From positions 620,001 through 684,000 of the forward strand of contig JANQOQ010000006.1 of assembly GCA_028285755.1 (NCBI GenBank): a stretch of 64,000 nucleotides of DNA. The letters are read 5' to 3'. The notes below the pieces were generated by a model, which made no database searches, was not told the DNA's origin, and worked only from the letters and a program-made list of their open reading frames with translations. Position numbers and translations under genes: made by a program. This DNA is from Puniceicoccaceae bacterium. Its GTDB lineage: Bacteria; Verrucomicrobiota; Verrucomicrobiia; Opitutales; JAFGAQ01. Position 1 is the first letter of the stretch, and every line of letters starts with the position of its first letter. This document shows positions 1 through 64,000 of the stretch, one piece after another.

Positions 1-395
1 AGGACAGCGCTAAGGTGCGTGAAATCATGAAGACTTTTCTGCAAAGCGGAGAGTATTCCTTCGAATCGTTCGACCGCGATGCCTTCTCCGCCTCACGTTC
101 TGATGACGAAATCATCCTCAATAACATAAAGCACATAAAGTCTCAATACGGCTACACCGTGGACCCACACACTGCGACTGCATTTACTGAAGATGACCCC
201 ACAAAGACACGCGTCATTATGGCAACTGCACACCCTGCTAAGTTCCTACAGGCCATGGAGGCAAGTATCGGAGAAGCCACCACCCACCCGGTTCTTGAAG
301 CGCTTAAAAGTCGCGATCCGGTCAAGTATGAGCTGACTTCGGACGCAGAGCTTATCCGCCACTTCATTGTAGATCACTCAGGAATTGCCTCATAA
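1..395 (+). CDS. thrC: Threonine synthase, C-terminal part (5' end outside window)
   Basis: The reading frame is already open at base 3 and ends at 395, so only about the last 130 residues are present; the GTG at 15 is an internal codon, not a start. Threonine synthase is the PLP enzyme that converts O-phosphohomoserine to threonine. The visible part matches the end of the family: the YGYTVDPHTA segment, then a stretch on TAHPAKF and a closing helix. The catalytic lysine lies upstream of the window. The VOC gene follows after 2 bases, so the two are probably co-transcribed. Identity is from remembered family motifs. Confidence 0.85.
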   Translation, partial: DSAKVREIMKTFLQSGEYSFESFDRDAFSASRSDDEIILNNIKHIKSQYGYTVDPHTATAFTEDDPTKTRVIMATAHPAKFLQAMEASIGEATTHPVLEALKSRDPVKYELTSDAELIRHFIVDHSGIAS

Positions 396-397
396 GC

Positions 398-790
398 ATG
401 CCACCGAAGCTCGCTAAAGTCACCTATGTTGTGCGGGATTACGATGAAGCGATCCATTTCTTTACTCAAGCACTGGGCTTTGAGTTAATCGAAGACACCC
501 AACTCAGTGAAGAAAAGCGCTGGGTGGTAGTCGGCAACAAAGCGGAAGGAGCCTCCCATTTTTTGCTCGCAAAAGCGAAAAATCCAAAGGAGCTGGATGC
601 ACTAGGAAATCAAGCTGGTGGGCGCGTCGCTTTTTTTCTGGAGACTCAGGACTTTGAGTCGGACTACAATCGCATGGGTGAGAACGGCGTTCGGTTTATC
701 GAAGCTCCACGTCAGGAACCCTATGGCAAGGTTGTCGTATTTGAAGATCTATACGGCAACAAATGGGATCTTATCGAGCCTGCTACCTAG
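398..790 (+). CDS. VOC (glyoxalase/bleomycin-resistance fold) family protein
   Basis: A 130-residue single-module vicinal-oxygen-chelate protein. The N-terminal beta-alpha unit (VTYVVRDYDEAIHFFTQALGF) and the end (FEDLYGNKWDLIEP) are typical of the superfamily. The usual first metal ligand, a His in the first strand, is replaced (KVTYVV), while the C-terminal Glu (IEP) is kept, so metal binding is doubtful. The family covers glyoxalases, dioxygenases and binding proteins, so no substrate can be named. It starts 2 bases after thrC and ends 2 bases before the convergent CnrX-like gene. Confidence 0.75.
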   Translation: MPPKLAKVTYVVRDYDEAIHFFTQALGFELIEDTQLSEEKRWVVVGNKAEGASHFLLAKAKNPKELDALGNQAGGRVAFFLETQDFESDYNRMGENGVRFIEAPRQEPYGKVVVFEDLYGNKWDLIEPAT

Positions 791-792
791 TT

Positions 793-1260
793 CTACTCTT
801 CTGGAGAGCCATGCCCGTGATGTTCGCGCATAGGGTGCGGGCGCCCCTCTTCCCGACTATGCTTAATGCGTATTACCCGGCGCTCACGCTTCTGTAAATA
901 CTCCTGATACTTGATTTTTTGCTCATCATTCAGATGACTGCTAACGGCTTCATTCGCCTCAGCAATGACATCGCGCATCTGATCAGATACAGACCCATGG
1001 ATACGTGAAAATGCCTCAGAGGCTTGCTTCATCTCTTCAAAAATAAGCTGCTTTTGTTCCTCGGTGAGATCCAGCTCCATCGACAACCGTCTAACGACAA
1101 ACTCCGCCTTGCGGGGCCCGCCGCTGAGCATGCGGGGCTCCATCGGGTGATGAATGGGGGTATTCTTCTTGATAGCTAATAAAGTTCCACCAACCCCAAC
1201 CGATAAGCCAAAAAGCCAAACTCCCACTAATATCAGGCCTGCAAACCACTTTTTCTTCAT
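793..1260 (-). CDS. CnrX/Spy-like periplasmic sensor with one membrane anchor
   Basis: About 155 residues: a short cytoplasmic start, one membrane helix (LILVGVWLFGLSVGVGGTLL), then a helical periplasmic domain with the LTEEQ hallmark of the Spy/CpxP/CnrX group (heavy-metal resistance and LTXXQ families) and a His-rich tail (HPMREHHGHG) suited to metal binding. The ATG at 1260 is chosen because it overlaps the upstream stop as ATGA; an in-frame ATG at 1266 is possible. It is last in an operon with an ECF sigma factor and a small membrane protein, the CnrY-CnrX-CnrH arrangement. The role as a signal sensor that restrains the sigma factor is inferred; metal or misfolded-protein stress are both plausible triggers. 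Confidence 0.7.
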   Translation of the reverse strand: MKKKWFAGLILVGVWLFGLSVGVGGTLLAIKKNTPIHHPMEPRMLSGGPRKAEFVVRRLSMELDLTEEQKQLIFEEMKQASEAFSRIHGSVSDQMRDVIAEANEAVSSHLNDEQKIKYQEYLQKRERRVIRIKHSREEGRPHPMREHHGHGSPEE

Positions 1261-1592
1261 AACCATTCACTCCAATCACCACTTTCGATAAAAGCGGTCA
1301 CATCATCAACTTCTGCTTCATCAAAATCTTCACTGGGAGACAGGGCATAAATACCGGTCACCAAAAGAAATGTTCCTACCAAACCACTCAAAGCCAGGCC
1401 ACGGAAACCGGAAAACCAATTCACGATGAGGTCCAGTGCGGATGCTTCCGAGCGTATTTGCCCCTTGGAGACAATGGCAGCTCTGACCCGGGCACGCACG
1501 TTGACTTCGGGTGCTTCTTCGCTCTTCACCTTGTCCAGAATACTATCCCAATGAGGGTGAATATTGTAGTTCGAATCTTTCATGTTTCTCAA
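1257..1592 (-). CDS. Small single-pass membrane protein, candidate anti-sigma factor
   Basis: 111 residues: about 70 hydrophilic N-terminal residues, one membrane helix (LALSGLVGTFLLVTGIYAL), and a short acidic periplasmic tail. It overlaps the 3' end of the ECF sigma gene by 50 bases and the CnrX-like gene by 4 bases, which argues for translational coupling. Size, topology and position match small anti-sigma factors such as CnrY, but no zinc-binding (ZAS) or other anti-sigma motif is visible, so the assignment rests on context. A start at the fourth codon (1583) is an alternative. Confidence 0.55.
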   Translation of the reverse strand: MRNMKDSNYNIHPHWDSILDKVKSEEAPEVNVRARVRAAIVSKGQIRSEASALDLIVNWFSGFRGLALSGLVGTFLLVTGIYALSPSEDFDEAEVDDVTAFIESGDWSEWL

Positions 1593-2172
1593 ACAGTGTT
1601 TTCAGTTTGTTACGGGATCGAAATGCTTTGACTTTCACCTTGGACAATCCCCATCCCAGCGAATCCGCGATATCCTGCAAGCTCATTTGTTCGATATATT
1701 GCATGGTAATGATCATCGCTTCCTCAGCACTCAATTGTTTCAATAACCAGCTTACTAGATCCTTATCAGAAATCTCCTGATCGGTCTCTACCCGTTCATC
1801 TTTGTAGTCTGGCTGTGTGTCATCCATCTCGTTAATCGGCTCCTTGGTTTGGCTCAATGGGTTCCGCGAGCGTTTACGTAGATAATCATAGCCTGTGTTA
1901 TAAGCGATGCGCTTCAGCCAGTGAATAAACTCCCCGGATGGTTTCCAGAGATGAAGTTTTTGATAGGCCCGTACAAACGCATCCTGCACCATATCCTCAA
2001 GGTCGCCATGGTTCGCACTAAAGCGATAGAGGCAACCGGCCAGAGTCTGTTGGTATTTTCTCACAATCTCATCAAAAGCGGCGATGTCTCCATTTAAGGT
2101 TAACTGGATCAGTTCGCTATCAGCACAATCACAGTAATTTTCTCGCGAAGATAAGCTCATGGAATCCTGCAT
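1543..2172 (-). CDS. ECF-family RNA polymerase sigma factor
   Basis: Up to 209 residues with region 2 (FDEIVRKYQQTL, then DLEDMVQDAFVRAYQKL, and WLKRIAYNTGYDYLRKR for -10 binding) and a region 4 helix-turn-helix (MSLQDIADSLGWGLSKVKV) joined by an acidic linker (NEMDDTQPDYKDE). Sigma-70 region 3 is absent, as in ECF factors. A second ATG at 2160 has an AGGA four bases upstream and may be the real start, giving 205 residues. It is followed by the candidate anti-sigma and sensor genes and preceded by a Spy-like gene, so it probably directs an envelope or metal stress response. Confidence 0.88.
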   Translation of the reverse strand: MQDSMSLSSRENYCDCADSELIQLTLNGDIAAFDEIVRKYQQTLAGCLYRFSANHGDLEDMVQDAFVRAYQKLHLWKPSGEFIHWLKRIAYNTGYDYLRKRSRNPLSQTKEPINEMDDTQPDYKDERVETDQEISDKDLVSWLLKQLSAEEAMIITMQYIEQMSLQDIADSLGWGLSKVKVKAFRSRNKLKTLFEKHERFELQYSPSLG

Positions 2173-2184
2173 TCAATACGAAAT

Positions 2185-2220
2185 GCCCTGGTCTCTGTCA
2201 ATCCCTCTGACGACCAGGGC
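2185..2220 (-). promoter_or_regulatory. Inverted repeat with a TTGACA hexamer before the ECF sigma gene
   Basis: GCCCTGGTC and GACCAGGGC form a perfect 9-base inverted repeat with 18 bases between the arms. It sits between the Spy-like gene and the sigma gene. On the minus strand the loop contains TTGACA, with TATTGA 17 bases further on. The stem is not followed by a T-run, so it is not a clear terminator. It may be an attenuating or stabilising hairpin, or a promoter/operator for the sigma gene. Confidence 0.4.
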
Positions 2221-2257
2221 AAACGCTACTACTTATTGCTATGATCCCTGAGAAAAT

Positions 2258-2821
2258 CTACGGGTTAGCGAGGGGTGAACGACCCTGACCCCAGTTGCCG
2301 CGGCGTTCCTTTACATTTTGAAAGCGTTTGACGATGCGCTGGCGCATACCCTCGTGTGCTTTCTTGATCTTCGCCTTCTGGTCATCCGTTAGTACTTCAC
2401 TGATGGCATTCTTGTAATTACCTTGCAAAATACGGCCCTCGATCATCAATGGCATCGCCTTTTCCATGTGGGCGCGAACCGCTGCTTCATCAAAACCATC
2501 TGCCTCACGCAGTGCCTTGCCCTCTTCGCGCAAAGGTTTCATCTTATCGCGATGCGCATCTATCTTTGCCCGATGCTCCTGAGAGAGTTCAAGGATCTGT
2601 GCCTCCTGCTCTTCAGTAAGGTCCAACTTGTCCGAATGGGCCAGAATTCTGAGGCCCATGTCGCCTTTGCCGCGCTTGGCCATCATTGCCGCACGGCCCT
2701 GCTTGGATTTCATTTCCGCCTTGTCACCGCCACGTTGGGCCGCAAATACGGAAGCGCTGAATCCGAGCCCCAATGCCAATGCGGCAATGAGAGAAATCGT
2801 GATAAATTTTTTATTTTTCAT
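2258..2821 (-). CDS. Spy/CpxP-like periplasmic protein (LTXXQ family)
   Basis: 187 residues with a Sec signal peptide (hydrophobic core ISLIAALALGLGFSASVFA, cleavage after AQR is likely) and a mature helical, strongly charged protein. The LDLTEEQ motif occurs near residue 68, and LTDDQ near residue 145 supplies a second copy, as in the Spy/CpxP family of periplasmic chaperones and stress sensors. The C-terminus is basic (RIVKRFQNVKERRGNWGQGR). It is the first gene of the sigma/sensor operon and shares its motif with the last gene, so it is a likely target of the sigma factor. Confidence 0.75.
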   Translation of the reverse strand: MKNKKFITISLIAALALGLGFSASVFAAQRGGDKAEMKSKQGRAAMMAKRGKGDMGLRILAHSDKLDLTEEQEAQILELSQEHRAKIDAHRDKMKPLREEGKALREADGFDEAAVRAHMEKAMPLMIEGRILQGNYKNAISEVLTDDQKAKIKKAHEGMRQRIVKRFQNVKERRGNWGQGRSPLANP

Positions 2822-2823
2822 AA

Positions 2824-2900
2824 TGTAACTGAATGTTTAATAGGTTACCCCCAATAAGGGTTTCATTTACTGTAACGCTGATTAAAACGATTAAGTTACA
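2824..2900 (-). promoter_or_regulatory. Repeated TGTAAC/GTTACA motifs upstream of the Spy-like gene
   Basis: The stretch upstream of the Spy-like start holds TGTAAC at 2824 and 2871, GGTTAC at 2843 and GTTACA at 2895. The pair at 2871-2900 is a perfect 6-base inverted repeat with 18 bases between. Read on the minus strand, an AAC-containing box followed about 17 bases later by CGTTA resembles the layout of ECF promoters. This is a candidate for autoregulation by the sigma factor encoded downstream, not a proven site. Confidence 0.35.
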
Positions 2901-2916
2901 TTACTTTTTTTGAAAA

Positions 2917-3432
2917 TCAGGTCTCCTGCGTTTTTGCCTTAAAGACAAGCGCCATAACCAAAGATATCAGCGTTCCTGGTAGTAATGTAAACACGAAGGA
3001 TATGACCAACAGGATAGGCCCTTCAAATATACCCCGCATCACTTCACTCCATTTTGCGATTTGTTCCTGAGGGGCGCCTTGTTCTGCCATGGCATTCGCT
3101 TGCTGCGAAAGAATAAAATCAGTCATTCCCGGGTGTACGTAGTTATAGAATATATAGGCAAACACAGTTCCCATAATCGCCATAACCAGGCTTGTCATAA
3201 CTCCCACACCAAAGCATTTGCCATAGCCATAAGGCAGACCCTCCTCTTGTGCCTGATCCCGACCTACCCGCATCGCAAACCCAATGCCTACAATGATAAT
3301 AATAAAGCCAACCATACCGACTACACCAGGGTCGCCCATTTTATCCGTATAGTAACCCAGTGATAGTAGGAAGTAGCTATATCCAAAATTGGCGACACTC
3401 GCCAAGAGTCCATAGAATAGTGCGTTTTTCAT
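2917..3432 (-). CDS. DUF4199 family membrane protein
   Basis: 171 residues with four predicted membrane helices (about 7-27, 38-58, 77-98 and 140-165), a conserved-looking turn (GLPYGYGKCFGVGVM) after helix two, and an Ala/Gln-rich loop before the last helix. This matches the DUF4199 family, common in Bacteroidota and Verrucomicrobiota and without known function. It is monocistronic: 95 bases separate it from the Spy-like gene downstream and 138 from the divergent phosphatase gene. Confidence 0.7.
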   Translation of the reverse strand: MKNALFYGLLASVANFGYSYFLLSLGYYTDKMGDPGVVGMVGFIIIIVGIGFAMRVGRDQAQEEGLPYGYGKCFGVGVMTSLVMAIMGTVFAYIFYNYVHPGMTDFILSQQANAMAEQGAPQEQIAKWSEVMRGIFEGPILLVISFVFTLLPGTLISLVMALVFKAKTQET

Positions 3433-3570
3433 ATCAGTAATGCTTTAGAGTGAAGTTTTATAATTGTAGTATAAACCAGCGGAGCATCAGAATATTCATC
3501 TGATGCAACAAAACATTAACTAAAAAACTCTACAGTTGCATACAACCGCAAATTTTAGCAGCACTAAGGC

Positions 3571-4335
3571 ATGAATTCACCCAAAGAGCTACTCACAATA
3601 GCGGTCGAAGCAGCCCGGATCGCTGCACAACCCTTAAAACACGCGGCCGAAGGCTATCGCTCGATCCATATGGAAGAGGCCCATGATGTTAAGTTGCAGG
3701 CAGACCTCGAATCCGAGCGCAAAATCAGGGAATACCTGAATGAAAAAACCGATTTTCCGATTATTGGGGAAGAGGAAGGCGGGGACGACCAGCTGCTTTC
3801 GGGGGATCAATACTATTGGGTAGTCGATCCACTGGACGGCACCTATAATTACCTGCGCGAAATCCCGCAATGCTGCGTAAGCATTGGCCTTATGAAGGGG
3901 ATGGAAGCCCAATTGGGTGCCGTCTTTGATTTTAACCGGGATGAAATTTTTACGGGCGGCATTGATCTGCCCCTCATCATTAATGAGCAAACGCACACAC
4001 CCCGTTGGGCAGAATCCCGCAGCAAGGCCATCATGACAACCGGGTTCCCCCACGAGATGGACCGTAGCCCCGAAGCGCTTAACCATTTCATGCAGCTCAT
4101 CATGAGTTATAAAAAGGTGCGCATGATCGGCAGCGCAGCGCTATCTGTCGCTTATGTGGCTGCCGGTTATATGGATGTCTATTATGAGACGGGTGTTAAA
4201 CTTTGGGATATCGCTGCGGGCCTCGCATTTGCACAGTCCACAGGCGTTACCGTACAAATTAAGCATTGGGAGGGTAACCCCCTCCACATGGATATCTGGT
4301 ATGCCGGCAAGCCCGAGTTTATCGAAAGCACCTGA
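3571..4335 (+). CDS. Inositol-monophosphatase family phosphatase
   Basis: 254 residues, a usual length for this Mg-dependent phosphatase superfamily. The metal-binding motifs are present: EE at residues 67-69 (IIGEEEGG), DPLDGTYN at 86-93, and WD at 212-213 (KLWDIAAG), with GSAALSVAYVAAG before it. Substrates in the family include inositol phosphates, 3'-phosphoadenosine phosphate (CysQ) and fructose bisphosphate; the closeness to SuhB-type sequences favours a general sugar or inositol phosphatase. It is followed after 12 bases by the UbiA-like gene and may be co-transcribed with it. Confidence 0.85.
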   Translation: MNSPKELLTIAVEAARIAAQPLKHAAEGYRSIHMEEAHDVKLQADLESERKIREYLNEKTDFPIIGEEEGGDDQLLSGDQYYWVVDPLDGTYNYLREIPQCCVSIGLMKGMEAQLGAVFDFNRDEIFTGGIDLPLIINEQTHTPRWAESRSKAIMTTGFPHEMDRSPEALNHFMQLIMSYKKVRMIGSAALSVAYVAAGYMDVYYETGVKLWDIAAGLAFAQSTGVTVQIKHWEGNPLHMDIWYAGKPEFIEST

Positions 4336-4347
4336 TATCCTATTGCG

Positions 4348-5118
4348 ATGAGGGTCGCAGTACACCGATTGACCGATCTTTCCCTGGACGCTCCGATCGT
4401 CGGTTGCCTCTGGCTTGGATTGTTCAGCACTGCCTACGGCCTAAATATAAGCTACTCGATATACTTGCTGTTGTTCATTTGTATTGCTTGCGTATATATT
4501 TGGGACCGGCTGAGCCAAAGCAGGGATGAAATCCGTGAAGCTCGTCATGTATTTCACCTGAAGTATTTAAGGGGCTTTATGATAGCGCTGCTAATCGCTG
4601 TTGCACTTATGATCATTATTCTGCTGCTTTTTCCAATATCACGCAGCTATTATGAATCCGGTTTGCTTGTGCTAATACCCACATTGGTCTACATGCTATT
4701 AAGCCCCAAACTCAATCACCTGCCACTACTCAAGCATGCACTGGCTTCGATTCTCTTTGTCGCTGGAACAACGATACCTATATGGGGAGTCTACCAAGTG
4801 ATAGACTTTCAAGGGACGTTGGAGTTGCTTTCACTCTGCATTGCCGCATGGCTAAACATGCTTCAAATCGATGTCCGGGAACACCCGGAAGCATTCAATG
4901 TTCCGAATGTCATAGTGTATTTGTTGATAATCCTTTCGCTGGTAGCTGCTTTCTGGCTGAGCAGCTGGATCATAGTAGCTGCAGCAGTTTCCCTGGGTTT
5001 ACTGAAAGTATTGTATGTTTACGCCCATCATATTGATGTTAGGAACTACCGAACCCTCGCAGATATAGCACTCATGATACCGGCTGGAATTGGAATTTTG
5101 TTACTTACGCTTCTTTAG
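4348..5118 (+). CDS. UbiA-like polytopic membrane protein, prenyltransferase motifs weak
   Basis: 256 residues with about eight hydrophobic helices. The arrangement resembles UbiA prenyltransferases, and an Asp-containing loop after helix two (YIWDRLSQSRDE, D53 and D60) sits where the first NDxxDxxxD motif is expected. The second Asp-rich motif is not recognisable (NYRTLADIALMIP). It may be a non-catalytic or altered member of the superfamily, or an unrelated membrane protein. Its stop overlaps the stop of ccsA on the other strand by 14 bases. Confidence 0.45.
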   Translation: MRVAVHRLTDLSLDAPIVGCLWLGLFSTAYGLNISYSIYLLLFICIACVYIWDRLSQSRDEIREARHVFHLKYLRGFMIALLIAVALMIIILLLFPISRSYYESGLLVLIPTLVYMLLSPKLNHLPLLKHALASILFVAGTTIPIWGVYQVIDFQGTLELLSLCIAAWLNMLQIDVREHPEAFNVPNVIVYLLIILSLVAAFWLSSWIIVAAAVSLGLLKVLYVYAHHIDVRNYRTLADIALMIPAGIGILLLTLL

Positions 5119-6946
5119 CGCTAGCAGTGCCATCACTCAACCACCATCGGCGGGGATACCATGCGCCCAATGCCATGATGAGTAACTGCGACAGCCAGAA
5201 CATCAGCAACCAAAAGAAAGCGGAATCCATAAATCCATAGGAGTGCAGACCGATTCCCAGCATATTAGTCCCGAACCAGGACCAACTGGTTACAATGTTG
5301 CCAAATATAGTCAATTGCATCAGCCCAAAGCTTCTAACCATGCCAGAACGCTTCGCATGCAGGATGAGGGCATTCCAGATCACGATAAGCAGAGCACCGT
5401 TTTCCTTCGGGTCCCATCCCCAGAACCGACCCCAGGATTGATCTGCCCAGATACCTCCCAACACGGTACCAACAAAGCTGAACAACAACGCAAAGCAAAT
5501 CACTCCGTAGACCATACGATCCAGAATCTTGCTCGATTCCTTGTCGAGCTTGCGCGTGAATAAGCCTAAAATCAAATAGAGAATCGCAAGAAAGCCCGCG
5601 AGGAAGGTCGCCGAATATCCAAGTGAGATGGTGACCACGTGCGTCGCAAGCCAGAAATTCGAGTCCAACACCGCCCGCATCATTTCCAGAGTATCGCCAC
5701 TCATACTTAAGTGATAGGCAACAATCAGCGAAAGGAAGCCGGCTACTGCCGAAACAATCGTCCCGAAGCCACGCCTGAAAATAGCTTCAAAAATAACTCC
5801 CAACACCACCGACGCCCAGCCCACAAATACGGCCGAAGAATAGAGATTTGTTACCGGGGGACGATCCTGAATGATCATCCTTGCAACCAGCCCAACCGTA
5901 TGGATAAGTCCCGCGAGTATGATCACCCAAAAGGCGTAATCCAGCTGCTTGTCATGCTGGATCAACCAGGCCACAAATACGATGACAAATCCTAGCACAT
6001 AAAGATACATACTTAGGCTGAATAATTGCAGATGGTTAAACCAAAATTCAGCATTTACCTTGCTATGCGAAAAGTCAGTCGCCTCCGCATAAATTCCTTC
6101 GAGCTTATCGAGCGCTATCGAAAACGCCTCGGAATCATCGACGATCAACGCGTCGGCGAGTTCCGCAAAGTATATCGTAGCATTGGGCAGGCTACCAACC
6201 GTCATCGGCGCAAAGAGACTCTCGCCCAGGTTCAGCCACTCCCCTTCGCCGCCGACACCGGGCACAAAGCGCAGCGTCTCGAGCTCTGCAAGTTGCCCAT
6301 ACTCGCGGCTATATTCCGTCAATGCCTGCAGGATCGCATTCTCATCCGGGACTTCCTCTCCGTCAGCAAGGATGGCTGAGGACTCCTTGAGCACTGCCAG
6401 GTATTGATTGTATTCATTTACCACGCCATTCGGTGCATTTTGCGGGATGAAGCTGAGTGAATACTTCTGATAAAGCACGATCTCCTGCGCAAGCTTCACA
6501 ATCTCACGCTGAAAAGGAGTTTGCTGCTGGCGTTCCACATTCACCAATTGGGCCTGCTGTATGATCGTGCTGGCATAGGGCCTGAGCTGATTATAGCTGT
6601 AGTAAAACTTATCAAACGGCTCCCCGCTGATCATGCTCTGGATATCTCCGTGCACCACGCGAAACACATAATAGTCACTTGCAGATTCCGGATTCAGTGA
6701 GAGGTGTGCAAACCACTGGATTGCCGGCACTTTTTCACCCTGGGGATCGATAGCGGATTGTTTGCTGCGCAGGATCAGCATCGTATTACGGGCCAGGGAA
6801 TCTATCGGCTTAAAGCGCCCCCCTTCCAATACAGGGAGTTCCCCAAATCGGGCGTAGTCGTAAGGCTCATCCACAAATTCCGGAACGGCCCGATAGAGGC
6901 AATACACAAACAAGATCGCAAATAGTATGCTCAATGCCTTTTTCAT
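5105..6946 (-). CDS. ccsA: Cytochrome c biogenesis protein CcsA/ResC (System II)
   Basis: 613 residues. One N-terminal helix is followed by a roughly 280-residue periplasmic region, then a membrane half of about eight helices. The haem-handling WWD signature is visible near residue 510 (SWGRFWGWDPKENGALL), flanked by conserved His residues in helices (for example YHLSMSGD and ATHVVTISLGYS). With ResB it moves haem to the outside and attaches it to apocytochrome c CXXCH motifs. The long periplasmic N-terminal region is larger than in minimal CcsA proteins. It overlaps resB by 4 bases. Confidence 0.9.
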   Translation of the reverse strand: MKKALSILFAILFVYCLYRAVPEFVDEPYDYARFGELPVLEGGRFKPIDSLARNTMLILRSKQSAIDPQGEKVPAIQWFAHLSLNPESASDYYVFRVVHGDIQSMISGEPFDKFYYSYNQLRPYASTIIQQAQLVNVERQQQTPFQREIVKLAQEIVLYQKYSLSFIPQNAPNGVVNEYNQYLAVLKESSAILADGEEVPDENAILQALTEYSREYGQLAELETLRFVPGVGGEGEWLNLGESLFAPMTVGSLPNATIYFAELADALIVDDSEAFSIALDKLEGIYAEATDFSHSKVNAEFWFNHLQLFSLSMYLYVLGFVIVFVAWLIQHDKQLDYAFWVIILAGLIHTVGLVARMIIQDRPPVTNLYSSAVFVGWASVVLGVIFEAIFRRGFGTIVSAVAGFLSLIVAYHLSMSGDTLEMMRAVLDSNFWLATHVVTISLGYSATFLAGFLAILYLILGLFTRKLDKESSKILDRMVYGVICFALLFSFVGTVLGGIWADQSWGRFWGWDPKENGALLIVIWNALILHAKRSGMVRSFGLMQLTIFGNIVTSWSWFGTNMLGIGLHSYGFMDSAFFWLLMFWLSQLLIMALGAWYPRRWWLSDGTASAKEA

Positions 6947-8133
6947 GCAGCAGCCCTCCTTTTAAGCGTAAACTTCACCAGACTCCACATAAACTGATAT
7001 AGCAAGCCGATCGACACCGCTATGCACGAGATATACGGAATCAGGCGCCCGGGATTCTTTACGACCTGAAACATGGAGGCCGTATCCCCCTTGGCAAAGG
7101 ATGCCTGAAAAAAGGTGTATCCGCCATAGCGCAGTGGGTGGTTCATGTAAATGAGCACCTCACGCTGCTCGCCGGTATCACTGTCTGTTACGATCACATC
7201 GCTGGAAAAATTCATGGGAATATCGGTCCCCACGTACCGATCATGTGAGAAATCAACCAGCGTCATCGTAAAGGGCAGATAGGTGCGTTTGAAACGCATG
7301 GCCACCTCGTAGGTCTTGCCTTCATATTCGAAGCTCTGCGGTGGGAATCGGTCGTAAGTAAATACATTCGATACCAACCAGGTCCCCATGGAACCCTCAG
7401 GCCCCAACAACTCCACCAAGGCGGCACTGATATTGCGCTCATCAATTTTGTAGGTGGGCCTTTTTTCAATCGCACTCAGACCCATCCGCACCCCTATACC
7501 CTGATTTGCAATGAGCGGATTAGGCATACGACTGACATTGGAGCGCGTAATCGTCGAATTTTTAAAATAATCAATGACGCGTATTTTAAACGGAAGAGAA
7601 AAGTGCTGAATCTCTGCTCCCTCTTTGAGCTTGCGAGTCGGTATGCTCACTACACTGTCAGTCTCCGGATTCGATTTATCGATGATCACCAGCTCATCTT
7701 CGCGAAAACTCTCCATATAGTTGGTCGTAGCCCCTTCATCGATCCACATAGAATTATCCGTTTGATAGAGGTCAGTGATAAATTGACCCACGAGCAATAA
7801 AATGATCCCCCCATGAATCAGGGCGATGCCGACCGTTCGCCACTTGTAGCGAAAATACTTAAAATGGGCACACAATAAATTAGCCAGCAATAGCGGACCG
7901 ATCAGATAGCCACCCGGGATCGGTAATACGATATACTTTAAATAATCCCCCCAGAGCCACTGCTCCGGATAATTCCAAAAAGCTACCAAACTCCGAAAAT
8001 ACAGCCGCTGCGTCTCGTGGATGCCATAATGTACCTGATCCAGAGTTCCAAAGAAGACTAATATCATTGAAGCTCCCAACAGATACACACTGAGCTTCAT
8101 GGATGATAAAATGCGATAAAGCGTCTTCATCAA
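6943..8133 (-). CDS. resB: Cytochrome c biogenesis protein ResB/Ccs1 (System II)
   Basis: 396 residues. The N-terminus (ILSSMKLSVYLLGASMILVF, FFGTLDQ) is the ResB hallmark: a membrane helix, then further helices near 75-120, a large periplasmic domain of about 230 residues and a last helix near 370. The end of the domain carries the typical MNHPLRYGGYTFFQASF segment. It works with CcsA in haem delivery and apocytochrome attachment. It lies upstream of ccsA with a 4-base overlap and 2 bases after the lipoprotein gene, so the three form an operon. Confidence 0.9.
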   Translation of the reverse strand: MMKTLYRILSSMKLSVYLLGASMILVFFGTLDQVHYGIHETQRLYFRSLVAFWNYPEQWLWGDYLKYIVLPIPGGYLIGPLLLANLLCAHFKYFRYKWRTVGIALIHGGIILLLVGQFITDLYQTDNSMWIDEGATTNYMESFREDELVIIDKSNPETDSVVSIPTRKLKEGAEIQHFSLPFKIRVIDYFKNSTITRSNVSRMPNPLIANQGIGVRMGLSAIEKRPTYKIDERNISAALVELLGPEGSMGTWLVSNVFTYDRFPPQSFEYEGKTYEVAMRFKRTYLPFTMTLVDFSHDRYVGTDIPMNFSSDVIVTDSDTGEQREVLIYMNHPLRYGGYTFFQASFAKGDTASMFQVVKNPGRLIPYISCIAVSIGLLYQFMWSLVKFTLKRRAAA

Positions 8134-8135
8134 AA

Positions 8136-8732
8136 TTACGATTTGCGGCGCACCGTATTCACAAGCTGCATGAAGCTATCAAATTGCTCAGATACCAAAT
8201 GAGTCTCTCCGGTCATTTTAAAAAACCACGAGTTCCCTTCATGGTTTAACACAGCAACCACGGTAGCCATAGTAATCGAAGGGTCACTGAGGTTTACGAT
8301 ATCCAAATGAAAATACTCGCTGTCGTAGTGGCGAATCATGGAATTTAGAGTGCCTTGGTCTACAGGACCCAGACCGATCTGTTGGCGCCAGCGATTCACA
8401 TTCATGAGCATACCCCCTACGTCTCCGGGAAACCGTGTCACCGAAACATCAAAGCGTTCCTGTGGAACTGCATCCAACCCAAAGCTGGCAATACGCATAC
8501 GGGACGCCGCGAGTGTCACCCATGGCTCAGGAACATCCCAGGTAAGATCAAGTTCCCCGGATGCCGTAGGTATATTCGCATCAGATTGCTGCATGCTAGC
8601 TGTATCATTTACCCCAGGCACATCCAGCAAAGGAGCTTCTTCTTTAGGCACCTCATAATGCGTAATTTCCTGCTTCTTGCATCCAACAACACTCAAAAGC
8701 AGAATCAGGGATAACGTTGTAATCAACTTCAT
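8136..8732 (-). CDS. Putative lipoprotein upstream of resB-ccsA
   Basis: About 198 residues from the ATG at 8732, chosen because it begins a clean lipoprotein signal (MKLITTLSLILLLSVVGC, lipobox SVVGC); an in-frame ATG at 8759 would add nine residues. The mature part has a disordered acidic linker and a globular C-terminal domain beginning WDVPEPWVTLAASRMR. No catalytic motif was recognised. Comparable proteins of unknown role occur next to ResB/CcsA genes in Verrucomicrobiota; a part in cytochrome c maturation is inferred only from the 2-base gap to resB. Confidence 0.6.
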   Translation of the reverse strand: MKLITTLSLILLLSVVGCKKQEITHYEVPKEEAPLLDVPGVNDTASMQQSDANIPTASGELDLTWDVPEPWVTLAASRMRIASFGLDAVPQERFDVSVTRFPGDVGGMLMNVNRWRQQIGLGPVDQGTLNSMIRHYDSEYFHLDIVNLSDPSITMATVVAVLNHEGNSWFFKMTGETHLVSEQFDSFMQLVNTVRRKS

Positions 8733-8931
8733 ATAGTAAGCTTTAGGAAGCAAATACATACATGCTTAATCTGCAAACCAAGCAAAAACATAAAAAACAG
8801 GATATATCAGACATTAATAAGTTAAATAAGTGGTGCTAATTCTAAATCCTGCTATTTATTGGGATATTTCATGGATTTGAGGCTTTCCATTTAGCTAAAA
8901 AAATCCGATAACAAGGAAACCGCAAAGAAGC

Positions 8932-9948
8932 ATGGATTTCAGCGTAAAACAATTGTTACCAAGGTCTTCCGGGCTTTTTGACTTTACCCCGCTATACGAT
9001 CGGGTAGCGGGCAGGCGCTGGAATTATTGGGCAGACCGTCTCAGCCGTGAAATCCCCCAGGCATTTAGTATCTCCAAAAATGGGCATCTACCGATGTGGG
9101 AAAGCGTATTCGAGCGTCTCCCGTTTATTAAACCCGAAGAAGTGCAGCTGGATCAGGCCATCGTAAAAGTGCGTTCCGAATACGAACTCAGTGAAGAACT
9201 CAGCGAGCTGATTTCCAGCCTGCTTAAAAAGCTGCTGCCCTGGCGCAAGGGCCCTTTTAAGATCCACGATACCCTGATCGACAGCGAATGGAACTCGAGC
9301 ATCAAATGGCAGCGGCTGGTTGATCATATCCAGCCGTTGCATAAACGGCGCATTCTCGACGTTGGCTGCGGAAATGGTTATTTTGCGATGCGTATGCTGG
9401 GAGAGAGTGCACAATTTGTGATCGGGGTGGATCATTACCTGCGCTACACGGTTCAGTTCCATGCGTTAAAGCATTTCATCGGTCCCCTGGACGCACATAT
9501 CGCCCCGGTTCGTTTGGAGTCCCTGCCTGCGAATCTTCAAATGTTTGATACCGTGTTTTCCATGGGGGTGTTGTATCACCAAAGATCCCCCTTTGATCAC
9601 CTGAAATCACTCTTTGAAGCGCTGCGCAGTGAGGGTGAGCTCGTTCTTGAAACCCTCGTTGTCGAGGGCGATAACCAAGCAGTGCTCGTCCCCCAGGATA
9701 CCTATGCTAAGATGAATAACGTATGGTTTTTGCCGTCCACCCTGGCCCTCGAAGAGTGGTTAAGAAAAGTAGGGTTTACCGAAATCAAATTGATCAGCGT
9801 TTCCACAACCACCATCCAGGAGCAACGGAGCACTGCATGGATGCCCTTTCAGTCGCTAGCCGATTTCTTAAATCCTGAAGATTCAAGCCTAACGATCGAA
9901 GGCTACCCGGCCCCCAAGCGAGCTATCATGCTCGCAAAAAAGCCGTAG
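8932..9948 (+). CDS. cmoB: tRNA U34 carboxymethyltransferase CmoB
   Basis: 338 residues, close to the E. coli length. CmoB uses carboxy-S-adenosyl-methionine to turn 5-hydroxyuridine at the wobble base of tRNAs into 5-oxyacetyluridine. An N-terminal helical part with the family WRKGPF-type segment (LLPWRKGPFKIHDTLIDSEW) is followed by WQRLVDHIQPLHKRRILDVG, a Rossmann SAM site (LDVGCGNGYFAMRM, about residue 140) and FSMGVLYHQRSPFDHL. CmoA, which makes the unusual cofactor, is not in this window. The small P-loop gene follows after 17 bases. Confidence 0.9.
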   Translation: MDFSVKQLLPRSSGLFDFTPLYDRVAGRRWNYWADRLSREIPQAFSISKNGHLPMWESVFERLPFIKPEEVQLDQAIVKVRSEYELSEELSELISSLLKKLLPWRKGPFKIHDTLIDSEWNSSIKWQRLVDHIQPLHKRRILDVGCGNGYFAMRMLGESAQFVIGVDHYLRYTVQFHALKHFIGPLDAHIAPVRLESLPANLQMFDTVFSMGVLYHQRSPFDHLKSLFEALRSEGELVLETLVVEGDNQAVLVPQDTYAKMNNVWFLPSTLALEEWLRKVGFTEIKLISVSTTTIQEQRSTAWMPFQSLADFLNPEDSSLTIEGYPAPKRAIMLAKKP

Positions 9949-9965
9949 TAATCAAGTAGGCAGTC

Positions 9966-10457
9966 ATGACAAATCCAGGCAAACTCACTTTCTTTAGCGG
10001 AAAAATGGGGTCTGGTAAAAGCACACTATCTAAGAAGATTGCTCTAGATACAGGTGCCATATGGTTATCGGAGGATAAATGGCTTTCGGTTATTTACCCA
10101 GAGGAAATCCAAACCTTAAAAGATTATCTTAAATGCTCTTTGAACCTAAAATCTATCTTAAAAGAGCATCTTAGAGAAGTCCTCTTAAGAGGAACATCTG
10201 TAGTTTTGGACTTTCCCGCAAATACTTATGAACAAAGAGCTTGGTTTAAAGAAATCATGAATGAGAGCAATATTCCTCATGAGCTGATCTTCTTAGATGT
10301 TCCAGACTCAATGTGCCTGCAAAATATAAAAAAAAGAAACAAGTCTGAGCCAAGCAGAGCTAGATTTGATACTGAGGAAGTATTTTGGGAAGTATCTAAG
10401 TACTTTATACCGCCTACTGCGGATGAAGGATTTAAGATTACAATAATTCAGGATTGA
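9966..10457 (+). CDS. Small P-loop kinase (AAA_33/zeta-like fold)
   Basis: 163 residues with a Walker A motif at the N-terminus (GKMGSGKST, residues 12-20), a DK pair in WLSEDKW that could position substrate, VVLDFPANT as a Walker B-like strand and a basic lid (NIKKRNKSEPSRARF). This is the plan of small nucleotide or antibiotic kinases and zeta-type toxins; the substrate cannot be told. Its DNA is visibly richer in A and T than the flanking cmoB and pilD genes, which suggests a later arrival. No antitoxin-like gene is adjacent. Confidence 0.65.
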   Translation: MTNPGKLTFFSGKMGSGKSTLSKKIALDTGAIWLSEDKWLSVIYPEEIQTLKDYLKCSLNLKSILKEHLREVLLRGTSVVLDFPANTYEQRAWFKEIMNESNIPHELIFLDVPDSMCLQNIKKRNKSEPSRARFDTEEVFWEVSKYFIPPTADEGFKITIIQD

Positions 10458-10475
10458 GCTAAAGAGACACTCGCA

Positions 10476-11369
10476 TTATCCAATAATAATCGCCTCAACC
10501 ATGCGAAAATAGCCGTCCACAGGTTCTTGTAGCCATAGAAAGTAAACGCCACCCCCAACGGCCAGCATGGGCCCAAAAGGAACTTCCAGCCCAATAGCAT
10601 TTACTGCTTCATCTTCCGATTTTTTGCGACTGTTTAGTAGCTTCATGACTAGTATAACCGGCAACAATATCACGCTGCCAATCATTGCCCCGCCAAAGAG
10701 CGCAAACACAGCACCTTCCCAGCCACAAAATGCACCGATACAGCCCAGGAATTTAATATCCCCCTCCCCCATTGCAGGTTTTTTAAGGATAATCTCTGCC
10801 AACTCCTTAATCCAGTAAACCAAACCGGCTCCAACGAGTATCCCAACCAATGCATGAATGCCCGACATGAGGTTGGCGCTCATATACTGATTACCCGTAT
10901 CCCCCAGGTGCAAAACGGGAAGCCAGATGGAGATAAAAAAACCGGCAATCATGCCACCGACCGTAAAGGTATCCGGCAGTATCATATGGTCGAGATCAAT
11001 AAAGGTGCTCACAATCAGGATCACCATAAACAGCATACCTATAAGGGCCGTTACAGGCTCCAGTCGAAACCAACAGAGCAAAAACAAACCTGCGGTCAGC
11101 ATCTCCACTAAGGGATAACGAAAGCTGTAGGGTTCTTTCGTCACTCGGTCTTTTCCCCCCAGGTAAAACCACGCAAGTATGGGCACATTTTCCCACCAGG
11201 AAAGCCGACGCCCCGTTGCGCTTTGTGACGGGGGGTGAACGATCGATTTCCCCTCGGGCAGTCGATAGATGCAAACATTCAGAAAACTACCGATGCATGC
11301 TCCGACAATAAATACAAAGACCGGAAAAAACCAGGGGATCTCCGATTTAATAAATTCAATGGTTTCCAT
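10476..11369 (-). CDS. pilD: Prepilin peptidase (A24 family) without the zinc-binding cysteines
   Basis: 297 residues with about eight membrane helices. It cleaves type IV prepilin and pseudopilin leaders and often methylates the new N-terminus. The start (GACIGSFLNVCIYRLPEG) and RYPLVEMLT are family hallmarks, and both active-site aspartates are there (IDLDHMILPD near 125, GEGD at 201-204). The N-terminal cytoplasmic loop, which in the classic enzymes holds two CxxC pairs, reads HPPSQSATGRRLSWWENVP and GGKDRVTKEPYS, with no cysteine. Such variants exist elsewhere and are active. No pilin gene is in the window. It starts 2 bases after aroE ends. Confidence 0.9.
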   Translation of the reverse strand: METIEFIKSEIPWFFPVFVFIVGACIGSFLNVCIYRLPEGKSIVHPPSQSATGRRLSWWENVPILAWFYLGGKDRVTKEPYSFRYPLVEMLTAGLFLLCWFRLEPVTALIGMLFMVILIVSTFIDLDHMILPDTFTVGGMIAGFFISIWLPVLHLGDTGNQYMSANLMSGIHALVGILVGAGLVYWIKELAEIILKKPAMGEGDIKFLGCIGAFCGWEGAVFALFGGAMIGSVILLPVILVMKLLNSRKKSEDEAVNAIGLEVPFGPMLAVGGGVYFLWLQEPVDGYFRMVEAIIIG

Positions 11370-11371
11370 AA

Positions 11372-12331
11372 CTATTTGCGACCAATCGCATCCTTAAGCA
11401 CTCGCAGCATAATATCAGAAACTTGAGCAAATTGATTATCATTCAGCGCTGCCCAATAACTGAGTGACTTTACCCCCTGATAGGCCAGCATCGAAAGACC
11501 ATCCGCTGCATTCACACCCATGGATTTAGCATGACGCACCATTAGGGTATCTTGCGCTTTGTAGACCATATCAAATACCGCAGTGAATGAACGCATAGAC
11601 TCCGGCTGAAAGGGCAAAGTATCTTCTACATTTAAACCTATTGAGGTCGCATTGACTAAAAGGGATGACTCCGACCAGGCAGGATTGGCAAAATCCTCAA
11701 ACATAAGCGGCTCTATAACACTGCTGCCCGATTGTAAGGCGGTCAGATCGGTTATCAGTTTTTGGAGGCGCTCTTTCGAACGGTTTGCAATCCACAGTTT
11801 GCTGCAACCGGATTCAAGGCACTGTACCGCAGCAGCACGGGCCGCTCCTCCCGCCCCCATCAAGACGATTTCTGCTCCCTTCAGCTCTACGCCCAGGTCA
11901 TGCTTCAGCGCATGCTGCATACCGAAGCCGTCTGTATTCTCCACAGAATCATGCTCCCCGAAAATCACTGTATTTCCGGCGCCCATTTTTTTCACCCGTT
12001 CTGAGGGGGGTATGTATTTTAAAACCACTTCCTTATGAGGGATAGTCAGGTTTAAACCACGAAAGCCTTTCTCTCTACAGATATCGATCACTTCACCCAA
12101 TCGCTCTGCAGGAGCTTCGATGCGTTGATAGACCCATTCTTGGAATTCCGGATTCTCCTGAGCAATATAATCCAGGGCAGCCCCATGCATTAAGGGACTC
12201 AGCGAATGCCCGATGGGGTATCCAACAACCGCCAGTGAAGTTCCTGCAAAAGAATAATCACCAAGATCTTCGAGCTTAAGATGCTGCGGCTCAGGCCTGG
12301 TGGGCTTGGTTATAGGCATCCTCAAACTCAT
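11372..12331 (-). CDS. aroE: Shikimate 5-dehydrogenase
   Basis: 319 residues, longer than the usual 270 or so because of a roughly 30-residue N-terminal extension. AroE reduces 3-dehydroshikimate to shikimate with NADPH in the aromatic amino acid pathway. Motifs: the substrate site GYPIGHSLSPLMHGAAL, NLTIPHKEVV with the catalytic Lys, the NADP-binding GAGGAARAAAVQCL, and NATSIGL. The first ATG lies inside the upstream SirB1-like gene (41-base overlap); a second ATG at 12319 is possible. Operon order is SirB1-like, aroE, pilD. Confidence 0.93.
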   Translation of the reverse strand: MSLRMPITKPTRPEPQHLKLEDLGDYSFAGTSLAVVGYPIGHSLSPLMHGAALDYIAQENPEFQEWVYQRIEAPAERLGEVIDICREKGFRGLNLTIPHKEVVLKYIPPSERVKKMGAGNTVIFGEHDSVENTDGFGMQHALKHDLGVELKGAEIVLMGAGGAARAAAVQCLESGCSKLWIANRSKERLQKLITDLTALQSGSSVIEPLMFEDFANPAWSESSLLVNATSIGLNVEDTLPFQPESMRSFTAVFDMVYKAQDTLMVRHAKSMGVNAADGLSMLAYQGVKSLSYWAALNDNQFAQVSDIMLRVLKDAIGRK

Positions 12332-13148
12332 TCACAAATTGCTCAAAGAGTGAAGCATTTTTGTGATCTTCGATGGCCATATACTGGTTCTTCAAGTTAC
12401 GGCAAGTACGGCACAACACATCCCCAACGGGTATGGGAGCAAGCGCACTCTCATCGTATTTGATCCGGTTAGTCTCCAGAAAAATCAGCACATCCGCTAC
12501 ACTCAGGAATTTACCCCCTTCAAATACATCGATGAAAAAGGGACGATCCTCGGTGAAACAACCCACCATAAAGCGCCCCGGCACCCCCACAGGTCGCAGA
12601 TCTATCCCGCAACGCATCGCTACCAGGATATATATAATTGATAAAGACAAAGGAATCCCTTTGCGCCTTTCAATCACGGCACTGATAAAGCTGCTTTCCG
12701 GATTCTTGTATTCATCCTGATCCCCACGAAATCCGTATTCATGAAAGATTACACGATTTAACACCCGGCACTTTTCTCGATCCGTGCAGGGTTCAACCAG
12801 AAGATCCAGTGTGTGTATACCCATCTGATCCAAAATCTCACTGTATTTGGTATTATCCAGCTTGGGGTTTACGGTACGATCGAGTAACCATGAACCGGTC
12901 TCCAGTTCATAATTAAATGAACGGATAAAGTCATGAAAGGTATTGATCGTATCATCGATTCCCAGTCGATCCAGATATGCCTTCGCATATTTGCTTTGAG
13001 GGTGCTTCGCCTTACCGGTTATTTCCTGCAGGAAAGCGATTGCATCTTCCTCACGTTTTAAAAAGTGCGCCAATAGTTCTGCCTGGACGGTTTCTGAGGG
13101 GTCGTCGAGCAAACGGCTGAATGCGTCTTTTTCAGTTTTAGTATACAT
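12291..13148 (-). CDS. SirB1/transglutaminase-like (Transglut_core2) protein
   Basis: 285 residues. The central ERRKGIPLSLSIIYILVAMRCGIDLRPVGVPGRFMVG region is the signature of the SirB1 N-terminal/Transglut_core2 family, which has a transglutaminase-like fold whose biochemical role is unclear. The N-terminal part is a helical segment reading like a short repeat (ETVQAELLAHFLKREEDA). Another possible clue is a Cys pair near the end (LCRTCRNLKNQYM), which might bind a metal. It is the first gene of the group with aroE and pilD. E. coli SirB1 lies near prfA-prmC, a different context. Confidence 0.75.
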   Translation of the reverse strand: MYTKTEKDAFSRLLDDPSETVQAELLAHFLKREEDAIAFLQEITGKAKHPQSKYAKAYLDRLGIDDTINTFHDFIRSFNYELETGSWLLDRTVNPKLDNTKYSEILDQMGIHTLDLLVEPCTDREKCRVLNRVIFHEYGFRGDQDEYKNPESSFISAVIERRKGIPLSLSIIYILVAMRCGIDLRPVGVPGRFMVGCFTEDRPFFIDVFEGGKFLSVADVLIFLETNRIKYDESALAPIPVGDVLCRTCRNLKNQYMAIEDHKNASLFEQFVNEFEDAYNQAHQA

Positions 13149-13412
13149 GAATGATAGAGGAACCAGCTTAGGGTTACCATATTGAGTAATTTTAAGCGTA
13201 TGACAACTAGAACTTCGTCCTACTACAGCATCCCGTTTAGTAAAAAGTAATTAGAATCTGAACTTATCCTATTTTTAACAATGCCATAACTCTTATTATT
13301 AAGTATTTTAATCATAAAAATAATTCAGAGTGATCTGAATCGACTAAATGTTAAAAAACTAAGCATTAAGTAAAATTATCCGATTATCCTAATTGGAACA
13401 CTATATTGACTC

Positions 13413-13976
13413 ATGATTGAAGCACTCACAGTTAATCATGATCTGCGGTCGAACCCGCAAATCATGATCAAAGGCAAGGCGACTCCTGTGCCCGTGAAGT
13501 CGCGCGTGGGTCAGTCCAAAGACTCAGACGCCGAGAGTACTTCTCCAAAGTTATCGACGGAAGAGCGAAAAATTTTACAGGATCTTAAATTAAGGGATTC
13601 TGCAGTCCGTCAGGAAGAGGAAGCCCATGCTCGTCTACTGGGAAGGCATGCAGGCGCCATTCGCTACGAATACCAAATAGGGCCGGATGGAAGAGTCTAT
13701 GTGATCAATGGCAGCGTAGAAGTTGCCCCCAAGTTCAACTCAAGCGATCCTGAAGAGATCAAAAAGGTGTTGAAAATGATCCAACGCGCGGCGGTGTCTG
13801 TTTCAAATCCTTCGCAGGCAGATTTAAATGTGGCTGCGAGCGCTGCAGCACGAACCGGAAGCCTGAACCAAAAGGATGTACTCGATACTTACATGAAGGG
13901 CGTGGACTCTCAGTCAGCCCCCAAGGTGCAAATATCGCATCCGACTCAGGCATCCCAGTTGAACGTTCAGGCCTGA
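13413..13976 (+). CDS. SprA-related putative metalloprotease with altered HExxH
   Basis: 187 residues. Residues 58-150 match the SprA-related (CJM1_0395-type) family: an RDxxVRxxEEAH helix, YEYQIGPDGRVYVINGSVEV, a run on DPEEIKKVLKMIQRAA and PSQADLNVAASAAA. The family normally has VRAHEQAH, an HExxH zinc motif; here it reads E68-E69-E70-A71-H72, so the first metal His is Glu. The flanks are low-complexity and probably disordered. It has no signal peptide. A 264-base AT-rich stretch precedes it, and its stop overlaps the TPR-OGT gene on the other strand by 10 bases. Confidence 0.65.
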   Translation: MIEALTVNHDLRSNPQIMIKGKATPVPVKSRVGQSKDSDAESTSPKLSTEERKILQDLKLRDSAVRQEEEAHARLLGRHAGAIRYEYQIGPDGRVYVINGSVEVAPKFNSSDPEEIKKVLKMIQRAAVSVSNPSQADLNVAASAAARTGSLNQKDVLDTYMKGVDSQSAPKVQISHPTQASQLNVQA

Positions 13977-16030
13977 TTTTTAGGCTCATGGGCGATTGCT
14001 TTGAGCTGAGCAAAAAATTTAGCCGCAAACTGCGGTCCATCCCCGATCGAGGAGTCTGAAACCTGCTGCCTCAATTGCTTGCGCAAGTTAGCAAGTTCTT
14101 GCAAGCTAGTCGCTTTTGCAACTCCTAGGCGCTCCCACTCTTCAGCTGAACATGCCACCCAATCCTCTAGCCCTGAATGTGTAAGCAAGCTCGCCGCAGT
14201 TCTTGAGCGCTGGGTATTACCTGCCAATGTCAATACGGGAATACCCATCCACAAAGCTTCGCAGGTAGTCGTCGTACCATTGTAGGGAAAAGTATCAAGC
14301 GCGATGTCGATCTCATTGTACAAGCTGAAATGCTCATGTATGTCTTTCACATAACCAACATAACGGATACGCCCCGCATCCAGACCCAGTTTTTCAAATC
14401 GGGCCTTCCAATAGGTCCGGTTACGCTCATCTCTCAGCGAATAATTTTTCAATATCAGCCGCGAATGGGGCAGCTTTTTCATCAATGCCACCCAAAGTTT
14501 CAAGGTAGTGTCATTCAGTTTAGCCTGATTATTAAAGCTCCCAAAGGTTATATGGCCATTTTTACTCGCGGGCAGTTCGGCTACCTCAGGTAATTCTATG
14601 GGTGGCTCATAACAATGAAAACCTCCGGACAGGCGTATGATCTTTTCACTGGAGAGTCGATCCGTTTGACCTGCGGGATCCGCAATACTATCTGACAGGC
14701 GATAGTCCATCGTAGTAAGGCCTGTCGTATTTGGATAACCCAGCCAACTGATCTCTATAGGCGCAGGCTTACGAGCAAATACAAACAGGCGGTTATTACC
14801 GGTGTGGCCTGCCAAATCCACAAGAATATCGATATTATCCTGCTGAATTTGTAATGTTAATTGGGTATCAGAAAACGTGTAGGTATGCCTCCATTGACCG
14901 CCCAGTGATTGAAGCTCTGCAGATTGTTCATCGGGCTGGCTCACGTCACTGTAGCAGTAAACCTCAAATTCAGCCGATGGAATGTTCCTCAGCAATTTTT
15001 TGAGAAACCGGGATACTGAGTGATTCTTGAAATCAGGTGATATAAAGCCGACGCGCAGCAAACGGGCATTTTCATAATTCAAGTAAGGCTCATGTTGAGG
15101 ATAGTGAACCGATGCCAACTTGTGAGCCCATCTTTTGTGAAATTCATACAGCTCTTCCTCATTCAGATTATCGAGATAATTCAAGGCCAGTAGCAGACAG
15201 CCAAATGTGTTTTTGGAATCAGGCTGTAAATTCAAAGCCTTCATTAAATAATCCACCGCCTGTCGCGGATAACCTGCCTGCAGGTAAGCAAAACCAAGTC
15301 CATGAAGCGCACCATAGTGCTGTGGTAGCTTTTTAAGTGTTTTTTGATGAAAAGGCAGAGCATCCAATGGCTGCTTGTGCTGAGCGTGGTAGTTCCCCAT
15401 AGCCAGAAGCGCATCCACAGACTCAGGCATGAGCTCAACCGCTTTTTGGTAATAGGGGTAGGCTTCATCAATGCGGCCCTCAGCATTCAACAAATTGCCC
15501 CGATTTAAAATCAATTCAGGATCATTGGGAAACTGCTCATTCGCACGCTCCAGAACGACATACGCTTTATCAAATTGGCGGCTATGCCCCAGCGCACTTA
15601 TCCACGCAAGCCAGGTCTTACGCTCGCTCGGTTTGGCTTGAGTCGCTTTTTCAGCAATCTCAGCCGCTAACTCGTAGCGCTCATGTTTATTTAGTATTAG
15701 GGCGATATTCACCAACGCTTTATAGTTCTCCGGCTCTAACTTCACACATTGGTTATAGGCATTAAGGGCCGCCTGGCTTTCACCCCGTTTTGAAAGCACG
15801 TTGGCATAGACAAACCAGAAATCCGGCTCCCCACTATTAAGCTCGACAGCACGATGTAGTGCCCCTTCCGCTTCCTTGAGCTTGCCCACATTCTCTAATA
15901 TCGCGCCCAGCAGATAATAAATATGACTATTCTTGGAACCCCCGGCAACTGCAGCCTGTAATACACGAACCGCCTGATCCAGCTCTCCCTTTCTTTGATA
16001 TTCGATGGCCTGCTGTAAAGCGGTATCCAT
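13967..16030 (-). CDS. TPR protein with a GT41 (O-GlcNAc transferase/SPINDLY-like) domain
   Basis: 687 residues. Residues 1 to about 300 form tetratricopeptide repeats (for example AEGALHRAVELNSGEPDFWF, ALNAYNQCVKLEPENYKALV), and residues 330-680 form a GT41-type glycosyltransferase: VGFISPDFKNHSVSRFLKKL, DILVDLAGHTGNNRLFVFA with the conserved His, PAPIEISWLGYPNTTG, and DIALDTFPYNGTTTTCEALW. Bacterial relatives add sugars to proteins such as adhesins or flagellins in the cytoplasm, but the substrate is unknown here. It starts 96 bases from the divergent mscS start. Confidence 0.88.
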   Translation of the reverse strand: MDTALQQAIEYQRKGELDQAVRVLQAAVAGGSKNSHIYYLLGAILENVGKLKEAEGALHRAVELNSGEPDFWFVYANVLSKRGESQAALNAYNQCVKLEPENYKALVNIALILNKHERYELAAEIAEKATQAKPSERKTWLAWISALGHSRQFDKAYVVLERANEQFPNDPELILNRGNLLNAEGRIDEAYPYYQKAVELMPESVDALLAMGNYHAQHKQPLDALPFHQKTLKKLPQHYGALHGLGFAYLQAGYPRQAVDYLMKALNLQPDSKNTFGCLLLALNYLDNLNEEELYEFHKRWAHKLASVHYPQHEPYLNYENARLLRVGFISPDFKNHSVSRFLKKLLRNIPSAEFEVYCYSDVSQPDEQSAELQSLGGQWRHTYTFSDTQLTLQIQQDNIDILVDLAGHTGNNRLFVFARKPAPIEISWLGYPNTTGLTTMDYRLSDSIADPAGQTDRLSSEKIIRLSGGFHCYEPPIELPEVAELPASKNGHITFGSFNNQAKLNDTTLKLWVALMKKLPHSRLILKNYSLRDERNRTYWKARFEKLGLDAGRIRYVGYVKDIHEHFSLYNEIDIALDTFPYNGTTTTCEALWMGIPVLTLAGNTQRSRTAASLLTHSGLEDWVACSAEEWERLGVAKATSLQELANLRKQLRQQVSDSSIGDGPQFAAKFFAQLKAIAHEPKNQA

Positions 16031-16126
16031 TATGTTACTGATAAATTCTAGACTATGCTACTAAATCATTTCTTAACATGTCCACGATTTGTTTGCCTTT
16101 TCTGGAAGCCAATAGAATATAGTGCC

Positions 16127-17029
16127 ATGAACTCCGAGCAATTCATGACAGAAACCTGGTCCTGGATCGATAAAATTTGGAATCTGACTCTATTCTCAAG
16201 TGGTGATAGCGACATCCACTTAAACCAAATAATCATCGCGCTCATCACTATTTTTATTGGGCACCTCTTAGCCCGGAAAATCACCCGCCTTTTCAGCAAT
16301 AGCCTTCAAAGAACGGGGAAAATCGACCATAACACAGCCTTTGCCCTCGAAAAAATCGTATCTTACGGGCTGTCCGTGATCGTAATCTTAATCGCATTAC
16401 CCATTGCTGGCATTCCCATCACTATCTTCACCGTTCTCGGGGGTGCCTTAGCGATAGGTGTCGGTTTTGGGGCTCAAAATTTGTTCAATAACCTGATGTC
16501 CGGTATCATCATCATGGTCGAAAAACCCATTCGTCTGAATGACATTGTGGTTTATAACGGGGAAGAGGGAAGAATCGCGGACATAGGCAATCGTTGCGTA
16601 CGCATTCGCAGATCTGACGGAGTGGATATCCTGATGCCCAATTCGTATTTTTTGGAAAATGAAGTAATCAACTGGACACTCAACGACAGTGAAATCCGCG
16701 GACAAATTAGTGTGGGAGTAGCCTATGGTTCGAATACAGAGCAAGTCAGAACCATCATGGAAACCACAGCCCGCGAGCATCCACGTGTGTTAAAGGATAA
16801 GGAGGTCCTGGTATTGTTTGAGGAATTTGGAGACAGTTCGCTAAACTTTTCAGTGTTGTTTTGGACTCATGTTACCCGCCCGATGGATCTCAGGCGCATT
16901 CAATCTGATTTACGCTACACAATTGACGCAGCATTCCGCGAAGCTGAAATAACCATTCCCTTCCCCCAACGGGATGTTCACCTGGATAATCTTTCACCCA
17001 TACAAGTAGAGTTAAAGCAGAACGATTAG
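16127..17029 (+). CDS. mscS: MscS-family mechanosensitive channel
   Basis: 300 residues from the ATG at 16127, preferred over an in-frame start at 16055 because the extra residues look unlike the family and would bring it within 25 bases of the divergent gene. Three membrane helices are followed by the pore helix (GVGFGAQNLFNNLMSGIIIM) and a cytosolic beta and alpha/beta domain (VYNGEEGRIADIGNRCVRIR, PNSYFLENEVINWT). It opens under membrane tension to relieve osmotic down-shock. The last four bases (TTAG) are shared with the stop of the TPR-GT9 gene on the other strand. Confidence 0.9.
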   Translation: MNSEQFMTETWSWIDKIWNLTLFSSGDSDIHLNQIIIALITIFIGHLLARKITRLFSNSLQRTGKIDHNTAFALEKIVSYGLSVIVILIALPIAGIPITIFTVLGGALAIGVGFGAQNLFNNLMSGIIIMVEKPIRLNDIVVYNGEEGRIADIGNRCVRIRRSDGVDILMPNSYFLENEVINWTLNDSEIRGQISVGVAYGSNTEQVRTIMETTAREHPRVLKDKEVLVLFEEFGDSSLNFSVLFWTHVTRPMDLRRIQSDLRYTIDAAFREAEITIPFPQRDVHLDNLSPIQVELKQND

Positions 17030-18393
17030 CCTGAAAGCTCAATTCGTGCTCTGACATCCTTGAGGACTTGCTCAATGACACTCTCCCAATCCCCCTTTTC
17101 AGGCTGTCGGTATAGGGTCATCGTGGGATACCACTGAGTTTCTGTAGCCGTCAATCCCCAGCGCCACTCAGCAGTGTATTGAAGCAGCAGCCAAACTTCC
17201 TTACATAGAGATCCTGCCAAATGCGCGATCGCGCTGTCAGTGCAAATCACCAAATCCAGATTATGGAGTATTTGTATCGTTTCCTCAAAAGCATTCCCAC
17301 TATCGTCCAAGTCCTTCCAAATTAACCACTTGGTATTATCAAAGTCAGGAGGCAGCCCATCTTTTGCCTGAAGAGAGATTCGCTCGATTCCTTCTACCTC
17401 TTCAAAGGGTTTCAAAAGGGTAAAGTCCATCGAACGCCCCAGATCCACGGCAGCCTTGGAGTTTCCCTGCCAAGCAAAACCTACTTTAGAGTCCGTTAGG
17501 ATCTCCATTAGCTTACTCACTCTCGGAGATTTTTGAGTTTGGATACTTTGCCAATACTCCGAGGGAATCATAACATCCTTATCTTTAAAAATGCCTGCAA
17601 GCGATAAAATGGGAATCTGGTAATCCGTTTCAACTGGGCAAGGTTTATCTAGGGTTGAACGTGGAATCATCTTCAAATCAGGCCACTGTTGGAACATCCA
17701 TACAATGGGTTTCTGACATTCAAGATATACGCTATCAGCTTCGAGCATCAGTTGTTTTAAATAACGTGAAAACATGATGGTATCCCCCAGCCCTTGCTCA
17801 GCATATACCAATATACTTTTACCCTTTAAGCTTTGCTCCTCCCATTTCGGTGCCTGGTTTCTTGACTGGAGTCTTTCGTAGCCCGCCATCTTAAAACGCG
17901 CCTCATACAGCGGATAACCCTTCTGAAAATCCTCTTTTAGCAAATAGAGGCAGCCCAGATTAAAGGAAGCCTGGGGAAACTTCGTGGGTTCCAGCCTCAA
18001 TGCCTTCTCATAATCCTGAATTGCAGCATCCACCTCCCCGACGAAGCGAAACGCATTCGCACGGTTCACAAGCAGCGGGACATTCTCCAGTGCACCCGTT
18101 AGCAATCGATCACATTGCGCCAAGGCATCTTCATGCTCACCCAGATGATTCAATAAATTCGCATAATTCGAGGCTACCTGGACATCCTCGGGAAATAACT
18201 CTACTGCCAGCTGATATGCGGATTTCAACTGATCTATCGCCCGCATTTTGAGCAATAAATTTTCCAACGAACGAAATAGTTGGATGTCTTGCGGCTTCTG
18301 TTGCCAGGCGAGCATATAATGGTGAATGGCTTGGGCATAATCTGCCGCTTTTTCCGAATCTCTCGCGATATCCAAATGTGAGGGGGTAGCCAC
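17026..18393 (-). CDS. TPR protein with a GT9/heptosyltransferase-like domain
   Basis: 455 residues. About 190 N-terminal residues are TPR-like helices (DAIQDYEKALRLEPTKFPQA). The rest is the GT9-like domain found in many TPR-glycosyltransferase proteins: ILVYAEQGLGDTIMFSRYL, then LVICTDSAIAHLAGSLCKEVWLLL and WYPTMTLYRQ. The donor and acceptor are unknown; relatives of LPS heptosyltransferases and protein-modifying enzymes share this layout. It lies 12 bases downstream of kdsD in the same direction, which would fit a role in LPS or surface sugars. Confidence 0.8.
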   Translation of the reverse strand: MATPSHLDIARDSEKAADYAQAIHHYMLAWQQKPQDIQLFRSLENLLLKMRAIDQLKSAYQLAVELFPEDVQVASNYANLLNHLGEHEDALAQCDRLLTGALENVPLLVNRANAFRFVGEVDAAIQDYEKALRLEPTKFPQASFNLGCLYLLKEDFQKGYPLYEARFKMAGYERLQSRNQAPKWEEQSLKGKSILVYAEQGLGDTIMFSRYLKQLMLEADSVYLECQKPIVWMFQQWPDLKMIPRSTLDKPCPVETDYQIPILSLAGIFKDKDVMIPSEYWQSIQTQKSPRVSKLMEILTDSKVGFAWQGNSKAAVDLGRSMDFTLLKPFEEVEGIERISLQAKDGLPPDFDNTKWLIWKDLDDSGNAFEETIQILHNLDLVICTDSAIAHLAGSLCKEVWLLLQYTAEWRWGLTATETQWYPTMTLYRQPEKGDWESVIEQVLKDVRARIELSG

Positions 18394-18404
18394 AAATCCT
18401 AGAG

Positions 18405-19391
18405 TTAAATCAAATGTATACCCGGCAAATCCTGACCATCTACAATGCCCACCGGCTGATTATCCACATTGACGACCACTAAATCATTAATCTTATGCGC
18501 CTCGAACAGTCTAAGCGCATCTACCGCCAGCAAATCATCCCGGATCGTAATGGGAGATGGGGTCATGTATTTTGAGACAGGCTCATCCAGAACACTTGAA
18601 TTTTCGAGTGAAGCACGCCTGAAATCCCCGTCACTAAATACTCCCCTGAGTGCCCCGGATTGAGCATCTACAAGCGCTATAGTGCCACAACGGGCTTGTG
18701 TAATGTGGTATATTGCATCGCGAACACTCACATCTTCAGCAAGTTTGGCAAATCGATTGCCCGTCCGCATTATCTCGGTCACCTTCAGAAGTAGGACTTT
18801 GCCCAAATTGCCAGACGGATGAAACTTTGCAAAATCATCCCGGGTGAAGCCCCTCATTTCAAGCAGTACCATAGCGAGCGCGTCCCCCAAACTCAAGGCA
18901 ACCGTCGTGCTCGCGGTGGGCGCCAGTTTCAGGGGGCATGCCTCTTCTTCATACTGGTAGGGCAACACCCAGTCTGCAGCCTCCGCTAATAAACTCTCAG
19001 ATTCGGCCGTTATTACGATCACTTTCAAGCCGATTCGCTGAACCAGAGGCGCAAGTCTTACCAATTCCTCGGTGCCACCGCTATTGCTAATCATGATGGC
19101 AATATCGCCGGAATCGCAAATCCCAAGGTCACCGTGCAAAGCCTGCAGGGGATCCAGAAATACGGCTGTGACGCCCGTGCTATTAAAGGTGCCGACCAAT
19201 TTTTGGCAAATGGGCGCATTCTTCCCCACCCCACTAAATACCAGCTTCTTTCCATTTTGGATGTATTCAAACAGAACCCGAACAACATCCACAAATGCTT
19301 GATTCAGGTTTTCACGCGATTTCCTTATCGCATTCTCCTCAAGCTCCAGACATTTCCTGGCTTTCAATAATATCTCTGAACTCTCAAGCAT
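18405..19391 (-). CDS. kdsD: Arabinose-5-phosphate isomerase (KdsD/KpsF/GutQ)
   Basis: 328 residues: an SIS domain (LVFSGVGKNAPICQKLVGTFNSTG, ALHGDLGICDSGDIAIMISNSGGTEEL) followed by two CBS domains (residues about 205-328, ending HKINDLVVVNVDNQPVGIVD). The enzyme converts ribulose-5-phosphate to arabinose-5-phosphate, the first step to Kdo, so it points to LPS with Kdo. The conserved HGDLG and LAPTASTT segments are intact. It lies 20 bases downstream of sufU, at the tail of the dcw-suf transcript. Confidence 0.93.
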   Translation of the reverse strand: MLESSEILLKARKCLELEENAIRKSRENLNQAFVDVVRVLFEYIQNGKKLVFSGVGKNAPICQKLVGTFNSTGVTAVFLDPLQALHGDLGICDSGDIAIMISNSGGTEELVRLAPLVQRIGLKVIVITAESESLLAEAADWVLPYQYEEEACPLKLAPTASTTVALSLGDALAMVLLEMRGFTRDDFAKFHPSGNLGKVLLLKVTEIMRTGNRFAKLAEDVSVRDAIYHITQARCGTIALVDAQSGALRGVFSDGDFRRASLENSSVLDEPVSKYMTPSPITIRDDLLAVDALRLFEAHKINDLVVVNVDNQPVGIVDGQDLPGIHLI

Positions 19392-19411
19392 GAAATGATA
19401 GCTAAGGCAAA

Positions 19412-19834
19412 CTATGATGGCCTTACAAGTGCATTCTCTACGGTCTCCCAGGCGATATCCACACAGAGTACACGGGCCGGGCTTTGTTTAAAAAAATGGA
19501 GTGCCTCGAGCTCTACCGATGTATCTTCCGGCAGTGGCCTCCCATTAAGAAAAGTATCCCGAAAGGATCGAACAAATTTTAATGCACCCTCACTGGATAG
19601 CCCGTTGAGCATCTCGGTAAGTATGGAACTCGAAGCAACAGCTGCCGCACAACCCTGAGTATCATGGGTAATATTTAACATCCCGGCATCACTCTCAATC
19701 GCAAATGCATATAAGTCCCCACAATTCGGATTCTTCGCCCGAAACACATTGTCAGACTTAGCCAGATTTTGCTTATTCTTCGGCTGCTTGTAGTGGGATA
19801 GCACGATATCCTTAAGTATCTCTGGATCAGTCAT
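19412..19834 (-). CDS. sufU: SufU-type iron-sulfur assembly protein
   Basis: 140 residues of the IscU/SufU family: HYKQPKNKQNL near the start, NPNCGD (C38, D40), GCAAAVASSSILTEML (C62) and ARVLCVDIAW (C124). The spacing and the extra 20 or so residues between C62 and C124 are typical of SufU rather than IscU; SufU from Gram-positive bacteria is a zinc-dependent sulfur acceptor for SufS. It directly follows sufS with no gap. Not SufE, whose sequence lacks NPxCGD. The SufBCD scaffold genes are not in the window. Confidence 0.9.
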   Translation of the reverse strand: MTDPEILKDIVLSHYKQPKNKQNLAKSDNVFRAKNPNCGDLYAFAIESDAGMLNITHDTQGCAAAVASSSILTEMLNGLSSEGALKFVRSFRDTFLNGRPLPEDTSVELEALHFFKQSPARVLCVDIAWETVENALVRPS

Positions 19835-21067
19835 TCAGGAAAGAAATGTTACTGCACTGCGCAGACTTTTTTCCAATCGGTCTAAATCTTCCGCATTGTT
19901 ATAAATACCGAGCGATACCCGCACAGTGCCTGGTATTCCCAGGCGCTTCATCAGAGGCTCTGCACAGTGATGACCAGTTCTCACCGCAATTTTATCGGTG
20001 CTCAGAAAGGTAGCCAAATCGCTCGGATGAATTTGATCGCTGTAAAAGGAAACGACGCCCACTTGATCCAGAGTATTGCCAATTCTTTTAAGCCCATCGA
20101 TGGATTCTACGATTTCAGCAGCTCTGCCGAATAACCACTGATCGATGGTTGCGATGGCATCAAATCCCACCTCATTCACATATTCGATCGCCTCCCCGAG
20201 GGCTACAGCACCCGCGATGTGAGGAGTGCCCGCTTCAAACTTGGCGGGGATTTCGGCGTAGGTGGTACCTTCAAAATCCACACTGCGAATCATATCGCCT
20301 CCCCCCTGGTAGGGCGGTATTTCCTCGAGCACCTTACGCTTGGCCCATAGTATACCTATGCCTGTAGGGCCAAAAATCTTGTGGCCTGAAAACACATACG
20401 CATCGCAACCCAATTTGGTAACATTCACCGGAAAATGCGTAACTGCCTGTGATCCGTCAATAAGGACGAAAATACCCTGTTCCTTTGCTGCCTGGATGAG
20501 CGGTGCCACCTCTACGGTAACTCCCAGGGCATTCGATACATGCACCAGTGCCATACACTTCACTTTACCACCGCGTATGGCATCCATGGCATACTGCATA
20601 TCCAGATTCCCCTGATCATCGATGGGGATCACATTGAGCTGAGCATCGGTCTTTGCACTCACCATTTGCCAGGGCACGATATTGGCATGGTGCTCCAGAT
20701 TGGTAACCAGAATCTCATCCCCTTCCTGAAGGTTCAGCCCTCCCCAGCTCTGGGCAATTAGATTGATGCTCTCAGTGGCTCCCCGGGTGAAGATAATTTC
20801 ATCAGAATCCTGACTACCCAAAAACTCTGAAATTTGTTCGCGGGCTTTTTCATACGCAGCTGTTGCCGCTTCGCTAATCTCATAAAGCCCACGATGAATG
20901 TTTGCATTGAATTGCTGGTAGAACTCAAGCTCAGCATTGATCACCCGATTCGGTTTTTGAGAGGTTGCAGCAGTGTCCAGATACACCCAGTCCTTAAATT
21001 TTCCTTCCTGAGAGAAAAACGGAAAATCACTCCGTATTTCTGATATTCTTTGATGAATGTCCTCCAT
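19835..21067 (-). CDS. sufS: Cysteine desulfurase SufS
   Basis: 410 residues of fold-type I PLP enzyme. It removes sulfur from cysteine as a persulfide for Fe-S cluster assembly. Motifs: VYLDTAATSQKP, FTRGATESINLIAQ, the PLP lysine in FSGHKIFGPTGIG (near residue 226) and the catalytic Cys in VRTGHHCAEPLMKRLG (near residue 370), placed in the short loop typical of group II desulfurases. Its partner sufU follows immediately. It lies 53 bases after the coiled-coil gene, continuing the dcw strand. Confidence 0.95.
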   Translation of the reverse strand: MEDIHQRISEIRSDFPFFSQEGKFKDWVYLDTAATSQKPNRVINAELEFYQQFNANIHRGLYEISEAATAAYEKAREQISEFLGSQDSDEIIFTRGATESINLIAQSWGGLNLQEGDEILVTNLEHHANIVPWQMVSAKTDAQLNVIPIDDQGNLDMQYAMDAIRGGKVKCMALVHVSNALGVTVEVAPLIQAAKEQGIFVLIDGSQAVTHFPVNVTKLGCDAYVFSGHKIFGPTGIGILWAKRKVLEEIPPYQGGGDMIRSVDFEGTTYAEIPAKFEAGTPHIAGAVALGEAIEYVNEVGFDAIATIDQWLFGRAAEIVESIDGLKRIGNTLDQVGVVSFYSDQIHPSDLATFLSTDKIAVRTGHHCAEPLMKRLGIPGTVRVSLGIYNNAEDLDRLEKSLRSAVTFLS

Positions 21068-21120
21068 GCTTCAGTATAAATCAGCTTCAGAGTAATTCCA
21101 AATCACACAAACAAAAACAA

Positions 21121-21591
21121 CTAATTATCGCTGAGTGTCCTCAACAGAGTCTGGTATTTGCGAATTTCCTGCAAAGCACTCTGGAGCTGGGTGTTGAGCT
21201 CCTCATTCTCGAGCTCATACTGATTTGCGCGGTTGGTCTCCTCGAGCAATTCATTTTCGAGCTCGGCCATGGATGAACGCAGCTCCTTGATCTGCTCGTT
21301 GAGCGTTTCCGTATCACTGAGTGCAGCATTCATGCGCTCTTCAGCCTTCACGATGTTTTCCTCAAGAAACGCTTCCTTCGAGCGGCTATCCTGCAGCTCA
21401 TTTTCCATACTGATGATTTTTTCCTCAAGATCAGAGATCTTATTACGATCCATCAGGACTTCTTGCTCCAATTGCTGCTTCCGTTGCTCCAGCTCGTGAT
21501 TATTGCCGCCCATACCGCCACCCAGATAGATATAGGCCCAGGGCGAAACCGCTAGAAGCAGAATAAAAAGTCCGAAAAATACTTTAAGCAT
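21121..21591 (-). CDS. Membrane-anchored coiled-coil protein downstream of ftsZ
   Basis: 156 residues: one N-terminal membrane helix (FFGLFILLLAVSPWAYIYLG), a Gly-rich linker, then about 120 residues of uninterrupted heptad-like coiled coil (ISDLEEKIISMENEL, LEENIVKAEERMNAAL, ELENELLEETNRANQ). No enzyme motif. Topology resembles FtsL, FtsB or ZipA-like anchors, but no family is recognised. It sits 38 bases after the ftsZ-like gene, so a role in division or envelope structure is inferred from position. Confidence 0.6.
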   Translation of the reverse strand: MLKVFFGLFILLLAVSPWAYIYLGGGMGGNNHELEQRKQQLEQEVLMDRNKISDLEEKIISMENELQDSRSKEAFLEENIVKAEERMNAALSDTETLNEQIKELRSSMAELENELLEETNRANQYELENEELNTQLQSALQEIRKYQTLLRTLSDN

Positions 21592-21629
21592 AATTAGAAA
21601 TGTAAAGAAATATTACGATTGACTCAATA

Positions 21630-22829
21630 CTAGGTTTTGATGCGCAGTCCACGCCTCAAATACGTGGGAACATCCATATCTTCTCCATCGATCAAATTAA
21701 GATCCGTATCTTCAAAATAACCCCGGTTTGACTCACTCATGATGATATCAAAAAGCCCCTGATCATCCTTGATCTTGGCTCGGGAAGTCCGCCTTTTCTT
21801 GGGCTTGGTTTTTCTACTTGCTTTCCTGGCGACGGTTTTAACCGGAGCTTCATTACTCTTTTCTTCGGAGATTGCTCCCAATTCAAATTGATCGCCCAAG
21901 CCAATGCACGCATACACGATAAGCTTAAGGCCAGACATACGCGAATCAATGCATGCACCAAAGTGGCTCTTATCGGGATTTCCAAATCGCTCTGAGATCT
22001 TTTCGTTGATCTGATTTACATCTGAGAGGGATAGATTATCATCCCCGAGGACAGTGATCATCAGACGATCTATCGTCAGCTCCCGATCCGGCAGTTTAGC
22101 ATCCGCCTGCTCAACCAAAGCATTCACCACATCTTCAACCGCTTCTTCTGGTTTAGCTGTTTTACATAGTAAAATGGACTTATCAATGCCTAGGTTGAAT
22201 GTGTTTTTGAGGATTTCGATATTAAATGCAAAGAGCCCTTCCCTCAAAATAAGCTGCAAGAGCGTATCGATCGCGTGAGTCATATCGGCAACGCATAAAT
22301 CAATGGCCTCTGTAGCTGGTGTAGTTTCCGGGATGCGCTCCAGGTAATCATCCAATTCAAGAGTAGCCGCTGCCAGACTGAATTCACGCAATCTGCCCAG
22401 GCATAGTTTCGCAGCATCCATTGTTTTACGACCTTCGAACGCAAAGGGCATTACAGGGTATGCAATTAGGGACACCCCATCATGTTTTGCCATTTGGGCG
22501 AGCTCAGTCATAAAACCTCCGGCAAATCCACCTGCGCAACTTCCCGTTACGATCACAAGCTCTTTGTTACTTAGCCAGGATTTGACGCGCTCCTGCTCAA
22601 TAAGAAAGATAGATTTACCGATCTCTTGCTGACTTCGGCAACTCAGGCCATGGGTAATCTGAAATCCTATCAACTCTGCTTTTTCTAATTCGGGGGCACA
22701 ATCCCAGCAACTGAATTCAGCATCAAGCTGACTGGATGCTGCGATCTGATTCACGATTGCCGAGCCCAGTCTCCCCAATCCGAGGACACCAATTTTGTTT
22801 TCAGATACAGGCTGTAGTGTAACTGCCAT
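21630..22829 (-). CDS. ftsZ: Highly divergent FtsZ-like protein with a degenerate GTPase signature
   Basis: 399 residues, directly after ftsA as is normal for ftsZ. The fold can be followed: IGVLGLGRLGSAIVNQI replaces the first Gly-rich loop, PFAFEGRKTMDAA matches the strand after the signature (FxFEGRxR), and the tail DVPTYLRRGLRI matches the FtsZ C-terminal peptide that binds FtsA. The tubulin signature GGGTGTG is replaced at 96-106 by GSCAGGFAGGF, and the T7 NxDFAD motif by N203-I-E205-I-L-K208. A basic linker (KASRKTKPKKRRTSRAK) precedes the C-terminal peptide. GTP hydrolysis is therefore doubtful. Gene name rests on position, the tail and overall resemblance. Confidence 0.7.
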   Translation of the reverse strand: MAVTLQPVSENKIGVLGLGRLGSAIVNQIAASSQLDAEFSCWDCAPELEKAELIGFQITHGLSCRSQQEIGKSIFLIEQERVKSWLSNKELVIVTGSCAGGFAGGFMTELAQMAKHDGVSLIAYPVMPFAFEGRKTMDAAKLCLGRLREFSLAAATLELDDYLERIPETTPATEAIDLCVADMTHAIDTLLQLILREGLFAFNIEILKNTFNLGIDKSILLCKTAKPEEAVEDVVNALVEQADAKLPDRELTIDRLMITVLGDDNLSLSDVNQINEKISERFGNPDKSHFGACIDSRMSGLKLIVYACIGLGDQFELGAISEEKSNEAPVKTVARKASRKTKPKKRRTSRAKIKDDQGLFDIIMSESNRGYFEDTDLNLIDGEDMDVPTYLRRGLRIKT

Positions 22830-22840
22830 CTTACTCCAGC

Positions 22841-24052
22841 TTAACGGGTTAGAAAACTGGAAACCTTACCCAGCAACCCTCCTTTAGATTTAGGTTCATC
22901 CTTGATATCACCACTTGCATCTGCAAATGCGAACTGCAATAAACCCACGACCGTGCTCAGCTCAGGCTTTTGCAGCTCTGGTATCAACCAATCCGGGTTT
23001 CGACCCACCGTAACCGGCATTTTCAATACATTAGACGCAAGGGTTTCAATCGAGGTCATATTGGTAACCCCTCCGCACAGCACGACTTTACACTGCATAT
23101 CCTGCTGCTCAATCACATCGATAACCGACCTACGCACCATCATAAAAAGCTCCTCCAACCGACTATTAATGATACGCTGGATGCTGCGCAGAGGCAGCTT
23201 GCGATCCCCGATACTGAGATCGCCCATCATCCACACCCAATCCTCACTGGAAGTACCGGATGCAATCGCCTTACCATGCTGTATTTTAATGTTTTCGGCA
23301 CTCTCCCAGGCAATGCGGAAAGCGATACTTAAATCATTCGTAATGTGATCACCCCCAATATCAAAAACGCCCGTTTGCAATACATAGCGATCGTGATAGA
23401 GCACATAATCAGTAGTGCCCGCGCCAATATCAATCACCAGCAAACCCGCTGCCTTTTCATCATCCGTAGCGACCGACTGGGCTGAAGCAATGCTCCCCAA
23501 AAAAATCTCATCCACCTTCACCATGAAGCTGTTAATCACTTGTATAGGCTCCTTTAAGATCCCCTCATCGGCATCAACTGCCCAGTAATTTGCCTGGATT
23601 TCACTACCTTTGCAGGAATACGGCTCATCAACTGGTGAACCATCAATCAGATAAGGATTACGCATGAATTGCACATAGACTCTGCCCTCATCAATCGCAT
23701 GGCGTTTCGCCTCCTCATTGGCTCGGTTGACATCATGCTCAGTCACCAACTTCGCCATATGGCTGATCTGGGCTTTGCCAATTTGCTTGCGACCTTGTAG
23801 ATGCGAACCCGATATTGATAAATAAATCGATTTCAGGTTAATGCCCGAGACTTTCTCGGCTTCTGCGATGGCTTCATGCAGACATCGGCTTACCGCACGC
23901 GGATCTTCAATTCGCCCTTTTTTGATGCCGGTGTTGGCAACGGTCGCCCGGCCGATAATGTTGAGCCGATAGGCATCAATCACTTCTGCAACGAGCACTG
24001 AAATTTTCGAGGTACCAATTTCAAGGGCTCCAATAATCTTAGAACCTGCCAT
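22841..24052 (-). CDS. ftsA: Cell division protein FtsA
   Basis: 403 residues of actin-like ATPase that links FtsZ filaments to the membrane. Motifs: ALEIGTSKISVLVAEV (phosphate 1), the 1C subdomain region, VIDIGAGTTDYVLYHD (phosphate 2) and VVLCGGVTNMTSIETLA (adenosine). The C-terminus ends in a probable amphipathic membrane helix (GGLLGKVSSFLTR). In contrast to its partner FtsZ, it is conventional. It is 11 bases upstream of ftsZ and 87 bases downstream of ftsQ, the widest gap in this part of the cluster, which could hold an ftsAZ promoter. Confidence 0.94.
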   Translation of the reverse strand: MAGSKIIGALEIGTSKISVLVAEVIDAYRLNIIGRATVANTGIKKGRIEDPRAVSRCLHEAIAEAEKVSGINLKSIYLSISGSHLQGRKQIGKAQISHMAKLVTEHDVNRANEEAKRHAIDEGRVYVQFMRNPYLIDGSPVDEPYSCKGSEIQANYWAVDADEGILKEPIQVINSFMVKVDEIFLGSIASAQSVATDDEKAAGLLVIDIGAGTTDYVLYHDRYVLQTGVFDIGGDHITNDLSIAFRIAWESAENIKIQHGKAIASGTSSEDWVWMMGDLSIGDRKLPLRSIQRIINSRLEELFMMVRRSVIDVIEQQDMQCKVVLCGGVTNMTSIETLASNVLKMPVTVGRNPDWLIPELQKPELSTVVGLLQFAFADASGDIKDEPKSKGGLLGKVSSFLTR

Positions 24053-24139
24053 TCCTGATTTTCAAATTTTTGTCTTTCAAAACTAAGCTAAACGAATCCT
24101 ATCTTTTTCTACAAGTCTATACCCGTTGATTTTAATTGA

Positions 24140-25042
24140 TCATTCTTCACTGGCTTTGCGAATAATTACATCCTGATTGATCGAAAAGTCTATTTCCTGG
24201 GTCAAATCCAGTTCACGATCCCCCGAGATTGTGAGTAACTCACGAAAACGCTCAATTTGATCACTGAGCCCCTGAGTTGCAAATATCACCTTCTTATAAG
24301 TATCCCCCCGTGTGATTATAATCGAACCAAGCTCAGGCTCCCCGAAGTAAAACTGCTCAAGTGAAATGGTGCGTATATCCTGAAAGTAGTGATAGAGATT
24401 GAGTTTTGCGTTCGAGAGCAGCTCATAAACCGAAGTCACCCCCACAATCTCAGTTACCCCATCCTCAATCGCATCAAGCGCGATACCATCCAGGAATGGC
24501 AAACGCATTTCAGCGACAAAATTTTCCTGAATCGGCTTAAAAACAACGCCCTCGGCATCAACCCCCCAGAATATGATATCAGAGCCCGCTTCCTGAGTTG
24601 CCAGAGCCAATATTGGCTGCCGTTCATAAAGCTGTATCCGCAGCTCATCCGGAAATTCTTTCGTGATTTCAGCACGCTTTACATGCCCCCGGGCTTCTAG
24701 CATTTGCTGCATATCAACGGCGTTCACAGCCATCAATGTTGTTTGTGCATTATAGTCCACCCATGTGTACACCTCGTCCGGGGAGGAACTGCCGTTGGTA
24801 TCTACCCGAATAAAGAATTCAGGTCCCAGCGGTTTGGTTTCAAGGTTTGCCTGCTCGTTGTAATATCCCCGAATCCATCGGTTATAATAAAAGCCTCCTA
24901 CACTGATCAATGTGAGCACCAAAAAAATCGGCAATAGCACCCGCCTGAACAAGCGCCCCCAGGTCTGAGTGTTTGAGATACCGGCACTCATATTTTGCTT
25001 TTTGGCGGACCAATCGGAGGGCCTGGGCGTTTCTTTTTTCAC
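24140..25042 (-). CDS. ftsQ: Cell division protein FtsQ/DivIB
   Basis: 300 residues: a cytoplasmic tail of about 30, one membrane helix (VLLPIFLVLTLISVGGFYY), and a periplasmic part with a POTRA-like region (VNAVDMQQMLEARGHVKRAEITKEFPDEL) followed by the FtsQ beta domain (ERQPILALA, LPFLDG). FtsQ bridges FtsL/FtsB and other divisome proteins. It begins 1 base after ddl ends. Position ddl-ftsQ-ftsA matches other dcw clusters. No ftsB is seen in the window. Confidence 0.88.
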   Translation of the reverse strand: MKKETPRPSDWSAKKQNMSAGISNTQTWGRLFRRVLLPIFLVLTLISVGGFYYNRWIRGYYNEQANLETKPLGPEFFIRVDTNGSSSPDEVYTWVDYNAQTTLMAVNAVDMQQMLEARGHVKRAEITKEFPDELRIQLYERQPILALATQEAGSDIIFWGVDAEGVVFKPIQENFVAEMRLPFLDGIALDAIEDGVTEIVGVTSVYELLSNAKLNLYHYFQDIRTISLEQFYFGEPELGSIIITRGDTYKKVIFATQGLSDQIERFRELLTISGDRELDLTQEIDFSINQDVIIRKASEE

Positions 25043-25043
25043 A

Positions 25044-25988
25044 TTATCCTTTTGTAGCTCTATATCGCTCCAGGCAAGGTTTAACCATGGCTAATATTAA
25101 CTGTTCGAAATCATAACCAAAGGCAGCCGCACTCTTCGGCAAAAGACTCGCGGGAGTCATGCCGGGTATCGTATTAATTTCCAGGAAGTAGAGTTGTTTC
25201 TCAGCCTCATCATAAAGGAAATCCACCCGGGCAAAATCCCTACAACCGCAGGCATTGAACACTTTCAATGCCGATTCCCTAATCTCGCCTTCCAATTCCC
25301 GCGTAATGGGTGCAGGGCACAGATATCGGGTGTCATTCCGATGATACTTTTGCTCATAGTCATATACCCCGGAGCCCGGTAGCCGGATTTCGACTACTCC
25401 AAGAGCCTGATCATCCAGTATACCCACGGAGAGTTCCTTTCCATGCACACGTCTTTCAATCAGCCATTCATACTTAAGCGGAGAATTCTCGTTTAACCAG
25501 TACTCCCACTCAACTTTGGATTGGATAAGCGCTAACCCTCTACTGCTGCCCTCGCTAGTGGGTTTAATAATCGTTTCTTGCCCCAATAACTCCTCGATTT
25601 CTTCAAAAACAAATTCATCTTCAGGTCCCAACAATATTTGCGGAATCACAGGTACTCCTGCCTGCGATGCGTACTGCTTTGCAGTTGGTTTATGGATGGT
25701 TATTCGGCTACTTCGCGAATCCGAACCACAATAGTGAATCCCCTTTGCTTCGAGCTCCGACTGTAACTGGCCATCCTCGCCGTAAGCTCCATGAATCATT
25801 GGCAAGACGACCCTACCCTTCGATTCAAGCTCCTTTGGCAATTGATTCTGCTGAAGATCAAAACAGCTGAAATTCTCTCGTATTTCAGTTTTTAGCAAGG
25901 CCTCATAAACCGCCTTACCTGAGAGCCTTGAAATTTCACTCTCATTGCTCTCGCCACCGTAGAGGACAACCAGCTCAGGTTCTTGCAT
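25044..25988 (-). CDS. ddl: D-alanine--D-alanine ligase
   Basis: 314 residues from the ATG at 25988, which lies just after the murC-murB stop and gives a normal N-terminus (VVLYGGESNESEISRLSGKAV); an in-frame ATG at 26060 would create a 71-base overlap and an atypical extension. ATP-grasp motifs are present: MIHGAYGEDGQLQSELEAKG, KPTSEGSSRGLALI, EWLIERRVHGKELSVG, ARVDFLYDE and FLEINTIPGMTPASLLPKSA. It makes the D-Ala-D-Ala dipeptide used by MurF. Confidence 0.94.
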   Translation of the reverse strand: MQEPELVVLYGGESNESEISRLSGKAVYEALLKTEIRENFSCFDLQQNQLPKELESKGRVVLPMIHGAYGEDGQLQSELEAKGIHYCGSDSRSSRITIHKPTAKQYASQAGVPVIPQILLGPEDEFVFEEIEELLGQETIIKPTSEGSSRGLALIQSKVEWEYWLNENSPLKYEWLIERRVHGKELSVGILDDQALGVVEIRLPGSGVYDYEQKYHRNDTRYLCPAPITRELEGEIRESALKVFNACGCRDFARVDFLYDEAEKQLYFLEINTIPGMTPASLLPKSAAAFGYDFEQLILAMVKPCLERYRATKG

Positions 25989-25989
25989 A

Positions 25990-28173
25990 TCAACTACCCA
26001 ATCTGCGGATTTCTGATTCCAGCTTAACACCGAATCGCTCATAGACAACCGCCTGGGCATGGGCCATCACCGCCTCCACATCTGCGGATTTGGCTTTGCC
26101 CGTGTTCACCAAAAAGTTCGCATGTTTGGTTGAAATTTCAGCATCGCCGATACGATATCCCTTCAGTCCCGCCATATCGATTAAACGACCCGCCGAATCA
26201 TTCACTGGATTTTTAAACATGCAGCCTGCACTTGGCTCCCAGGGCTGAGTCGATTTACGATAGTCCACATTGCCTTGCTTCACACTCGATATACTCTCTA
26301 ATCTTTCGGGCATTAAAGCACTTAATACCGCCGAGATTACAATCAGGCCTCTAACGGTGGGGCATGAGCGATAATTCAAGGTGAGCTCGTCACGACTTAG
26401 ACGGATTCGATTCCCCTTCAAGTCCAGGCAATCCAGGCTTTCAATCAATGCCCCGGTTTCCGCTTGCATGGCTCCCGCATTCATCGATACCGCACCTCCG
26501 ATAGCACCCGGAATCCCCTCAAAAAATTCGAATCCCGGCAGCCCCCAGGTTTCTGCCTTTTTGGAAATTTCTTTCAGTAACGCACCCCCTGCTACCCAGA
26601 TCCGCCCCTCTCTCAATAATTTAATGGTTTTCCAATATTTCTGGTTGAGCCGAATGAGAATTCCATCAAACCCGCTATCAGCCACTAGTGTATTAGATCC
26701 CTTGCCCAGTATCGCAACATCGAGTTGAAAACGCTTTGCTGCTTTTAAGATAAACTGTAGATCTTCGAGATTCGCTGGCTCCACATAAAAACGTGCAGAG
26801 CCACCCACATTGAGGGTGGTTTTTTTGCCAAGCTGCTCATCGAGTAAACACTTGGAAGAACTGCCCAGGTTTTCTTTGAGATACTCTATAAGGCGTTGGT
26901 CTTCAGAAAGCACTGTATTCGCTTGTTTATAAAAGTGTAACCATTGATCAATATCACCCGCACCAATAAACGCCAGAACTCGTGGGCTACCGCTGGTTGT
27001 GTTAAGTTCATGGGTAAGTGCATGAGGTTCTTCGCAATAGGATAGCGAATCAGCGCCGACATTCTGTAATTGCTGAAACAGTGCCTTTGAGCTGGCAGCC
27101 GTCTGTTTAGTCTCAAATGCAGCATATTCCGGTATTAGAACGAGATCCAAGTTTTTGAGCACAGCTACAAACTCACTCATCAGACTCGCCGTACGGGTAT
27201 AGCGATGAGGCTGGAAAATCACTTTTAGCGTATGCTCTGGATAGCGATTAGCTAACCATTCGCTCAATGCCTTTAGCTCCGCCGGGTGGTGGGCATAATC
27301 TTCAACGAGTATATCCCCATTATCCATTTTTTTGATAGTCTGACGCCGCTCAATACCTGGAAAATCATTGAAGGAATAGTTACTGAATTGCGGCGCCAAA
27401 ACTTTGATAGCCTCTTTAGCCAGCAACTGATTCTGAATATTAAAATCAGCAGGCATGGAATCGAGTGTTTGTATGCCAAGTCCGGGATTATTTTCTTCAA
27501 ACAAGCCAATCACTGCATATTGCGTTGGCTTAAAGAGAATAGTTGAAGCTTGAGTGCGTTCGACCAATGATCGAAATGTATCCCGCAAATCATCCAAACT
27601 CTGATAGTATCCGGTATGGTCAAGATCGAGATTGGTAATCACGGTGATCCATGGTGAAAATTCATCAATGGTACGATCACTTTCATCCACTTCAATGAGT
27701 AGATATTCAGATTGATTGAACTCAGCAGCAGGCAAAGCATTGTCCTCAAAAAATCCTCCCAATATGTAAGATATAGGTATACCAGCTTCCCTGAGTGCAT
27801 GGATCATTAATCCGGTTGTGGTTGTTTTTCCATGGCTCCCGGCGATAGCAATGGTTTTGTAATCCTGCGAGATACGCGCAAGAAATTCACCACGGTAGAC
27901 GATTTCCACCCCCGGAAAATGCTTTTGGAGATAATCGACAAAACGAGTATTCCCAAGTGCACGGGAGAGCACAATAAGATCCGGTAGTTCGTAATCCAAC
28001 AGGCTTTCCACCCAATCGATGCCAGCATCTTTTAAGCGTGTTTTGATTTTCGGATTTGGGTAATCATCATAGGCGTAAATGGTATGTCCCGCACCCTTTA
28101 CAAAAAGAGCTAGGGGGGCCATACCCATACCGCAGGCACCAATCATCAAAATACTGTCCGCTTTTTGAATCAC
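25990..28173 (-). CDS. murC-murB: MurC-MurB fusion: UDP-MurNAc--L-alanine ligase and UDP-MurNAc reductase
   Basis: 727 residues in one open frame. Residues 1-418 are MurC: nucleotide loop MIGACGMGMAPLALF, ATP loop GSHGKTTTTGLM, VITNLDLDHTGYYQ and FQPHRYTRT. Residues about 440-727 are MurB: LNVGGSARFYVEP, FAD-binding ILGKGSNTLVADSGFDG, GIPGAIGGAVSMNAGA and AGCMFKNP, where the usual proton-donor Ser of AGSFFKNP is Cys. The two enzymes act in successive steps of Lipid II synthesis, MurB before MurC. The start is GTG at 28173 within the GTGA overlap with murG. A sequencing error is unlikely because both halves are intact. Confidence 0.93.
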   Translation of the reverse strand: MIQKADSILMIGACGMGMAPLALFVKGAGHTIYAYDDYPNPKIKTRLKDAGIDWVESLLDYELPDLIVLSRALGNTRFVDYLQKHFPGVEIVYRGEFLARISQDYKTIAIAGSHGKTTTTGLMIHALREAGIPISYILGGFFEDNALPAAEFNQSEYLLIEVDESDRTIDEFSPWITVITNLDLDHTGYYQSLDDLRDTFRSLVERTQASTILFKPTQYAVIGLFEENNPGLGIQTLDSMPADFNIQNQLLAKEAIKVLAPQFSNYSFNDFPGIERRQTIKKMDNGDILVEDYAHHPAELKALSEWLANRYPEHTLKVIFQPHRYTRTASLMSEFVAVLKNLDLVLIPEYAAFETKQTAASSKALFQQLQNVGADSLSYCEEPHALTHELNTTSGSPRVLAFIGAGDIDQWLHFYKQANTVLSEDQRLIEYLKENLGSSSKCLLDEQLGKKTTLNVGGSARFYVEPANLEDLQFILKAAKRFQLDVAILGKGSNTLVADSGFDGILIRLNQKYWKTIKLLREGRIWVAGGALLKEISKKAETWGLPGFEFFEGIPGAIGGAVSMNAGAMQAETGALIESLDCLDLKGNRIRLSRDELTLNYRSCPTVRGLIVISAVLSALMPERLESISSVKQGNVDYRKSTQPWEPSAGCMFKNPVNDSAGRLIDMAGLKGYRIGDAEISTKHANFLVNTGKAKSADVEAVMAHAQAVVYERFGVKLESEIRRLGS

Positions 28174-29246
28174 ACTCGAGGATTTTGGTTAAGGATATTG
28201 CAGATGTCAGCAACTATCGGGTTAATGGAATGGCTTGTTTGCCAGTGTTTTTGGGCTACGCGCATGTTATATTTTACGGACTCACTATTTAAAAGTGTGT
28301 TCACTTTATCCAGTAGAGTTTCTATCTCCGACTGCTCAAGCATTGCAGCACATCCATAAGCTACAAATTGTTCTGCATTAAGCCGCTGATGATCCAACGC
28401 AGCATGTGGATAGGGAATTAAAATCGCAGGAGTTTGCGAGTACGCGATTTCAGCAATACTACCGGCGCCGGATCGGGATATCACACCATCTGCAGCAGAT
28501 AACAACACGTCCATCTCATCGGTGAAGGACTGAAACCGCACATACTTAGAGTCGCTTTTTAGATCACTTCCCTGAACACCCGTAATGCAAATGACATATA
28601 CCTGCTTATTGAGGAAATATTCTTGATTTCGGATTACCCAATCATTCAATGCTTCAGCCCCCTGGCTTCCGCCTATCACCAATAGTACCGATGCATCAAC
28701 AGATATCCCTAATTGCTGCTTTGCTTGCTCCTGATCGATTTCAGAAAAGTCGCTACGTAAGGGAAATCCGACCATTTTGCGGGACTTCCTTAAGAGGAAC
28801 GGGTGGTTGGATAAAGGAGTAACATAAAGGCACTTCAAAAGCCCCGAAAGTAAACGAGTAGCTTTTCCGGGTACCGAGTTTGACTCATGGAACAACACAG
28901 GAATTCCCAATACAGCAGCACTCATGACAGCACCGATACACCCAAACCCTCCGGTAGAAAATAAGCTGCGACAACGCTGATTATAAAGATAGTGAATGAC
29001 TCGCGGAACATTGAGGGCAATCCCCAGCACACTCTTTACTTTATTCTTTAAACCTGCGTCAAATGCATTGATCGACTGATGTATGAATTCGAACTCTTCA
29101 TACTTTTTCGAGAGTCGTTTATCGACAGATTTCGATGTAGAAAGGATTGCTGTCCTTAAATCAGTTAGCTTATTATGCTGTAACAAAGCTATTGCCGGCA
29201 CCAAGTGCCCACCCGAACCCCCTGCAGCCATCACAAGGTCCTTCAT
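28170..29246 (-). CDS. murG: UDP-GlcNAc:lipid I transferase MurG
   Basis: 358 residues from the ATG at 29246, chosen because it overlaps the ftsW stop as ATGA and starts the family motif directly (MKDLVMAAGGSGGHLVPAIAL); an in-frame start at 29267 is less likely. MurG adds GlcNAc to lipid I to form lipid II on the inner membrane face. Other motifs are FSTGGFGCIGAV, VLFHESNSVPGKATRLL, LLVIGGSQGAEALND and ISRSGAGSIAEIA. It is coupled at both ends (4-base overlaps). Confidence 0.95.
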   Translation of the reverse strand: MKDLVMAAGGSGGHLVPAIALLQHNKLTDLRTAILSTSKSVDKRLSKKYEEFEFIHQSINAFDAGLKNKVKSVLGIALNVPRVIHYLYNQRCRSLFSTGGFGCIGAVMSAAVLGIPVLFHESNSVPGKATRLLSGLLKCLYVTPLSNHPFLLRKSRKMVGFPLRSDFSEIDQEQAKQQLGISVDASVLLVIGGSQGAEALNDWVIRNQEYFLNKQVYVICITGVQGSDLKSDSKYVRFQSFTDEMDVLLSAADGVISRSGAGSIAEIAYSQTPAILIPYPHAALDHQRLNAEQFVAYGCAAMLEQSEIETLLDKVNTLLNSESVKYNMRVAQKHWQTSHSINPIVADICNILNQNPRV

Positions 29247-30364
29247 AGTTCTCGAGCACGTATCCACCCTTTCTGGTGGCTTTGCCTCCAGGCCAACACG
29301 ATGAGGCCTATCATTAATCCTGAAGCCACCAGGTTCGACCCTCCATAGCTAATAAAGGGGAGGGAAATGCCTTTGGTGGGTAATAGACCAGTTACAACCC
29401 CTATATTGAAGAGCGCCTGATAGATCAGGAAGCACCCTCCCCCAATGCTAACCATGTACCAGAAAACACTTCTGCTTTGTTGCCCGATTTTTAAAATCGA
29501 CCAAAAAAGCCCCCCAAATAAAAACACAATCAGCAATGTAGCTATCAGCCCGAGTTCCTCACCAATCACCGAGAAAATAAAGTCGGTATGTGACTCCGGC
29601 AAGTAGGCGAGCTGCTGACGACCATTACCGATACCGGCACCCCCGATACCTCCTGCCCCAAACGCGAGTAAACTTTGATATAGCTGATAGGCACCATCCA
29701 GTTTGTTCGCCTCAACATCCATGAAGGACGTAATCCGCTTTAATCGAACAGGGTCCTGATAAATCAGGAAAGCAAAACCACATAAACCGATAAATGCGCT
29801 ACTCCCCAGATAGATGAGCTTGCCTCCCCAAAGATAAATGAGCGTCACCCCAACGATGCCGAACAAAAATGCGGTTCCAAAATCGGGTTCTAAAATAATA
29901 AGTCCTGAAAACAGACCGACGAATGCCATTGGAACCGCAAATCCAAGCCAAAAGGTTTCCCGATATTTGTGAAAACGATTGAGGTAATAGGCGAGACCTA
30001 AAAGATAAAAGACCTTCGCAATTTCGGATACTTGGACCCGCGTGAATCCCAGATCAATCCAACGCCTTGAGCCGTTCACCATGGTGCCTATACCCGGTAT
30101 CAAGACCAACGTGAGCGCGATTAACGCTATCAGAACTCCCAGCCATATACTGCGCTGTAGCAGTGCTTCATCCAGTAAGTTAACTGCAAAGGCGACAAAT
30201 ACAGCCACCCCAAGCAAGAGACATTGCTTTTGGAGAAGGTTTACGGGGATCTCGAAAGATCCCCGTAATGCGCTGTATAAACACACCAACCCAAATCCGG
30301 TCAAAGATACAGCGCACAGTACACATACTATGACCGGAAAATGCTTTTTAAGACCATAATCCAT
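29243..30364 (-). CDS. ftsW: Peptidoglycan glycosyltransferase FtsW (SEDS family)
   Basis: 373 residues with about ten membrane helices. SEDS signatures: LIPGIGTMVNGSRRWIDLGF, IQVSEIAK-like segment (VQVSEIAKVFYLLG), ILEPDFGTAFLFG, YLPESHTDFIFSVIGEELGL and TKGISLPFISYGGSNLVASG. It polymerises lipid II in partnership with FtsI. It lies between the LysM protein and murG. FtsW rather than RodA is favoured by the dcw context; the sequence alone does not separate them safely. Confidence 0.93.
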   Translation of the reverse strand: MDYGLKKHFPVIVCVLCAVSLTGFGLVCLYSALRGSFEIPVNLLQKQCLLLGVAVFVAFAVNLLDEALLQRSIWLGVLIALIALTLVLIPGIGTMVNGSRRWIDLGFTRVQVSEIAKVFYLLGLAYYLNRFHKYRETFWLGFAVPMAFVGLFSGLIILEPDFGTAFLFGIVGVTLIYLWGGKLIYLGSSAFIGLCGFAFLIYQDPVRLKRITSFMDVEANKLDGAYQLYQSLLAFGAGGIGGAGIGNGRQQLAYLPESHTDFIFSVIGEELGLIATLLIVFLFGGLFWSILKIGQQSRSVFWYMVSIGGGCFLIYQALFNIGVVTGLLPTKGISLPFISYGGSNLVASGLMIGLIVLAWRQSHQKGWIRAREL

Positions 30365-30392
30365 TACCCCCGTGTATCACGAACGGTTTAGG

Positions 30393-31616
30393 CTAAGATC
30401 CTACACGGATCACGGGGAAGTCTTCAAATTCGATGGTTTCAGGAGCTTCTTCAGTGACTTCAGGAGCAGCAGGCTCATCTACTGAGATCGCAACCGCCTC
30501 TTCAGAGGGTTCCTGAGTCGCAGTTTCGTTAGCAACATATACATCCTGATTTAAAGTTACACGTGGGTTATTCACTTTGAGCTCGGTACCTACCTTCAAA
30601 AGCCTTGGATTGCGGATGTCATTTACATGCAATAGATCCGCAATACTCATATTGTAGCGACGAGCAATTGAGCCCGGATAATCGCCCGCCTCAACCACGT
30701 GAGTCAGGTAATCGTTGCTTTGAGTATTTTCGGCGACTGCGACATCGTTAAATGCATCCGTAAACGGCTGAATGGTTGGAGCCTGAACATCTTCTACACT
30801 TCCTTTCCACTTACCGGGGATTCGGAGAATTTGCCCTGAGAGAATCAAGTCCCTATCCATCTTGTTGAGCTCCTTAATTGCATCTACGGTTGTGTTATTG
30901 TGCATCGCGATGATGTAAAGCGAATCACCCGCCTGCACTTCGTAAGTTCCGCTACCTTCACTTACGGGAGCAGGGGTCTCAACCGCAGCCGTTTCAAAGT
31001 CTTCAAACTCAATAATTGAAGTAGGTGTCTCAACGACGGCCTCCGGTTCCTGCATAACTACAGGCTCCGCAATAACCGGATCGTTTTTCACCACCACGTC
31101 ATTCATTACCGGTTCTTTGTATTCCACGGGCAGTTTACCGGGAATCAAGAGAACCTGGTCCGGGAAAATACGGCTGCTTTCATTCAGCTTATTGTAGCTC
31201 ATCAACTTACGCATGGATACCCCATTATTCTTGGCGATGCTCCAGAGGCTATCCCCCTTCTTTACCTCGTATTGATAGAAGTCGCCCGTTTCCTGATAAA
31301 CTGATGGAGCGTTGTTGCTCACATTGACGACCTCAGTGCTGGCAATCAATTCGCTGTATACCGGCTCTGCTATCTGAGTAGTCCTTTCAGGTTGAGTTAC
31401 CTGAGGGCGGCTCACAGCAACTTGCTGCACGGGTTGGGTTTGGGTCTGCTTATCATTGAAAACCCAAAGACCGGATTCACGGGAATTGCCCACAGGTTGA
31501 GCATTTTCAACGGTCATTGAGTTCTTTGCAGAATTACATCCAGGTTGTAAAACAACCATGAGTAACAGCGCAAAATGCAGCACTATTACGAGACTGAATA
31601 CTTTTAATATCTTCAT
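30393..31616 (-). CDS. LysM-repeat envelope protein inside the dcw cluster
   Basis: 407 residues. A hydrophobic N-terminus (VFSLVIVLHFALLLMVVLQPGC) could be a lipoprotein signal, although the residues before the Cys (QPG) make a weak lipobox. Three LysM domains follow, at about residues 110-160 (YEVKKGDSLWSIAKNNGVSM), 223-270 (YEVQAGDSLYIIAMHNNTT) and 305-350 (HVVEAGDYPGSIARRYNMS), separated by acidic Pro/Glu-rich linkers. LysM domains bind GlcNAc in peptidoglycan. Four copies of an EFEDF-like motif occur in linkers and near the end. No catalytic domain, so it may be a structural or recruiting factor. Confidence 0.75.
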   Translation of the reverse strand: MKILKVFSLVIVLHFALLLMVVLQPGCNSAKNSMTVENAQPVGNSRESGLWVFNDKQTQTQPVQQVAVSRPQVTQPERTTQIAEPVYSELIASTEVVNVSNNAPSVYQETGDFYQYEVKKGDSLWSIAKNNGVSMRKLMSYNKLNESSRIFPDQVLLIPGKLPVEYKEPVMNDVVVKNDPVIAEPVVMQEPEAVVETPTSIIEFEDFETAAVETPAPVSEGSGTYEVQAGDSLYIIAMHNNTTVDAIKELNKMDRDLILSGQILRIPGKWKGSVEDVQAPTIQPFTDAFNDVAVAENTQSNDYLTHVVEAGDYPGSIARRYNMSIADLLHVNDIRNPRLLKVGTELKVNNPRVTLNQDVYVANETATQEPSEEAVAISVDEPAAPEVTEEAPETIEFEDFPVIRVGS

Positions 31617-31631
31617 GATTTGGGTTGTGTC

Positions 31632-32936
31632 TTAATTATTGGTGTGTGTTTGAGAAATGGTGTAGTTTGAGCCACTCAGGTAGTGCTCGCGGATTAAGCG
31701 TTTGAATGCGTTTCCACGGAACTCATAGCCGTGGAATTGATCAAAACTCGAGAATCCCGGGGAAAACAGCACATGCATACCAGTCTGCTGATAGCTCTCC
31801 AGCGCGAGCACTGCATTTTCCAAATTCTCGTAATAAAAAGCCCGGGTACCGGTCTCATCCAGGTGTTCCTTTAACTGGATGCCCGTTTCACCGATCAACA
31901 GGGCCGTATCCACATGAGGGGCAATCTCCTCGGTGAATTCATGCAGTTTACTGCTTTTGTCTTTGCCTCCGCCAATCCAGATAACCGGCTTTTCAAAGTT
32001 CTTAAAGGCCGAGATAACCGAATGAAAATTCGTTGCTTTCGAGTCATTCCAGTAAGTCACTCCCGCACTCTCACCTACATATTCTACGCGATGGCTGAGG
32101 AACTGGAAATTACGCAAAGTATCCGCCACAGTGTCATTGTGTATGTTGAACCGTTCACAGAATTTGGCGACCATGCTCAGATTTATCATGTTTGCGTGGC
32201 TGAGTGCGAAATCCTGCAAAAACTCAGCGGGTTTACTCACGATGTAAGTCTTATTCGGAAAGCGAAAACCATACTGAGAGCCATAATCCGCGACATCCAA
32301 GCCCGCCACGACGATTCCCTCTTTCGCAGCCTCGATCGCCTTCCATTTTGAAGCAAAATACTCCTGCATGCTACCATGCCAGTCCAGGTGGTCTTCCGCA
32401 AAATTACTCCAGATCAAGCCCGCCGCTCTCAGATTCTGCAAATTCCAGGCCTGGAATGAGCTTAGCTCAATGACAGCCACCGCACTCTCATCCAGATTGT
32501 ACTTATAATGCTCAGAAAACGGAATACCAATATTGCCAAATATGTAGGCATCCAGACCGGCATTATTGAGGCAGCTTGTCAGAAACTTACTGATCGTGGA
32601 TTTACCATTCGTACCAGTAACGAGCAGGATACTCCCTTTCCAAAAATAGGACGCAAATTCAATTTCCGAAATTACCGGAACCTTACAACTGCGTGCTATT
32701 TTTAGCCAGGGATGCTTCGGTGTAAATCCAGGACTGTTTATAATCAGACGATGCTTTTTGCATGCACGTTTTGTAAACTCACTCCACTCTGTGGTCTTGT
32801 AAGACTCATCATAAACAACACACTCCCCGCCAAGATGATTAATAAGCTTAGCGACGCTGGTTCCGGATAGACCGGCTCCGAGAATCCCAATGGGTTTCTC
32901 GAGGAATTGTTGTATATCTGTAGGGTGAATATTCAT
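31632..32936 (-). CDS. murD: UDP-MurNAc-L-alanine--D-glutamate ligase
   Basis: 434 residues of Mur ligase. Motifs: nucleotide/UDP loop IGILGAGLSGTSVAKLI, SPGFTPKHP, ATP loop LLVTGTNGKSTISKFL, ELSSFQ, FAEDHLDWHGSM with the carbamylated-Lys segment YFASKWKAI, WNDSKATN and WIGGGKDK. MurD adds D-Glu to UDP-MurNAc-L-Ala. It starts right before mraY's stop (no gap) and is followed by the LysM gene after 15 bases. Confidence 0.95.
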   Translation of the reverse strand: MNIHPTDIQQFLEKPIGILGAGLSGTSVAKLINHLGGECVVYDESYKTTEWSEFTKRACKKHRLIINSPGFTPKHPWLKIARSCKVPVISEIEFASYFWKGSILLVTGTNGKSTISKFLTSCLNNAGLDAYIFGNIGIPFSEHYKYNLDESAVAVIELSSFQAWNLQNLRAAGLIWSNFAEDHLDWHGSMQEYFASKWKAIEAAKEGIVVAGLDVADYGSQYGFRFPNKTYIVSKPAEFLQDFALSHANMINLSMVAKFCERFNIHNDTVADTLRNFQFLSHRVEYVGESAGVTYWNDSKATNFHSVISAFKNFEKPVIWIGGGKDKSSKLHEFTEEIAPHVDTALLIGETGIQLKEHLDETGTRAFYYENLENAVLALESYQQTGMHVLFSPGFSSFDQFHGYEFRGNAFKRLIREHYLSGSNYTISQTHTNN

Positions 32937-34013
32937 CTATAAGGTAAAGCTCCAAAGGCCCAATAGACCAAAAACGACTGACATTATCCAAAACCGCAGC
33001 ACCACCTGACTCTCGGGCCAGCCGGCGACTTCGAAGTGGTGATGCAGAGGTGAAATGTGAAAAATTTTCTTACCAGTAAGTTGAAAGGACGCGACCTGAA
33101 GGATGACGGAGAAACCCTCAATCACAAATATCCCGCCAATGACAATCAGGATGAAAGGCTGATTGAGTAAGAAGGCGACGATCCCGATTGAACCACCAAG
33201 ACTTAACGAACCCGTATCTCCCATGAACACTTTTGCGGGATGCCCGTTAAACCAGAGAAATGCCAGACAGGCCCCAACAAGAGATGCCACGAGTATGCAA
33301 AGCTCCTTGGCGCCGGGTATTAGATTGATATCGAGATCCTGAGCGATCAGGGGTGTCCCGGCAAAGTAAGCGATTGCGGCAAAAGCTAATAAAGCGGTTA
33401 TAGAGCAACCCGTTGCCAATCCGTCCGCACCATCGGTTAAATTCACTGTATTGCTGGTCCCAACCAAAACGAAAAACAACAGCCCAAAGGTCATATAGAG
33501 AGGCATTTGCTGCATAAAAGGATTATCCACCAACGGCAGCCAAAGCTCACGAATCTGTGTGCTGGTTGAGGGGTGCCATAGGAGAGCAGTGAGTGTAACA
33601 ATCGTTACTAACAGCTGAAGCAGGAGCTTCATCTTACCGTCCACCCCTGCTTTATTTTTTTTCAGCACTTTTAAGAGATCATCCGCAAAACCAATCAGGC
33701 CAAAACTCAGAAATACCCCCAGGGTGGTAAGCACATAAATATTTAAATCAGCCCATATCAGGGTAGCGGGTATGACGCTGAGCAAGAACAGCACACCGCC
33801 CATGGTGACGGTATCTTTCTTGGATGCATGCAGTTTACTTAGCTTTTCAAAGCCCTCACCTTCGCGTATGCTTTCGCCGTATTTTAAACGACGCATTACA
33901 TTGTAGAAGGGCTTAAAGCACACAAAAACGAGCGCCAATGCGGTGATTCCGCAAGCAACCATACGGGTGCTCCAGCTTAGCTCAAGTATCTGCAATTTTA
34001 GCTCAGTTAACAT
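32937..34013 (-). CDS. mraY: Phospho-MurNAc-pentapeptide translocase MraY
   Basis: 358 residues with ten membrane helices. It attaches phospho-MurNAc-pentapeptide to undecaprenyl phosphate, forming lipid I. Motifs: SKKDTVTMGGVLFL, LIGFADDLLKV, NTVNLTDGADGLATG, AFLWFNGHPAKVFMGDTGSLSLGG and ISPLHHHFEVAGWPESQVVLRFW; all catalytic Asp residues are in place. It overlaps the murF end by 7 bases. Confidence 0.96.
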   Translation of the reverse strand: MLTELKLQILELSWSTRMVACGITALALVFVCFKPFYNVMRRLKYGESIREGEGFEKLSKLHASKKDTVTMGGVLFLLSVIPATLIWADLNIYVLTTLGVFLSFGLIGFADDLLKVLKKNKAGVDGKMKLLLQLLVTIVTLTALLWHPSTSTQIRELWLPLVDNPFMQQMPLYMTFGLLFFVLVGTSNTVNLTDGADGLATGCSITALLAFAAIAYFAGTPLIAQDLDINLIPGAKELCILVASLVGACLAFLWFNGHPAKVFMGDTGSLSLGGSIGIVAFLLNQPFILIVIGGIFVIEGFSVILQVASFQLTGKKIFHISPLHHHFEVAGWPESQVVLRFWIMSVVFGLLGLWSFTL

Positions 34014-35425
34014 AGTTTTCCGGCATCCAAAATAGTTCGATTACAGTTTTGAGGGATCAGGCGTTCGAGACGGTTGGCCCGACTGCCCTTCAGGAAAATG
34101 GCACCCTTAAAGCTACTGATATCCGCCTTAAGGGTGTCGACATGATCTGCACAAAAGATTTGTGACTCGCTTACACCTGCCTGATTTAACCCCAACTTGA
34201 TGTCGTATGCAAAATCCCCCACACAGGCCACTCGGTCCTGGCTTCGCAACTTCAACTTATTACCCAGTTGACGGTGGTAGAGTGAAGCGTCAGTGCCTAA
34301 TTCATACATGGAGCCCAACACGTAGTAGCGTGGCAAAGAGACACTGAATGTGTTATCAAATGCATTCAGACTATCAGTCATCGAATCCGGGTTTGCATTG
34401 TAACAATCCGAGTAAATCCATTGCTGACCCGCCTTTAATATCTCACCGCGGTTGTCCGAAGGCTGCCACTCATGAATGCGGGCCTGTAGTTGCTCATCAC
34501 TCACACCCAGCTCACTTGCAGTGACAATCGACAATGCAAGATTCTGTCGCATACCGGCACTGATTTTAGGAATATGAAAGGTTCTCAGAGGGCTGCCTTT
34601 AGCCAACAGATTCAAAGTCCATCCTTCTTCACCCAACTCGCACCAATACTGGATGTATTCTGCCCATGCTTTTTTTTCAGTCTCCGCGCCTAGTGGAGTA
34701 ACAATGAGATTCCTGGCATGATTCAGTTTTTGAAATACATCATACTTTAAGCAGCTATGCGGAAATACCAGCGCATGCTTTTGGCGACCGCCCAACAACA
34801 ATTGCACTTTTTCTTCAGCGACCTGTTGGAGACCACCCAGTAATTCGAGATGCGCGTGGCCAATCATAGTAACAATGCCGATTTCAGCATCGATCATATC
34901 CGAAAGCTGGCGCATTTCGCCCTTCATGTTTATGCCTGCTTCAACAACGCCGAAATTGTGCTTTTGCTCATCCAGACTCAAAAGAGTCAAAGGTACACCC
35001 AGGGTGTTATTCAAATTACCTGAGGTTTTTAAAACCTGATCCTTACCTCCTAATAATAAGGCAAGTGCGTCCTTGGTAGAAGTCTTACCGCAACTGCCGG
35101 TTATACCGACTACAGGCGCACCAAACTGCATACGATAGTTGCGTGCAATATCCTGCAAGGCATGCGGGCCCTTTTTTACACGAAGCTGCGGAATATCCGC
35201 ATGGGGTATCCATTGCTCAGTGAGCGCAGCAGAAGCGCCCCTTTGTCGTGCATCCACGAGAAATTCATGACCATCCCGCTGCGGGGTTTTCAGTGCAATA
35301 AACATGTGCTCGCGATCGATACGTCGTGAATCTATAGAAAACCCTTGAACACGCGTATCGTTGCTGTCCGCAAACCACTCTCCGCGTGTCCATTGCTGTA
35401 ATTTGTCTTTGGTGAATACTGGCAT
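34007..35425 (-). CDS. murF: UDP-MurNAc-tripeptide--D-alanyl-D-alanine ligase
   Basis: 472 residues. Motifs: IDSRRIDREHMFIALKT in the N-terminal domain, ATP loop GITGSCGKTSTKDALALLL, KTSGNLNNTLGVPLTL, VVEAGINMKGEM, IGHAHLELLG and YSDCYNANPDSM. It adds D-Ala-D-Ala to the nucleotide tripeptide. The ATP loop GSCGKTSTK has Cys where many MurF proteins have Ser or Asn, within normal variation. It lies 1 base after murE. Confidence 0.95.
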   Translation of the reverse strand: MPVFTKDKLQQWTRGEWFADSNDTRVQGFSIDSRRIDREHMFIALKTPQRDGHEFLVDARQRGASAALTEQWIPHADIPQLRVKKGPHALQDIARNYRMQFGAPVVGITGSCGKTSTKDALALLLGGKDQVLKTSGNLNNTLGVPLTLLSLDEQKHNFGVVEAGINMKGEMRQLSDMIDAEIGIVTMIGHAHLELLGGLQQVAEEKVQLLLGGRQKHALVFPHSCLKYDVFQKLNHARNLIVTPLGAETEKKAWAEYIQYWCELGEEGWTLNLLAKGSPLRTFHIPKISAGMRQNLALSIVTASELGVSDEQLQARIHEWQPSDNRGEILKAGQQWIYSDCYNANPDSMTDSLNAFDNTFSVSLPRYYVLGSMYELGTDASLYHRQLGNKLKLRSQDRVACVGDFAYDIKLGLNQAGVSESQIFCADHVDTLKADISSFKGAIFLKGSRANRLERLIPQNCNRTILDAGKLC

Positions 35426-35426
35426 A

Positions 35427-37019
35427 CTAAATCACTCCCTCCATTTTGGCTTTGATATGAGAACCCAATACCTCACGGTCGTTGAATGGGGTCATCGTGT
35501 TTCGGATTTCCTGGTAGGCCTCATGACCTTTGCCCGCAATCACTACACAGTCCCCCGGTTGAGCGAGTTTAACCGCAGTCTGAATAGCGATATTGCGATC
35601 GATTTCGAAGGAAATCCGGGTTTTCCCATCTACCCCGGGTATCATGTCTTCAAAAATTTGAGTTTGGTCTTCCGTTCGTGGATTATCTGAGGTGGCTATA
35701 ATATGGTCCGCCCACTTACATGCGTTTTCAGTCATCAAAGGACGCTTTTTTTTGTCCCGATCTCCACCACAACCAAAGACTACTATTAGACGTTCCTTGG
35801 TAAGCGGCTGTATTGTAGACAATAGTTTATCAATGGCATCCGGTGTGTGTGCGTAATCCACAAACGCCTTAAAATTCTGACCGAGATTCACCTCTTCCAT
35901 TCTGCCGGGAACCGCTTTGAATCTGGAAACTGCCTCAACCGCATCTTCGGCATCAACACCCAGAGTCAGAGCACAAGTGATCGCTGCCAGCGTATTGCTT
36001 ACACTAAATTCACCGATGAGAGAGCTCTTCACTTTGTATTTGCCCCCGGGAGTTACCAGTGTATAGGCAATGCCATCATTACTGAGTTTAATTTCGGTTG
36101 CCCGGTAATCCGCCTTTTTAGACAACCCAAACAGGAATACCTCCTGATCTTTATTAATATCTCCAACTATGCTTTCGACATACGGATCATCGATGTTGAG
36201 CACGACGTTCTCCACCCGATTGTTTGCCCGCTGGGTTACAAAGGATGCTTTTGCTTCCAGGTAGGCGTCCATCGTACCATGATAATCCAGATGGTCTTTA
36301 GTCAGGTTAAGAAATGCGGCGGTATGATAATTAAGCCCCAATACGCGCTTTTGATCGATCCCATGTGAGCTGACCTCCATGACCGCTTCCGTGCACCCTA
36401 CATCGGTCATTTCTGAGAGAAGCGCACAGACTTCATCCGATTCCGGGGTAGTCCTCTGAGAAGGCAGCTTTCGGTCACCTACGAGATACTCCACTGTGCT
36501 GATTAAGCCGCATTTGCGTTTGGTATATTCAAGGATGTGGCGCAGCAGATAAGAAACGGTTGTTTTACCATTCGTTCCGGTGATTCCTACCAGATTCAGA
36601 CGCTCATCCACGCGGCCGTAAAACTCCTTGGAAAGCCGCGCGAGGCTTTCACGCACGTCTTTGACCTGGATGCGGGTCACTTTGCTGGGATTTACGAATG
36701 CCTGCTCGCTGATAATCGCCACTGCACCGCGTGAAATCGCGTCGGGTATGTAGCGATTTCCATCCGTAATTTCACCCTTGATTGCAAAAAAGATACTACC
36801 GGGAACCACTTGGCGGCTATCCCATACGAGTGCGTATACGGGATGATCCTTAAGGTGTTCAACTTTCTCTACGTCAATCACCTCCAAAAGACTCCCCAGA
36901 CGGTTTTGTGTTTTCTCAGGCTCAAAAAAGGATGTTTTTTGCGCGTACGCATCCGTCATCAGCAGGCTTTTGTGAACAGGGCGGATCCACGTGGATAACT
37001 GAAAGGGTTTAAATTGCAT
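35427..37019 (-). CDS. murE: UDP-MurNAc-L-alanyl-D-glutamate--meso-diaminopimelate ligase
   Basis: 530 residues. Motifs: WDSRQVVPGSIFFAIKG, ATP loop GITGTNGKTTVSYLL, STVEYLVGD, EVSSHGIDQKRVLG, FLNLTKDHLDYHGTM, VDYAHTPDAIDKLL and VVFGCGGDRDKKKRP. The DNPR motif (SDNPRTED, near residue 445) marks specificity for meso-diaminopimelate rather than lysine, so the peptidoglycan is expected to be the DAP type. A roughly 30-residue N-terminal extension precedes the first domain. It lies 5 bases after ftsI. Confidence 0.96.
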   Translation of the reverse strand: MQFKPFQLSTWIRPVHKSLLMTDAYAQKTSFFEPEKTQNRLGSLLEVIDVEKVEHLKDHPVYALVWDSRQVVPGSIFFAIKGEITDGNRYIPDAISRGAVAIISEQAFVNPSKVTRIQVKDVRESLARLSKEFYGRVDERLNLVGITGTNGKTTVSYLLRHILEYTKRKCGLISTVEYLVGDRKLPSQRTTPESDEVCALLSEMTDVGCTEAVMEVSSHGIDQKRVLGLNYHTAAFLNLTKDHLDYHGTMDAYLEAKASFVTQRANNRVENVVLNIDDPYVESIVGDINKDQEVFLFGLSKKADYRATEIKLSNDGIAYTLVTPGGKYKVKSSLIGEFSVSNTLAAITCALTLGVDAEDAVEAVSRFKAVPGRMEEVNLGQNFKAFVDYAHTPDAIDKLLSTIQPLTKERLIVVFGCGGDRDKKKRPLMTENACKWADHIIATSDNPRTEDQTQIFEDMIPGVDGKTRISFEIDRNIAIQTAVKLAQPGDCVVIAGKGHEAYQEIRNTMTPFNDREVLGSHIKAKMEGVI

Positions 37020-37024
37020 ATCGT

Positions 37025-38785
37025 CTACCTCTGAGCAACCAGCTCACGAGCCTCCCACTCGGGTTTAATGCCTCGGTAGGCGATTATTTTTTCTGCAATA
37101 TGCTTAAATGACGGCGCTGCCACGCTACCCCCATAGGTGGACGTTCCCTCTTGAGGATCATTTACCACGATTGTAATGATGATTTCCGGTCGGTAAGCTG
37201 GAAAGAACCCGGAGAAAGATCCGACGTGGCGTTGGTCATTATAGCCATCAGGAAGTAACTTACGGGAAGTGCCCGTTTTACCGGCGATCAAAATGTTATT
37301 GAGACGGGCACGCTTACCGGTGCCTTCCAGAGAAGCAGCACTGATCAAACACTCAAGAATCTCAGCTGCGGTATTTTGGCTTATGACACGCTCTGAGCTG
37401 ACTTGAGAAAATTGTACTTGCTCGCCATTGGCATTGATCAGGCGATCTACCAGATAGGGTGCAACGCGCATACCTCCATTCGCGATCACACTCATCGCAG
37501 TGTGCATTTGCAGGGGCGTTACCCCGATATTATAGCCGATGGAAACGCGGGATGCTGAATAATGATCCCAGCGGGCCAGATCATGCAAAATACCCTTCTC
37601 TTCACCCTTTAGCTCCACCCCGGTACGCTCACCAAAGCCAAATCCCTGGCAATAATGAAACAGGCGGTTATCTCCAAGTTCGAGCCCGGCAAGGGATGCC
37701 CCGCGATTGCTCGATTTTTTAATGACATCCTGCAGTCTTAATTCTCCGTAAAGACGGGTATCCGATGGCAAGACCACCTTTCGATTACGGTGAAATGCAC
37801 TGCTGATGCGGCAGTCAAATACGCGATTACGGTCCCCCAACCCATCATTTATAAAGCCTGAAGCCGTAATTACCTTGAAGGTTGAACCTGGCTCATAGAC
37901 ATCACTGATCGCACGATTGCGAAATTCCTCAAATGCGTAGTCTCTGAATTGATTGGGATTAAAAGTAGGTCGGCTGCTCATCGCCAGAATCCGCCCACTC
38001 TGAACCTCACTTACAAGTGCGACCACTGAGCTCGGTTTCAGCTCCAAAATCACCCTATCCAGTTCTTCTTCAACCGCTTGCTGAATTACCAGATCAAGCG
38101 TAAGCTGGACATCGTAACCCTCCTCGCTGGCAAAATCTCGCATACGGTTTTCCCGGATTTCCCTGCGGGAGCCATTGATTTCGCGCACCTTCCAACCCCG
38201 GCTACCCTTTAGATAAAAGTCCAAACTTTGCTCTACGCCCATGACCGCCTGATCATTTTTATTGATAAAGCCAACTACATGCGCTCCTACATGCTGAGCG
38301 GGATAATAGCGGGTGTAAGTCTTATTACCGTAGACCCCTTGAATATCCAGGCGATTGACGGCGTTTAAAGTGCTTTCGTCCACTTCACCGGCCAATTTGC
38401 GCCAGCGTACTTTTCGGGATACGCCTTCAGTAAATTGAGTATTCCAGCCAAATTTTTCGCTTAACTCGCTTTCATCCGCATTGAGGATCATCGCAAGAAA
38501 TCCTAATTTCTCTCGATCACGCACATCTACATTTTGCGGATCTACTCCTATATTCCAGACGGCCCGGGAACTCGCCAGGAGGTTGCCATTCGCATCTGTT
38601 ATCTGGCCACGTAGCGCTTTTACCTCCTGAAAACGCTCACGATTCTGCATTACGACATTTTGCGCATGCTCATGATTGATAACGTGCAGGTAAATCAGCC
38701 GACAAGCAACGACGGCAAAAAGACAGAATACCGTAACGATGAAGAAGGAAAAACGAGTTCGACTGGTGAATGAGTTATTCATCAA
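37025..38785 (-). CDS. ftsI: Division transpeptidase FtsI (class B PBP3)
   Basis: 586 residues: one N-terminal membrane helix (FFIVTVFCLFAVVACRLIYL), a dimerisation/pedestal region, then a penicillin-binding domain with SxxK in EPGSTFKVI (near 298), SxN in KKSSNRGAS (near 360) and KTG in AGKTGTS (near 500). No PASTA domain. It cross-links septal peptidoglycan in partnership with FtsW. It overlaps the ftsL-like gene by 4 bases. Name from context; the sequence alone also fits other class B PBPs. Confidence 0.93.
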   Translation of the reverse strand: MMNNSFTSRTRFSFFIVTVFCLFAVVACRLIYLHVINHEHAQNVVMQNRERFQEVKALRGQITDANGNLLASSRAVWNIGVDPQNVDVRDREKLGFLAMILNADESELSEKFGWNTQFTEGVSRKVRWRKLAGEVDESTLNAVNRLDIQGVYGNKTYTRYYPAQHVGAHVVGFINKNDQAVMGVEQSLDFYLKGSRGWKVREINGSRREIRENRMRDFASEEGYDVQLTLDLVIQQAVEEELDRVILELKPSSVVALVSEVQSGRILAMSSRPTFNPNQFRDYAFEEFRNRAISDVYEPGSTFKVITASGFINDGLGDRNRVFDCRISSAFHRNRKVVLPSDTRLYGELRLQDVIKKSSNRGASLAGLELGDNRLFHYCQGFGFGERTGVELKGEEKGILHDLARWDHYSASRVSIGYNIGVTPLQMHTAMSVIANGGMRVAPYLVDRLINANGEQVQFSQVSSERVISQNTAAEILECLISAASLEGTGKRARLNNILIAGKTGTSRKLLPDGYNDQRHVGSFSGFFPAYRPEIIITIVVNDPQEGTSTYGGSVAAPSFKHIAEKIIAYRGIKPEWEARELVAQR

Positions 38786-39111
38786 CCATGTCTCCCGTTC
38801 AGCACGAATGGCTGCGGCTTTTCCTTTCCAGATTCCATCTTGACCCGAATAATCGAACCTTCATTGGCAGGCATCAGCCTACCCTCTACCCGCATTTTCA
38901 AGATTTCGGGTTGAGTTGAATTCTCCACCTGCATTTCCAGGGCACGCAACAGTTCCGCAGATTCATAAAGCTCATGCTCTGCGACACCTAACTCTGAGGA
39001 CACAGCACTGATATCTGCCTTAATGGTAAGCAGTATAAAAGCACATCCAAACAGCCCTCCTCCTATGGATATGGTTGTAAATAAAATGGGCTTCCAGAAT
39101 TTAATCATCAA
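38782..39111 (-). CDS. ftsL: FtsL-like bitopic membrane protein
   Basis: 109 residues: one membrane helix (ILFTTISIGGGLFGCAFILLT) followed by a short coiled-coil-like segment (ADISAVSSELGVAEHELYESAELLRALEM as heptads) and a charged tail. No strong motif, as usual for FtsL, which is recognised mainly by size, topology and position between rsmH and ftsI. Four-base overlaps on both sides indicate tight coupling. Function as FtsL is inferred from position. Confidence 0.65.
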   Translation of the reverse strand: MMIKFWKPILFTTISIGGGLFGCAFILLTIKADISAVSSELGVAEHELYESAELLRALEMQVENSTQPEILKMRVEGRLMPANEGSIIRVKMESGKEKPQPFVLNGRHG

Positions 39112-40088
39112 GTAACCTCCTCTTCTCTTGTATGGGTTTTATCAAAGACACGGAGCAGCGCGGATCGACTGCGAGGGTTCACAGCCACTTCTTGCTCGGT
39201 AGGTCTTTGGGGTTTGCGAAAAAGCAAATCTCCGTACTTGGGTCGATCTTGCTGAGGAGTGGAATCATTCGCATCCAGCGGTTGCCCCGCCCAAGCCCGA
39301 AACTGGCGCTTGACGATGCGATCTTCCAGGGAATGAAAGGATATAACGATCATGCGGCCTCCAATGGCCAATATTTCAAAGGCAGATGGCAGGCTCTTGC
39401 GCAGGTGCATGAGCTCTTCATTTACCGCCATGCGTATGCCCTGAAAGGATTTGGTCGCCAAATGACGGCCTTTAGCCAGACGGCGCTCTTTAGGAGAGAA
39501 TGACTCTTGGATCAGCTGCGCGAGAGGGACGGTACGAGAAAGTTTTCCCGTCCCTCTGGCAGCCTCCAACGTTTCCACTATTCTTTTCCAGTTTCTCTCT
39601 TCCCCATACTCCTTGATTGCGCATACTAATTCATCATTAGGAGCCAATTCGAGAAATTCAGCGGCGCTCATCGAGTCACCCGGATTCATACGCATGTCTA
39701 GTGCAGCATCCTTGCGGAATGAAAACCCACGCTCAGCCTCATCCAGCTGAAACGAGGATACTCCCAGATCATAAAAGATCACATCAAAGCTCTCAGCCGT
39801 AAACTGACTAAGCTCTGAATAATTACCTTCAATAAATGCAAATCGTTCCCCATACTGCTGACTGAGTGCTTCTGCACGTACTTTGGCAGCAGGATCCCTG
39901 TCAATCGCCGTAACATGTGCTTCGGTTGCCTTAAGAATCGCACGCGTATGGCCACCTCCGCCAAAACAGCAATCCAGAACTTTCGCGGGATTCAACTCAG
40001 CGACAAGCTTTACCACCTCATCCAGCATCACCGGCTGGTGGCCTTTTCCTGAGTGTTCTGCTAGCGGCTCTGTCATCAGCGAATACAT
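39108..40088 (-). CDS. rsmH: 16S rRNA m4C1402 methyltransferase RsmH (MraW)
   Basis: 326 residues. Motifs of the family: GHQPVMLDEVV at the N-terminus, SAM site VLDCCFGGGGHTRAIL, AIDRDPAA, FDVIFYDLGVSSFQLDEAERGFSF, DMRMNPG, and IVISFHSLEDRIVKRQFR. It methylates N4 of C1402 in 16S rRNA and nearly always follows mraZ. It overlaps ftsL by 4 bases and starts 1 base after mraZ. An ATG five codons in (MTEPLAEHS) is a possible alternative start. Confidence 0.96.
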   Translation of the reverse strand: MYSLMTEPLAEHSGKGHQPVMLDEVVKLVAELNPAKVLDCCFGGGGHTRAILKATEAHVTAIDRDPAAKVRAEALSQQYGERFAFIEGNYSELSQFTAESFDVIFYDLGVSSFQLDEAERGFSFRKDAALDMRMNPGDSMSAAEFLELAPNDELVCAIKEYGEERNWKRIVETLEAARGTGKLSRTVPLAQLIQESFSPKERRLAKGRHLATKSFQGIRMAVNEELMHLRKSLPSAFEILAIGGRMIVISFHSLEDRIVKRQFRAWAGQPLDANDSTPQQDRPKYGDLLFRKPQRPTEQEVAVNPRSRSALLRVFDKTHTREEEVT

Positions 40089-40089
40089 T

Positions 40090-40554
40090 CTATATACCCC
40101 CCAGTTTCGGTAAGGATTCTACGAGTTTTGCAGAGCGTTCTGCCGTATTGCCGCTTACAAAGTCATCATAGCGCGCCTGGCTCCAGATGGAGAATGTCGC
40201 GAAATTGCCTTGCAGCACCACCTCTTTGCCGATGCCGGCATACTCAATTAAAATCGGATCCAGATTAATGCGCCCCTGAGCGTCGAAGGAAAAAGTTTGT
40301 GCCATGGATGACAATCGGACCAGGGCCTCCTGCTCCTCATCGGCAGCAAGATCTATGTTCGAAATGCGCTCAATGAGCTTTTCAGCACGCTTGGGCGGAT
40401 ACACAGAAATCCATCCCTTGGGGTTTGGAAGTGCCAGAAACTCCTCATTCTCAATGCCTTGCGGCCTCCACTTTGAGGGTACAGTCAACCGGCCTTTGGC
40501 GTCCCGGTTATGCCGGTATTCACCGGTATATATGACTGTGTTCAGGTTTCCCAT
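40090..40554 (-). CDS. mraZ: Transcriptional regulator MraZ
   Basis: 154 residues with two AbrB-like half-domains, each with its DxxGR signature (NRDAKGRLTVPSKW at 16-29 and FDAQGRINLDPIL near 90). MraZ forms ring-shaped oligomers and binds TGGG direct repeats in its own promoter, usually repressing the dcw operon. Three such boxes at a 10-base period are present just upstream. It is the first gene of the long minus-strand cluster. Confidence 0.94.
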   Translation of the reverse strand: MGNLNTVIYTGEYRHNRDAKGRLTVPSKWRPQGIENEEFLALPNPKGWISVYPPKRAEKLIERISNIDLAADEEQEALVRLSSMAQTFSFDAQGRINLDPILIEYAGIGKEVVLQGNFATFSIWSQARYDDFVSGNTAERSAKLVESLPKLGGI

Positions 40555-40594
40555 TATTGCGTTAACGACTTTGTGTTTAATCTAGATTATTTAA

Positions 40595-40638
40595 CCCATA
40601 TCGCCCCACTTTGCCCCACATGTCAACATTTTTCCCCA
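40595..40638 (-). promoter_or_regulatory. MraZ-box array and TTGACA hexamer in the mraZ promoter
   Basis: On the minus strand, TGGG occurs at bases 40638-40635, 40618-40615, 40608-40605 and 40598-40595; the last three are spaced exactly 10 bases apart, the TGGGN-N5 repeat known as the MraZ box in other bacteria. A perfect TTGACA lies at 40626-40621, immediately upstream of the triple array, so bound MraZ would cover the promoter spacer. The -10 element is not obvious (GATATG at an 18-base spacing is weak). The array ends about 40 bases before the mraZ start. Confidence 0.7.
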
Positions 40639-40698
40639 TTTTATAAACAAATCAGGGCCCCAAATAGCAGAATTTGACTTATTTTTTACAAATTTCGT

Positions 40699-40734
40699 CC
40701 CACCACCCCCCACTTAAGTGTTTTTTGCCCCCCA
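40699..40734 (-). promoter_or_regulatory. Second cluster of TGGG boxes with a palindrome
   Basis: Minus-strand TGGG occurs at 40734-40731, 40712-40709 and 40702-40699; the last two again have a 10-base period. The perfect palindrome CACTTAAGTG lies at 40711-40720 between them. The cluster is about 80 bases upstream of the main MraZ array and 90 bases from the divergent tlyA start. It could be an auxiliary MraZ site affecting either gene, or a C-rich coincidence. Confidence 0.35.
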
Positions 40735-40825
40735 CTAACAAAATTAAGTCAGATACCCGTTTTTGCCGAAATGCCCCGGATACTCCGACTTGCTATCTCG
40801 TAATTCTTACGCTTAACCTACCGCC

Positions 40826-41578
40826 ATGAGTGTATCGAAAATGCGGGCAGATGAGCTGGTGGTAAAACAGGGGCTTACCAATTCGCGTTCTGAAGCAAAG
40901 GCACTCCTGATGGCCGGTAAAATTAAAGTCGGCACCGAACGCATCGATAAGCCCGGCAAGTTGTTGCGCGAAGACACTCCCTTGATCCTCGAAAAGCCCC
41001 CGCGCTTCGTCAGCCGGGGGGGAGAGAAGCTGGAGGGCATACTCACGCACTTGGAGCTGGATGTAACTAATCAGATTATTCTGGATATTGGTGCCTCCAC
41101 CGGTGGTTTTACAGATTGTATGCTCCAAAGAGGTGCAGCCCATGTTACCTGCCTGGATGTTGGCCGTAATCAATTGCATGAAAAGATTCGCAGAGATCCC
41201 AGGGTAACTAACATAGAACAATACAATGCACGCAATCTGGAAGCTGAAGACCTGCCCCACTCCGAATATGATGTAATCGTCACCGATGTCTCCTTTATCT
41301 CACTGACCAAAATACTGCCCGCTGCATGGAAGGTCCTAAAGGTAAACGGCTTATATATTGCACTGGTTAAACCTCAGTTTGAGGCTGATAAGCGCACGAT
41401 GGACCAGTGCAGAGGGGTCATTAAGGACCCCGGTTTAGCACTTGAGATTGCCTCCCAAGTTAAAGAATTTGCACAAAATGAACTTCCGGACTGTTCTTTG
41501 ATCGACTTTCAACCATCAGTCATCCAGGGTGGTGACGGCAATCAGGAATATCTAATGGTCCTCCAAAAAGCATCATGA
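40826..41578 (+). CDS. tlyA: TlyA-family S4-domain rRNA methyltransferase
   Basis: 250 residues: N-terminal S4 RNA-binding domain (MRADELVVKQGLTNSRSEAKALLMAGKIKV) and an FtsJ-like domain (RFVSRGGEKLEGIL, SAM site ILDIGASTGGFTDCMLQRG, VIVTDVSFISL, LVKPQFEADK). TlyA in mycobacteria 2'-O-methylates C1409 of 16S and C1920 of 23S rRNA; the length here matches the shorter TlyA type, which modifies 23S only. Divergent from mraZ. Its stop overlaps the nadK start as ATGA. Confidence 0.9.
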   Translation: MSVSKMRADELVVKQGLTNSRSEAKALLMAGKIKVGTERIDKPGKLLREDTPLILEKPPRFVSRGGEKLEGILTHLELDVTNQIILDIGASTGGFTDCMLQRGAAHVTCLDVGRNQLHEKIRRDPRVTNIEQYNARNLEAEDLPHSEYDVIVTDVSFISLTKILPAAWKVLKVNGLYIALVKPQFEADKRTMDQCRGVIKDPGLALEIASQVKEFAQNELPDCSLIDFQPSVIQGGDGNQEYLMVLQKAS

Positions 41579-42390
41579 AATCGATTCAATCCATTGCACT
41601 TGTCGTCAATCCACACAAGGAACACGCAATTCCGCTTTCTCAAGAAATTCAAAGACACGCAAATGCTTTGGGCGTCCATAGTGAGCAATTCGAGGAGTAT
41701 CCCTTGCAACCGGGACAACTTGATGAGTTTGACATATGCTGTACGATTGGAGGCGATGGTACGATATTAGGTGTAGTACCTGAATCCGCGCGCAGCCAAA
41801 CCGCAATTCTCGGAGTCAATCTGGGTAAGCTCGGGTTCCTCGCAGTTTACACGCCCGAGAGTATAATCAGCCACCTGCCCTCTATTATAAAAGGGGAATA
41901 CCTGATCGAAAAACGCAGTATACTGGATTGCAGCGATGCTGAGGGCAATATCAGCCCGGCACTCAATGATGTCGTGATTAAAAGCAACAGCAGCCGGCTA
42001 ATGCGGCTCGTAGTGAAAGCAGATGATCACTTCGTCAATGAATACTCATGCGACGGTTTAATCTTTGCGGCCCCCACGGGCAGCACGGCCTATAATTTAT
42101 CTGCGGGCGGGCCCATTGTTCACCCGGGCGCTAAAGCGATCACGATGACACCGATCTGTCCGCATACATTGAGTAATCGCAGCTTCATTTTCCCTTATAA
42201 TGTCACACTGACTGTTGAGTGCGACTGTGAAAGTTATCAACCCCAGGTAAATACAGATGGAAGGCTCTTTCAGGATGGGCAAAACGGATTCCCGTTGACC
42301 ATCCGCACTTCAGAAAAGGAGATTTCCTTAATTCACGATGTAAATTATTCGCATTATAAAACCGTACGCACTAAATTACACTGGGTATAA
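41575..42390 (+). CDS. nadK: NAD kinase
   Basis: 271 residues. The nucleotide site TIGGDGTILGVV (G59-G-D61-G) and NEYSCDGLIFAAPTGSTAYNLSAGGPIVHP are diagnostic. NadK phosphorylates NAD to NADP, using ATP or polyphosphate. LGVNLGKLGFLAVY and PICPHTLSNR are further conserved segments. It is translationally coupled to tlyA, a pairing also common in other phyla. Confidence 0.95.
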   Translation: MKSIQSIALVVNPHKEHAIPLSQEIQRHANALGVHSEQFEEYPLQPGQLDEFDICCTIGGDGTILGVVPESARSQTAILGVNLGKLGFLAVYTPESIISHLPSIIKGEYLIEKRSILDCSDAEGNISPALNDVVIKSNSSRLMRLVVKADDHFVNEYSCDGLIFAAPTGSTAYNLSAGGPIVHPGAKAITMTPICPHTLSNRSFIFPYNVTLTVECDCESYQPQVNTDGRLFQDGQNGFPLTIRTSEKEISLIHDVNYSHYKTVRTKLHWV

Positions 42391-42407
42391 TACGTTAACC
42401 ATAAGTT

Positions 42408-43178
42408 ATGGCAGAATATTACATAAAGAAACCCGATACCGATCATGCCCGGGGCCCCCTCACGCTTGAACAACTCCAATCCCTCGCAGAAACTAACAGT
42501 ATCGACCACGACACATTGCTCTACGATGATTTGACCGAAAAATGGAAACCGCTCGCTGCCTATACAGAGCTGGTGCATGAGATATTTCCTGAAAAGAAAT
42601 CCCTCACCTTGCGTAAGGATAAGGATTTTGCCCCTGAGAACCAAAAGAAGGCTAAAGAGGAATCATTGACGACCGAAAAGATGCTGGCTGCAGCCAAAGG
42701 AGAAACCAAAGAGACGCGCCATATAGGAGCTGCCAAGGAATCCAGACAAAAGGCTGCGGGCCTATCGTTACCAGGGCTGGCCTGCATCGCTATGATTAGT
42801 GCAGTGGCCTTTTTATATCCATCCATGGATATTCTCCTGTTTTCCGGAGCCGAAGATATTCAGCTTAGCACTTTATTGAGCAGCCCGTTCATCATCATAG
42901 GCCTTGTGGACCTTGCATTGGGCATATTCTTATTCCTGGGTATGGCGGACCTATTTCCACTCGTCCGGATACGCGCCGCTTTGGCGACCGGTTTTCTGGT
43001 GTATGTATTCTGGGCATGGCAAAACCTCTATTTTGTTGCAGCGGCATGCCTCGTGGGTATTGCTTTTTATATCGGTACGGTCGCCAGTCGATACTCATGG
43101 ATGTTACTGGCATTGATACTGGGCATCATCGGTAGTACGTTTTTTGCGTATGCCGCATTTACCGGCGCATTAAGCTAA
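42408..43178 (+). CDS. GYF_2-domain membrane protein
   Basis: 256 residues. The first 60 form a GYF_2 domain (EYYIKKPDTDHARGPLTLEQLQSL, ending DLTEKWKPLAAY), a module that binds peptides and is often joined to membrane regions in Planctomycetes and Verrucomicrobiota. A charged linker (about 65-118) follows, then four or five membrane helices to the end. No catalytic motif. It begins 17 bases after nadK. The function is unknown. Confidence 0.7.
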   Translation: MAEYYIKKPDTDHARGPLTLEQLQSLAETNSIDHDTLLYDDLTEKWKPLAAYTELVHEIFPEKKSLTLRKDKDFAPENQKKAKEESLTTEKMLAAAKGETKETRHIGAAKESRQKAAGLSLPGLACIAMISAVAFLYPSMDILLFSGAEDIQLSTLLSSPFIIIGLVDLALGIFLFLGMADLFPLVRIRAALATGFLVYVFWAWQNLYFVAAACLVGIAFYIGTVASRYSWMLLALILGIIGSTFFAYAAFTGALS

Positions 43179-43197
43179 CCTCACTCCCTTTTTAAAT

Positions 43198-43536
43198 ATG
43201 GACAAGAAATATACTGAAATAAACCAATCGATCATGAAGGGCATCAAAGCCATCAGCATGGAAAATTCCGAGCTGATCCAGAAGTTCCAGGGGCTACATC
43301 ATGCTGCGCTCAAGGCAGGTGAAATGGATGCAGCGACTAAAGAACTTATGGCACTCGCTTGTGGTATAGTCAGCCATTGCGAGGGTTGTATCGCCAGCCA
43401 TACTGCAGGTGCGCTAAGGGCGGGGGCTACGAAAGAGGCTTTTTTCGAAACACTCGCAGTCGCGGTATTCATGGGCGGCGGGCCGGCAGCCACCTATGCT
43501 GTAAAAGCGGTAGAAGCCTACGAGGAGCTATCCTGA
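43198..43536 (+). CDS. AhpD-like carboxymuconolactone decarboxylase family protein
   Basis: 112 residues, one CMD/AhpD helical module. The redox motif CEGC with the following His (SHCEGCIASHTAGALRAG, near residues 61-68) matches AhpD-like alkylhydroperoxidases, and GAxxEEFFETLAVAVFMGGGPA-like helices follow. It probably forms oligomers and acts as a thiol peroxidase or disulfide reductase; the partner is not known. Located between the GYF gene and the FecI-like sigma factor. Confidence 0.85.
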   Translation: MDKKYTEINQSIMKGIKAISMENSELIQKFQGLHHAALKAGEMDAATKELMALACGIVSHCEGCIASHTAGALRAGATKEAFFETLAVAVFMGGGPAATYAVKAVEAYEELS

Positions 43537-43625
43537 AAACTGTAAAATAGATAATATGGCGGTTTAAAAATCTCTTTGTTGACTTAGCTAGTGAGATACT
43601 GGAATAATTGAGACAACTATTACCC

Positions 43626-44168
43626 ATGACAGATTACGACCAGACTATTTGGTTTAATGAAGAGATCAAACCCCATGAACCTTCATTAAGATCCTGGTTG
43701 AAACGTCAGTATCCCCTGGATGCAGGTGTGGATGACGTTTTGCAGGAGTCTTACATACGCATTTTGCAAGCACGTCAAAAACGCCCCATTTTTTCTCCCC
43801 GGGCTTACCTATACAGAACCGCAAGAAATGTCGCCTATAATTTCATTGAGAAGAGTCGCATGCACATTACAGAACCCATTGAGGATTCACACAGCGACTA
43901 TTTTAAGGACAATTCCGCCAGTACTGCAGAGCTTGTAGAGCTGAATCAGGAGATCGCACTTCTGCATGATGCGATCCGGGCGCTTCCCAAAAGATGCCGG
44001 GAAATTTTCACCCTTCGTAAGATTTATGGACACTCTTATAAAGAGATATCTGCTAAATTGAATATATCCGAGCGCACAGTATCCGCACAGATGAATATCG
44101 CCCTCAGAAAGTGCGCAGAATATATCAAGAAAAGGTCCAAGCAACAGCCGGGGAAAATACAGAGATGA
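43626..44168 (+). CDS. FecI-like ECF sigma factor
   Basis: 180 residues from the ATG at 43626; an upstream in-frame TTG at 43608 is less likely. Region 2 (WLKRQYPLDAGVDDVLQESYIRILQ, then YLYRTARNVAYNFIEKSR) and region 4 (LPKRCREIFTLRKIYGHSYKEI, SERTVSAQMNIALRKC) are clear. The neighbours are a FecR-like anti-sigma gene (ATGA overlap) and an STN-domain TonB receptor, so this is a cell-surface signalling unit that should control the receptor operon. Confidence 0.9.
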   Translation: MTDYDQTIWFNEEIKPHEPSLRSWLKRQYPLDAGVDDVLQESYIRILQARQKRPIFSPRAYLYRTARNVAYNFIEKSRMHITEPIEDSHSDYFKDNSASTAELVELNQEIALLHDAIRALPKRCREIFTLRKIYGHSYKEISAKLNISERTVSAQMNIALRKCAEYIKKRSKQQPGKIQR

Positions 44169-45190
44169 ACCTATTTAATAATAAGCGCAAGAATCTGGAA
44201 CGTGAAGCTGCAAAAAAAGTTCTGGACAGAGCCAACAATAAAAAGCCCGGCAGCGGTAAAGTGGTTGGATGGGAAAATAATGCGATCGAAAAACAAGAAC
44301 TCATCGATGAATATCAGGATGTTTGGGATCGATTCGATTTAATCTCAGAAGGTAAAAGTTCTGAACCCAATCTTGAGCGATTTGCTCCCAGGGGTGGGCG
44401 TTTCCTCTATAATTCTATTGTAGCCACTGCTTCTATCGCAGCAATTTTATTGATCACATTTGTGTTAGTACCGCTGGTGGTAAATGATTCCAAAACCCAT
44501 GTAGCAGAAAGCGTGCGTAGGGCATTGAACGCAGAACAAGGGGATTATTACGAACTTCAGGATGGTTCCACCCTCGAGTTAAACCTAAATACACGCCTGG
44601 TGTATGAGTATACTGATTTGGAGCGTAATTTTTGGGTAGAAACGGGCGAAGTCTATTTTACAGTAGCGAAAGATGTGTCACGTCCATTCAATGTATACGT
44701 ATCCGATGCACGTATTCAGGCTTTGGGCACTGAGTTCAATGTAAAGTATGCCAATGAAATGATCGAGGTAGTGGTAACCGAAGGTAGGGTACAGTTGAGC
44801 CAACCTTCGGAAATAAGTGATAAGGCCACTAATCAACCCATTGCGTACTCCATGAAACATGAAGAATTGGTCGTAAATCAAAAAGCAGTAATCGATACCG
44901 GCAGTTATGAAAACAATTCCGAGTTAAGCCAGGTGGACGAAATTGAAGTCGATGCGATGCTCTCATGGAAACCGGTTACATTGAGATTTTCGGCAGCACC
45001 CCTTTCCGAAGTAGTAGCATCCTTCAACCAATTTAATGAGACTAAATTAATAATCGCCAATCCAGAAATAAATGATCTACGGATTGATGCGACATTCCGC
45101 TCCAATAAATTAGATGGGTTTGTAAGGCTTATACAGGCTACCAGTAATGTAAATGCAGAATACCAAGATAATACTATTTTACTATACTAG
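44165..45190 (+). CDS. FecR-like anti-sigma/signal transducer
   Basis: 341 residues from the ATG at 44165 that overlaps the sigma stop. A basic cytoplasmic N-terminal region (about 90 residues), one membrane helix (ATASIAAILLITFVLVPLVV) and the periplasmic FecR domain (LQDGSTLELNLNTRLVYEY, ETGEVYFTVAKDVSRPFNVY, ALGTEFNVKY, VTEGRVQLS). The last 75 residues resemble a DUF4974/STN-like module (VTLRFSAAPLSEVVASFNQF). It should bind the receptor's STN domain outside and the sigma factor inside. Confidence 0.9.
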   Translation: MNLFNNKRKNLEREAAKKVLDRANNKKPGSGKVVGWENNAIEKQELIDEYQDVWDRFDLISEGKSSEPNLERFAPRGGRFLYNSIVATASIAAILLITFVLVPLVVNDSKTHVAESVRRALNAEQGDYYELQDGSTLELNLNTRLVYEYTDLERNFWVETGEVYFTVAKDVSRPFNVYVSDARIQALGTEFNVKYANEMIEVVVTEGRVQLSQPSEISDKATNQPIAYSMKHEELVVNQKAVIDTGSYENNSELSQVDEIEVDAMLSWKPVTLRFSAAPLSEVVASFNQFNETKLIIANPEINDLRIDATFRSNKLDGFVRLIQATSNVNAEYQDNTILLY

Positions 45191-45292
45191 TCTTTTACGT
45201 GTGCTTGTTTATCCAATTCTATATAAAATCCCCCCACTCCACAAAAAAGTCATAATCTTTTAGAGGTACATCCAAAAAGCAGGGTCTGTCTA

Positions 45293-48200
45293 ATGAAGGA
45301 ACTACTCTGTACATGCCCCCAAAGTTTGAAAACAAATCCCCTATTAACTACAACACAGATGATAGGAACATATGCTTTAGGGTTTTGTGTGTACTTGTTG
45401 ATTGCATATGCGGCCTTGGCAAATACCGAGAAAATTTCATTCGAAGTAGAAGCTGGGGAAGCGCGCGATACCCTAAAGTTAGCCGCCGAGCAAAGCGATA
45501 TCGATCTAATGTTCAACACATCCATTGTGGAGAATGTTCAAACCGAAAATATCCAGGGGGAGTATACTATCCCCGAGGCATTTTCAAAGCTATTGCGGAA
45601 TACGGGGCTCGCTTTATACAAGGATACCGCGAGCAGCACTTATGCAATTATACAAATTCAGGGTAGTTCAGAGACTGAGCACATCGGCTCAGACTCACAT
45701 TATCCACATAATGATAATAACCCTGAAATGACTACATCAAACAATAGACCGACAATAATGAACCGCTTTACGCGAGGTTTGGTTTCATTATTAGCAATTG
45801 GGGCGGCAACCACCGCAATTGCACAAGATGATCTGGAGGATGAAAACATCTTCCTTCTATCACCTTTTGTCATCGATGCTTCGGAAGATGACGGTTACGT
45901 CGCCAATACGACTTTGGCGGGAACTCGATTAAAAACAAACCTAGCCGATATTGGTTCATCCATTACTGCCGTTACTGAACAGTTTATGGAAGATACGGGC
46001 AGTACAAACGTTAATGATTTATTCATTTACACAGCTAATACAGAAACCGCCAGTGTTGGCGGAAACTTCAGTGCCGGTTTTGAGCAGAGTGACGCTTTTG
46101 GCCGCGGTTTCCAAAGTGGAAGTACATCCATAACGAACCCACAAAGTGCTCAACGTGTTCGTGGATTGGCTTCTGCAGATACTACCCGTAATTTATTTCG
46201 CAGCAGCTTGCCTTGGGATAATTATAATATTGACCGGGTGGAGATTGTTCGCGGAGCTCAGTCGATACTCTTTGGGCAAGGCAGCGCCGGTGGTATTGTC
46301 AATGTGAATTTGAAAAAAGCATTTTTCCGGGATGCACATGAAATACAGGTACGCTTTGATGAGAATGAAAGTCTGCGTACAACCTTTGATTCCAATGTTG
46401 TGCTTATTGATGACAAACTGGCTATACGCGTTGCAGGACTGAGGGATCGCTTTAATTTTCGCCAGGACCCTGCTTATGAGGATGATGACCGCCTGTTTGC
46501 AACGGCAACCTGGAAAATCAATGATAATCTCACTTTCCGTGTAAACGGCGAAGCCGGCTCTATCCGCGCCAACCGCGCCAATCCTTTTGGACCTACCGAC
46601 GGCTTTTCTTTCTACCTGGATCAATTGGGCACTGCCACATACCCCATTGTTACCAGCGGTCAGGAAATCCCGCGCATTGATGTAGCGCCTATCCCGGAAG
46701 TCGGTTTCGCAGGTCAGACTGACCAGGTACCCGCAAATACTCCCCGTATTTTTGTACAATATGGTCTTAATTTAAATGCGGACGGTTCACTTGCAGGTAA
46801 TACACCTGCTGAGTATTCTACGCGTTGGACCCTGGGCTCAAACACCATTCAAAATGGAAACCCCGCAGGCATTCCCCGATCAGGGCGCACCCATCGTTTC
46901 ACACGCACGGACTACGAAGTATCAAGAGGGATAGGCCTTATTCCGCAGAGCCTTGAGGATTACTCCATCTTTGACTGGAAAAATAACCATCTCGCAGGTA
47001 ATTACCCTTATCAGGATGAGGATTTTCAAGCGTTTAATACCGCACTTGAATATATCTCAGATGAAGGACATTTTGGTGCGGAATTCACTTATGACATCCA
47101 GTTGAGGGATCGTGACTTCAATGCAGGCCCCACGGGTTCGCGAGATTATATCATTCGTCTGGATGTTACTGAAGATACTTTTGATGGAAGCGGTGCAAAT
47201 CCGAATGTATTACGCCCTTCAATGACTCTCACGCAAAATCAAAATGCAGGAACTATTCAAAAAGAGGTCAGAGAAGCTGCCCAATTAACCGCATTTGCAA
47301 GATATGACTTCGTGAATGACGCAGGATTAGATAATTGGTTGGGCCGGATTTTAGGTAATCATACCCTGACTCTCTATGGCAGCCGTGCGGCAACCCGTTT
47401 TGACAGCCGTGGCTTTGACGAAACCTGGGAGGGCGAGAACATCGCAAGAAATGCCAGTAATGGTTTGAATCCGAATCGTCCTTTTGGACATCCGCATAGA
47501 GATGTGGGAGCAAATGTTTATCTGGGGCCATCAATCAGTTCCATAGACGATATCAGCATCACTCCTTTACAGTTTTCTGCCAGGGATTATTTCCCGGACG
47601 GACAAACGTACACCCTGCGAGTCTGGGACAAAGCTTCGCAAACCTTCCGTGATATTGAACATACCGCCACAACTCATATCACGGGTATATCAGATACCGA
47701 GCAGGTTATCGAAACCATGGCATTTATTCTTCAAAGTAACCTTCTGGATGACCACATCATCACCACTTTGGGTTACAGAGAAGATACCGTTACAGAGACT
47801 ACCGCTCAGTTCGGAATCGTTGACGGAACCAACGGTGTTCGGAATCCCTCTGATATTACGGACATTATCTTAGACGAAGGGGATGACGGCTATTTCAGCT
47901 GGAGTGTAGTCGCGAAGTCTCCGCGTAACTGGGATTTGCCCTTTGGAACCAACTTCAGCGTTTTCTATAATGAATCTGAAAACTTTAATCCGGCGGATAC
48001 AGGCCGCGTAGATGCTCTTGTAAGGCCTATTGATCCGACCACCGGAACGACAAAGGATTATGGTTTCCGAATCAATACCTTCAACGATAAGCTGCAAATC
48101 AAGTGGAACTTCTTTGAATCTTCGCTTGAAGGGCAAACCTTCAATCCGGGTGGCCTCATTCGCGTTGCGATTATTGAGATAGACACGCGCTTCCGCGAGT

Positions 48201-49099
48201 TCACCGTCCTGCCGGGTGTGGATACCGGTTACCTGGACCCCAATGACCCGAACCTGGCAGCCTGGGGTTCTCCGCCACCTGCCGTGGTTGACGAAGTCAA
48301 CATCCGCCTGGACGACAGCGGAGAGATCTTCCTCTTCGACGGTACCGGCCGTATCACCGATACAACCGACACATCTGCTGAAGGTATGGAAATTGAAGTC
48401 GTCTGGAACCCGATCTCCGAATTGCGAATCATCGCCAACGCTGCTCGCCAGGAAACCACGCGCACCAATAGCATGCAGGGTTTGCAGGATTACCTCGCAC
48501 TGCGACTGCCGGATTGGCAAAATGCATTCGACTATCCACGTGGGCAGGTCAGCGATGAGCGATTGGAAGAATTAGGCTGGGAACCAGGTGAATTGCTCGA
48601 TATCGCAGCCTTTGCGGCCGCTTATCCGAACAACACTGTAGGAGGAGATTATGATAGCCGTATCCGCATCCCGCTTCAGGCGATTTTGGATCAGGATGGT
48701 GGTGTTGTGGATGAGCAACGTGAATGGCGTGCAAATGTCATCGCAAACTGGACATTCGCGAATGATTCCAAGTTTAGCGGTTTCAACGTAGGGGGTGCCC
48801 TTCGCTGGCAGGACAAAGCGGCTATTGGTAATCCGTTTACATTTAATGATGACGGCCAGTTGATTACAGACGTAAACAACCCATTCTTCGGACCAGATGA
48901 AACCAACTTTGACGCTTGGGTGGGATACAAGCGCAAAATCCTGGATGGTAAGGTGGACTGGAAGATCCAGCTCAACATTCGTAACCTCTTTGCGGATGAT
49001 GATCCGATCCCGGTAACGATTGATGCATACGGCAACCCAGCGCAGTTGCGTCTGCCCGCACTTCAATATTGGTATGTCACCAATACCTTCAGCTTCTAA
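45293..49099 (+). CDS. STN-domain TonB-dependent receptor with two signal-like segments
   Basis: 1268 residues. Residues 23-43 form a first hydrophobic export signal, 48-122 an STN signalling domain (ISFEVEAGEARDTLKLAAEQ), and 123-155 a polar linker. A second complete signal-like segment starts at M156 (MNRFTRGLVSLLAIGAATTA, then AQ), followed by the LSPFVIDAS N-terminal motif, the plug (LAGTRLKTNLADIGSSITAV, VEIVRGAQSILFGQGSAGG) and a long beta-barrel ending in an aromatic residue (YVTNTFSF). It takes up an unknown substrate and signals via FecR/FecI. No clear ribosome site precedes M156. A terminator follows. Confidence 0.88.
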   Translation: MKELLCTCPQSLKTNPLLTTTQMIGTYALGFCVYLLIAYAALANTEKISFEVEAGEARDTLKLAAEQSDIDLMFNTSIVENVQTENIQGEYTIPEAFSKLLRNTGLALYKDTASSTYAIIQIQGSSETEHIGSDSHYPHNDNNPEMTTSNNRPTIMNRFTRGLVSLLAIGAATTAIAQDDLEDENIFLLSPFVIDASEDDGYVANTTLAGTRLKTNLADIGSSITAVTEQFMEDTGSTNVNDLFIYTANTETASVGGNFSAGFEQSDAFGRGFQSGSTSITNPQSAQRVRGLASADTTRNLFRSSLPWDNYNIDRVEIVRGAQSILFGQGSAGGIVNVNLKKAFFRDAHEIQVRFDENESLRTTFDSNVVLIDDKLAIRVAGLRDRFNFRQDPAYEDDDRLFATATWKINDNLTFRVNGEAGSIRANRANPFGPTDGFSFYLDQLGTATYPIVTSGQEIPRIDVAPIPEVGFAGQTDQVPANTPRIFVQYGLNLNADGSLAGNTPAEYSTRWTLGSNTIQNGNPAGIPRSGRTHRFTRTDYEVSRGIGLIPQSLEDYSIFDWKNNHLAGNYPYQDEDFQAFNTALEYISDEGHFGAEFTYDIQLRDRDFNAGPTGSRDYIIRLDVTEDTFDGSGANPNVLRPSMTLTQNQNAGTIQKEVREAAQLTAFARYDFVNDAGLDNWLGRILGNHTLTLYGSRAATRFDSRGFDETWEGENIARNASNGLNPNRPFGHPHRDVGANVYLGPSISSIDDISITPLQFSARDYFPDGQTYTLRVWDKASQTFRDIEHTATTHITGISDTEQVIETMAFILQSNLLDDHIITTLGYREDTVTETTAQFGIVDGTNGVRNPSDITDIILDEGDDGYFSWSVVAKSPRNWDLPFGTNFSVFYNESENFNPADTGRVDALVRPIDPTTGTTKDYGFRINTFNDKLQIKWNFFESSLEGQTFNPGGLIRVAIIEIDTRFREFTVLPGVDTGYLDPNDPNLAAWGSPPPAVVDEVNIRLDDSGEIFLFDGTGRITDTTDTSAEGMEIEVVWNPISELRIIANAARQETTRTNSMQGLQDYLALRLPDWQNAFDYPRGQVSDERLEELGWEPGELLDIAAFAAAYPNNTVGGDYDSRIRIPLQAILDQDGGVVDEQREWRANVIANWTFANDSKFSGFNVGGALRWQDKAAIGNPFTFNDDGQLITDVNNPFFGPDETNFDAWVGYKRKILDGKVDWKIQLNIRNLFADDDPIPVTIDAYGNPAQLRLPALQYWYVTNTFSF

Positions 49100-49130
49100 T
49101 CATTAATAGTCTCCATCTATTAATAAGCAG

Positions 49131-49160
49131 AAAGCCCTGGTAAATTACCGGGGCTTTTTT
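49131..49160 (+). terminator. Rho-independent terminator after the STN receptor gene
   Basis: AAAGCCC pairs with GGGCTTT around the stem GGTA/TACC, with one wobble pair, and the stem is followed by TTTTTT. It lies 32 bases after the stop at 49099. Confidence 0.85.
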
Positions 49161-49280
49161 ATTTATCCTTCAAGCGTGCAATTTTCGCAAACAGTTCTAC
49201 ATTGTTACAACCATGTTACAAAAATAGCTTCAAAACATCGATGGGTTGACATCATTTCACGCACATTCAGAAGCTGTTTT

Positions 49281-49299
49281 ATAACCCGAACTGGGTTAT
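49281..49299 (+). promoter_or_regulatory. Inverted repeat upstream of the second TonB receptor
   Basis: ATAACCC-N5-GGGTTAT is a perfect 7-base inverted repeat ending 18 bases before the receptor ATG at 49318. No ribosome-binding sequence is seen in that leader. It may be an operator, or a hairpin that controls translation. About 70 bases upstream, GTTACA occurs twice (49204-49209 and 49215-49220) and may be part of the same control region. Confidence 0.45.
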
Positions 49300-49317
49300 G
49301 AAACTACTATCGATAAC

Positions 49318-52137
49318 ATGAAATCTAACTTAATTAACTGGGGTGGATTGCGTCCACTTGCTTTTGTTTTAACCACGCTTGCTTCGCTCTTTGCCATGAA
49401 TTTACAGGCACAGGCGACTGGTTCGATTACCGGTCAGGTAGGCGATGAATATAACCCGGGCTTTCTGAACGGGGTTACAGTTCGTGTGCAAGGCACATCA
49501 ATCGTCACCAGCACCAATCGTTTTGGCGAATACACACTTCTCAACGTGCCTAGCGGTCAACAATCTGTGATTTTCAGCTATGTGGGATACGAGACCCAAA
49601 TATTGAGCACCACGGTTGTCTCCGGTCAAACCGCCCAGGTGGATGCGACTATGAGTGCTGAGGTCCTGCTATTGGAAGCTTTTCAAGTACAAGGCGGACG
49701 CATCGTAGGCACGGCTCGTGCGCTAAATCAGCAAAAGACGGCTGAGTCCTTCCGCAGCATCATTGCTTCGGATGCAATTGGCCAGCTACCGGATGAAAAC
49801 GTTGCCGAAGCCCTCAACCGTATGCCGGGCGTTTCTATCGCGCGTGACCAGGGGGAAGGCCGCTTTGCAATCATTCGCGGTATCGACCCACAGCTTAACA
49901 GCTACTCCATTAATGGGGTCACCATCGGCGCTCCTGAAGACGGTGCGCGCTCCGTAGCACTCGACATTCTTCCGAGTGAAATGATCTCTACACTCGAGGT
50001 AACCAAGGTGATCACTCCTGACATGGATGCTGACGCCATCGGGGGTGCGATCGATATTCAGATCAAGAGCCCCTTCGATGAAAATGGGCGCATCCTGCGC
50101 GGATCTTTCGCAGGCACTTACAGTGACCTTCGCGGTGAATTTGGCAACAAGGTGAGCTTGACTTATGGTGACCTTTTTCAGGACGGCACCGTAGGCTTCA
50201 TCATTGGTGTGTCCAACAGTGAAAAACGCTTTGGTTCCGATAATACGGAGGTTGATGGTAACTGGAGTGATGAAGGCAACGGCGCATTTGCACCGGACGA
50301 TGAGCTTGAAACGCGTGAGTATAACATAAACCGTTACCGACAGAATGTAACCTCCGCACTTGAATTCAAACCGGACGAAGGCCGCTATTTCTACATCAAA
50401 GGATCATTGAGTGAATTTTCTGACATGGAAGCCCGCTACCGCACCGAAATCAAACCCGGTGAAGGCGATGTTGAGGAAGCAACTTCAAACCGCGTATTAC
50501 TCACAGGTGTTGCAGAAACCGACCGGGACGTCAAAGACCGCTTCGAAAAACAATTGATTACTTCAATCGTTGCGGGGGGTGAAATTGAACTGGGTAACAG
50601 CTTCATCGACTTCCAGGCTGCCTACTCATACTCTGAGGAAGAAGAACCTTTCCGCCTGGATACTGATTTCCGCTTCGAAGATTCCGATCTGACATTGGAA
50701 ATTCTTGATGCTGACACCTATACACCCCGTGTAAATCAGTTGGCGGGCCCTAGCATCTTCGATCCTTCCAATTTCGCATTTGATGGCATTACCCGCGAAG
50801 ACAACATCTCCGAGGAAGAAGTCATCGAGTTCGAAATTAATTACCGCTACGACTTCTTGTTTGCGGATAATCCAACATACTTTAAGACGGGTGCAAAAGC
50901 CACTTTGAAAACCAAGTCCACGGACGTTGAAGTTTCAGAAAACGATGAAGATCCTGAAGGCCTTGAAACCCTCGCAGATGTGGTTCAAACCGACGGTCGT
51001 TTCACATTCCTTGAGGGTCCGTATGCGTCTCAAACCGCAATTCGTGACCTCTTCAATGCGAACCCTGGTGCGTTTGCCATGGAGCGAAATGACGAAGACA
51101 GTACCACTGCTGACTATCAGTCTACCGAGCACGTAGTAAGCACTTACCTGATGGCAGGTACTCAAATGGATAAAGTTGAGCTAACAGCCGGTGTTCGCCT
51201 CGAGAAGACCTTCTTCGAAACCGATGGCTTCAGTTACGATATCATCGAAACTGATGCGGTTGAAGGCGAATTTATATCTGAGCGTGGCGCTGATAGAGAC
51301 TACATCGACTTCTTCCCATTCTTAGGCTTCAACTACGAATACACAGAAAACCTGATTTTCCGTGGCGCGATTTCTCAAACCATTGCCCGTCCTCGTTTCG
51401 ACCAATCTGCGGCGCGCCGTCTGGTAGAGCAGGAAGAGGATGAAGGTGAGATATCAACCTCTGTTGAAGTGGGTAATCCAAACCTTGAACCTTTCGAATC
51501 TACAAATATCGATCTCTCGGTAGAATACTACACTGAAAACCTGGGTGTGCTCTCCGTGGCTTTCTTCTACAAGAGCATTGATAACTATATCTACGACATT
51601 CAAACCGATGAAGTAGGCCTTTTCGGAGCTCAAGAAGCTGAAGTAGCTTCCTTTGCAAATGGTGACGAAGCAACCATTACCGGTGTTGAGTTCAACATCA
51701 ACCGTCAGTTGACATTCCTCCCGGAAGCACTGGATGGTTTTGGCATCAACGCAAACCTGACGCTCTCAGAAAGCGATGCTGAAGATGACACCCTTCGCCC
51801 GGGTGATTCACTTGCACTGCCTCTGCAGTCTGACACGATTGGCACAATCGCTCTCTATTACCAGAATCACGGTTTCAACTTCCGTATTGCCGGCACTTAC
51901 CGCAGTGAGTATCTGGATGAGTTTGGTGGAGAGCTTTCAGAGGACCGTTGGGTAGACGAGCACTTCCAGTGGGACCTAAGTGCATCGTATGATGTGAATG
52001 ATAACGTCAACATCTTCGCAGACGTTATCAACATCAACAATGAGCCATTCCGTGCTTATTTTGATGTTTCAAACCGTCTCTCCCAGTTTGAAGAATACTC
52101 CTGGTCCGGTCGTTTTGGGGTAAAAATCAATCTCTAA
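49318..52137 (+). CDS. TonB-dependent receptor with carboxypeptidase-like N-terminal domain
   Basis: 939 residues. A signal peptide (LAFVLTTLASLFAMNLQAQA) precedes a carboxypeptidase regulatory-like domain (SITGQVGDEYNPGFLNGVTV, TNRFGEYTLLNVPSG). The plug then reads AEALNRMPGVSIARDQGEG, FAIIRGIDPQLNSYSINGV and TLEVTKVITPDMDADAIGG, typical of the TIGR01782-type TonB receptors, which in related bacteria often import sugars. The barrel ends GRFGVKINL. Its own promoter region and terminator separate it from the FecIR unit. Confidence 0.9.
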   Translation: MKSNLINWGGLRPLAFVLTTLASLFAMNLQAQATGSITGQVGDEYNPGFLNGVTVRVQGTSIVTSTNRFGEYTLLNVPSGQQSVIFSYVGYETQILSTTVVSGQTAQVDATMSAEVLLLEAFQVQGGRIVGTARALNQQKTAESFRSIIASDAIGQLPDENVAEALNRMPGVSIARDQGEGRFAIIRGIDPQLNSYSINGVTIGAPEDGARSVALDILPSEMISTLEVTKVITPDMDADAIGGAIDIQIKSPFDENGRILRGSFAGTYSDLRGEFGNKVSLTYGDLFQDGTVGFIIGVSNSEKRFGSDNTEVDGNWSDEGNGAFAPDDELETREYNINRYRQNVTSALEFKPDEGRYFYIKGSLSEFSDMEARYRTEIKPGEGDVEEATSNRVLLTGVAETDRDVKDRFEKQLITSIVAGGEIELGNSFIDFQAAYSYSEEEEPFRLDTDFRFEDSDLTLEILDADTYTPRVNQLAGPSIFDPSNFAFDGITREDNISEEEVIEFEINYRYDFLFADNPTYFKTGAKATLKTKSTDVEVSENDEDPEGLETLADVVQTDGRFTFLEGPYASQTAIRDLFNANPGAFAMERNDEDSTTADYQSTEHVVSTYLMAGTQMDKVELTAGVRLEKTFFETDGFSYDIIETDAVEGEFISERGADRDYIDFFPFLGFNYEYTENLIFRGAISQTIARPRFDQSAARRLVEQEEDEGEISTSVEVGNPNLEPFESTNIDLSVEYYTENLGVLSVAFFYKSIDNYIYDIQTDEVGLFGAQEAEVASFANGDEATITGVEFNINRQLTFLPEALDGFGINANLTLSESDAEDDTLRPGDSLALPLQSDTIGTIALYYQNHGFNFRIAGTYRSEYLDEFGGELSEDRWVDEHFQWDLSASYDVNDNVNIFADVININNEPFRAYFDVSNRLSQFEEYSWSGRFGVKINL

Positions 52138-52160
52138 TTGATCCGACTAAATCTCCTTTC

Positions 52161-52195
52161 AAGGCTCGATCCTCCGGGATCGGGCCTTTTTATTA
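52161..52195 (+). terminator. Rho-independent terminator after the second TonB receptor
   Basis: GGCTCGATCC and GGATCGGGCC make a 10-base stem (one wobble pair) with a TCCG-type loop, followed by TTTTTATTAT. Confidence 0.85.
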
Positions 52196-52295
52196 TCAGG
52201 ATATTGTGAACAGACTGTGAATTATTGCGTATAAGATCTGATTTTGAGACATTTAGCATTGATAAAGGTAGAATTTATGCCATATTCAATGCTTA

Positions 52296-53177
52296 ATGGC
52301 GAGCTATCTCAAACATTTGAAATTAACTGCTGTTTTTGGGGCAGGACTTTTTGCGTGTTTTGCATTCGGTGCGAATACCTATGAAGGTTACAATAAAAAC
52401 ACGATGGCCTTCGAATTTTCTAAAACAAGCTCGTTAAATACCCAAAGTATTCAATTCGGAACCCACTCACTTGTTGAAAGTCAACCTTACCGGCCCGCAG
52501 CACCCAATCAAGTCTTTTACATTGGAAGTGATTACGCTGCCGATCCCTTTGAGCTGCCAGAATTTTCATTTGATCGTAGAGGACCGCTCGAAACCGTAAA
52601 TTACAATCGAATCAACGATACATGGTCCTCATTCAATATTAGCGAGCTTTCAGTATCCGATTCTACTGAATTACAAGTTTCGGATGGGTTCAGTATGGTG
52701 GTATCTACGGGGGTAAGCTACCAGATCAATCCTGGGCTCAAGTTTAATCTTGGCTTACTCGCCGCTGATAACCTCGCCAACGACATCGCATTCCCTGTCT
52801 TGGGAATCGATTGGAGTATTACGGACCGTCTTAACTTAAGAACGCTGGACGGCGCCTATCTTACTTATGATCTGACCGATGATAAGTCGACGCAGCTCGA
52901 TGTAAGTGTCAGGTATCACCATCGCGATTTTTCGGTATCCAATCTGCAGGGAACCGTATTTATGGGTTCTGAGGGACAAACCGGCACGCTCACTGAGTCC
53001 GCACTGATCGGTACTGTAGGGCTTAAGCGCCAATGGAAAGATGTCTTCAGTATTCGTGCGTTTGCGGAGTTTATGACTGAGCAGGAATTGCAACTCAATG
53101 AAAGCCAGGAAGAAGCCCAGAAAATAGATACCGAAGATACCATATCATTCGGCGTCGAAGGTGGCATACGTTTCTAA
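52296..53177 (+). CDS. Outer membrane beta-barrel-like protein (DUF6268-like)
   Basis: 293 residues. A signal peptide (LKLTAVFGAGLFACFAFGA) leads into alternating polar/hydrophobic strands and a C-terminal Phe (FGVEGGIRF), the pattern of an outer membrane barrel. The central DIAFPVLGIDWSITDRLNL segment resembles the DUF6268 family. The ATG at 52296 gives the only good export signal; another ATG at 52277 lies in a different frame. It follows the TonB receptor after a terminator, so it may be expressed separately. Function is unknown. Confidence 0.6.
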   Translation: MASYLKHLKLTAVFGAGLFACFAFGANTYEGYNKNTMAFEFSKTSSLNTQSIQFGTHSLVESQPYRPAAPNQVFYIGSDYAADPFELPEFSFDRRGPLETVNYNRINDTWSSFNISELSVSDSTELQVSDGFSMVVSTGVSYQINPGLKFNLGLLAADNLANDIAFPVLGIDWSITDRLNLRTLDGAYLTYDLTDDKSTQLDVSVRYHHRDFSVSNLQGTVFMGSEGQTGTLTESALIGTVGLKRQWKDVFSIRAFAEFMTEQELQLNESQEEAQKIDTEDTISFGVEGGIRF

Positions 53178-53234
53178 GTATTGAAACGTAAAAATAAATT
53201 GCCCTGAAGCACAAACTCTCTTACAAGCTCACTT

Positions 53235-53492
53235 ATGGAAAATAAAGAAGAGAAAGAAGTACTGGTTGGCAAAGTAGCCATCATTGTGGACATCATTATA
53301 TGTGCTGCGGTCTTTGTCATCATGTCTCTCATACTCAGGCCATTCGTACCGATGCAGGGTGAAGGCGTTGTTGAGTTTTGGGCAGCATTCACTGCATTAC
53401 CCATAGCTTTGATGTTTTGGATCGTGCTGCAAATGTTCCGCGTAACGCTTTCTCAGCAAATTCAGCTTAAAAAAGAGAAGCAAAACGCTTAA
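53235..53492 (+). CDS. Small two-helix membrane protein
   Basis: 85 residues with an acidic N-terminus, two membrane helices (about 12-34 and 45-67) and a basic Lys/Gln-rich tail (QIQLKKEKQNA). No family was recognised. It lies 57 bases after the barrel gene and ends 16 bases before the convergent tatC, so it has a gene-like context, and it has a charge pattern expected of a real inner membrane protein. Confidence 0.6.
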   Translation: MENKEEKEVLVGKVAIIVDIIICAAVFVIMSLILRPFVPMQGEGVVEFWAAFTALPIALMFWIVLQMFRVTLSQQIQLKKEKQNA

Positions 53493-53508
53493 TTACTTCC
53501 CTTTCTCC

Positions 53509-54339
53509 TTACGTCTCGTCGTAGATTTCCGCTTCTTCCTCAGCCTCACGTGCTTTCTTTTTGCGGAGGAACATCGCACCTACAATGATCGCCAGCTCGT
53601 ATAATAAATAGAGCGGTCCCGCGAGTATCAGCATTGAAATTGGATCACTGGGTGTAATAATGGCCGAAGCTCCCAGTATAATCACTACAACGATATTGCG
53701 GGCTCCCTTAAGCTGTTCAGGTGTTACAATACCGACGTATACGAGTAAGATCAAAATGAGCGGAAACTGAAAGCTACCCCCGATCGCCATGATCATCCAC
53801 ACCACAAAGTTGTAGTAGCGATCCGCAGACCAGACGATTTCAAGCCCCATCATCTGGTTAAACTTCATCGAGAAGAATAAGGAAATCGGCAAAATGAAGT
53901 AATAGCAAAACGCCGCACCTGCCAAGAACAGCAATAACGCTGCCATACAGCCGGGCAGCAGTACGCGTTTTTCCCTACGAGTCAGGCCGGGTGCCAGGAA
54001 GCTCGAGAAATAGTAGAGTATAAATGGGAAAGAGAGTGCAACACCCCCCAAAAAGGCTACCAAGAGCAATACGGTAAAGACCCCCATGGGGCTGATGGTA
54101 ACCAAACTGCCTATCTCCATACCCATGCGATCCATCGCACGATCCAGCGGCCATTTCAGGAAACCTGAAAAATATCCCATAAATCCTATTACCAATCCAC
54201 AACTAACTACGAATGTAACCGCGCTTTTAACAAGTACCCATCGTAGCTCTTCCAGGTGGTCTAAGAAGGACATTTCACCCCGTTCTTTTTTCTCGGTACT
54301 CTCCTCGGCTTCGTTTTCGGTATCTTCAGTATCGTTCAT
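53509..54339 (-). CDS. tatC: Sec-independent translocase TatC
   Basis: 276 residues with six membrane helices. MSFLDHLEELRWVLVKSA is the signature N-terminal helix, which binds twin-arginine signal peptides, followed by PLDRAMDRMG, LSFPFILYYFSSFLAPGLTRREKR with the conserved Pro and Phe-Glu-like region, and FQFPLILILLVYVGI. An acidic N-terminal extension (DTEDTENEAEESTEKKE) and an acidic C-terminus are additions to the core. TatA/B genes are not in the window. Confidence 0.94.
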   Translation of the reverse strand: MNDTEDTENEAEESTEKKERGEMSFLDHLEELRWVLVKSAVTFVVSCGLVIGFMGYFSGFLKWPLDRAMDRMGMEIGSLVTISPMGVFTVLLLVAFLGGVALSFPFILYYFSSFLAPGLTRREKRVLLPGCMAALLLFLAGAAFCYYFILPISLFFSMKFNQMMGLEIVWSADRYYNFVVWMIMAIGGSFQFPLILILLVYVGIVTPEQLKGARNIVVVIILGASAIITPSDPISMLILAGPLYLLYELAIIVGAMFLRKKKAREAEEEAEIYDET

Positions 54340-54464
54340 TTAAATTGACAGCATTGAGCGCAAGCTCATCCTTAGCTCTTTTTGAAGTAAGGAAACAACC
54401 CACTCACTTTCAAATAAAATTTTATATTTATATTAGAGAATCAAAAACCTAAACACCAAAAATC

Positions 54465-57188
54465 ATGTCAGCTAGTCCTGAAGACAACGCAGCAAACGAA
54501 GTGAAATATACATATTCATTCGGCCAACAAACGGATGGAGATCGTTCCATGAAAAATCTCCTGGGGGGTAAAGGAGCCAATTTGGCAGAGATGGCCAAAA
54601 TCGGCCTTCCGGTTCCACCCGGTTTCACAATCACAACTGAGGTTTGTACTTATTATTACGATCACAACCTCACCTACCCTGAAAGTATTGAGGCTCAGGT
54701 CAAAGAATCCGTAGCGATTATTGAAGGTGAAGAGGGCAAAACATTTGGTGATTCGGAAGATCCTTTACTTTTCTCAGTACGCTCCGGTGCCCGTGAATCC
54801 ATGCCGGGTATGATGGACACAATCCTGAACCTGGGATTGAATGATGAAGCGGTTGAAGGGCTTGCAAAGAAAGCAAACAATCCTGCATTCGCATACGACT
54901 GCTACCGCCGCTTCATCCAGATGTATGGTGACGTCGTTATGGGAGTTCAGCCTCAGCATGAGAATGATCATGAGCCTTTCGAAGTAGTCCTGAGCGGTCT
55001 TAAGGAAGAAGTGGGTGTGGAAATGGACAATGAGCTCACCGTTGATCAACTCAAGGAGCTCATCAGCCGTTACAAGACGCTTATCCAGGAACGTGCCGGC
55101 GAGCCATTCCCTCAGGATCCTTACGCACAACTTTGGGGCGCCGTAGGAGCAGTGTTCAGCTCCTGGAACAATGAGCGTGCAAAGATTTATCGTGCAAAAT
55201 ACAATATCCCGGCTGCCTGGGGAACTGCGGTAAACGTTCAAACCATGGTATTTGGTAACATGGGTGATACTTCAGCGACGGGTGTAGCATTCACACGAGA
55301 CCCTGCAAATGGTGAAAAGGTGTTCTATGGTGAGTATCTCATCAACGCACAAGGTGAGGACGTGGTTGCCGGTATCCGTACCCCCCACCCGATTGCCAAG
55401 CTCAACGAAGAAATGCCACAGAGCTACAAGGAGCTCGACGAAGTGCGCACTACCCTCGAGCAACACTTTAAAGACATGCAGGACTTTGAATTCACCGTAC
55501 AGGATAACAAGCTCTACATGCTGCAAACCCGCAACGGTAAGCGCACAGGGCTCTCTGCAGTAAGAATCGCATACGAAATGGTGCAGGAAGGTCTCATTGA
55601 CGAAAAGACCGCGGTCAGCAGAATTCCTGCGGAGTCCATCTCAAGCCTGTTGGTTCCCGTATTTGATGAGCAGGCACGTAAGGGCACTGAGCCTTTGGCA
55701 GTCGGCCTGCCGGCCGGACCGGGTGCTGCAACGGGTCGTATTTCCTTCACTGCAGGTGAAGCTGAATACATGACCAAACACGGTGACAAGGCGATCCTTT
55801 GCCGCGTAGAAACCACTCCTGAGGATCTGAAGGGCATGATCGCCTCAGAGGGTATCCTGACTTCTCGTGGAGGGGTGAGCTCACACGCCGCACTGGTTGC
55901 CCGTCAAATGGGTAAGGTTTGTGTTTGTGGCGCCCATGATGTGGTAATCGATTATCACAAGAGCACACTTACTGTAGATGACCAGGTGTTGAGGGCGGGT
56001 GATTTTATCTCCATAGACGGAACCACCGGTGAAATCTTCGCGGGTCACGTTGACACGGCACCCAGCGAGGTAAACCAGGTACTCGCAGGCGATAAAGCTG
56101 CAGATGAGAGCTACACTTATCAGATTTTCTCGAAAATCATGGAGTGGGCAGATAAGTACCGCACCATGAATGTCCGCACCAATGCGGATACTCCCGAGCA
56201 GTCTTCTACAGCGGTAACACTCGGTGCAGAGGGCATCGGCCTGTGCCGCACGGAGCACATGTTCTTTGAAGGCGAGCGTATTGATTACATGCGCCAAATG
56301 ATCCTCTCCTACAGCACAGAGGAGCGCCGTAATGCGCTGGATAAGCTTCTGCCCTTCCAACGTGAAGACTTCACAGGTATTTTCCGCGAGATGAAAGGTC
56401 GTCCGGTAACCATCCGTCTGCTGGATCCTCCCTTGCATGAATTCCTTCCCCATGAGGGCGGTGCACGCCATGCACTGGCTGAAAAACTGGGTGTAAGCCA
56501 GGAAGCGATTGCGGATCGCGTAGCAGCCCTGCACGAAGCCAATCCGATGCTTGGGCATCGGGGTTGCCGTCTGGGTATCACCTACCCTGAAATCACTGAG
56601 ATGCAGGCACGCGCCATCTTTGAGGCGGCTGCAGATGCAATGGCTGAGGGTGTAGACGTTAACGTCGAAGTGATGGTTCCGCTCGTAGGATTTGAAGCTG
56701 AGCTCGAAAACCAGAGCAAGATTATCCACCGCGTAGCCGAGGAAGTATCTCAGAGCAAAGGGGCAACCATCAAATACATGGTAGGTACAATGATTGAAAT
56801 TCCACGTGCTGCACTGAATGCAGATGCGATTGCGAAGCATGCGGAGTTCTTCAGTTTCGGCACCAATGACTTGACGCAAACCACCATGGGCATGAGCCGT
56901 GATGACTCCGGTAGCTACCTGCCCGCGTATAAGGATCTTGAAATCCTCACGCAAAACCCATTTGCATCCATCGATGTAGACGGTGTCGGTGCACTTGTGG
57001 ATATCGCAGTGAAAAAGGGACAGAGCCAGCGTCCGGACATCAAGCTGGGCATCTGTGGAGAGCATGGTGGAGATTCCGCTTCGATCCATTTCTTCCACAA
57101 TGTAGGCTTGAACTACGTGAGCTGCTCACCGCCGCGAGTTCCGGTTGCTCGTCTTGCAGCTGCTCAGGCAGCACTTAAAGCTCAGTAA
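54465..57188 (+). CDS. ppdK: Pyruvate, phosphate dikinase
   Basis: 907 residues, full family length. The N-terminal ATP-grasp domain starts at [25 protein letters not shown], the phosphohistidine domain holds the catalytic His474 in [18 protein letters not shown], and the C-terminal PEP/pyruvate barrel carries [43 protein letters not shown] and GICGEHGGD. The enzyme interconverts pyruvate, ATP and phosphate with PEP, AMP and pyrophosphate. It stands alone with an AT-rich upstream stretch and its own terminator. Confidence 0.97.
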
Positions 57189-57215
57189 TTGGGCGCTTAA
57201 TCTTTGATTAATTGC

Positions 57216-57256
57216 AGAAAACCCCTCGGCAAATTCGGTCGCAGGGGTTTTCTTGC
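57216..57256 (+). terminator. Rho-independent terminator after ppdK
   Basis: GAAAACCCCT and AGGGGTTTTC form a perfect 10-base stem around a 16-base loop, followed by a T-rich tail (TTGCTTTT). Confidence 0.8.
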
Positions 57257-57299
57257 TTTTAACTTGGCAACCCTGTGGCACGGCTCTTAACTACCGAAA

Positions 57300-57956
57300 A
57301 TGAACCTCAAGCTCATCCTATTTGATTTCGACGGTACGATTGCAGACACTTTTGCAGAAACCGTTGCGATCTTTAATCTGTTCGCCCAAAAATATAATTA
57401 CCGGCGAGTAGAAGCCGAGGAGTTAGAGCATTGCAAGGGTATGAATGTCTGGGAACTTATGAAGTTTCTGCGCATTCCCAAACACCGAATCCCTTTCCTT
57501 TTAAAGAAAGGCCGATCCATCCTCCACGATAAACTGGAAAGCATCCAGATCTTTGACGGGATCCCTCAATTCATTCTTAAAGCACAGGAAAATGGAATCG
57601 ATAGCGGTATAGTCACCTCAAACTCGCGAAAGAATGTGGAGCACTTTCTCAAGCTGAGATCACTGGATGGAATCTCATTTGTTAGAAGTTCGTCCAAATT
57701 ACTCGGCAAGCCTCGTGAGTTTCGCAAGGTACTTCGCAAGTATAAGCTAAAGCCCGAAAATGCATTGTATATCGGGGATGAATGTCGGGATATCGATGCC
57801 GCCAAGGAAGCAGGCATACCTGTTGTCGCGGTTACCTGGGGTTACAACTCGCGCGAATCGCTCGAAAGAATGAATCCCGAATACCTCATCGATAATAGTG
57901 AAGCCTTACTCGCGACACTCGAGGGGCTCATCGAGCAGAACAATCATTCCGCCTAG
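57300..57956 (+). CDS. HAD-superfamily phosphatase (Gph/PpaX-like)
   Basis: 218 residues with HAD motif I FDFDGTIADTF (residues 8-18), a helical cap, motif II IVTSNSRKN, a basic motif III stretch and motif IV in YIGDECRDIDAAKEAG with VAVTWGYNSRESL after it. The pattern fits phosphoglycolate phosphatase or similar small-molecule phosphatases; the substrate cannot be fixed. Its stop shares CTAG with the folC stop on the other strand. Confidence 0.85.
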   Translation: MNLKLILFDFDGTIADTFAETVAIFNLFAQKYNYRRVEAEELEHCKGMNVWELMKFLRIPKHRIPFLLKKGRSILHDKLESIQIFDGIPQFILKAQENGIDSGIVTSNSRKNVEHFLKLRSLDGISFVRSSSKLLGKPREFRKVLRKYKLKPENALYIGDECRDIDAAKEAGIPVVAVTWGYNSRESLERMNPEYLIDNSEALLATLEGLIEQNNHSA

Positions 57957-59275
57957 ATTACATCCTGCAGCATCTGCTGATTAGCAGGCTGATCCAGCTT
58001 AACCCGCTCACTGATCTCCCCGATCAGATAGATGGAACCAGTTACAACAATCGCCTGACTGTCTCGTGCCTCAATCGTTGTCTTATTGGGTTGAAACATA
58101 GCATCGATCTCCGGCGTGAATACCTGATCTCTCGGGAAAGACTTGGGAATGTAGGATATGAGCTCTTCGGTACTTAATGCGCGCGGTTGTGAAACTTTAA
58201 GGAGATAAATGGACTCAGCATATTGAGCGACTAGCTCCAGGATGGGTTTTGCACGGTCATGCCCAAGCGTACCTACGATGATTATGGGCTTTACGCCGTT
58301 TTCCCGGATCAGGGATTCCAGATTGGAGCTTAAATTGCGGATGCCCTCCTCATTATGAGTCGCATCCAAAATAAGCTGCTGTCCGTTCTCTAAATGTAAT
58401 CGTTCCCATCGCCCCGGCCAGCTCACCTCGTGTAATGCTCTGCGGCTCAAGGTATCATCACAGGGTAAAACAGAATGCATCTTCTGAGTTGCCAGCAAAG
58501 CCATGGCAGCGTTGATACGCTGAAAACTACCTTCGAGATTCGTCTCGGGATACTCGCTGCCGTAATACGCATCCTGCACGCGATTGAGGGCAGATCCCCG
58601 CTCTGCACAGATATTGTTGATAACCGCAAATGCCTCATCCGGCAGCTCGCCAGTAATCACCGGAATATCCGGCTTAATGATGCCTGCTTTTTCAGCGGCG
58701 ATTTCAGCCAATGTATCCCCCAAAATATCCATATGGTCATAGCTAATCGATGTGATAATCGAGAGCTGTGGCAATATGACATTGGTTGCATCCAGTCGCC
58801 CACCCAGACCTGTCTCAATGAGCGCAATATCTACCTTCATATCTGCAAATCGGACAAACGCCATTGCAGTCATAAATTCGAAAAAAGAAGGAAATTCATC
58901 CAGATTACCTCCGCAGCCCTTTAAAGCATAGGGGATCATACGCTTTGTGTAATCAACGATTTCATCCTCACTCAGTATTTCACCGTTCACCTGGATACGC
59001 TCACCCTGCCTGATAAGATGGGGGGATGTAAACAAGCCGGTTTTATATCCATTTGCACGGTAGATGTGCTCCATCATCGAACAGGTTGATCCCTTACCGT
59101 TCGTACCTGCCACGTGGATACTTTTGAACTGTTGATGGGGATTGCCCAGGGCTTCCACAAACGCCTGCATACGCTCGAGCCCATACTTGGCTCCCCGGTA
59201 TCTCAGGCTGTAGAGAAAATCCCGAACACTTTCGTAGCCATCCAGCTGGCCGATAATCCTGGCTAAGTCAGACAT
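57953..59275 (-). CDS. folC: Folylpolyglutamate/dihydrofolate synthase FolC
   Basis: 440 residues of the Mur ligase superfamily. Motifs: YGLERMQAFVEALGNPHQQF, the P-loop VAGTNGKGSTCSMMEHI, SPHLIRQGERIQVNGE, ALIETGLGGRLDATNVI and SYDHMDILGDTLAEIAAEKAGI, then LILDATHNEEG. It adds glutamate to dihydropteroate or folates. It lies 14 bases after accD, the same accD-folC order as in many proteobacteria. Confidence 0.93.
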   Translation of the reverse strand: MSDLARIIGQLDGYESVRDFLYSLRYRGAKYGLERMQAFVEALGNPHQQFKSIHVAGTNGKGSTCSMMEHIYRANGYKTGLFTSPHLIRQGERIQVNGEILSEDEIVDYTKRMIPYALKGCGGNLDEFPSFFEFMTAMAFVRFADMKVDIALIETGLGGRLDATNVILPQLSIITSISYDHMDILGDTLAEIAAEKAGIIKPDIPVITGELPDEAFAVINNICAERGSALNRVQDAYYGSEYPETNLEGSFQRINAAMALLATQKMHSVLPCDDTLSRRALHEVSWPGRWERLHLENGQQLILDATHNEEGIRNLSSNLESLIRENGVKPIIIVGTLGHDRAKPILELVAQYAESIYLLKVSQPRALSTEELISYIPKSFPRDQVFTPEIDAMFQPNKTTIEARDSQAIVVTGSIYLIGEISERVKLDQPANQQMLQDVI

Positions 59276-59289
59276 CCAAGGGCAATGGA

Positions 59290-60153
59290 TTATGCAGATT
59301 GCTTATCTACCTTTGCGTAATACGCTTTTAAGAAAAAGATAATACGCTCCCGCATTTCTGTGCGGGGGACAATCTGATCGATTAGACCCGCATTAAACAA
59401 AAACTCGGAGGTTTGGAAGCCTTCAGGCAGATCCTGCTGGATCGTTTCCTTGATCACACGCGCACCGGCAAATCCAATCATCGCACCCGGCTCTGCAAGA
59501 ATCACATCCCCCAAAGTCGCATAACTTGCGGAGACTCCGCCAGTTGTCGGGTTTGTAAGTACCGAAATATAAGGCAATCCAAGTTCGTTGAGTTTTGCCA
59601 GAGCTGCACTGGTCTTCGCCATCTGCATCAGGCTCAATATACCTTCATGCATGCGAGCACCGCCTGACGCAGAGACCACGATCACCGGCTTGCGCTCATT
59701 TGCACCTCTTTCAATGGCACGGGTGATTTTTTCTCCCACAACCGACCCCAGGCTCCCCCCCAGGAACTTAAAATTCATCACAGCGATGCTCACTGGGATA
59801 TCCCCCATTTTGCCTATGCCTGAAATGACCGCGTCGTTTTCTTTGGTTTTCGTCTGGTTTTCTTCCACCTTTTGGGTGTAGGCAGCCCCGTTTGCTGCGA
59901 AATTCAGAGGGTCTGCAGATTTCAGGTCCTTATCATACTCTACAAAAGTATCTACATCGAGCAGAGCATCGATACGTTGCCTTGCTCCAATCGGGAAATG
60001 ATAGCCGCTCTTCTCGGCAACCATAAGATTCTTTTCCAGATCCTTGTGGTAGAGGATTTCTCCGTTTACCGGGTCCTTAGTCCAAAGCCCCTTGGGGATA
60101 TCCTTCTTTTTATAAGTAATGGTAGAATAGGTCGGCTTGCTGAAAATAGACAT
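59290..60153 (-). CDS. accD: Acetyl-CoA carboxylase carboxyltransferase beta subunit, without zinc cysteines
   Basis: 287 residues. The carboxyltransferase core is normal: [56 protein letters not shown] and [19 protein letters not shown]. In E. coli the N-terminal region carries a four-Cys zinc ribbon; here the aligned region (residues 21-55, [20 protein letters not shown], then [12 protein letters not shown]) has none, and the whole protein contains no Cys. It transfers carboxyl groups from biotin to acetyl-CoA to make malonyl-CoA. AccA is not in the window. Confidence 0.93.
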
Positions 60154-60265
60154 AATGACAACGGGTTAATAGTTCGACTCAGGCAGGATCACATTCGAAA
60201 CAAAATCCTTTCGATTTCTGATGAAGTCTTTCCTTGTTGTAAAATGATATGCGAAAAAGATGCGG

Positions 60266-60341
<76 letters not shown>

Positions 60342-60657
60342 ACTTATTCAAAAAGAATCATACTAAATTCCACAGCCCTGCCGAGTTGTCAATTTTTAAA
60401 AAATCCAGAGAGTTCTTATGAAGATAATTAAAAACAATGATAGATTTGATACACGATAAACCACCATTTTCTCTGTGCTTGCTAAGACTCACCCTATCTG
60501 CAAAGTAAAAATAATTCCGAAATCTGGAAGTATTTAACCTGCACCCTCTTTTAGCCTAAGATAAACCAATTAACCATCCAGCTATCGATTTATCAGCGAA
60601 GCGCATTTCCTCAATTTTTTGGGCTAGACTAAGTGATCCAGGCACGAATGTTAAATA
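60342..60657. other. Intergenic stretch without a recognised gene
   Basis: 316 bases, rich in A and T, between tRNA-Lys (minus strand) and the glycosyltransferase gene (plus strand). It must hold both promoters, but no convincing -35/-10 pair, hairpin or small coding frame was seen. Confidence 0.7.
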
Positions 60658-61629
60658 ATGATGAAGCTTATCATCCAAATACCCTGTTATAACGAAGAGG
60701 ATTCTTTACCGACAACGTTAAAGCAACTTCCGCGCGAGGTGGAAGGCATTGAATGTGTAGAATGGCTTATAATTGATGATGGTAGCACTGACCGTACGAT
60801 CGAGGTAGCAAAGGCGAATGGGGTCGATCATATCGTTCGCTTTCCGCAAAATCAGGGATTAGCTAAAGCTTTTATAAAAGGCATAGATGCATGTTGTTCC
60901 CTTGGGGCTGATATCATTGTAAACACCGACGCCGACAATCAATACTGTGCAGATGATATCCCTACATTGATTCAACCGATCATTTCAGGAGAGGCAGATA
61001 TGGTCGTAGGTGAAAGACCGATATCAAAGATACAGCATTTCAGCCCCATTAAGAAATTCCTTCAGAAGTTTGGCAGTTTTGTAGTTCGCCAGTTAAGTCA
61101 TACGAATATAATAGATGCACCCAGCGGTTTTCGGGCATTTAACAAGCATGCCGCAATGCAACTGAACGTGTTTAACGAGTATACTTACACTTTGGAAACG
61201 ATCATACAGGCAGGTCATAAAGGGATTGCGCTCGCTTCAGTTCCGATACGAGTCAATGGCGAAACAAGGCCTTCAAGACTGGTAAATAGTATGCTATCAT
61301 ACGTTAAGAAGAGCGGGCTTACAATGTTACGGATTTTTATTACTTACCGTCCTTTGTTATTTTTCACATCTCTGGGGGTCTCCGCTTTCCTGGTCGGTAT
61401 TGTTATATCACTCCGTTTCTTATATCATTATTTATCAGGTGAGGGAGATGGCATGATACAATCCTTGATTCTATCCGCTTTATTGATGGGCAGCGGAATC
61501 TTTTTGATGATAACTGCTTTGATTGCGGATTTGATTTCCGTTAATCGTAAGCTTTTGGAGAAACTGCAGGTTAAGATCTCTAGAATAGAAGACCAAATAT
61601 CATCCGAAAATGGCCGATCTATTAAATAG
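60658..61629 (+). CDS. GT2 polyprenyl-phosphate sugar transferase (GtrB-like)
   Basis: 323 residues. The GT2 fold starts IQIPCYNEEDSLPTTLKQL, with WLIIDDGSTDRTIEVA, the DxD in VNTDADNQYCADDIP, and VGERPIS...SGFRAF; two C-terminal membrane helices (about 225-250 and 265-290) are typical of undecaprenyl-phosphate sugar transferases. It likely moves a sugar to the lipid carrier on the inner face. It overlaps the GtrA-like gene by 20 bases. It could also be placed as a dolichol-phosphate mannose synthase homologue. Confidence 0.88.
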   Translation: MMKLIIQIPCYNEEDSLPTTLKQLPREVEGIECVEWLIIDDGSTDRTIEVAKANGVDHIVRFPQNQGLAKAFIKGIDACCSLGADIIVNTDADNQYCADDIPTLIQPIISGEADMVVGERPISKIQHFSPIKKFLQKFGSFVVRQLSHTNIIDAPSGFRAFNKHAAMQLNVFNEYTYTLETIIQAGHKGIALASVPIRVNGETRPSRLVNSMLSYVKKSGLTMLRIFITYRPLLFFTSLGVSAFLVGIVISLRFLYHYLSGEGDGMIQSLILSALLMGSGIFLMITALIADLISVNRKLLEKLQVKISRIEDQISSENGRSIK

Positions 61630-62041
61630 ATTCTTTTCAAATCAGCTCGTACGCCAGGGATTACGATACGCAGTTAACTGTGGTATTTCACTAGGTGTAA
61701 AGCTTGCCCTGGTGAAACTCCTTTTCTTAGCGATGGATGAGCAGATCGCTTATGCAGTCGTACAGATTCCCATTTTTGTATTCTCTTATTATTTGCACAG
61801 CAAACGTACTTTTTTAACTCCCATGAGTGTTGGAGGTATGTTCCGCTATTTACGAGTAATGGTTGTTTTTCAAATCATAGATTATGCTGTATTTACTTTA
61901 GCATTTTCTAAATTGGGGATTCATTCCATGCTAAGTGTACTCATAGCGACAATAATCGTCTTTGTTGTCAGGTTTCTATTTGTAAGGCGTGGCTTCTACT
62001 CGGAAAACTCACGCAATAAGATAAAGCCAATAAACTCATGA
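61610..62041 (+). CDS. GtrA-family membrane protein
   Basis: 143 residues with four membrane helices and the family pattern: RQGLRYAVNCGISLGVKLAL near the N-terminus, YYLHSKRTFL after helix two, then FQIIDYAVFTLAF and a basic end (RFLFVRRGFYS). GtrA proteins are thought to flip polyprenyl-phosphate-linked sugars. The 20-base overlap with the GT2 gene and the 10-base gap to the next gene indicate a shared transcript. Confidence 0.85.
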   Translation: MADLLNRFFSNQLVRQGLRYAVNCGISLGVKLALVKLLFLAMDEQIAYAVVQIPIFVFSYYLHSKRTFLTPMSVGGMFRYLRVMVVFQIIDYAVFTLAFSKLGIHSMLSVLIATIIVFVVRFLFVRRGFYSENSRNKIKPINS

Positions 62042-62051
62042 TGATCGATCC

Positions 62052-64000
62052 ATGACTAATTTTCCAAATTTCAAGGACCGTTTCTCTTTACACTACTTTA
62101 TCTATTCCCTGCCCTTGGCGCTGATCGCTGGACTGTGTTTTTGGGTGAATACATTTTATGTTTATAAAGCTGAGTTAGCCTTTGATATCACTGTCGAAAA
62201 GCCTGGGCATATTGAGCTATTTTTTGATCTGGGTGATGGGCAAAACTATCAGTCCATACAAACCGTCAAGTTAGAGGCAAACAAGAGAACCCGAGTTATC
62301 CAAGAAATACCCTGGGAAGGTCTGAAAATTTTACGGATCGATCCTAATTCGAATACGGGTTGGTGCCGGATTGAGAATCTTACTCTGGCTAATCATACAG
62401 ACATCCCCATTCAAACGCTCAAATTAGAGCAATTCCGCGCATATTTAGGAATCTCAAATATTGAATATATGGATGGATCCATAAGTCTTCAAATCACCGA
62501 TGGGGATCCAATGATGTGGGTTGATTATGACTTTACCCAAATTTCAAAACCAAACCGGGATTTATTTTCAGCCACAAGATATACAATTGTGCTTATTTTA
62601 ACGACTATTTTGGTATCTTTCATAGGGCACACTCTATTCGGTAAGGTATTTAGTCAGATAGGGCTGGGGGTTGTAGCGTGGCTCATCTTTTGTCCAGGTA
62701 TTTATACTCCTGATTCCATATGGCAAATCGAACAAGCTATGGAAAATCAATATAGCGACTGGCATCCACCAACGATGTCCATACTCATCCACTATTGGTT
62801 AAAGATAGGGCTGCCAGTGGCTTACTTATCGCTATTTCAAGCTATCTTGCTATTTTTAGGCTTATATTACCTGTACCAAGCATTTTGGTCATTTACAGGT
62901 GCTGAAACAAAGACCCGAACGCAGCAAATCATAAAAGATTATGGAATATTGGTTCTTACAATCATTCTAACTTCGCCCATATCACCCCTTGCACCCTATT
63001 CAGTAACACTGTGGAAGGATGTTTGGTTCACAGTGTCCTTGCTTTGGATGACAGTCATTTCTCTGTATGCCTATCAAGTCAAAACGAAAGGCGCTTACAA
63101 ACATACAAAGCTTTTATCCACAGTCTTAGTTCTGGTCTCCTTAGTTTCAGTAGAATTCAGACACAATGCGATCGTTGTTTTACCAGTCATAGCGATAATC
63201 CTGACAATCCTTTTAAAGAAAGAGCGTTGGATTTCTATCACACAAGTAGTGCTCCTGGCATTGCTATTCACTACACCTTTTATCACCGGAAGGATTATCT
63301 CCCATTTGTACCCCGTTGAAAAATCAAACCCAAAAATGTCGATGATGTCATTGGAACTGGTTGGTCTATTAGTGCTCAGACCTGAACTGATGAAAACCTT
63401 TCCAAACACAGCAGAGCATTTGGACAATCAATACGCTGAGAACTTCCAATGGGCCGGATATCGCTATCTCAAATGGCCGGAACAATATGGCAATCCCATC
63501 GTTGACGAAAACTATCTTACACAAGACAACTTTCCATCCATTCAAGAAGAGTATTATAAGGCACTCCGGCTGTATCCCTTTAGTCTGCTAAGGATTAAAC
63601 TAACCAATTACCTCCAATTGCTAAATCCTATGCAAACGATCGAATGGGTTACTATAGGTATTTCCAGTAACAATTTCGGGCTAAGCTTTAATGATCGCTT
63701 CCAATCGACAAGAAAGCATCTCAATGACATCTACGATTTTATAATCCTCAATAACGTCACACGCTGGATATCGGGCGTGCATCTTATTTATCTGATTATT
63801 ACAGCAGCTATTATTGCTACACTTATCTATAAAAGTATAATTGATAAAAGCTTACAGCCTCTATACCTAGCTGCTATTTTTACAACAACGCTTGCCTATT
63901 ACTTATCCTATATTATCGCTACGGTATGGACGGCATTCCGCTATATGTATCCGTCAACGCTTATCGTTCAGCATTTACTAATTTCGATGCTTATTATTTG
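62052..64000 (+). CDS. Large polytopic membrane protein, GtrC-like candidate glycosyltransferase (3' end outside window)
   Basis: The frame is open from ATG 62052 to the window end, giving at least 649 residues. After a first membrane helix comes a roughly 140-residue periplasmic beta-rich domain, then at least ten membrane helices. The second external loop contains PDSIWQIEQAMENQYSDWHP, an acidic pair followed by a WHP motif, as in GT-C-type membrane glycosyltransferases. In gtrABC-type cassettes the third gene is the polymer-specific transferase; that role is inferred from order and topology. No ribosome site is seen at the start. Confidence 0.65.
   Translation, partial: MTNFPNFKDRFSLHYFIYSLPLALIAGLCFWVNTFYVYKAELAFDITVEKPGHIELFFDLGDGQNYQSIQTVKLEANKRTRVIQEIPWEGLKILRIDPNSNTGWCRIENLTLANHTDIPIQTLKLEQFRAYLGISNIEYMDGSISLQITDGDPMMWVDYDFTQISKPNRDLFSATRYTIVLILTTILVSFIGHTLFGKVFSQIGLGVVAWLIFCPGIYTPDSIWQIEQAMENQYSDWHPPTMSILIHYWLKIGLPVAYLSLFQAILLFLGLYYLYQAFWSFTGAETKTRTQQIIKDYGILVLTIILTSPISPLAPYSVTLWKDVWFTVSLLWMTVISLYAYQVKTKGAYKHTKLLSTVLVLVSLVSVEFRHNAIVVLPVIAIILTILLKKERWISITQVVLLALLFTTPFITGRIISHLYPVEKSNPKMSMMSLELVGLLVLRPELMKTFPNTAEHLDNQYAENFQWAGYRYLKWPEQYGNPIVDENYLTQDNFPSIQEEYYKALRLYPFSLLRIKLTNYLQLLNPMQTIEWVTIGISSNNFGLSFNDRFQSTRKHLNDIYDFIILNNVTRWISGVHLIYLIITAAIIATLIYKSIIDKSLQPLYLAAIFTTTLAYYLSYIIATVWTAFRYMYPSTLIVQHLLISMLII

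Follow-up and report, generated by a model that had tools for sequence, protein, structure and literature searches.

Introduction

GTP-driven treadmilling is regarded as central to FtsZ function and as near-universal. The residues of the FtsZ GTP site are described as conserved across species, and in S. aureus FtsZ the substitutions D46A, R143Q, N208L, D210N and D213N each suppress assembly on their own (PMC8936486). Two GTPase-crippled mutants of E. coli FtsZ, D212A and D212G, still build constricting rings and extra septa (PMC4383033). The FtsZ of V. spinosum, which is essential, has been ranked among the most divergent FtsZs on account of its C-terminal extension (PMC12283558). Makarova and Koonin described FtsZl1 and FtsZl2, divergent members of the FtsZ-tubulin superfamily that usually accompany a conventional FtsZ and lie outside the dcw cluster; FtsZl2 retains the nucleotide motifs (PMC2875224). 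A literature search found no paper on an FtsZ without a GTP site in Verrucomicrobiota.

Here we describe the FtsZ encoded in a 64,000-nucleotide stretch of a Puniceicoccaceae bacterium (contig JANQOQ010000006.1), which we call the window. Its descent, position, fold and tail all mark the protein as an FtsZ, yet as read from its sequence it lacks the features by which FtsZ is recognised as a GTPase. Cells of this family may divide by means of an FtsZ filament that is not powered by GTP.

Results

A divergent ftsZ in an ordinary dcw cluster

An earlier note on this DNA had placed an ftsZ-like gene after ftsA in a standard dcw cluster. The ORF and its dcw position bear this description out; the gene lies on the minus strand, and the plus strand there is full of stops.

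21630..22829, minus strand: ftsZ orthologue with a degenerate GTP site, ORF of 399 aa (TIGR00065, 71 bits; Pfam Tubulin, 46 bits), sole FtsZ of the genome
22841..24052, minus strand: ftsA, conventional (Pfam FtsA, 119 bits; SHS2_FTSA, 34 bits)
24140..25042, minus strand: ftsQ (POTRA_1, FtsQ-type, 32 bits)
25044..26060, minus strand: ddl (gene order ddl-ftsQ-ftsA-ftsZ also in family loci L032-L035)
25990..28173, minus strand: murC-murB fusion (ORF translation; syntenic homologue in L032-L035)

The gap from the end of ftsA to the start of ftsZ is 11 bp, and the order ddl-ftsQ-ftsA-ftsZ, with a single ftsZ straight after ftsA, is found in the window and in four further genomes of its family. The note had also taken the rest of the cluster to be ordinary, and FtsA, FtsQ, FtsW and the Mur genes are indeed conventional and the cluster intact. 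A murC-murB fusion has likewise been described in V. spinosum (PMC12283558).

By orthology, this ORF is the genuine ftsZ of the lineage. Its Pfam Tubulin score exceeds the cutoff of 33 bits, its FtsZ_C score is only 14 against a cutoff of 27, and its score with the NCBIfam FtsZ equivalog TIGR00065 lies far below the cutoff of 295. In a sequence search of solved structures, the strong matches are all FtsZs, with a best E of 6e-16.

A single FtsZ in every genome of the family

The window's genome (4.25 Mb in 15 contigs, 97% complete) belongs to a family of five genomes in three genera of the order Opitutales, here coded f1; the named relatives are Opitutales metagenome-assembled genomes. All five carry one FtsZ each, in the same degenerate form, and none reaches the equivalog cutoff, which 13 of 14 control genomes reach. 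Because the same form recurs in four further genomes, chance and assembly error are excluded.

One alternative raised in the earlier note, that a second true FtsZ lies elsewhere, is not supported by these searches. Profiles for PF00091, TIGR00065, Tubulin_2 and a family-specific FtsZ found no second FtsZ in the window's own genome, and Tubulin, Tubulin_2, TIGR00065 and the family-specific profile found none in the other four; no genome of the family has a Tubulin_2 match at E 0.1. A second weak Tubulin match in G004 (locus L036) was set aside, its sequence resembling a P-loop kinase when read by eye.

Changes throughout the GTP site

The note had read the T4 signature GGGTGTG as changed to AGGFAGG, and the window protein has exactly this (A99-GGFAGG-105); PFAFEGRK, which the note listed as retained, is also present. 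For T7, the loss of the motif stands and the proposed register, NxDFAD replaced by N-I-E-I-L-K, does not. When GMINVDFADV of P. aeruginosa FtsZ is aligned with GLFAFNIEIL, it is A-F-N-I-E-I that stands where N-V-D-F-A-D is in P. aeruginosa FtsZ. The loss also extends beyond that first reading, to T1, T2, T5, T6 and the guanine-binding F183 and D187 positions.

22758..22781, minus strand: T1 loop, residues 17-24: GLGRLGSA replaces GVGG(G/A)GNN (G21 to R, N25 to A)
22698..22706, minus strand: T2, residues 42-44: WDC replaces NTD
22629..22652, minus strand: T3, residues 60-67: HGLSCRSQ replaces RGLGAGGD/E; H60, C64 and Q67 family-invariant
22512..22535, minus strand: T4 tubulin signature, residues 99-106: AGGFAGGF replaces GGGTG(T/S)GA; F102 and F106 family-invariant
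22422..22448, minus strand: T5, residues 128-136, PFAFEGRKT; equivalent of E139 retained, equivalent of R143 is T136
22341..22364, minus strand: T6, residues 156-163: TLELDDYL replaces x-LPNDLLL; equivalent of N166 is L159; E158 and D161 family-invariant
22290..22304, minus strand: guanine-recognition segment, residues 176-180, F183 to I176 and D187 to V180
22209..22241, minus strand: T7 catalytic loop, residues 197-207: EGLFAFNIEIL replaces xGLINVDFADV (N208 to A, D210 to N, D213 to I)

The T4 signature is absent family-wide, reading AGGFAGG in the window and GGGFSGG or GGGFASG in the other members. The Thr that becomes Phe here is the residue that contacts the γ-phosphate in FtsZ. Guanine recognition by N25, F183 and D187 is replaced by A, I and V in the window protein, and the T7 NxDxxD motif is absent, with A, N and I at its three positions (A/E, N/D/G and I/T across the family). 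Together with these, D46, R143 and N166 are lost.

We scored 19 residues that are known to bind GTP or take part in catalysis; their selection follows PMC8936486 and what is generally known of FtsZ structure. Three of the 19 are left in the window FtsZ and in G004, five in G002, and seven in G001 and G003. All five positions at which the S. aureus substitutions act are altered in the window FtsZ, D210N itself included. Those mutants showed no assembly, so that an FtsZ altered in this way might be unable to polymerise.

From these residues, GTPase activity has likely been lost in the window FtsZ, and the loss of GTP binding is fairly likely. An unlikely alternative is that the pocket is remodelled, so that GTP or another nucleotide is bound and slowly hydrolysed by other residues. 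GLGxxG in T1, GGFxxGF in T4 and FEG in T5 might hold a nucleotide: T1 retains GxGxxG, T4 retains G100, G101 and G105, T3 is close to GLGCGG in other family members, and the loops are constrained. Some nucleotide could still bind, given that the T1 and T4 glycines and the T5 PFxFEG are partly retained, and graded losses in the phylum (for instance in families f29 and f13, without D210 or D213) suggest that FtsZ can work with an altered T7. However, the guanine-specific contacts N25 and D187 are missing in every family member, N166 is unconserved (L, G, C, L), two of the four family sequences have lost R143, and F102 replaces the γ-phosphate-contacting Thr (PMC8936486). A switch to NAD-type Rossmann binding, as GLGxxG and weak Pfam matches might suggest, was rejected because ordinary FtsZ T1 already carries GxGxxG.

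Rapid change under constraint

The ftsZ frame is intact in all five genomes, across three genera, and family f1 forms one clade in both the FtsA and the FtsZ tree (support 100/100). Two family genomes of the same genus share 78% identity in FtsA and 46% in FtsZ, and the tree path from the window to L033 is 2.83 for FtsZ compared with 0.83 for FtsA. In one closely related species pair, G001 and G003, dN/dS is 0.048. It is thus FtsZ, and not the whole cluster, that evolves fast compared with FtsA, with purifying selection at short range.

The constraint falls on the old nucleotide loops. In a test on only four distinct family sequences, to which glycines contribute, 27 of 68 loop positions are invariant compared with 30 of 236 in the rest of the body (P = 2.5e-6). 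Among 17 family-invariant residues that are rare in the rest of the order, ten fall in loops (P about 0.001): L18, H60, C64, Q67, F102, F106, E158, D161, E197 and F202. F106 is absent from the other aligned FtsZ sequences, and an aromatic residue at 200 is rare. The aromatic gains flank the longitudinal interface on both sides, with F102 and F106 in T4 and F/Y200 and F202 in T7. As far as sequence can tell, the nucleotide loops have been rebuilt under constraint and not simply lost.

The ftsZ of this family is not a pseudogene. Relaxed selection, with a decaying ftsZ that is heading for loss as in the FtsZ-less small-genome Opitutales families, could account for FtsZ changing faster than FtsA and would have a precedent in the several small-genome families that lack an FtsZ match. 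This reading is largely refuted and hardly credible: the frame is intact in five genomes of three genera, dN/dS is low, the loops and the C-terminal peptide hold invariant residues, and the family f1 genomes, at 2.8-4.9 Mb, are not reduced.

Fold, tail and divisome partners

An AlphaFold model of the monomer, built with four sequences, is of moderate quality (mean pLDDT 62; core near 80; T3 and T7 below 50; tail poor). Its top matches in Foldseek and VIA-align are all FtsZ; against P. aeruginosa FtsZ, VIA-align gives Z 23 over 201 residues at 2.7 Å. The tail of the protein is also retained.

21633..21680, minus strand: C-terminal conserved peptide DMDVPTYLRRGLRIKT, the FtsA-binding tail, retained

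The FtsA-binding peptide DMDVPTYLRRGLRI is present in the window FtsZ, and the note was right that the C-terminal peptide DVPTYLRRGLRI has been kept. Invariant residues make up 23 of 44 positions in the C-terminal part (356-399) and 0 of 39 in the linker (317-355).

FtsA is a filament-forming actin homologue. It is conceivable, and to us improbable, that the window FtsZ is a non-polymerising adaptor between FtsA and the septal synthases, with the cytoskeletal role taken over by FtsA or MreB. This would fit the alteration of positions at which single mutations block S. aureus FtsZ assembly, the better conservation of ftsA than of ftsZ, and the presence of MreB in the genome. It does not fit the loops of the longitudinal interface, where conservation within the globular domain is highest, and MreB is found across the order whatever the state of FtsZ, which points to no special compensation. 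MinC and ZapA were undetected in all 27 genomes searched. Compensation by a special MreB, MinC or ZapA was rejected, as none of the three sets family f1 apart.

A candidate partner lies next to ftsZ.

21121..21591, minus strand: 156-aa protein with an N-terminal transmembrane segment (SPW motif) and a long coiled coil, candidate FtsZ partner

This gene begins 38 bases downstream of ftsZ. In each of the four family genomes with contigs that include the flank, a homologue sits at the corresponding position (222-260 bits); the contig of the fifth ends there. Across 47 other Opitutales genomes nothing comparable was found, the best score of 29 bits being coiled-coil background, and no Pfam family matches the protein above its cutoff. 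We hypothesize that it is a partner of the window FtsZ.

A gradient across the phylum

We aligned 125 FtsZs, one per genome and from 53 family codes (loci L002-L142 and the window), to P. aeruginosa FtsZ. The genomes were sampled evenly over the phylum and the order, and sequences were taken first from the high- and low-scoring ends, so that the fractions that follow are approximate. The full T7 triad N208/D210/D213 is present in 8 of the 125 and incomplete in 117, and D213 is present in 37. Thr or Ser replaces D213 in the majority of Opitutales FtsZs that are otherwise normal, and in f29, a large family of the same class, D210 is mostly Gly. The T4 residue T109 is present in 98 of the 125, and most FtsZs of the phylum also retain E139 and N166. 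Family f1 has the lowest mean of retained active-site residues of the 53 families sampled. Because T7 erosion is phylum-wide, family f1 is the extreme of a gradient and not an isolated oddity.

Family f22, which has T109F and A71C in common with f1, was considered as an intermediate and not accepted as a proven one: its grouping with f1 in the FtsA tree is unsupported (44/0), and long branches are a concern in the FtsZ tree.

Other unusual tubulin-family genes and absences came to light in the survey. Six genomes of family f42, of the same phylum, have an altered GTP site with a one-residue deletion in T4 (GGGT-AGA or GGGT-SGA; L083-L088). Six Opitutales genomes of 0.8-1.0 Mb, at least 90% complete, have no FtsZ match (G009, G028, G032, G036, G045 and G046, in families f6, f25, f26, f27 and f28); these are possible independent losses of FtsZ. 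The Opitutales families that lack an FtsZ match have mostly small genomes. In two near-complete genomes of family f16, G038 and G080 (2.3-2.7 Mb), FtsZ is absent or barely detectable, and other members of f16 have a divergent FtsZ. Five genomes of the phylum (G407, G412, G417, G420 and G468) carry a weaker second tubulin-family gene besides the main ftsZ, possibly an FtsZ-like paralogue.

Discussion

T4 and T7 are opposed across the FtsZ longitudinal interface. That both have gained aromatic residues suggests that a protein-protein contact has taken the place of the nucleotide. We therefore hypothesize that F102 and F106 of one subunit contact F/Y200 and F202 of the next, which would replace the GTP-mediated contact.

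The reading we prefer, with a probability of roughly 0.6, is that the window FtsZ is a hydrolysis-deficient and probably GTP-independent scaffold, tethered by FtsA and still serving division. The FtsZ fold would be retained, and filaments would form through the rebuilt longitudinal interface; that they do so without GTP is plausible. FtsA would tether the filaments to the membrane via the conserved C-terminal peptide, and turnover would need a driver that is not GTP hydrolysis, such as ATP-driven FtsA, proteolysis or the neighbouring coiled-coil membrane protein. The earlier note had offered a filament independent of normal GTP turnover as its other alternative, and the sequence evidence favours it. 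A more specific version is tentative and, taken whole, doubtful: the family would divide with an FtsZ that neither binds nor hydrolyses GTP, held by the aromatic contact, turned over via FtsA or the new coiled-coil partner, and standing at the end of a phylum-wide slide.

The rings built by E. coli D212A and D212G support the mechanism, in that a hydrolysis-deficient FtsZ scaffold can work. Division in B. subtilis, in contrast, needs treadmilling, which counts against a GTP-free scaffold (PMC8079713).

A lineage whose sole tubulin homologue lacks the GTP residues tests, as a natural experiment, whether cell division depends on the turnover of GTP. The gradient across the phylum provides graded natural variants, and could show FtsZ being modified before it is lost, as in other PVC bacteria. 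The finding also bears on FtsZ as a drug target, as one would not expect inhibitors of the GTP site to affect these cells.

Canonical FtsZ (TIGR00065; structures 2VAW and 1OFU; S. aureus FtsZ) and the window FtsZ have in common the dcw place after ftsA, the fold, the FtsA/ZipA-binding peptide and the single copy. They differ in that the GTP-binding and catalytic loops of the window protein are lost or replaced, with 71 against 295 bits and 3 of 19 residues. The other FtsZs of Verrucomicrobiota are closer, as T7 is eroded in most and the C-terminal peptide is common to Opitutales; most of them, however, retain T4, E139 and N166, and none of the 53 families has fewer active-site residues. In contrast to FtsZl1, FtsZl2 and Tubulin_2 proteins, the window FtsZ is the only FtsZ of its genome, lies in the dcw cluster and has neither a Tubulin_2 match nor a conventional FtsZ alongside. 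With the laboratory mutants E. coli D212A and D212G and B. subtilis D213A it shares the loss of a T7 aspartate, and hence, in its case most likely, of most hydrolysis. Those mutants are single changes in a GTP pocket that is otherwise kept, whereas the window FtsZ is changed at both its binding and its catalytic sites and is the natural sole copy.

Follow-up and report, generated by a model that had tools for sequence, protein, structure and literature searches.

A putative signal peptide and conserved start codon within STN-domain TonB-dependent receptor genes of the Opitutales: probably two receptors from one gene

Why would a receptor that begins with an export signal carry what looks like a second one, led by a methionine, in its interior? 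The question is raised by an open reading frame (45293-49099, forward strand) in the window, our term for the whole 64,000-nucleotide stretch of Puniceicoccaceae DNA analysed here. The frame runs without an internal stop over 1268 amino acids and, with Pfam matches to STN and Plug, encodes an STN-bearing TonB-dependent receptor. It opens with signal peptide 1 and STN; a linker and a Met lead on to signal peptide 2, which is followed by a TonB box-like motif, the plug and the barrel.

Architecture of the window gene

Two genes on the same strand adjoin the receptor gene on its upstream side and make up a shared signalling operon with it. One encodes an ECF sigma-70 factor (43608-44168; Pfam Sigma70_r2 and r4_2), the other a FecR-type anti-sigma factor (44111-45190; Pfam FecR, 2.6e-18, and FecR_C, 9.4e-7); both start codons are uncertain. 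The Pfam match to STN (residues 74-107, E 1.1e-4) scores 22.4 bits and so lies below the cut-off of 28.4 bits. The STN call (residues 48-121; 45434-45655) is nonetheless upheld, because the fold predicted by AlphaFold2 for residues 1-136 (mean pLDDT 87.6) resembles, in Foldseek, the signalling domains of FpvA, PupB and FecA (2o5p_B, E 1.1e-6; 6ovm_B, TM 0.89 by target; 1zzv, E 2.5e-4). The plug domain (PF07715; residues 218-335; 45944-46297) is matched with an E of 1.3e-10, and about residues 160-420 align with solved receptors, among them 3qlb, FoxA, FhuA and FpvA. By its STN domain, its plug and the adjacent ECF sigma and FecR genes, the protein is classed as a TonB-dependent transducer, for which signal transfer from ligand to sigma factor is predicted.

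The protein has two hydrophobic cores, at residues 31-42 (mean Kyte-Doolittle value 2.35) and 166-177 (1.98), which are signal-peptide-like and which we treat as the cores of two putative signal peptides. The first spans residues 1-43 (45293-45421), its end having been set by eye after AYAALA and before N. The second spans residues 146-177, followed by Q178 (45728-45823); it has a basic n-region, NRFTR, the core LLAIGAATTAIA, and the end TTAIA before Q, after which comes DDLEDENIFLLSPF. Both calls are based on hydropathy, charge and an Ala-x-Ala end, and on these grounds the internal signal peptide reported by the first-pass annotation is present. Downstream lies IFLLSPFVI (45848-45874), which would be part of both products proposed below and which we label, by its position, as putatively TonB box-like; its S190, P191 and F192 fall in columns of alignment A1 that vary little or not at all.

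The linker between STN and signal peptide 2 (45656-45727) is variable and Asn-rich in alignment A1. Its mRNA, A-rich and G-poor across the family, would form the upstream half of an internal initiation region. Two in-frame ATG codons follow, at 45728-45730 (M146) and 45758-45760 (M156). The first-pass annotation had placed a possible second start at M156; an internal start is favoured by what follows, but its position is probably M146. The NP..M step found there recurs in many paralogues, an AACCC motif (45719-45723) sits just 5' of the codon, and the least folded stretch of the mRNA lies at about codons 147-151, the 60-nt windows centred on codons 148-151 having a folding energy of 0.0 kcal/mol. 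A scan of 45150-45900 for a promoter of a separate short transcript yielded one sigma-70-like match, on the minus strand, against a shuffle mean of 1.8; it is uninformative as to ECF promoters.

Conservation of the proposed internal start region

The receptors of the same genome were chosen by plug domain and frame length, independently of the internal segment. An internal signal peptide is present in 36 of the 37 STN receptors so found, and each of these 36 cores has an ATG 5-24 residues ahead. The 37th, L074, has neither core nor ATG there, and a 38th, found by the family model only, has both. FecR lies upstream of 35 of the 37, versus 1 of 40 STN-less receptors; no FecR was found within the upstream stretch examined in the other 39. 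Within the order Opitutales the design recurs in 31 of 372 genomes, which belong to 19 of 100 genera. The idea that it reflects a recent fusion peculiar to the window gene, as first suggested, does not survive this shared order of parts. Matches to the family model (E<=1e-36) occur in 8 of a phylum sample of 387 genomes, the own genome included, and all belong to this order. The scan covered those STN receptors that the model recognises, so restriction to the order does not follow from it. With up to 7 candidates scored per genome, the counts for order and phylum are lower bounds. Among 10 candidate stretches from named genomes, tblastn found no close relative of the whole window protein; a wider alignment gave 79 loci (from the best 80 of 403), assigned to Opitutales, Opitutaceae, Pelagicoccus or, for some, only Verrucomicrobia.

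Pooling gave 167 homologous ORFs, open by construction. Since the A1 model used for foreign recruits includes the internal segment, segment-less foreign members are under-recruited; the own-genome set is unaffected. The core is kept in 157 of the 167 and absent in 10, so that a plain linker devoid of signal character, which would have spoken against the first-pass annotation, is not what the large majority has. All 157 core-bearing members conserve an in-frame internal start codon: 150 ATG, 5 GTG and 2 TTG, the last seven assigned by place, having been picked by eye at the n-region head (a GTG or TTG within 22 codons is not rare). ATG occurs in the 22-residue n-region of 148 of the 157, whereas the adjacent linker on the upstream side has one in 28 of them and the downstream side in 15; among the nine others, seven have the GTG or TTG ahead of a Lys/Asn-rich n-region and two have an ATG at 28-29 residues. 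Two control windows within STN are also ATG-rich (107/157 and 49/157), at least partly because the STN helix keeps a Met. The homologous receptors L170 and L175 have GTG and TTG, respectively, at the internal start. Across 42 non-overlapping homologous pairs (STN identity 0.50-0.91), a start codon stands on both sides in all 42, with mean identities of 0.40 in the linker and 0.25 in the n-region; the pairs were drawn from ORFs having a start, and this is not a formal rate test.

The mRNA around the internal start is nearly unfolded. The 60-nt windows there have a median folding energy of -1.8 kcal/mol. From a distance of 60 nt onward the values lie between -13 and -16, and for 1058 Met codons elsewhere the value is -13.4 (p 6e-81; p-values here are too small, because sequence counts are not independent events). 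Synonymous reshuffling gives -5.2 at the internal start, and the native sequence is more weakly folded in 149 of the 157. Codons that end in G make up 16% of the synonymous choices in the region versus 33%. The unfolded, G-poor state is thus partly due to synonymous codon choice. The starts of STN-less receptors are similar (-3.4, 63 sites), unlike the outer start of the STN receptors (-9.9, in the 125 of 157 with a Met found). Two of the 157 core-bearing ORFs have no unfolded stretch (-15.2 and -10.9).

The segment-less members differ in the same features. An ATG in the usual range is found in 1 of the 10, versus 146 of the 157 core-bearing ORFs (p 7e-9), and a least-folded linker window above -7.5 in 1 of 10 versus 155 of 157; L074 still has a fairly unfolded linker (-3.4).

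In the own genome AACCC stands 5' of 24 of 36 internal ATGs, as against 10 of 35 STN-less receptor starts and 21 of 333 genes overall (in these counts, as in those of start position, the Met taken for L079 was a wrong one further upstream). It is commoner than synonymous shuffling would produce: 23 of the 34 sites of the own genome have it, versus a mean of 7.4. Only 47 of 87 occurrences lie in the Asn-Pro frame and 40 in the other two, and we reject the view that AACCC is a mere Asn-Pro protein motif. Conceivably it is bound by an sRNA or an RNA-binding protein, or pairs with 16S rRNA. A Shine-Dalgarno-driven internal start was likewise considered and mostly not found: a GGAG-type word is present in 17 of the 157. 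The putative internal ribosome-binding region is unfolded, G-poor and AACCC-enriched, yet in 140 of 157 lacks a Shine-Dalgarno-type word; the genome is poor in such words generally (59 of 333 genes, taking the first ATG of the frame as start).

By comparison of sequences, then, a start codon, signal character and an unfolded initiation region are conserved at this site, together with linkage to FecR. The suggestion that a second start yields a receptor without the signalling domain draws strong comparative support from the start codons and the unfolded mRNA.

Two probable products from one gene, and other readings

We consider it quite probable that this one gene is in effect two in-frame overlapping genes with one stop, encoding a transducer that has STN and a transporter that lacks it. 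Initiation at the outer start would give signal peptide 1, STN, linker, a buried signal peptide 2 and the receptor; this long product would be a cell-surface-signalling transducer able to contact FecR, the anti-sigma factor whose gene lies upstream. Initiation at the internal start, in the unfolded, G-poor region, would give an ordinary receptor exported via signal peptide 2. The short product, devoid of STN, could therefore transport but not signal, and we propose that the segment is retained because it serves as that product's export signal. Signal peptide 2 is lower in hydrophobicity than other signal peptides here (median Kyte-Doolittle value of the core 1.94 versus 2.22 and 2.40), which may let the long product cross the membrane. 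The synthesis of both forms, the ratio between them and the way they would share the work are inferred.

A bolder form of this reading strikes us as improbable: a genome-wide two-isoform strategy in which each STN receptor mRNA yields little transducer and much STN-less transporter, the balance being fixed by an AACCC-type initiation element specific to receptors, and in which signal peptide 2 of the long product is also cut, so that STN stays tethered to the inner membrane beside FecR. Such a tethered STN, if real, would explain how a receptor of the outer membrane can reach an anti-sigma factor in the inner one.

Cleavage may also be the whole story, although we think this distinctly unlikely. 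Only the long product would then exist; signal peptidase would cut at signal peptide 2, freeing STN beside FecR (the hydrophobic segment perhaps anchoring it in the inner membrane) while the mature receptor goes to the outer membrane. The Ala-x-Ala/Gln-type end common across the family is in keeping with this, as are standalone STN lipoproteins between FecR and receptor in several operons; and a study of Pseudomonas FoxA (PMC11637429) describes a signalling domain that is cut from the receptor and has a protective effect on the anti-sigma factor. A cleaved precursor needs neither a start codon, nor GTG/TTG substitutes, nor unfolded mRNA, and its basic n-region would presumably face the periplasm, an awkward topology. 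Cleavage is compatible with an internal start, and therefore may be an addition to it and not an alternative.

Another possibility, to which we give little credence, is that STN modules were repeatedly fused at the start codon of receptors and that the old start and signal peptide persist functionless. STN presence does change repeatedly on the tree described below, and L003 and L032 hardly differ between the internal Met and the start of the plug, yet share only 43 of 133 aligned residues upstream. (An ungapped nucleotide comparison of this pair downstream of the ATG, 765/1419, was probably spoiled by an indel and is set aside.) A fossil start accords poorly with start codons on both sides of homologous pairs whose linkers are so diverged, with the bias at synonymous sites, and with decay of the kind expected from neglect in just 10 of 167 pooled members and, in the own genome, where sampling was unbiased, in 1 of 37. 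That the long protein simply retains the segment as a structural or transmembrane element, its Met incidental, is scarcely credible: the STN-to-plug frame is open in 92 of 93 matches listed from an order search that read through stops, but such an element needs no start codon or unfolded RNA, the core falls short of other signal peptides here in hydrophobicity, and E. coli FecA has neither such a segment nor a linker Met.

Known systems and the history of the STN module

The transducers FecA, FpvA, FoxA and PupB likewise have STN before plug and barrel, lie beside ECF sigma and FecR genes, and include the structural entries that match the STN fold of the window protein. In E. coli FecA, the sole transducer checked as a control, the stretch from STN to plug has no hydrophobic core (maximum 0.85), no Met and no unfolded stretch; the window gene, unlike FecA, has there a full putative signal peptide with its own start codon. 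The STN-less receptors of the own genome begin similarly with a signal peptide, many continuing with the same acidic stretch and an LSPF-like motif and some having AACCC before the start, as in the STN receptors; unlike the window gene, they have no STN module and, in 39 of 40, no FecR found upstream.

Among literature matches listed as titles and abstract openings, a set that excludes subscription papers and preprints, we did not find this arrangement described. Two-polypeptide endolysins (PMC9430671) and Salmonella N-terminal proteoforms (PMC11005335) are phage and bacterial cases of an in-frame internal start, the shorter product having its C-terminal part and stop codon in common with the longer. 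The Salmonella report describes short OmpX and PagC forms that lose the signal peptide; compared with these, the internal start proposed here brings a second signal peptide, and it is the signalling domain that would be lost. The internal site also differs from these internal-start genes in mostly lacking a Shine-Dalgarno word.

If the two-product reading is true, nearly forty signalling receptors in the own genome, and relatives within one order, run as nested gene pairs, with an internal start that carries its own export signal and is conserved over many genes and genera. Start-site annotation of these genes may then conceal a second product, and transport could rise without more signalling domains. 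The Pseudomonas FoxA/FoxR study cited above reports that the signalling domain binds the anti-sigma factor 1:1 and, when overproduced, inhibits signalling. The balance of signalling-domain number, and the role of AACCC before receptor starts, would become testable.

A quick tree built from the plug domains of 77 receptors requires the STN label to change 14 times, and starred branches force at least 5 of these changes; the closest neighbour of the window receptor on it, as its sister, lacks STN (97, starred). STN modules have thus been repeatedly gained or lost, so that recent fusions may have left some of the starts behind as fossils, and fusion in a wider sense is plausible. In L233, in favour of the two-product reading, stops break the STN region and the receptor frame from the internal ATG is intact. 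Standalone STN lipoproteins were seen in several operons of the own genome and of G004, and a receptor-detached STN is therefore probably in use here.

The window gene and its relatives

The gene at 45293-49099 (+) is a single open frame of 1268 codons, preceded by genes for an ECF sigma factor and FecR (Pfam). Its product comprises, in order, signal peptide 1, an STN domain, a linker of ~24 residues, a methionine, a second signal-peptide-like segment ending in TTAIA|Q, the sequence IFLLSPF, the plug and the barrel. The Pfam STN match scores 22.4 bits, under the 28.4-bit cut-off; when residues 1-136 are modelled with AlphaFold2, however, the fold matches the signalling domains of FpvA, PupB and FecA. 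These features bear out the first-pass annotation, which had described an STN receptor with a second, internal signal peptide. Immediately downstream (49318-52137) lies another TonB-dependent receptor, which lacks STN and carries a CarboxypepD_reg domain.

STN receptors are already known. A plug-domain search of this genome found 77 receptors; sorted by frame length before the plug and by reading of the sequences, 37 have an STN-type N-terminus and 40 lack one (36 short, 4 with an intermediate N-terminal extension). A FecR gene lies upstream of 35/37 STN receptors vs 1/40 others, in a search that covered 0.7-1.7 kb for most receptors; the sole STN-less case is the receptor after the window gene, and the FecR concerned is that of the window operon. 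Of the 37 STN receptors, 36 have an internal hydrophobic core ahead of an acidic stretch and an LSPF-like motif, and an ATG lies 5-24 residues before that core. L074 is the one exception, lacking both the core and an ATG there. One additional STN receptor, found outside the 77 with the family model described below, shares this layout and likewise follows a FecR gene. The STN-less receptors carry their signal peptide at the start, in a place matching the internal one. The internal signal peptide is therefore the rule among the STN receptors of this genome, rather than an exception.

The family model, built on 23 own-genome sequences with the segment included, matches at E<=1e-36 in 31 of 372 genomes of the order (own included) and in 19 of 100 genera. 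Eight genomes in a phylum sample of 387 match, all from the same order, and the record titles of 79 loci of named genomes read Opitutales, Opitutaceae, Pelagicoccus and similar, some just Verrucomicrobia. The order-wide search that counts stops gave a frame without stops in 92 of the 93 matches listed. Open frames with STN and plug from all loci, exact duplicates dropped, form a pool of 167 ORFs. Comparison of these homologues found the core (mean hydropathy of at least 1.2) retained in 157 and absent in 10 of these, a ratio biased because the segment is part of the recruiting model; the own-genome count is free of that bias.

The start codon and its mRNA context

An ATG falls within the 22-residue n-region in 148 of the 157 core-bearing ORFs, vs 28 in an upstream linker window, 15 downstream, and 107 and 49 inside the STN domain, where a helix itself often holds Met. 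The nine others have an ATG at 28-29 residues (2), or GTG (5) or TTG (2) heading a Lys/Asn-rich n-region, for a census of 150 ATG, 5 GTG and 2 TTG. Two loci with an STN identity of 0.87, L170 and L175, have GTG and TTG, respectively, at the start position. If single changes from ATG were random, the chance that all seven non-ATG codons, chosen by place, are GTG or TTG would be ~3e-5 to 6e-5. Among 42 non-overlapping homologous pairs from the 157, mean identity is 0.40 in the linker and 0.25 in the n-region, with a start codon on both sides in all. An ATG in the usual range occurs in 1/10 core-less vs 146/157 core-bearing ORFs. By sequence comparison, then, the conserved feature of this region is the start codon.

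The mRNA round the internal start looks like an initiation region. In 60-nt windows centred on it, the median folding energy is -1.8 kcal/mol. It drops to between about -9 and -10 when the window is moved 30 nt in either direction, and to between -13 and -16 from 60 nt outwards; 1058 other Met codons in the same ORFs give -13.4. When the region is reshuffled synonymously the value becomes -5.2, with the native version less folded in 149/157, so codon choice adds to protein composition; synonymous codons ending in G account for 16% upstream of the start, down from 33%. Values at other starts are -3.4 for STN-less receptors (63/66 pooled) and -9.9 for the outer start in the 125/157 ORFs where a Met was found, the Met farthest upstream near the core being used. 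The least-folded linker window lies above -7.5 in 155/157 core-bearing vs 1/10 core-less ORFs (L074, -3.4). In E. coli FecA, the single outside control, the region from STN to plug lacks a core, a Met and any unfolded stretch. Where genes have no Shine-Dalgarno word, weak folding near the start codon has been described as important (PMC5397173), and PMC10783764 classes some Verrucomicrobia as SD-scarce; a GGAG-type word lies within 30 nt upstream of 59/333 own-genome genes.

The word AACCC lies within 30 nt upstream of 24/36 internal starts (L074 left out, and another locus, L079, scored at the wrong Met), 10/35 STN-less receptor starts (one short receptor lacking a placed start left out) and 21/333 genes of this genome. 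The word is more frequent than in synonymous shuffles: 23/34 of the own-genome sites in the pool have it (shuffle mean 7.4, maximum 12 in 300), as do 76/157 of all sites (shuffle mean 35.4, maximum 48), and it falls in all three reading frames (47, 32, 8). AACCC thus seems to be conserved at the nucleotide level. The word, which differs from the Shine-Dalgarno word, occurs at 45719-45723 in the window gene and upstream of many TonB-dependent receptor starts.

One gene, two putative products

Most likely, we infer, a single gene gives rise to two products: a long, STN-bearing transducer from the outer start and a short, STN-less transporter from the internal one. Signal peptide 2 would have to export the short product, yet be able to pass in the long one. 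Its weaker hydrophobicity (median 1.94 vs 2.22 in STN-less receptors, p 1.7e-6, and 2.40 in signal peptide 1, p 5e-21) fits this double demand. A natural experiment is offered by L233 (G338:C72), a locus in another genome, where stops break the STN region, one of them four codons ahead of the internal ATG; from that ATG the receptor frame, signal peptide included, is intact in the part read (open frame, 1150 aa). Such a pattern would be expected if the receptor can be made from the internal start alone. In-frame internal starts are already known (PMC9430671; PMC11005335); among the matches listed in the open-licence literature, we found no description of a family-wide internal start with its own signal peptide that drops the signalling domain.

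A quick tree of the plug domains places the window receptor beside an STN-less one (97*) and requires 14 changes in STN presence, of which at least 5 are forced. Many branches are open, so we claim only repeated gain or loss of STN. Two own-genome loci, L003 (C1) and L032 (C10), are near-identical from the internal Met to the plug start and have very different STN modules, which suggests module exchange near the internal start.

Another possibility is an additional cut at signal peptide 2 of the long product. The FoxA receptor of Pseudomonas loses its signalling domain by cleavage, and the detached domain protects the anti-sigma factor (PMC11637429). In some of the operons studied here, an STN lipoprotein is encoded between FecR and the receptor. 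Cleavage alone, however, leaves the start-codon evidence unexplained.

Small standalone STN proteins with a lipobox-like Cys (frames of 106-151 aa) occur at L001, L008, L009, L010, L012 and L030 in this genome and at L186:623-947 and L187:550-940 in genome G004. In those read out (L030, L186, L187), the gene lies between the FecR gene and the STN receptor gene. Such a protein could possibly be a membrane-tethered STN partner or decoy for FecR.
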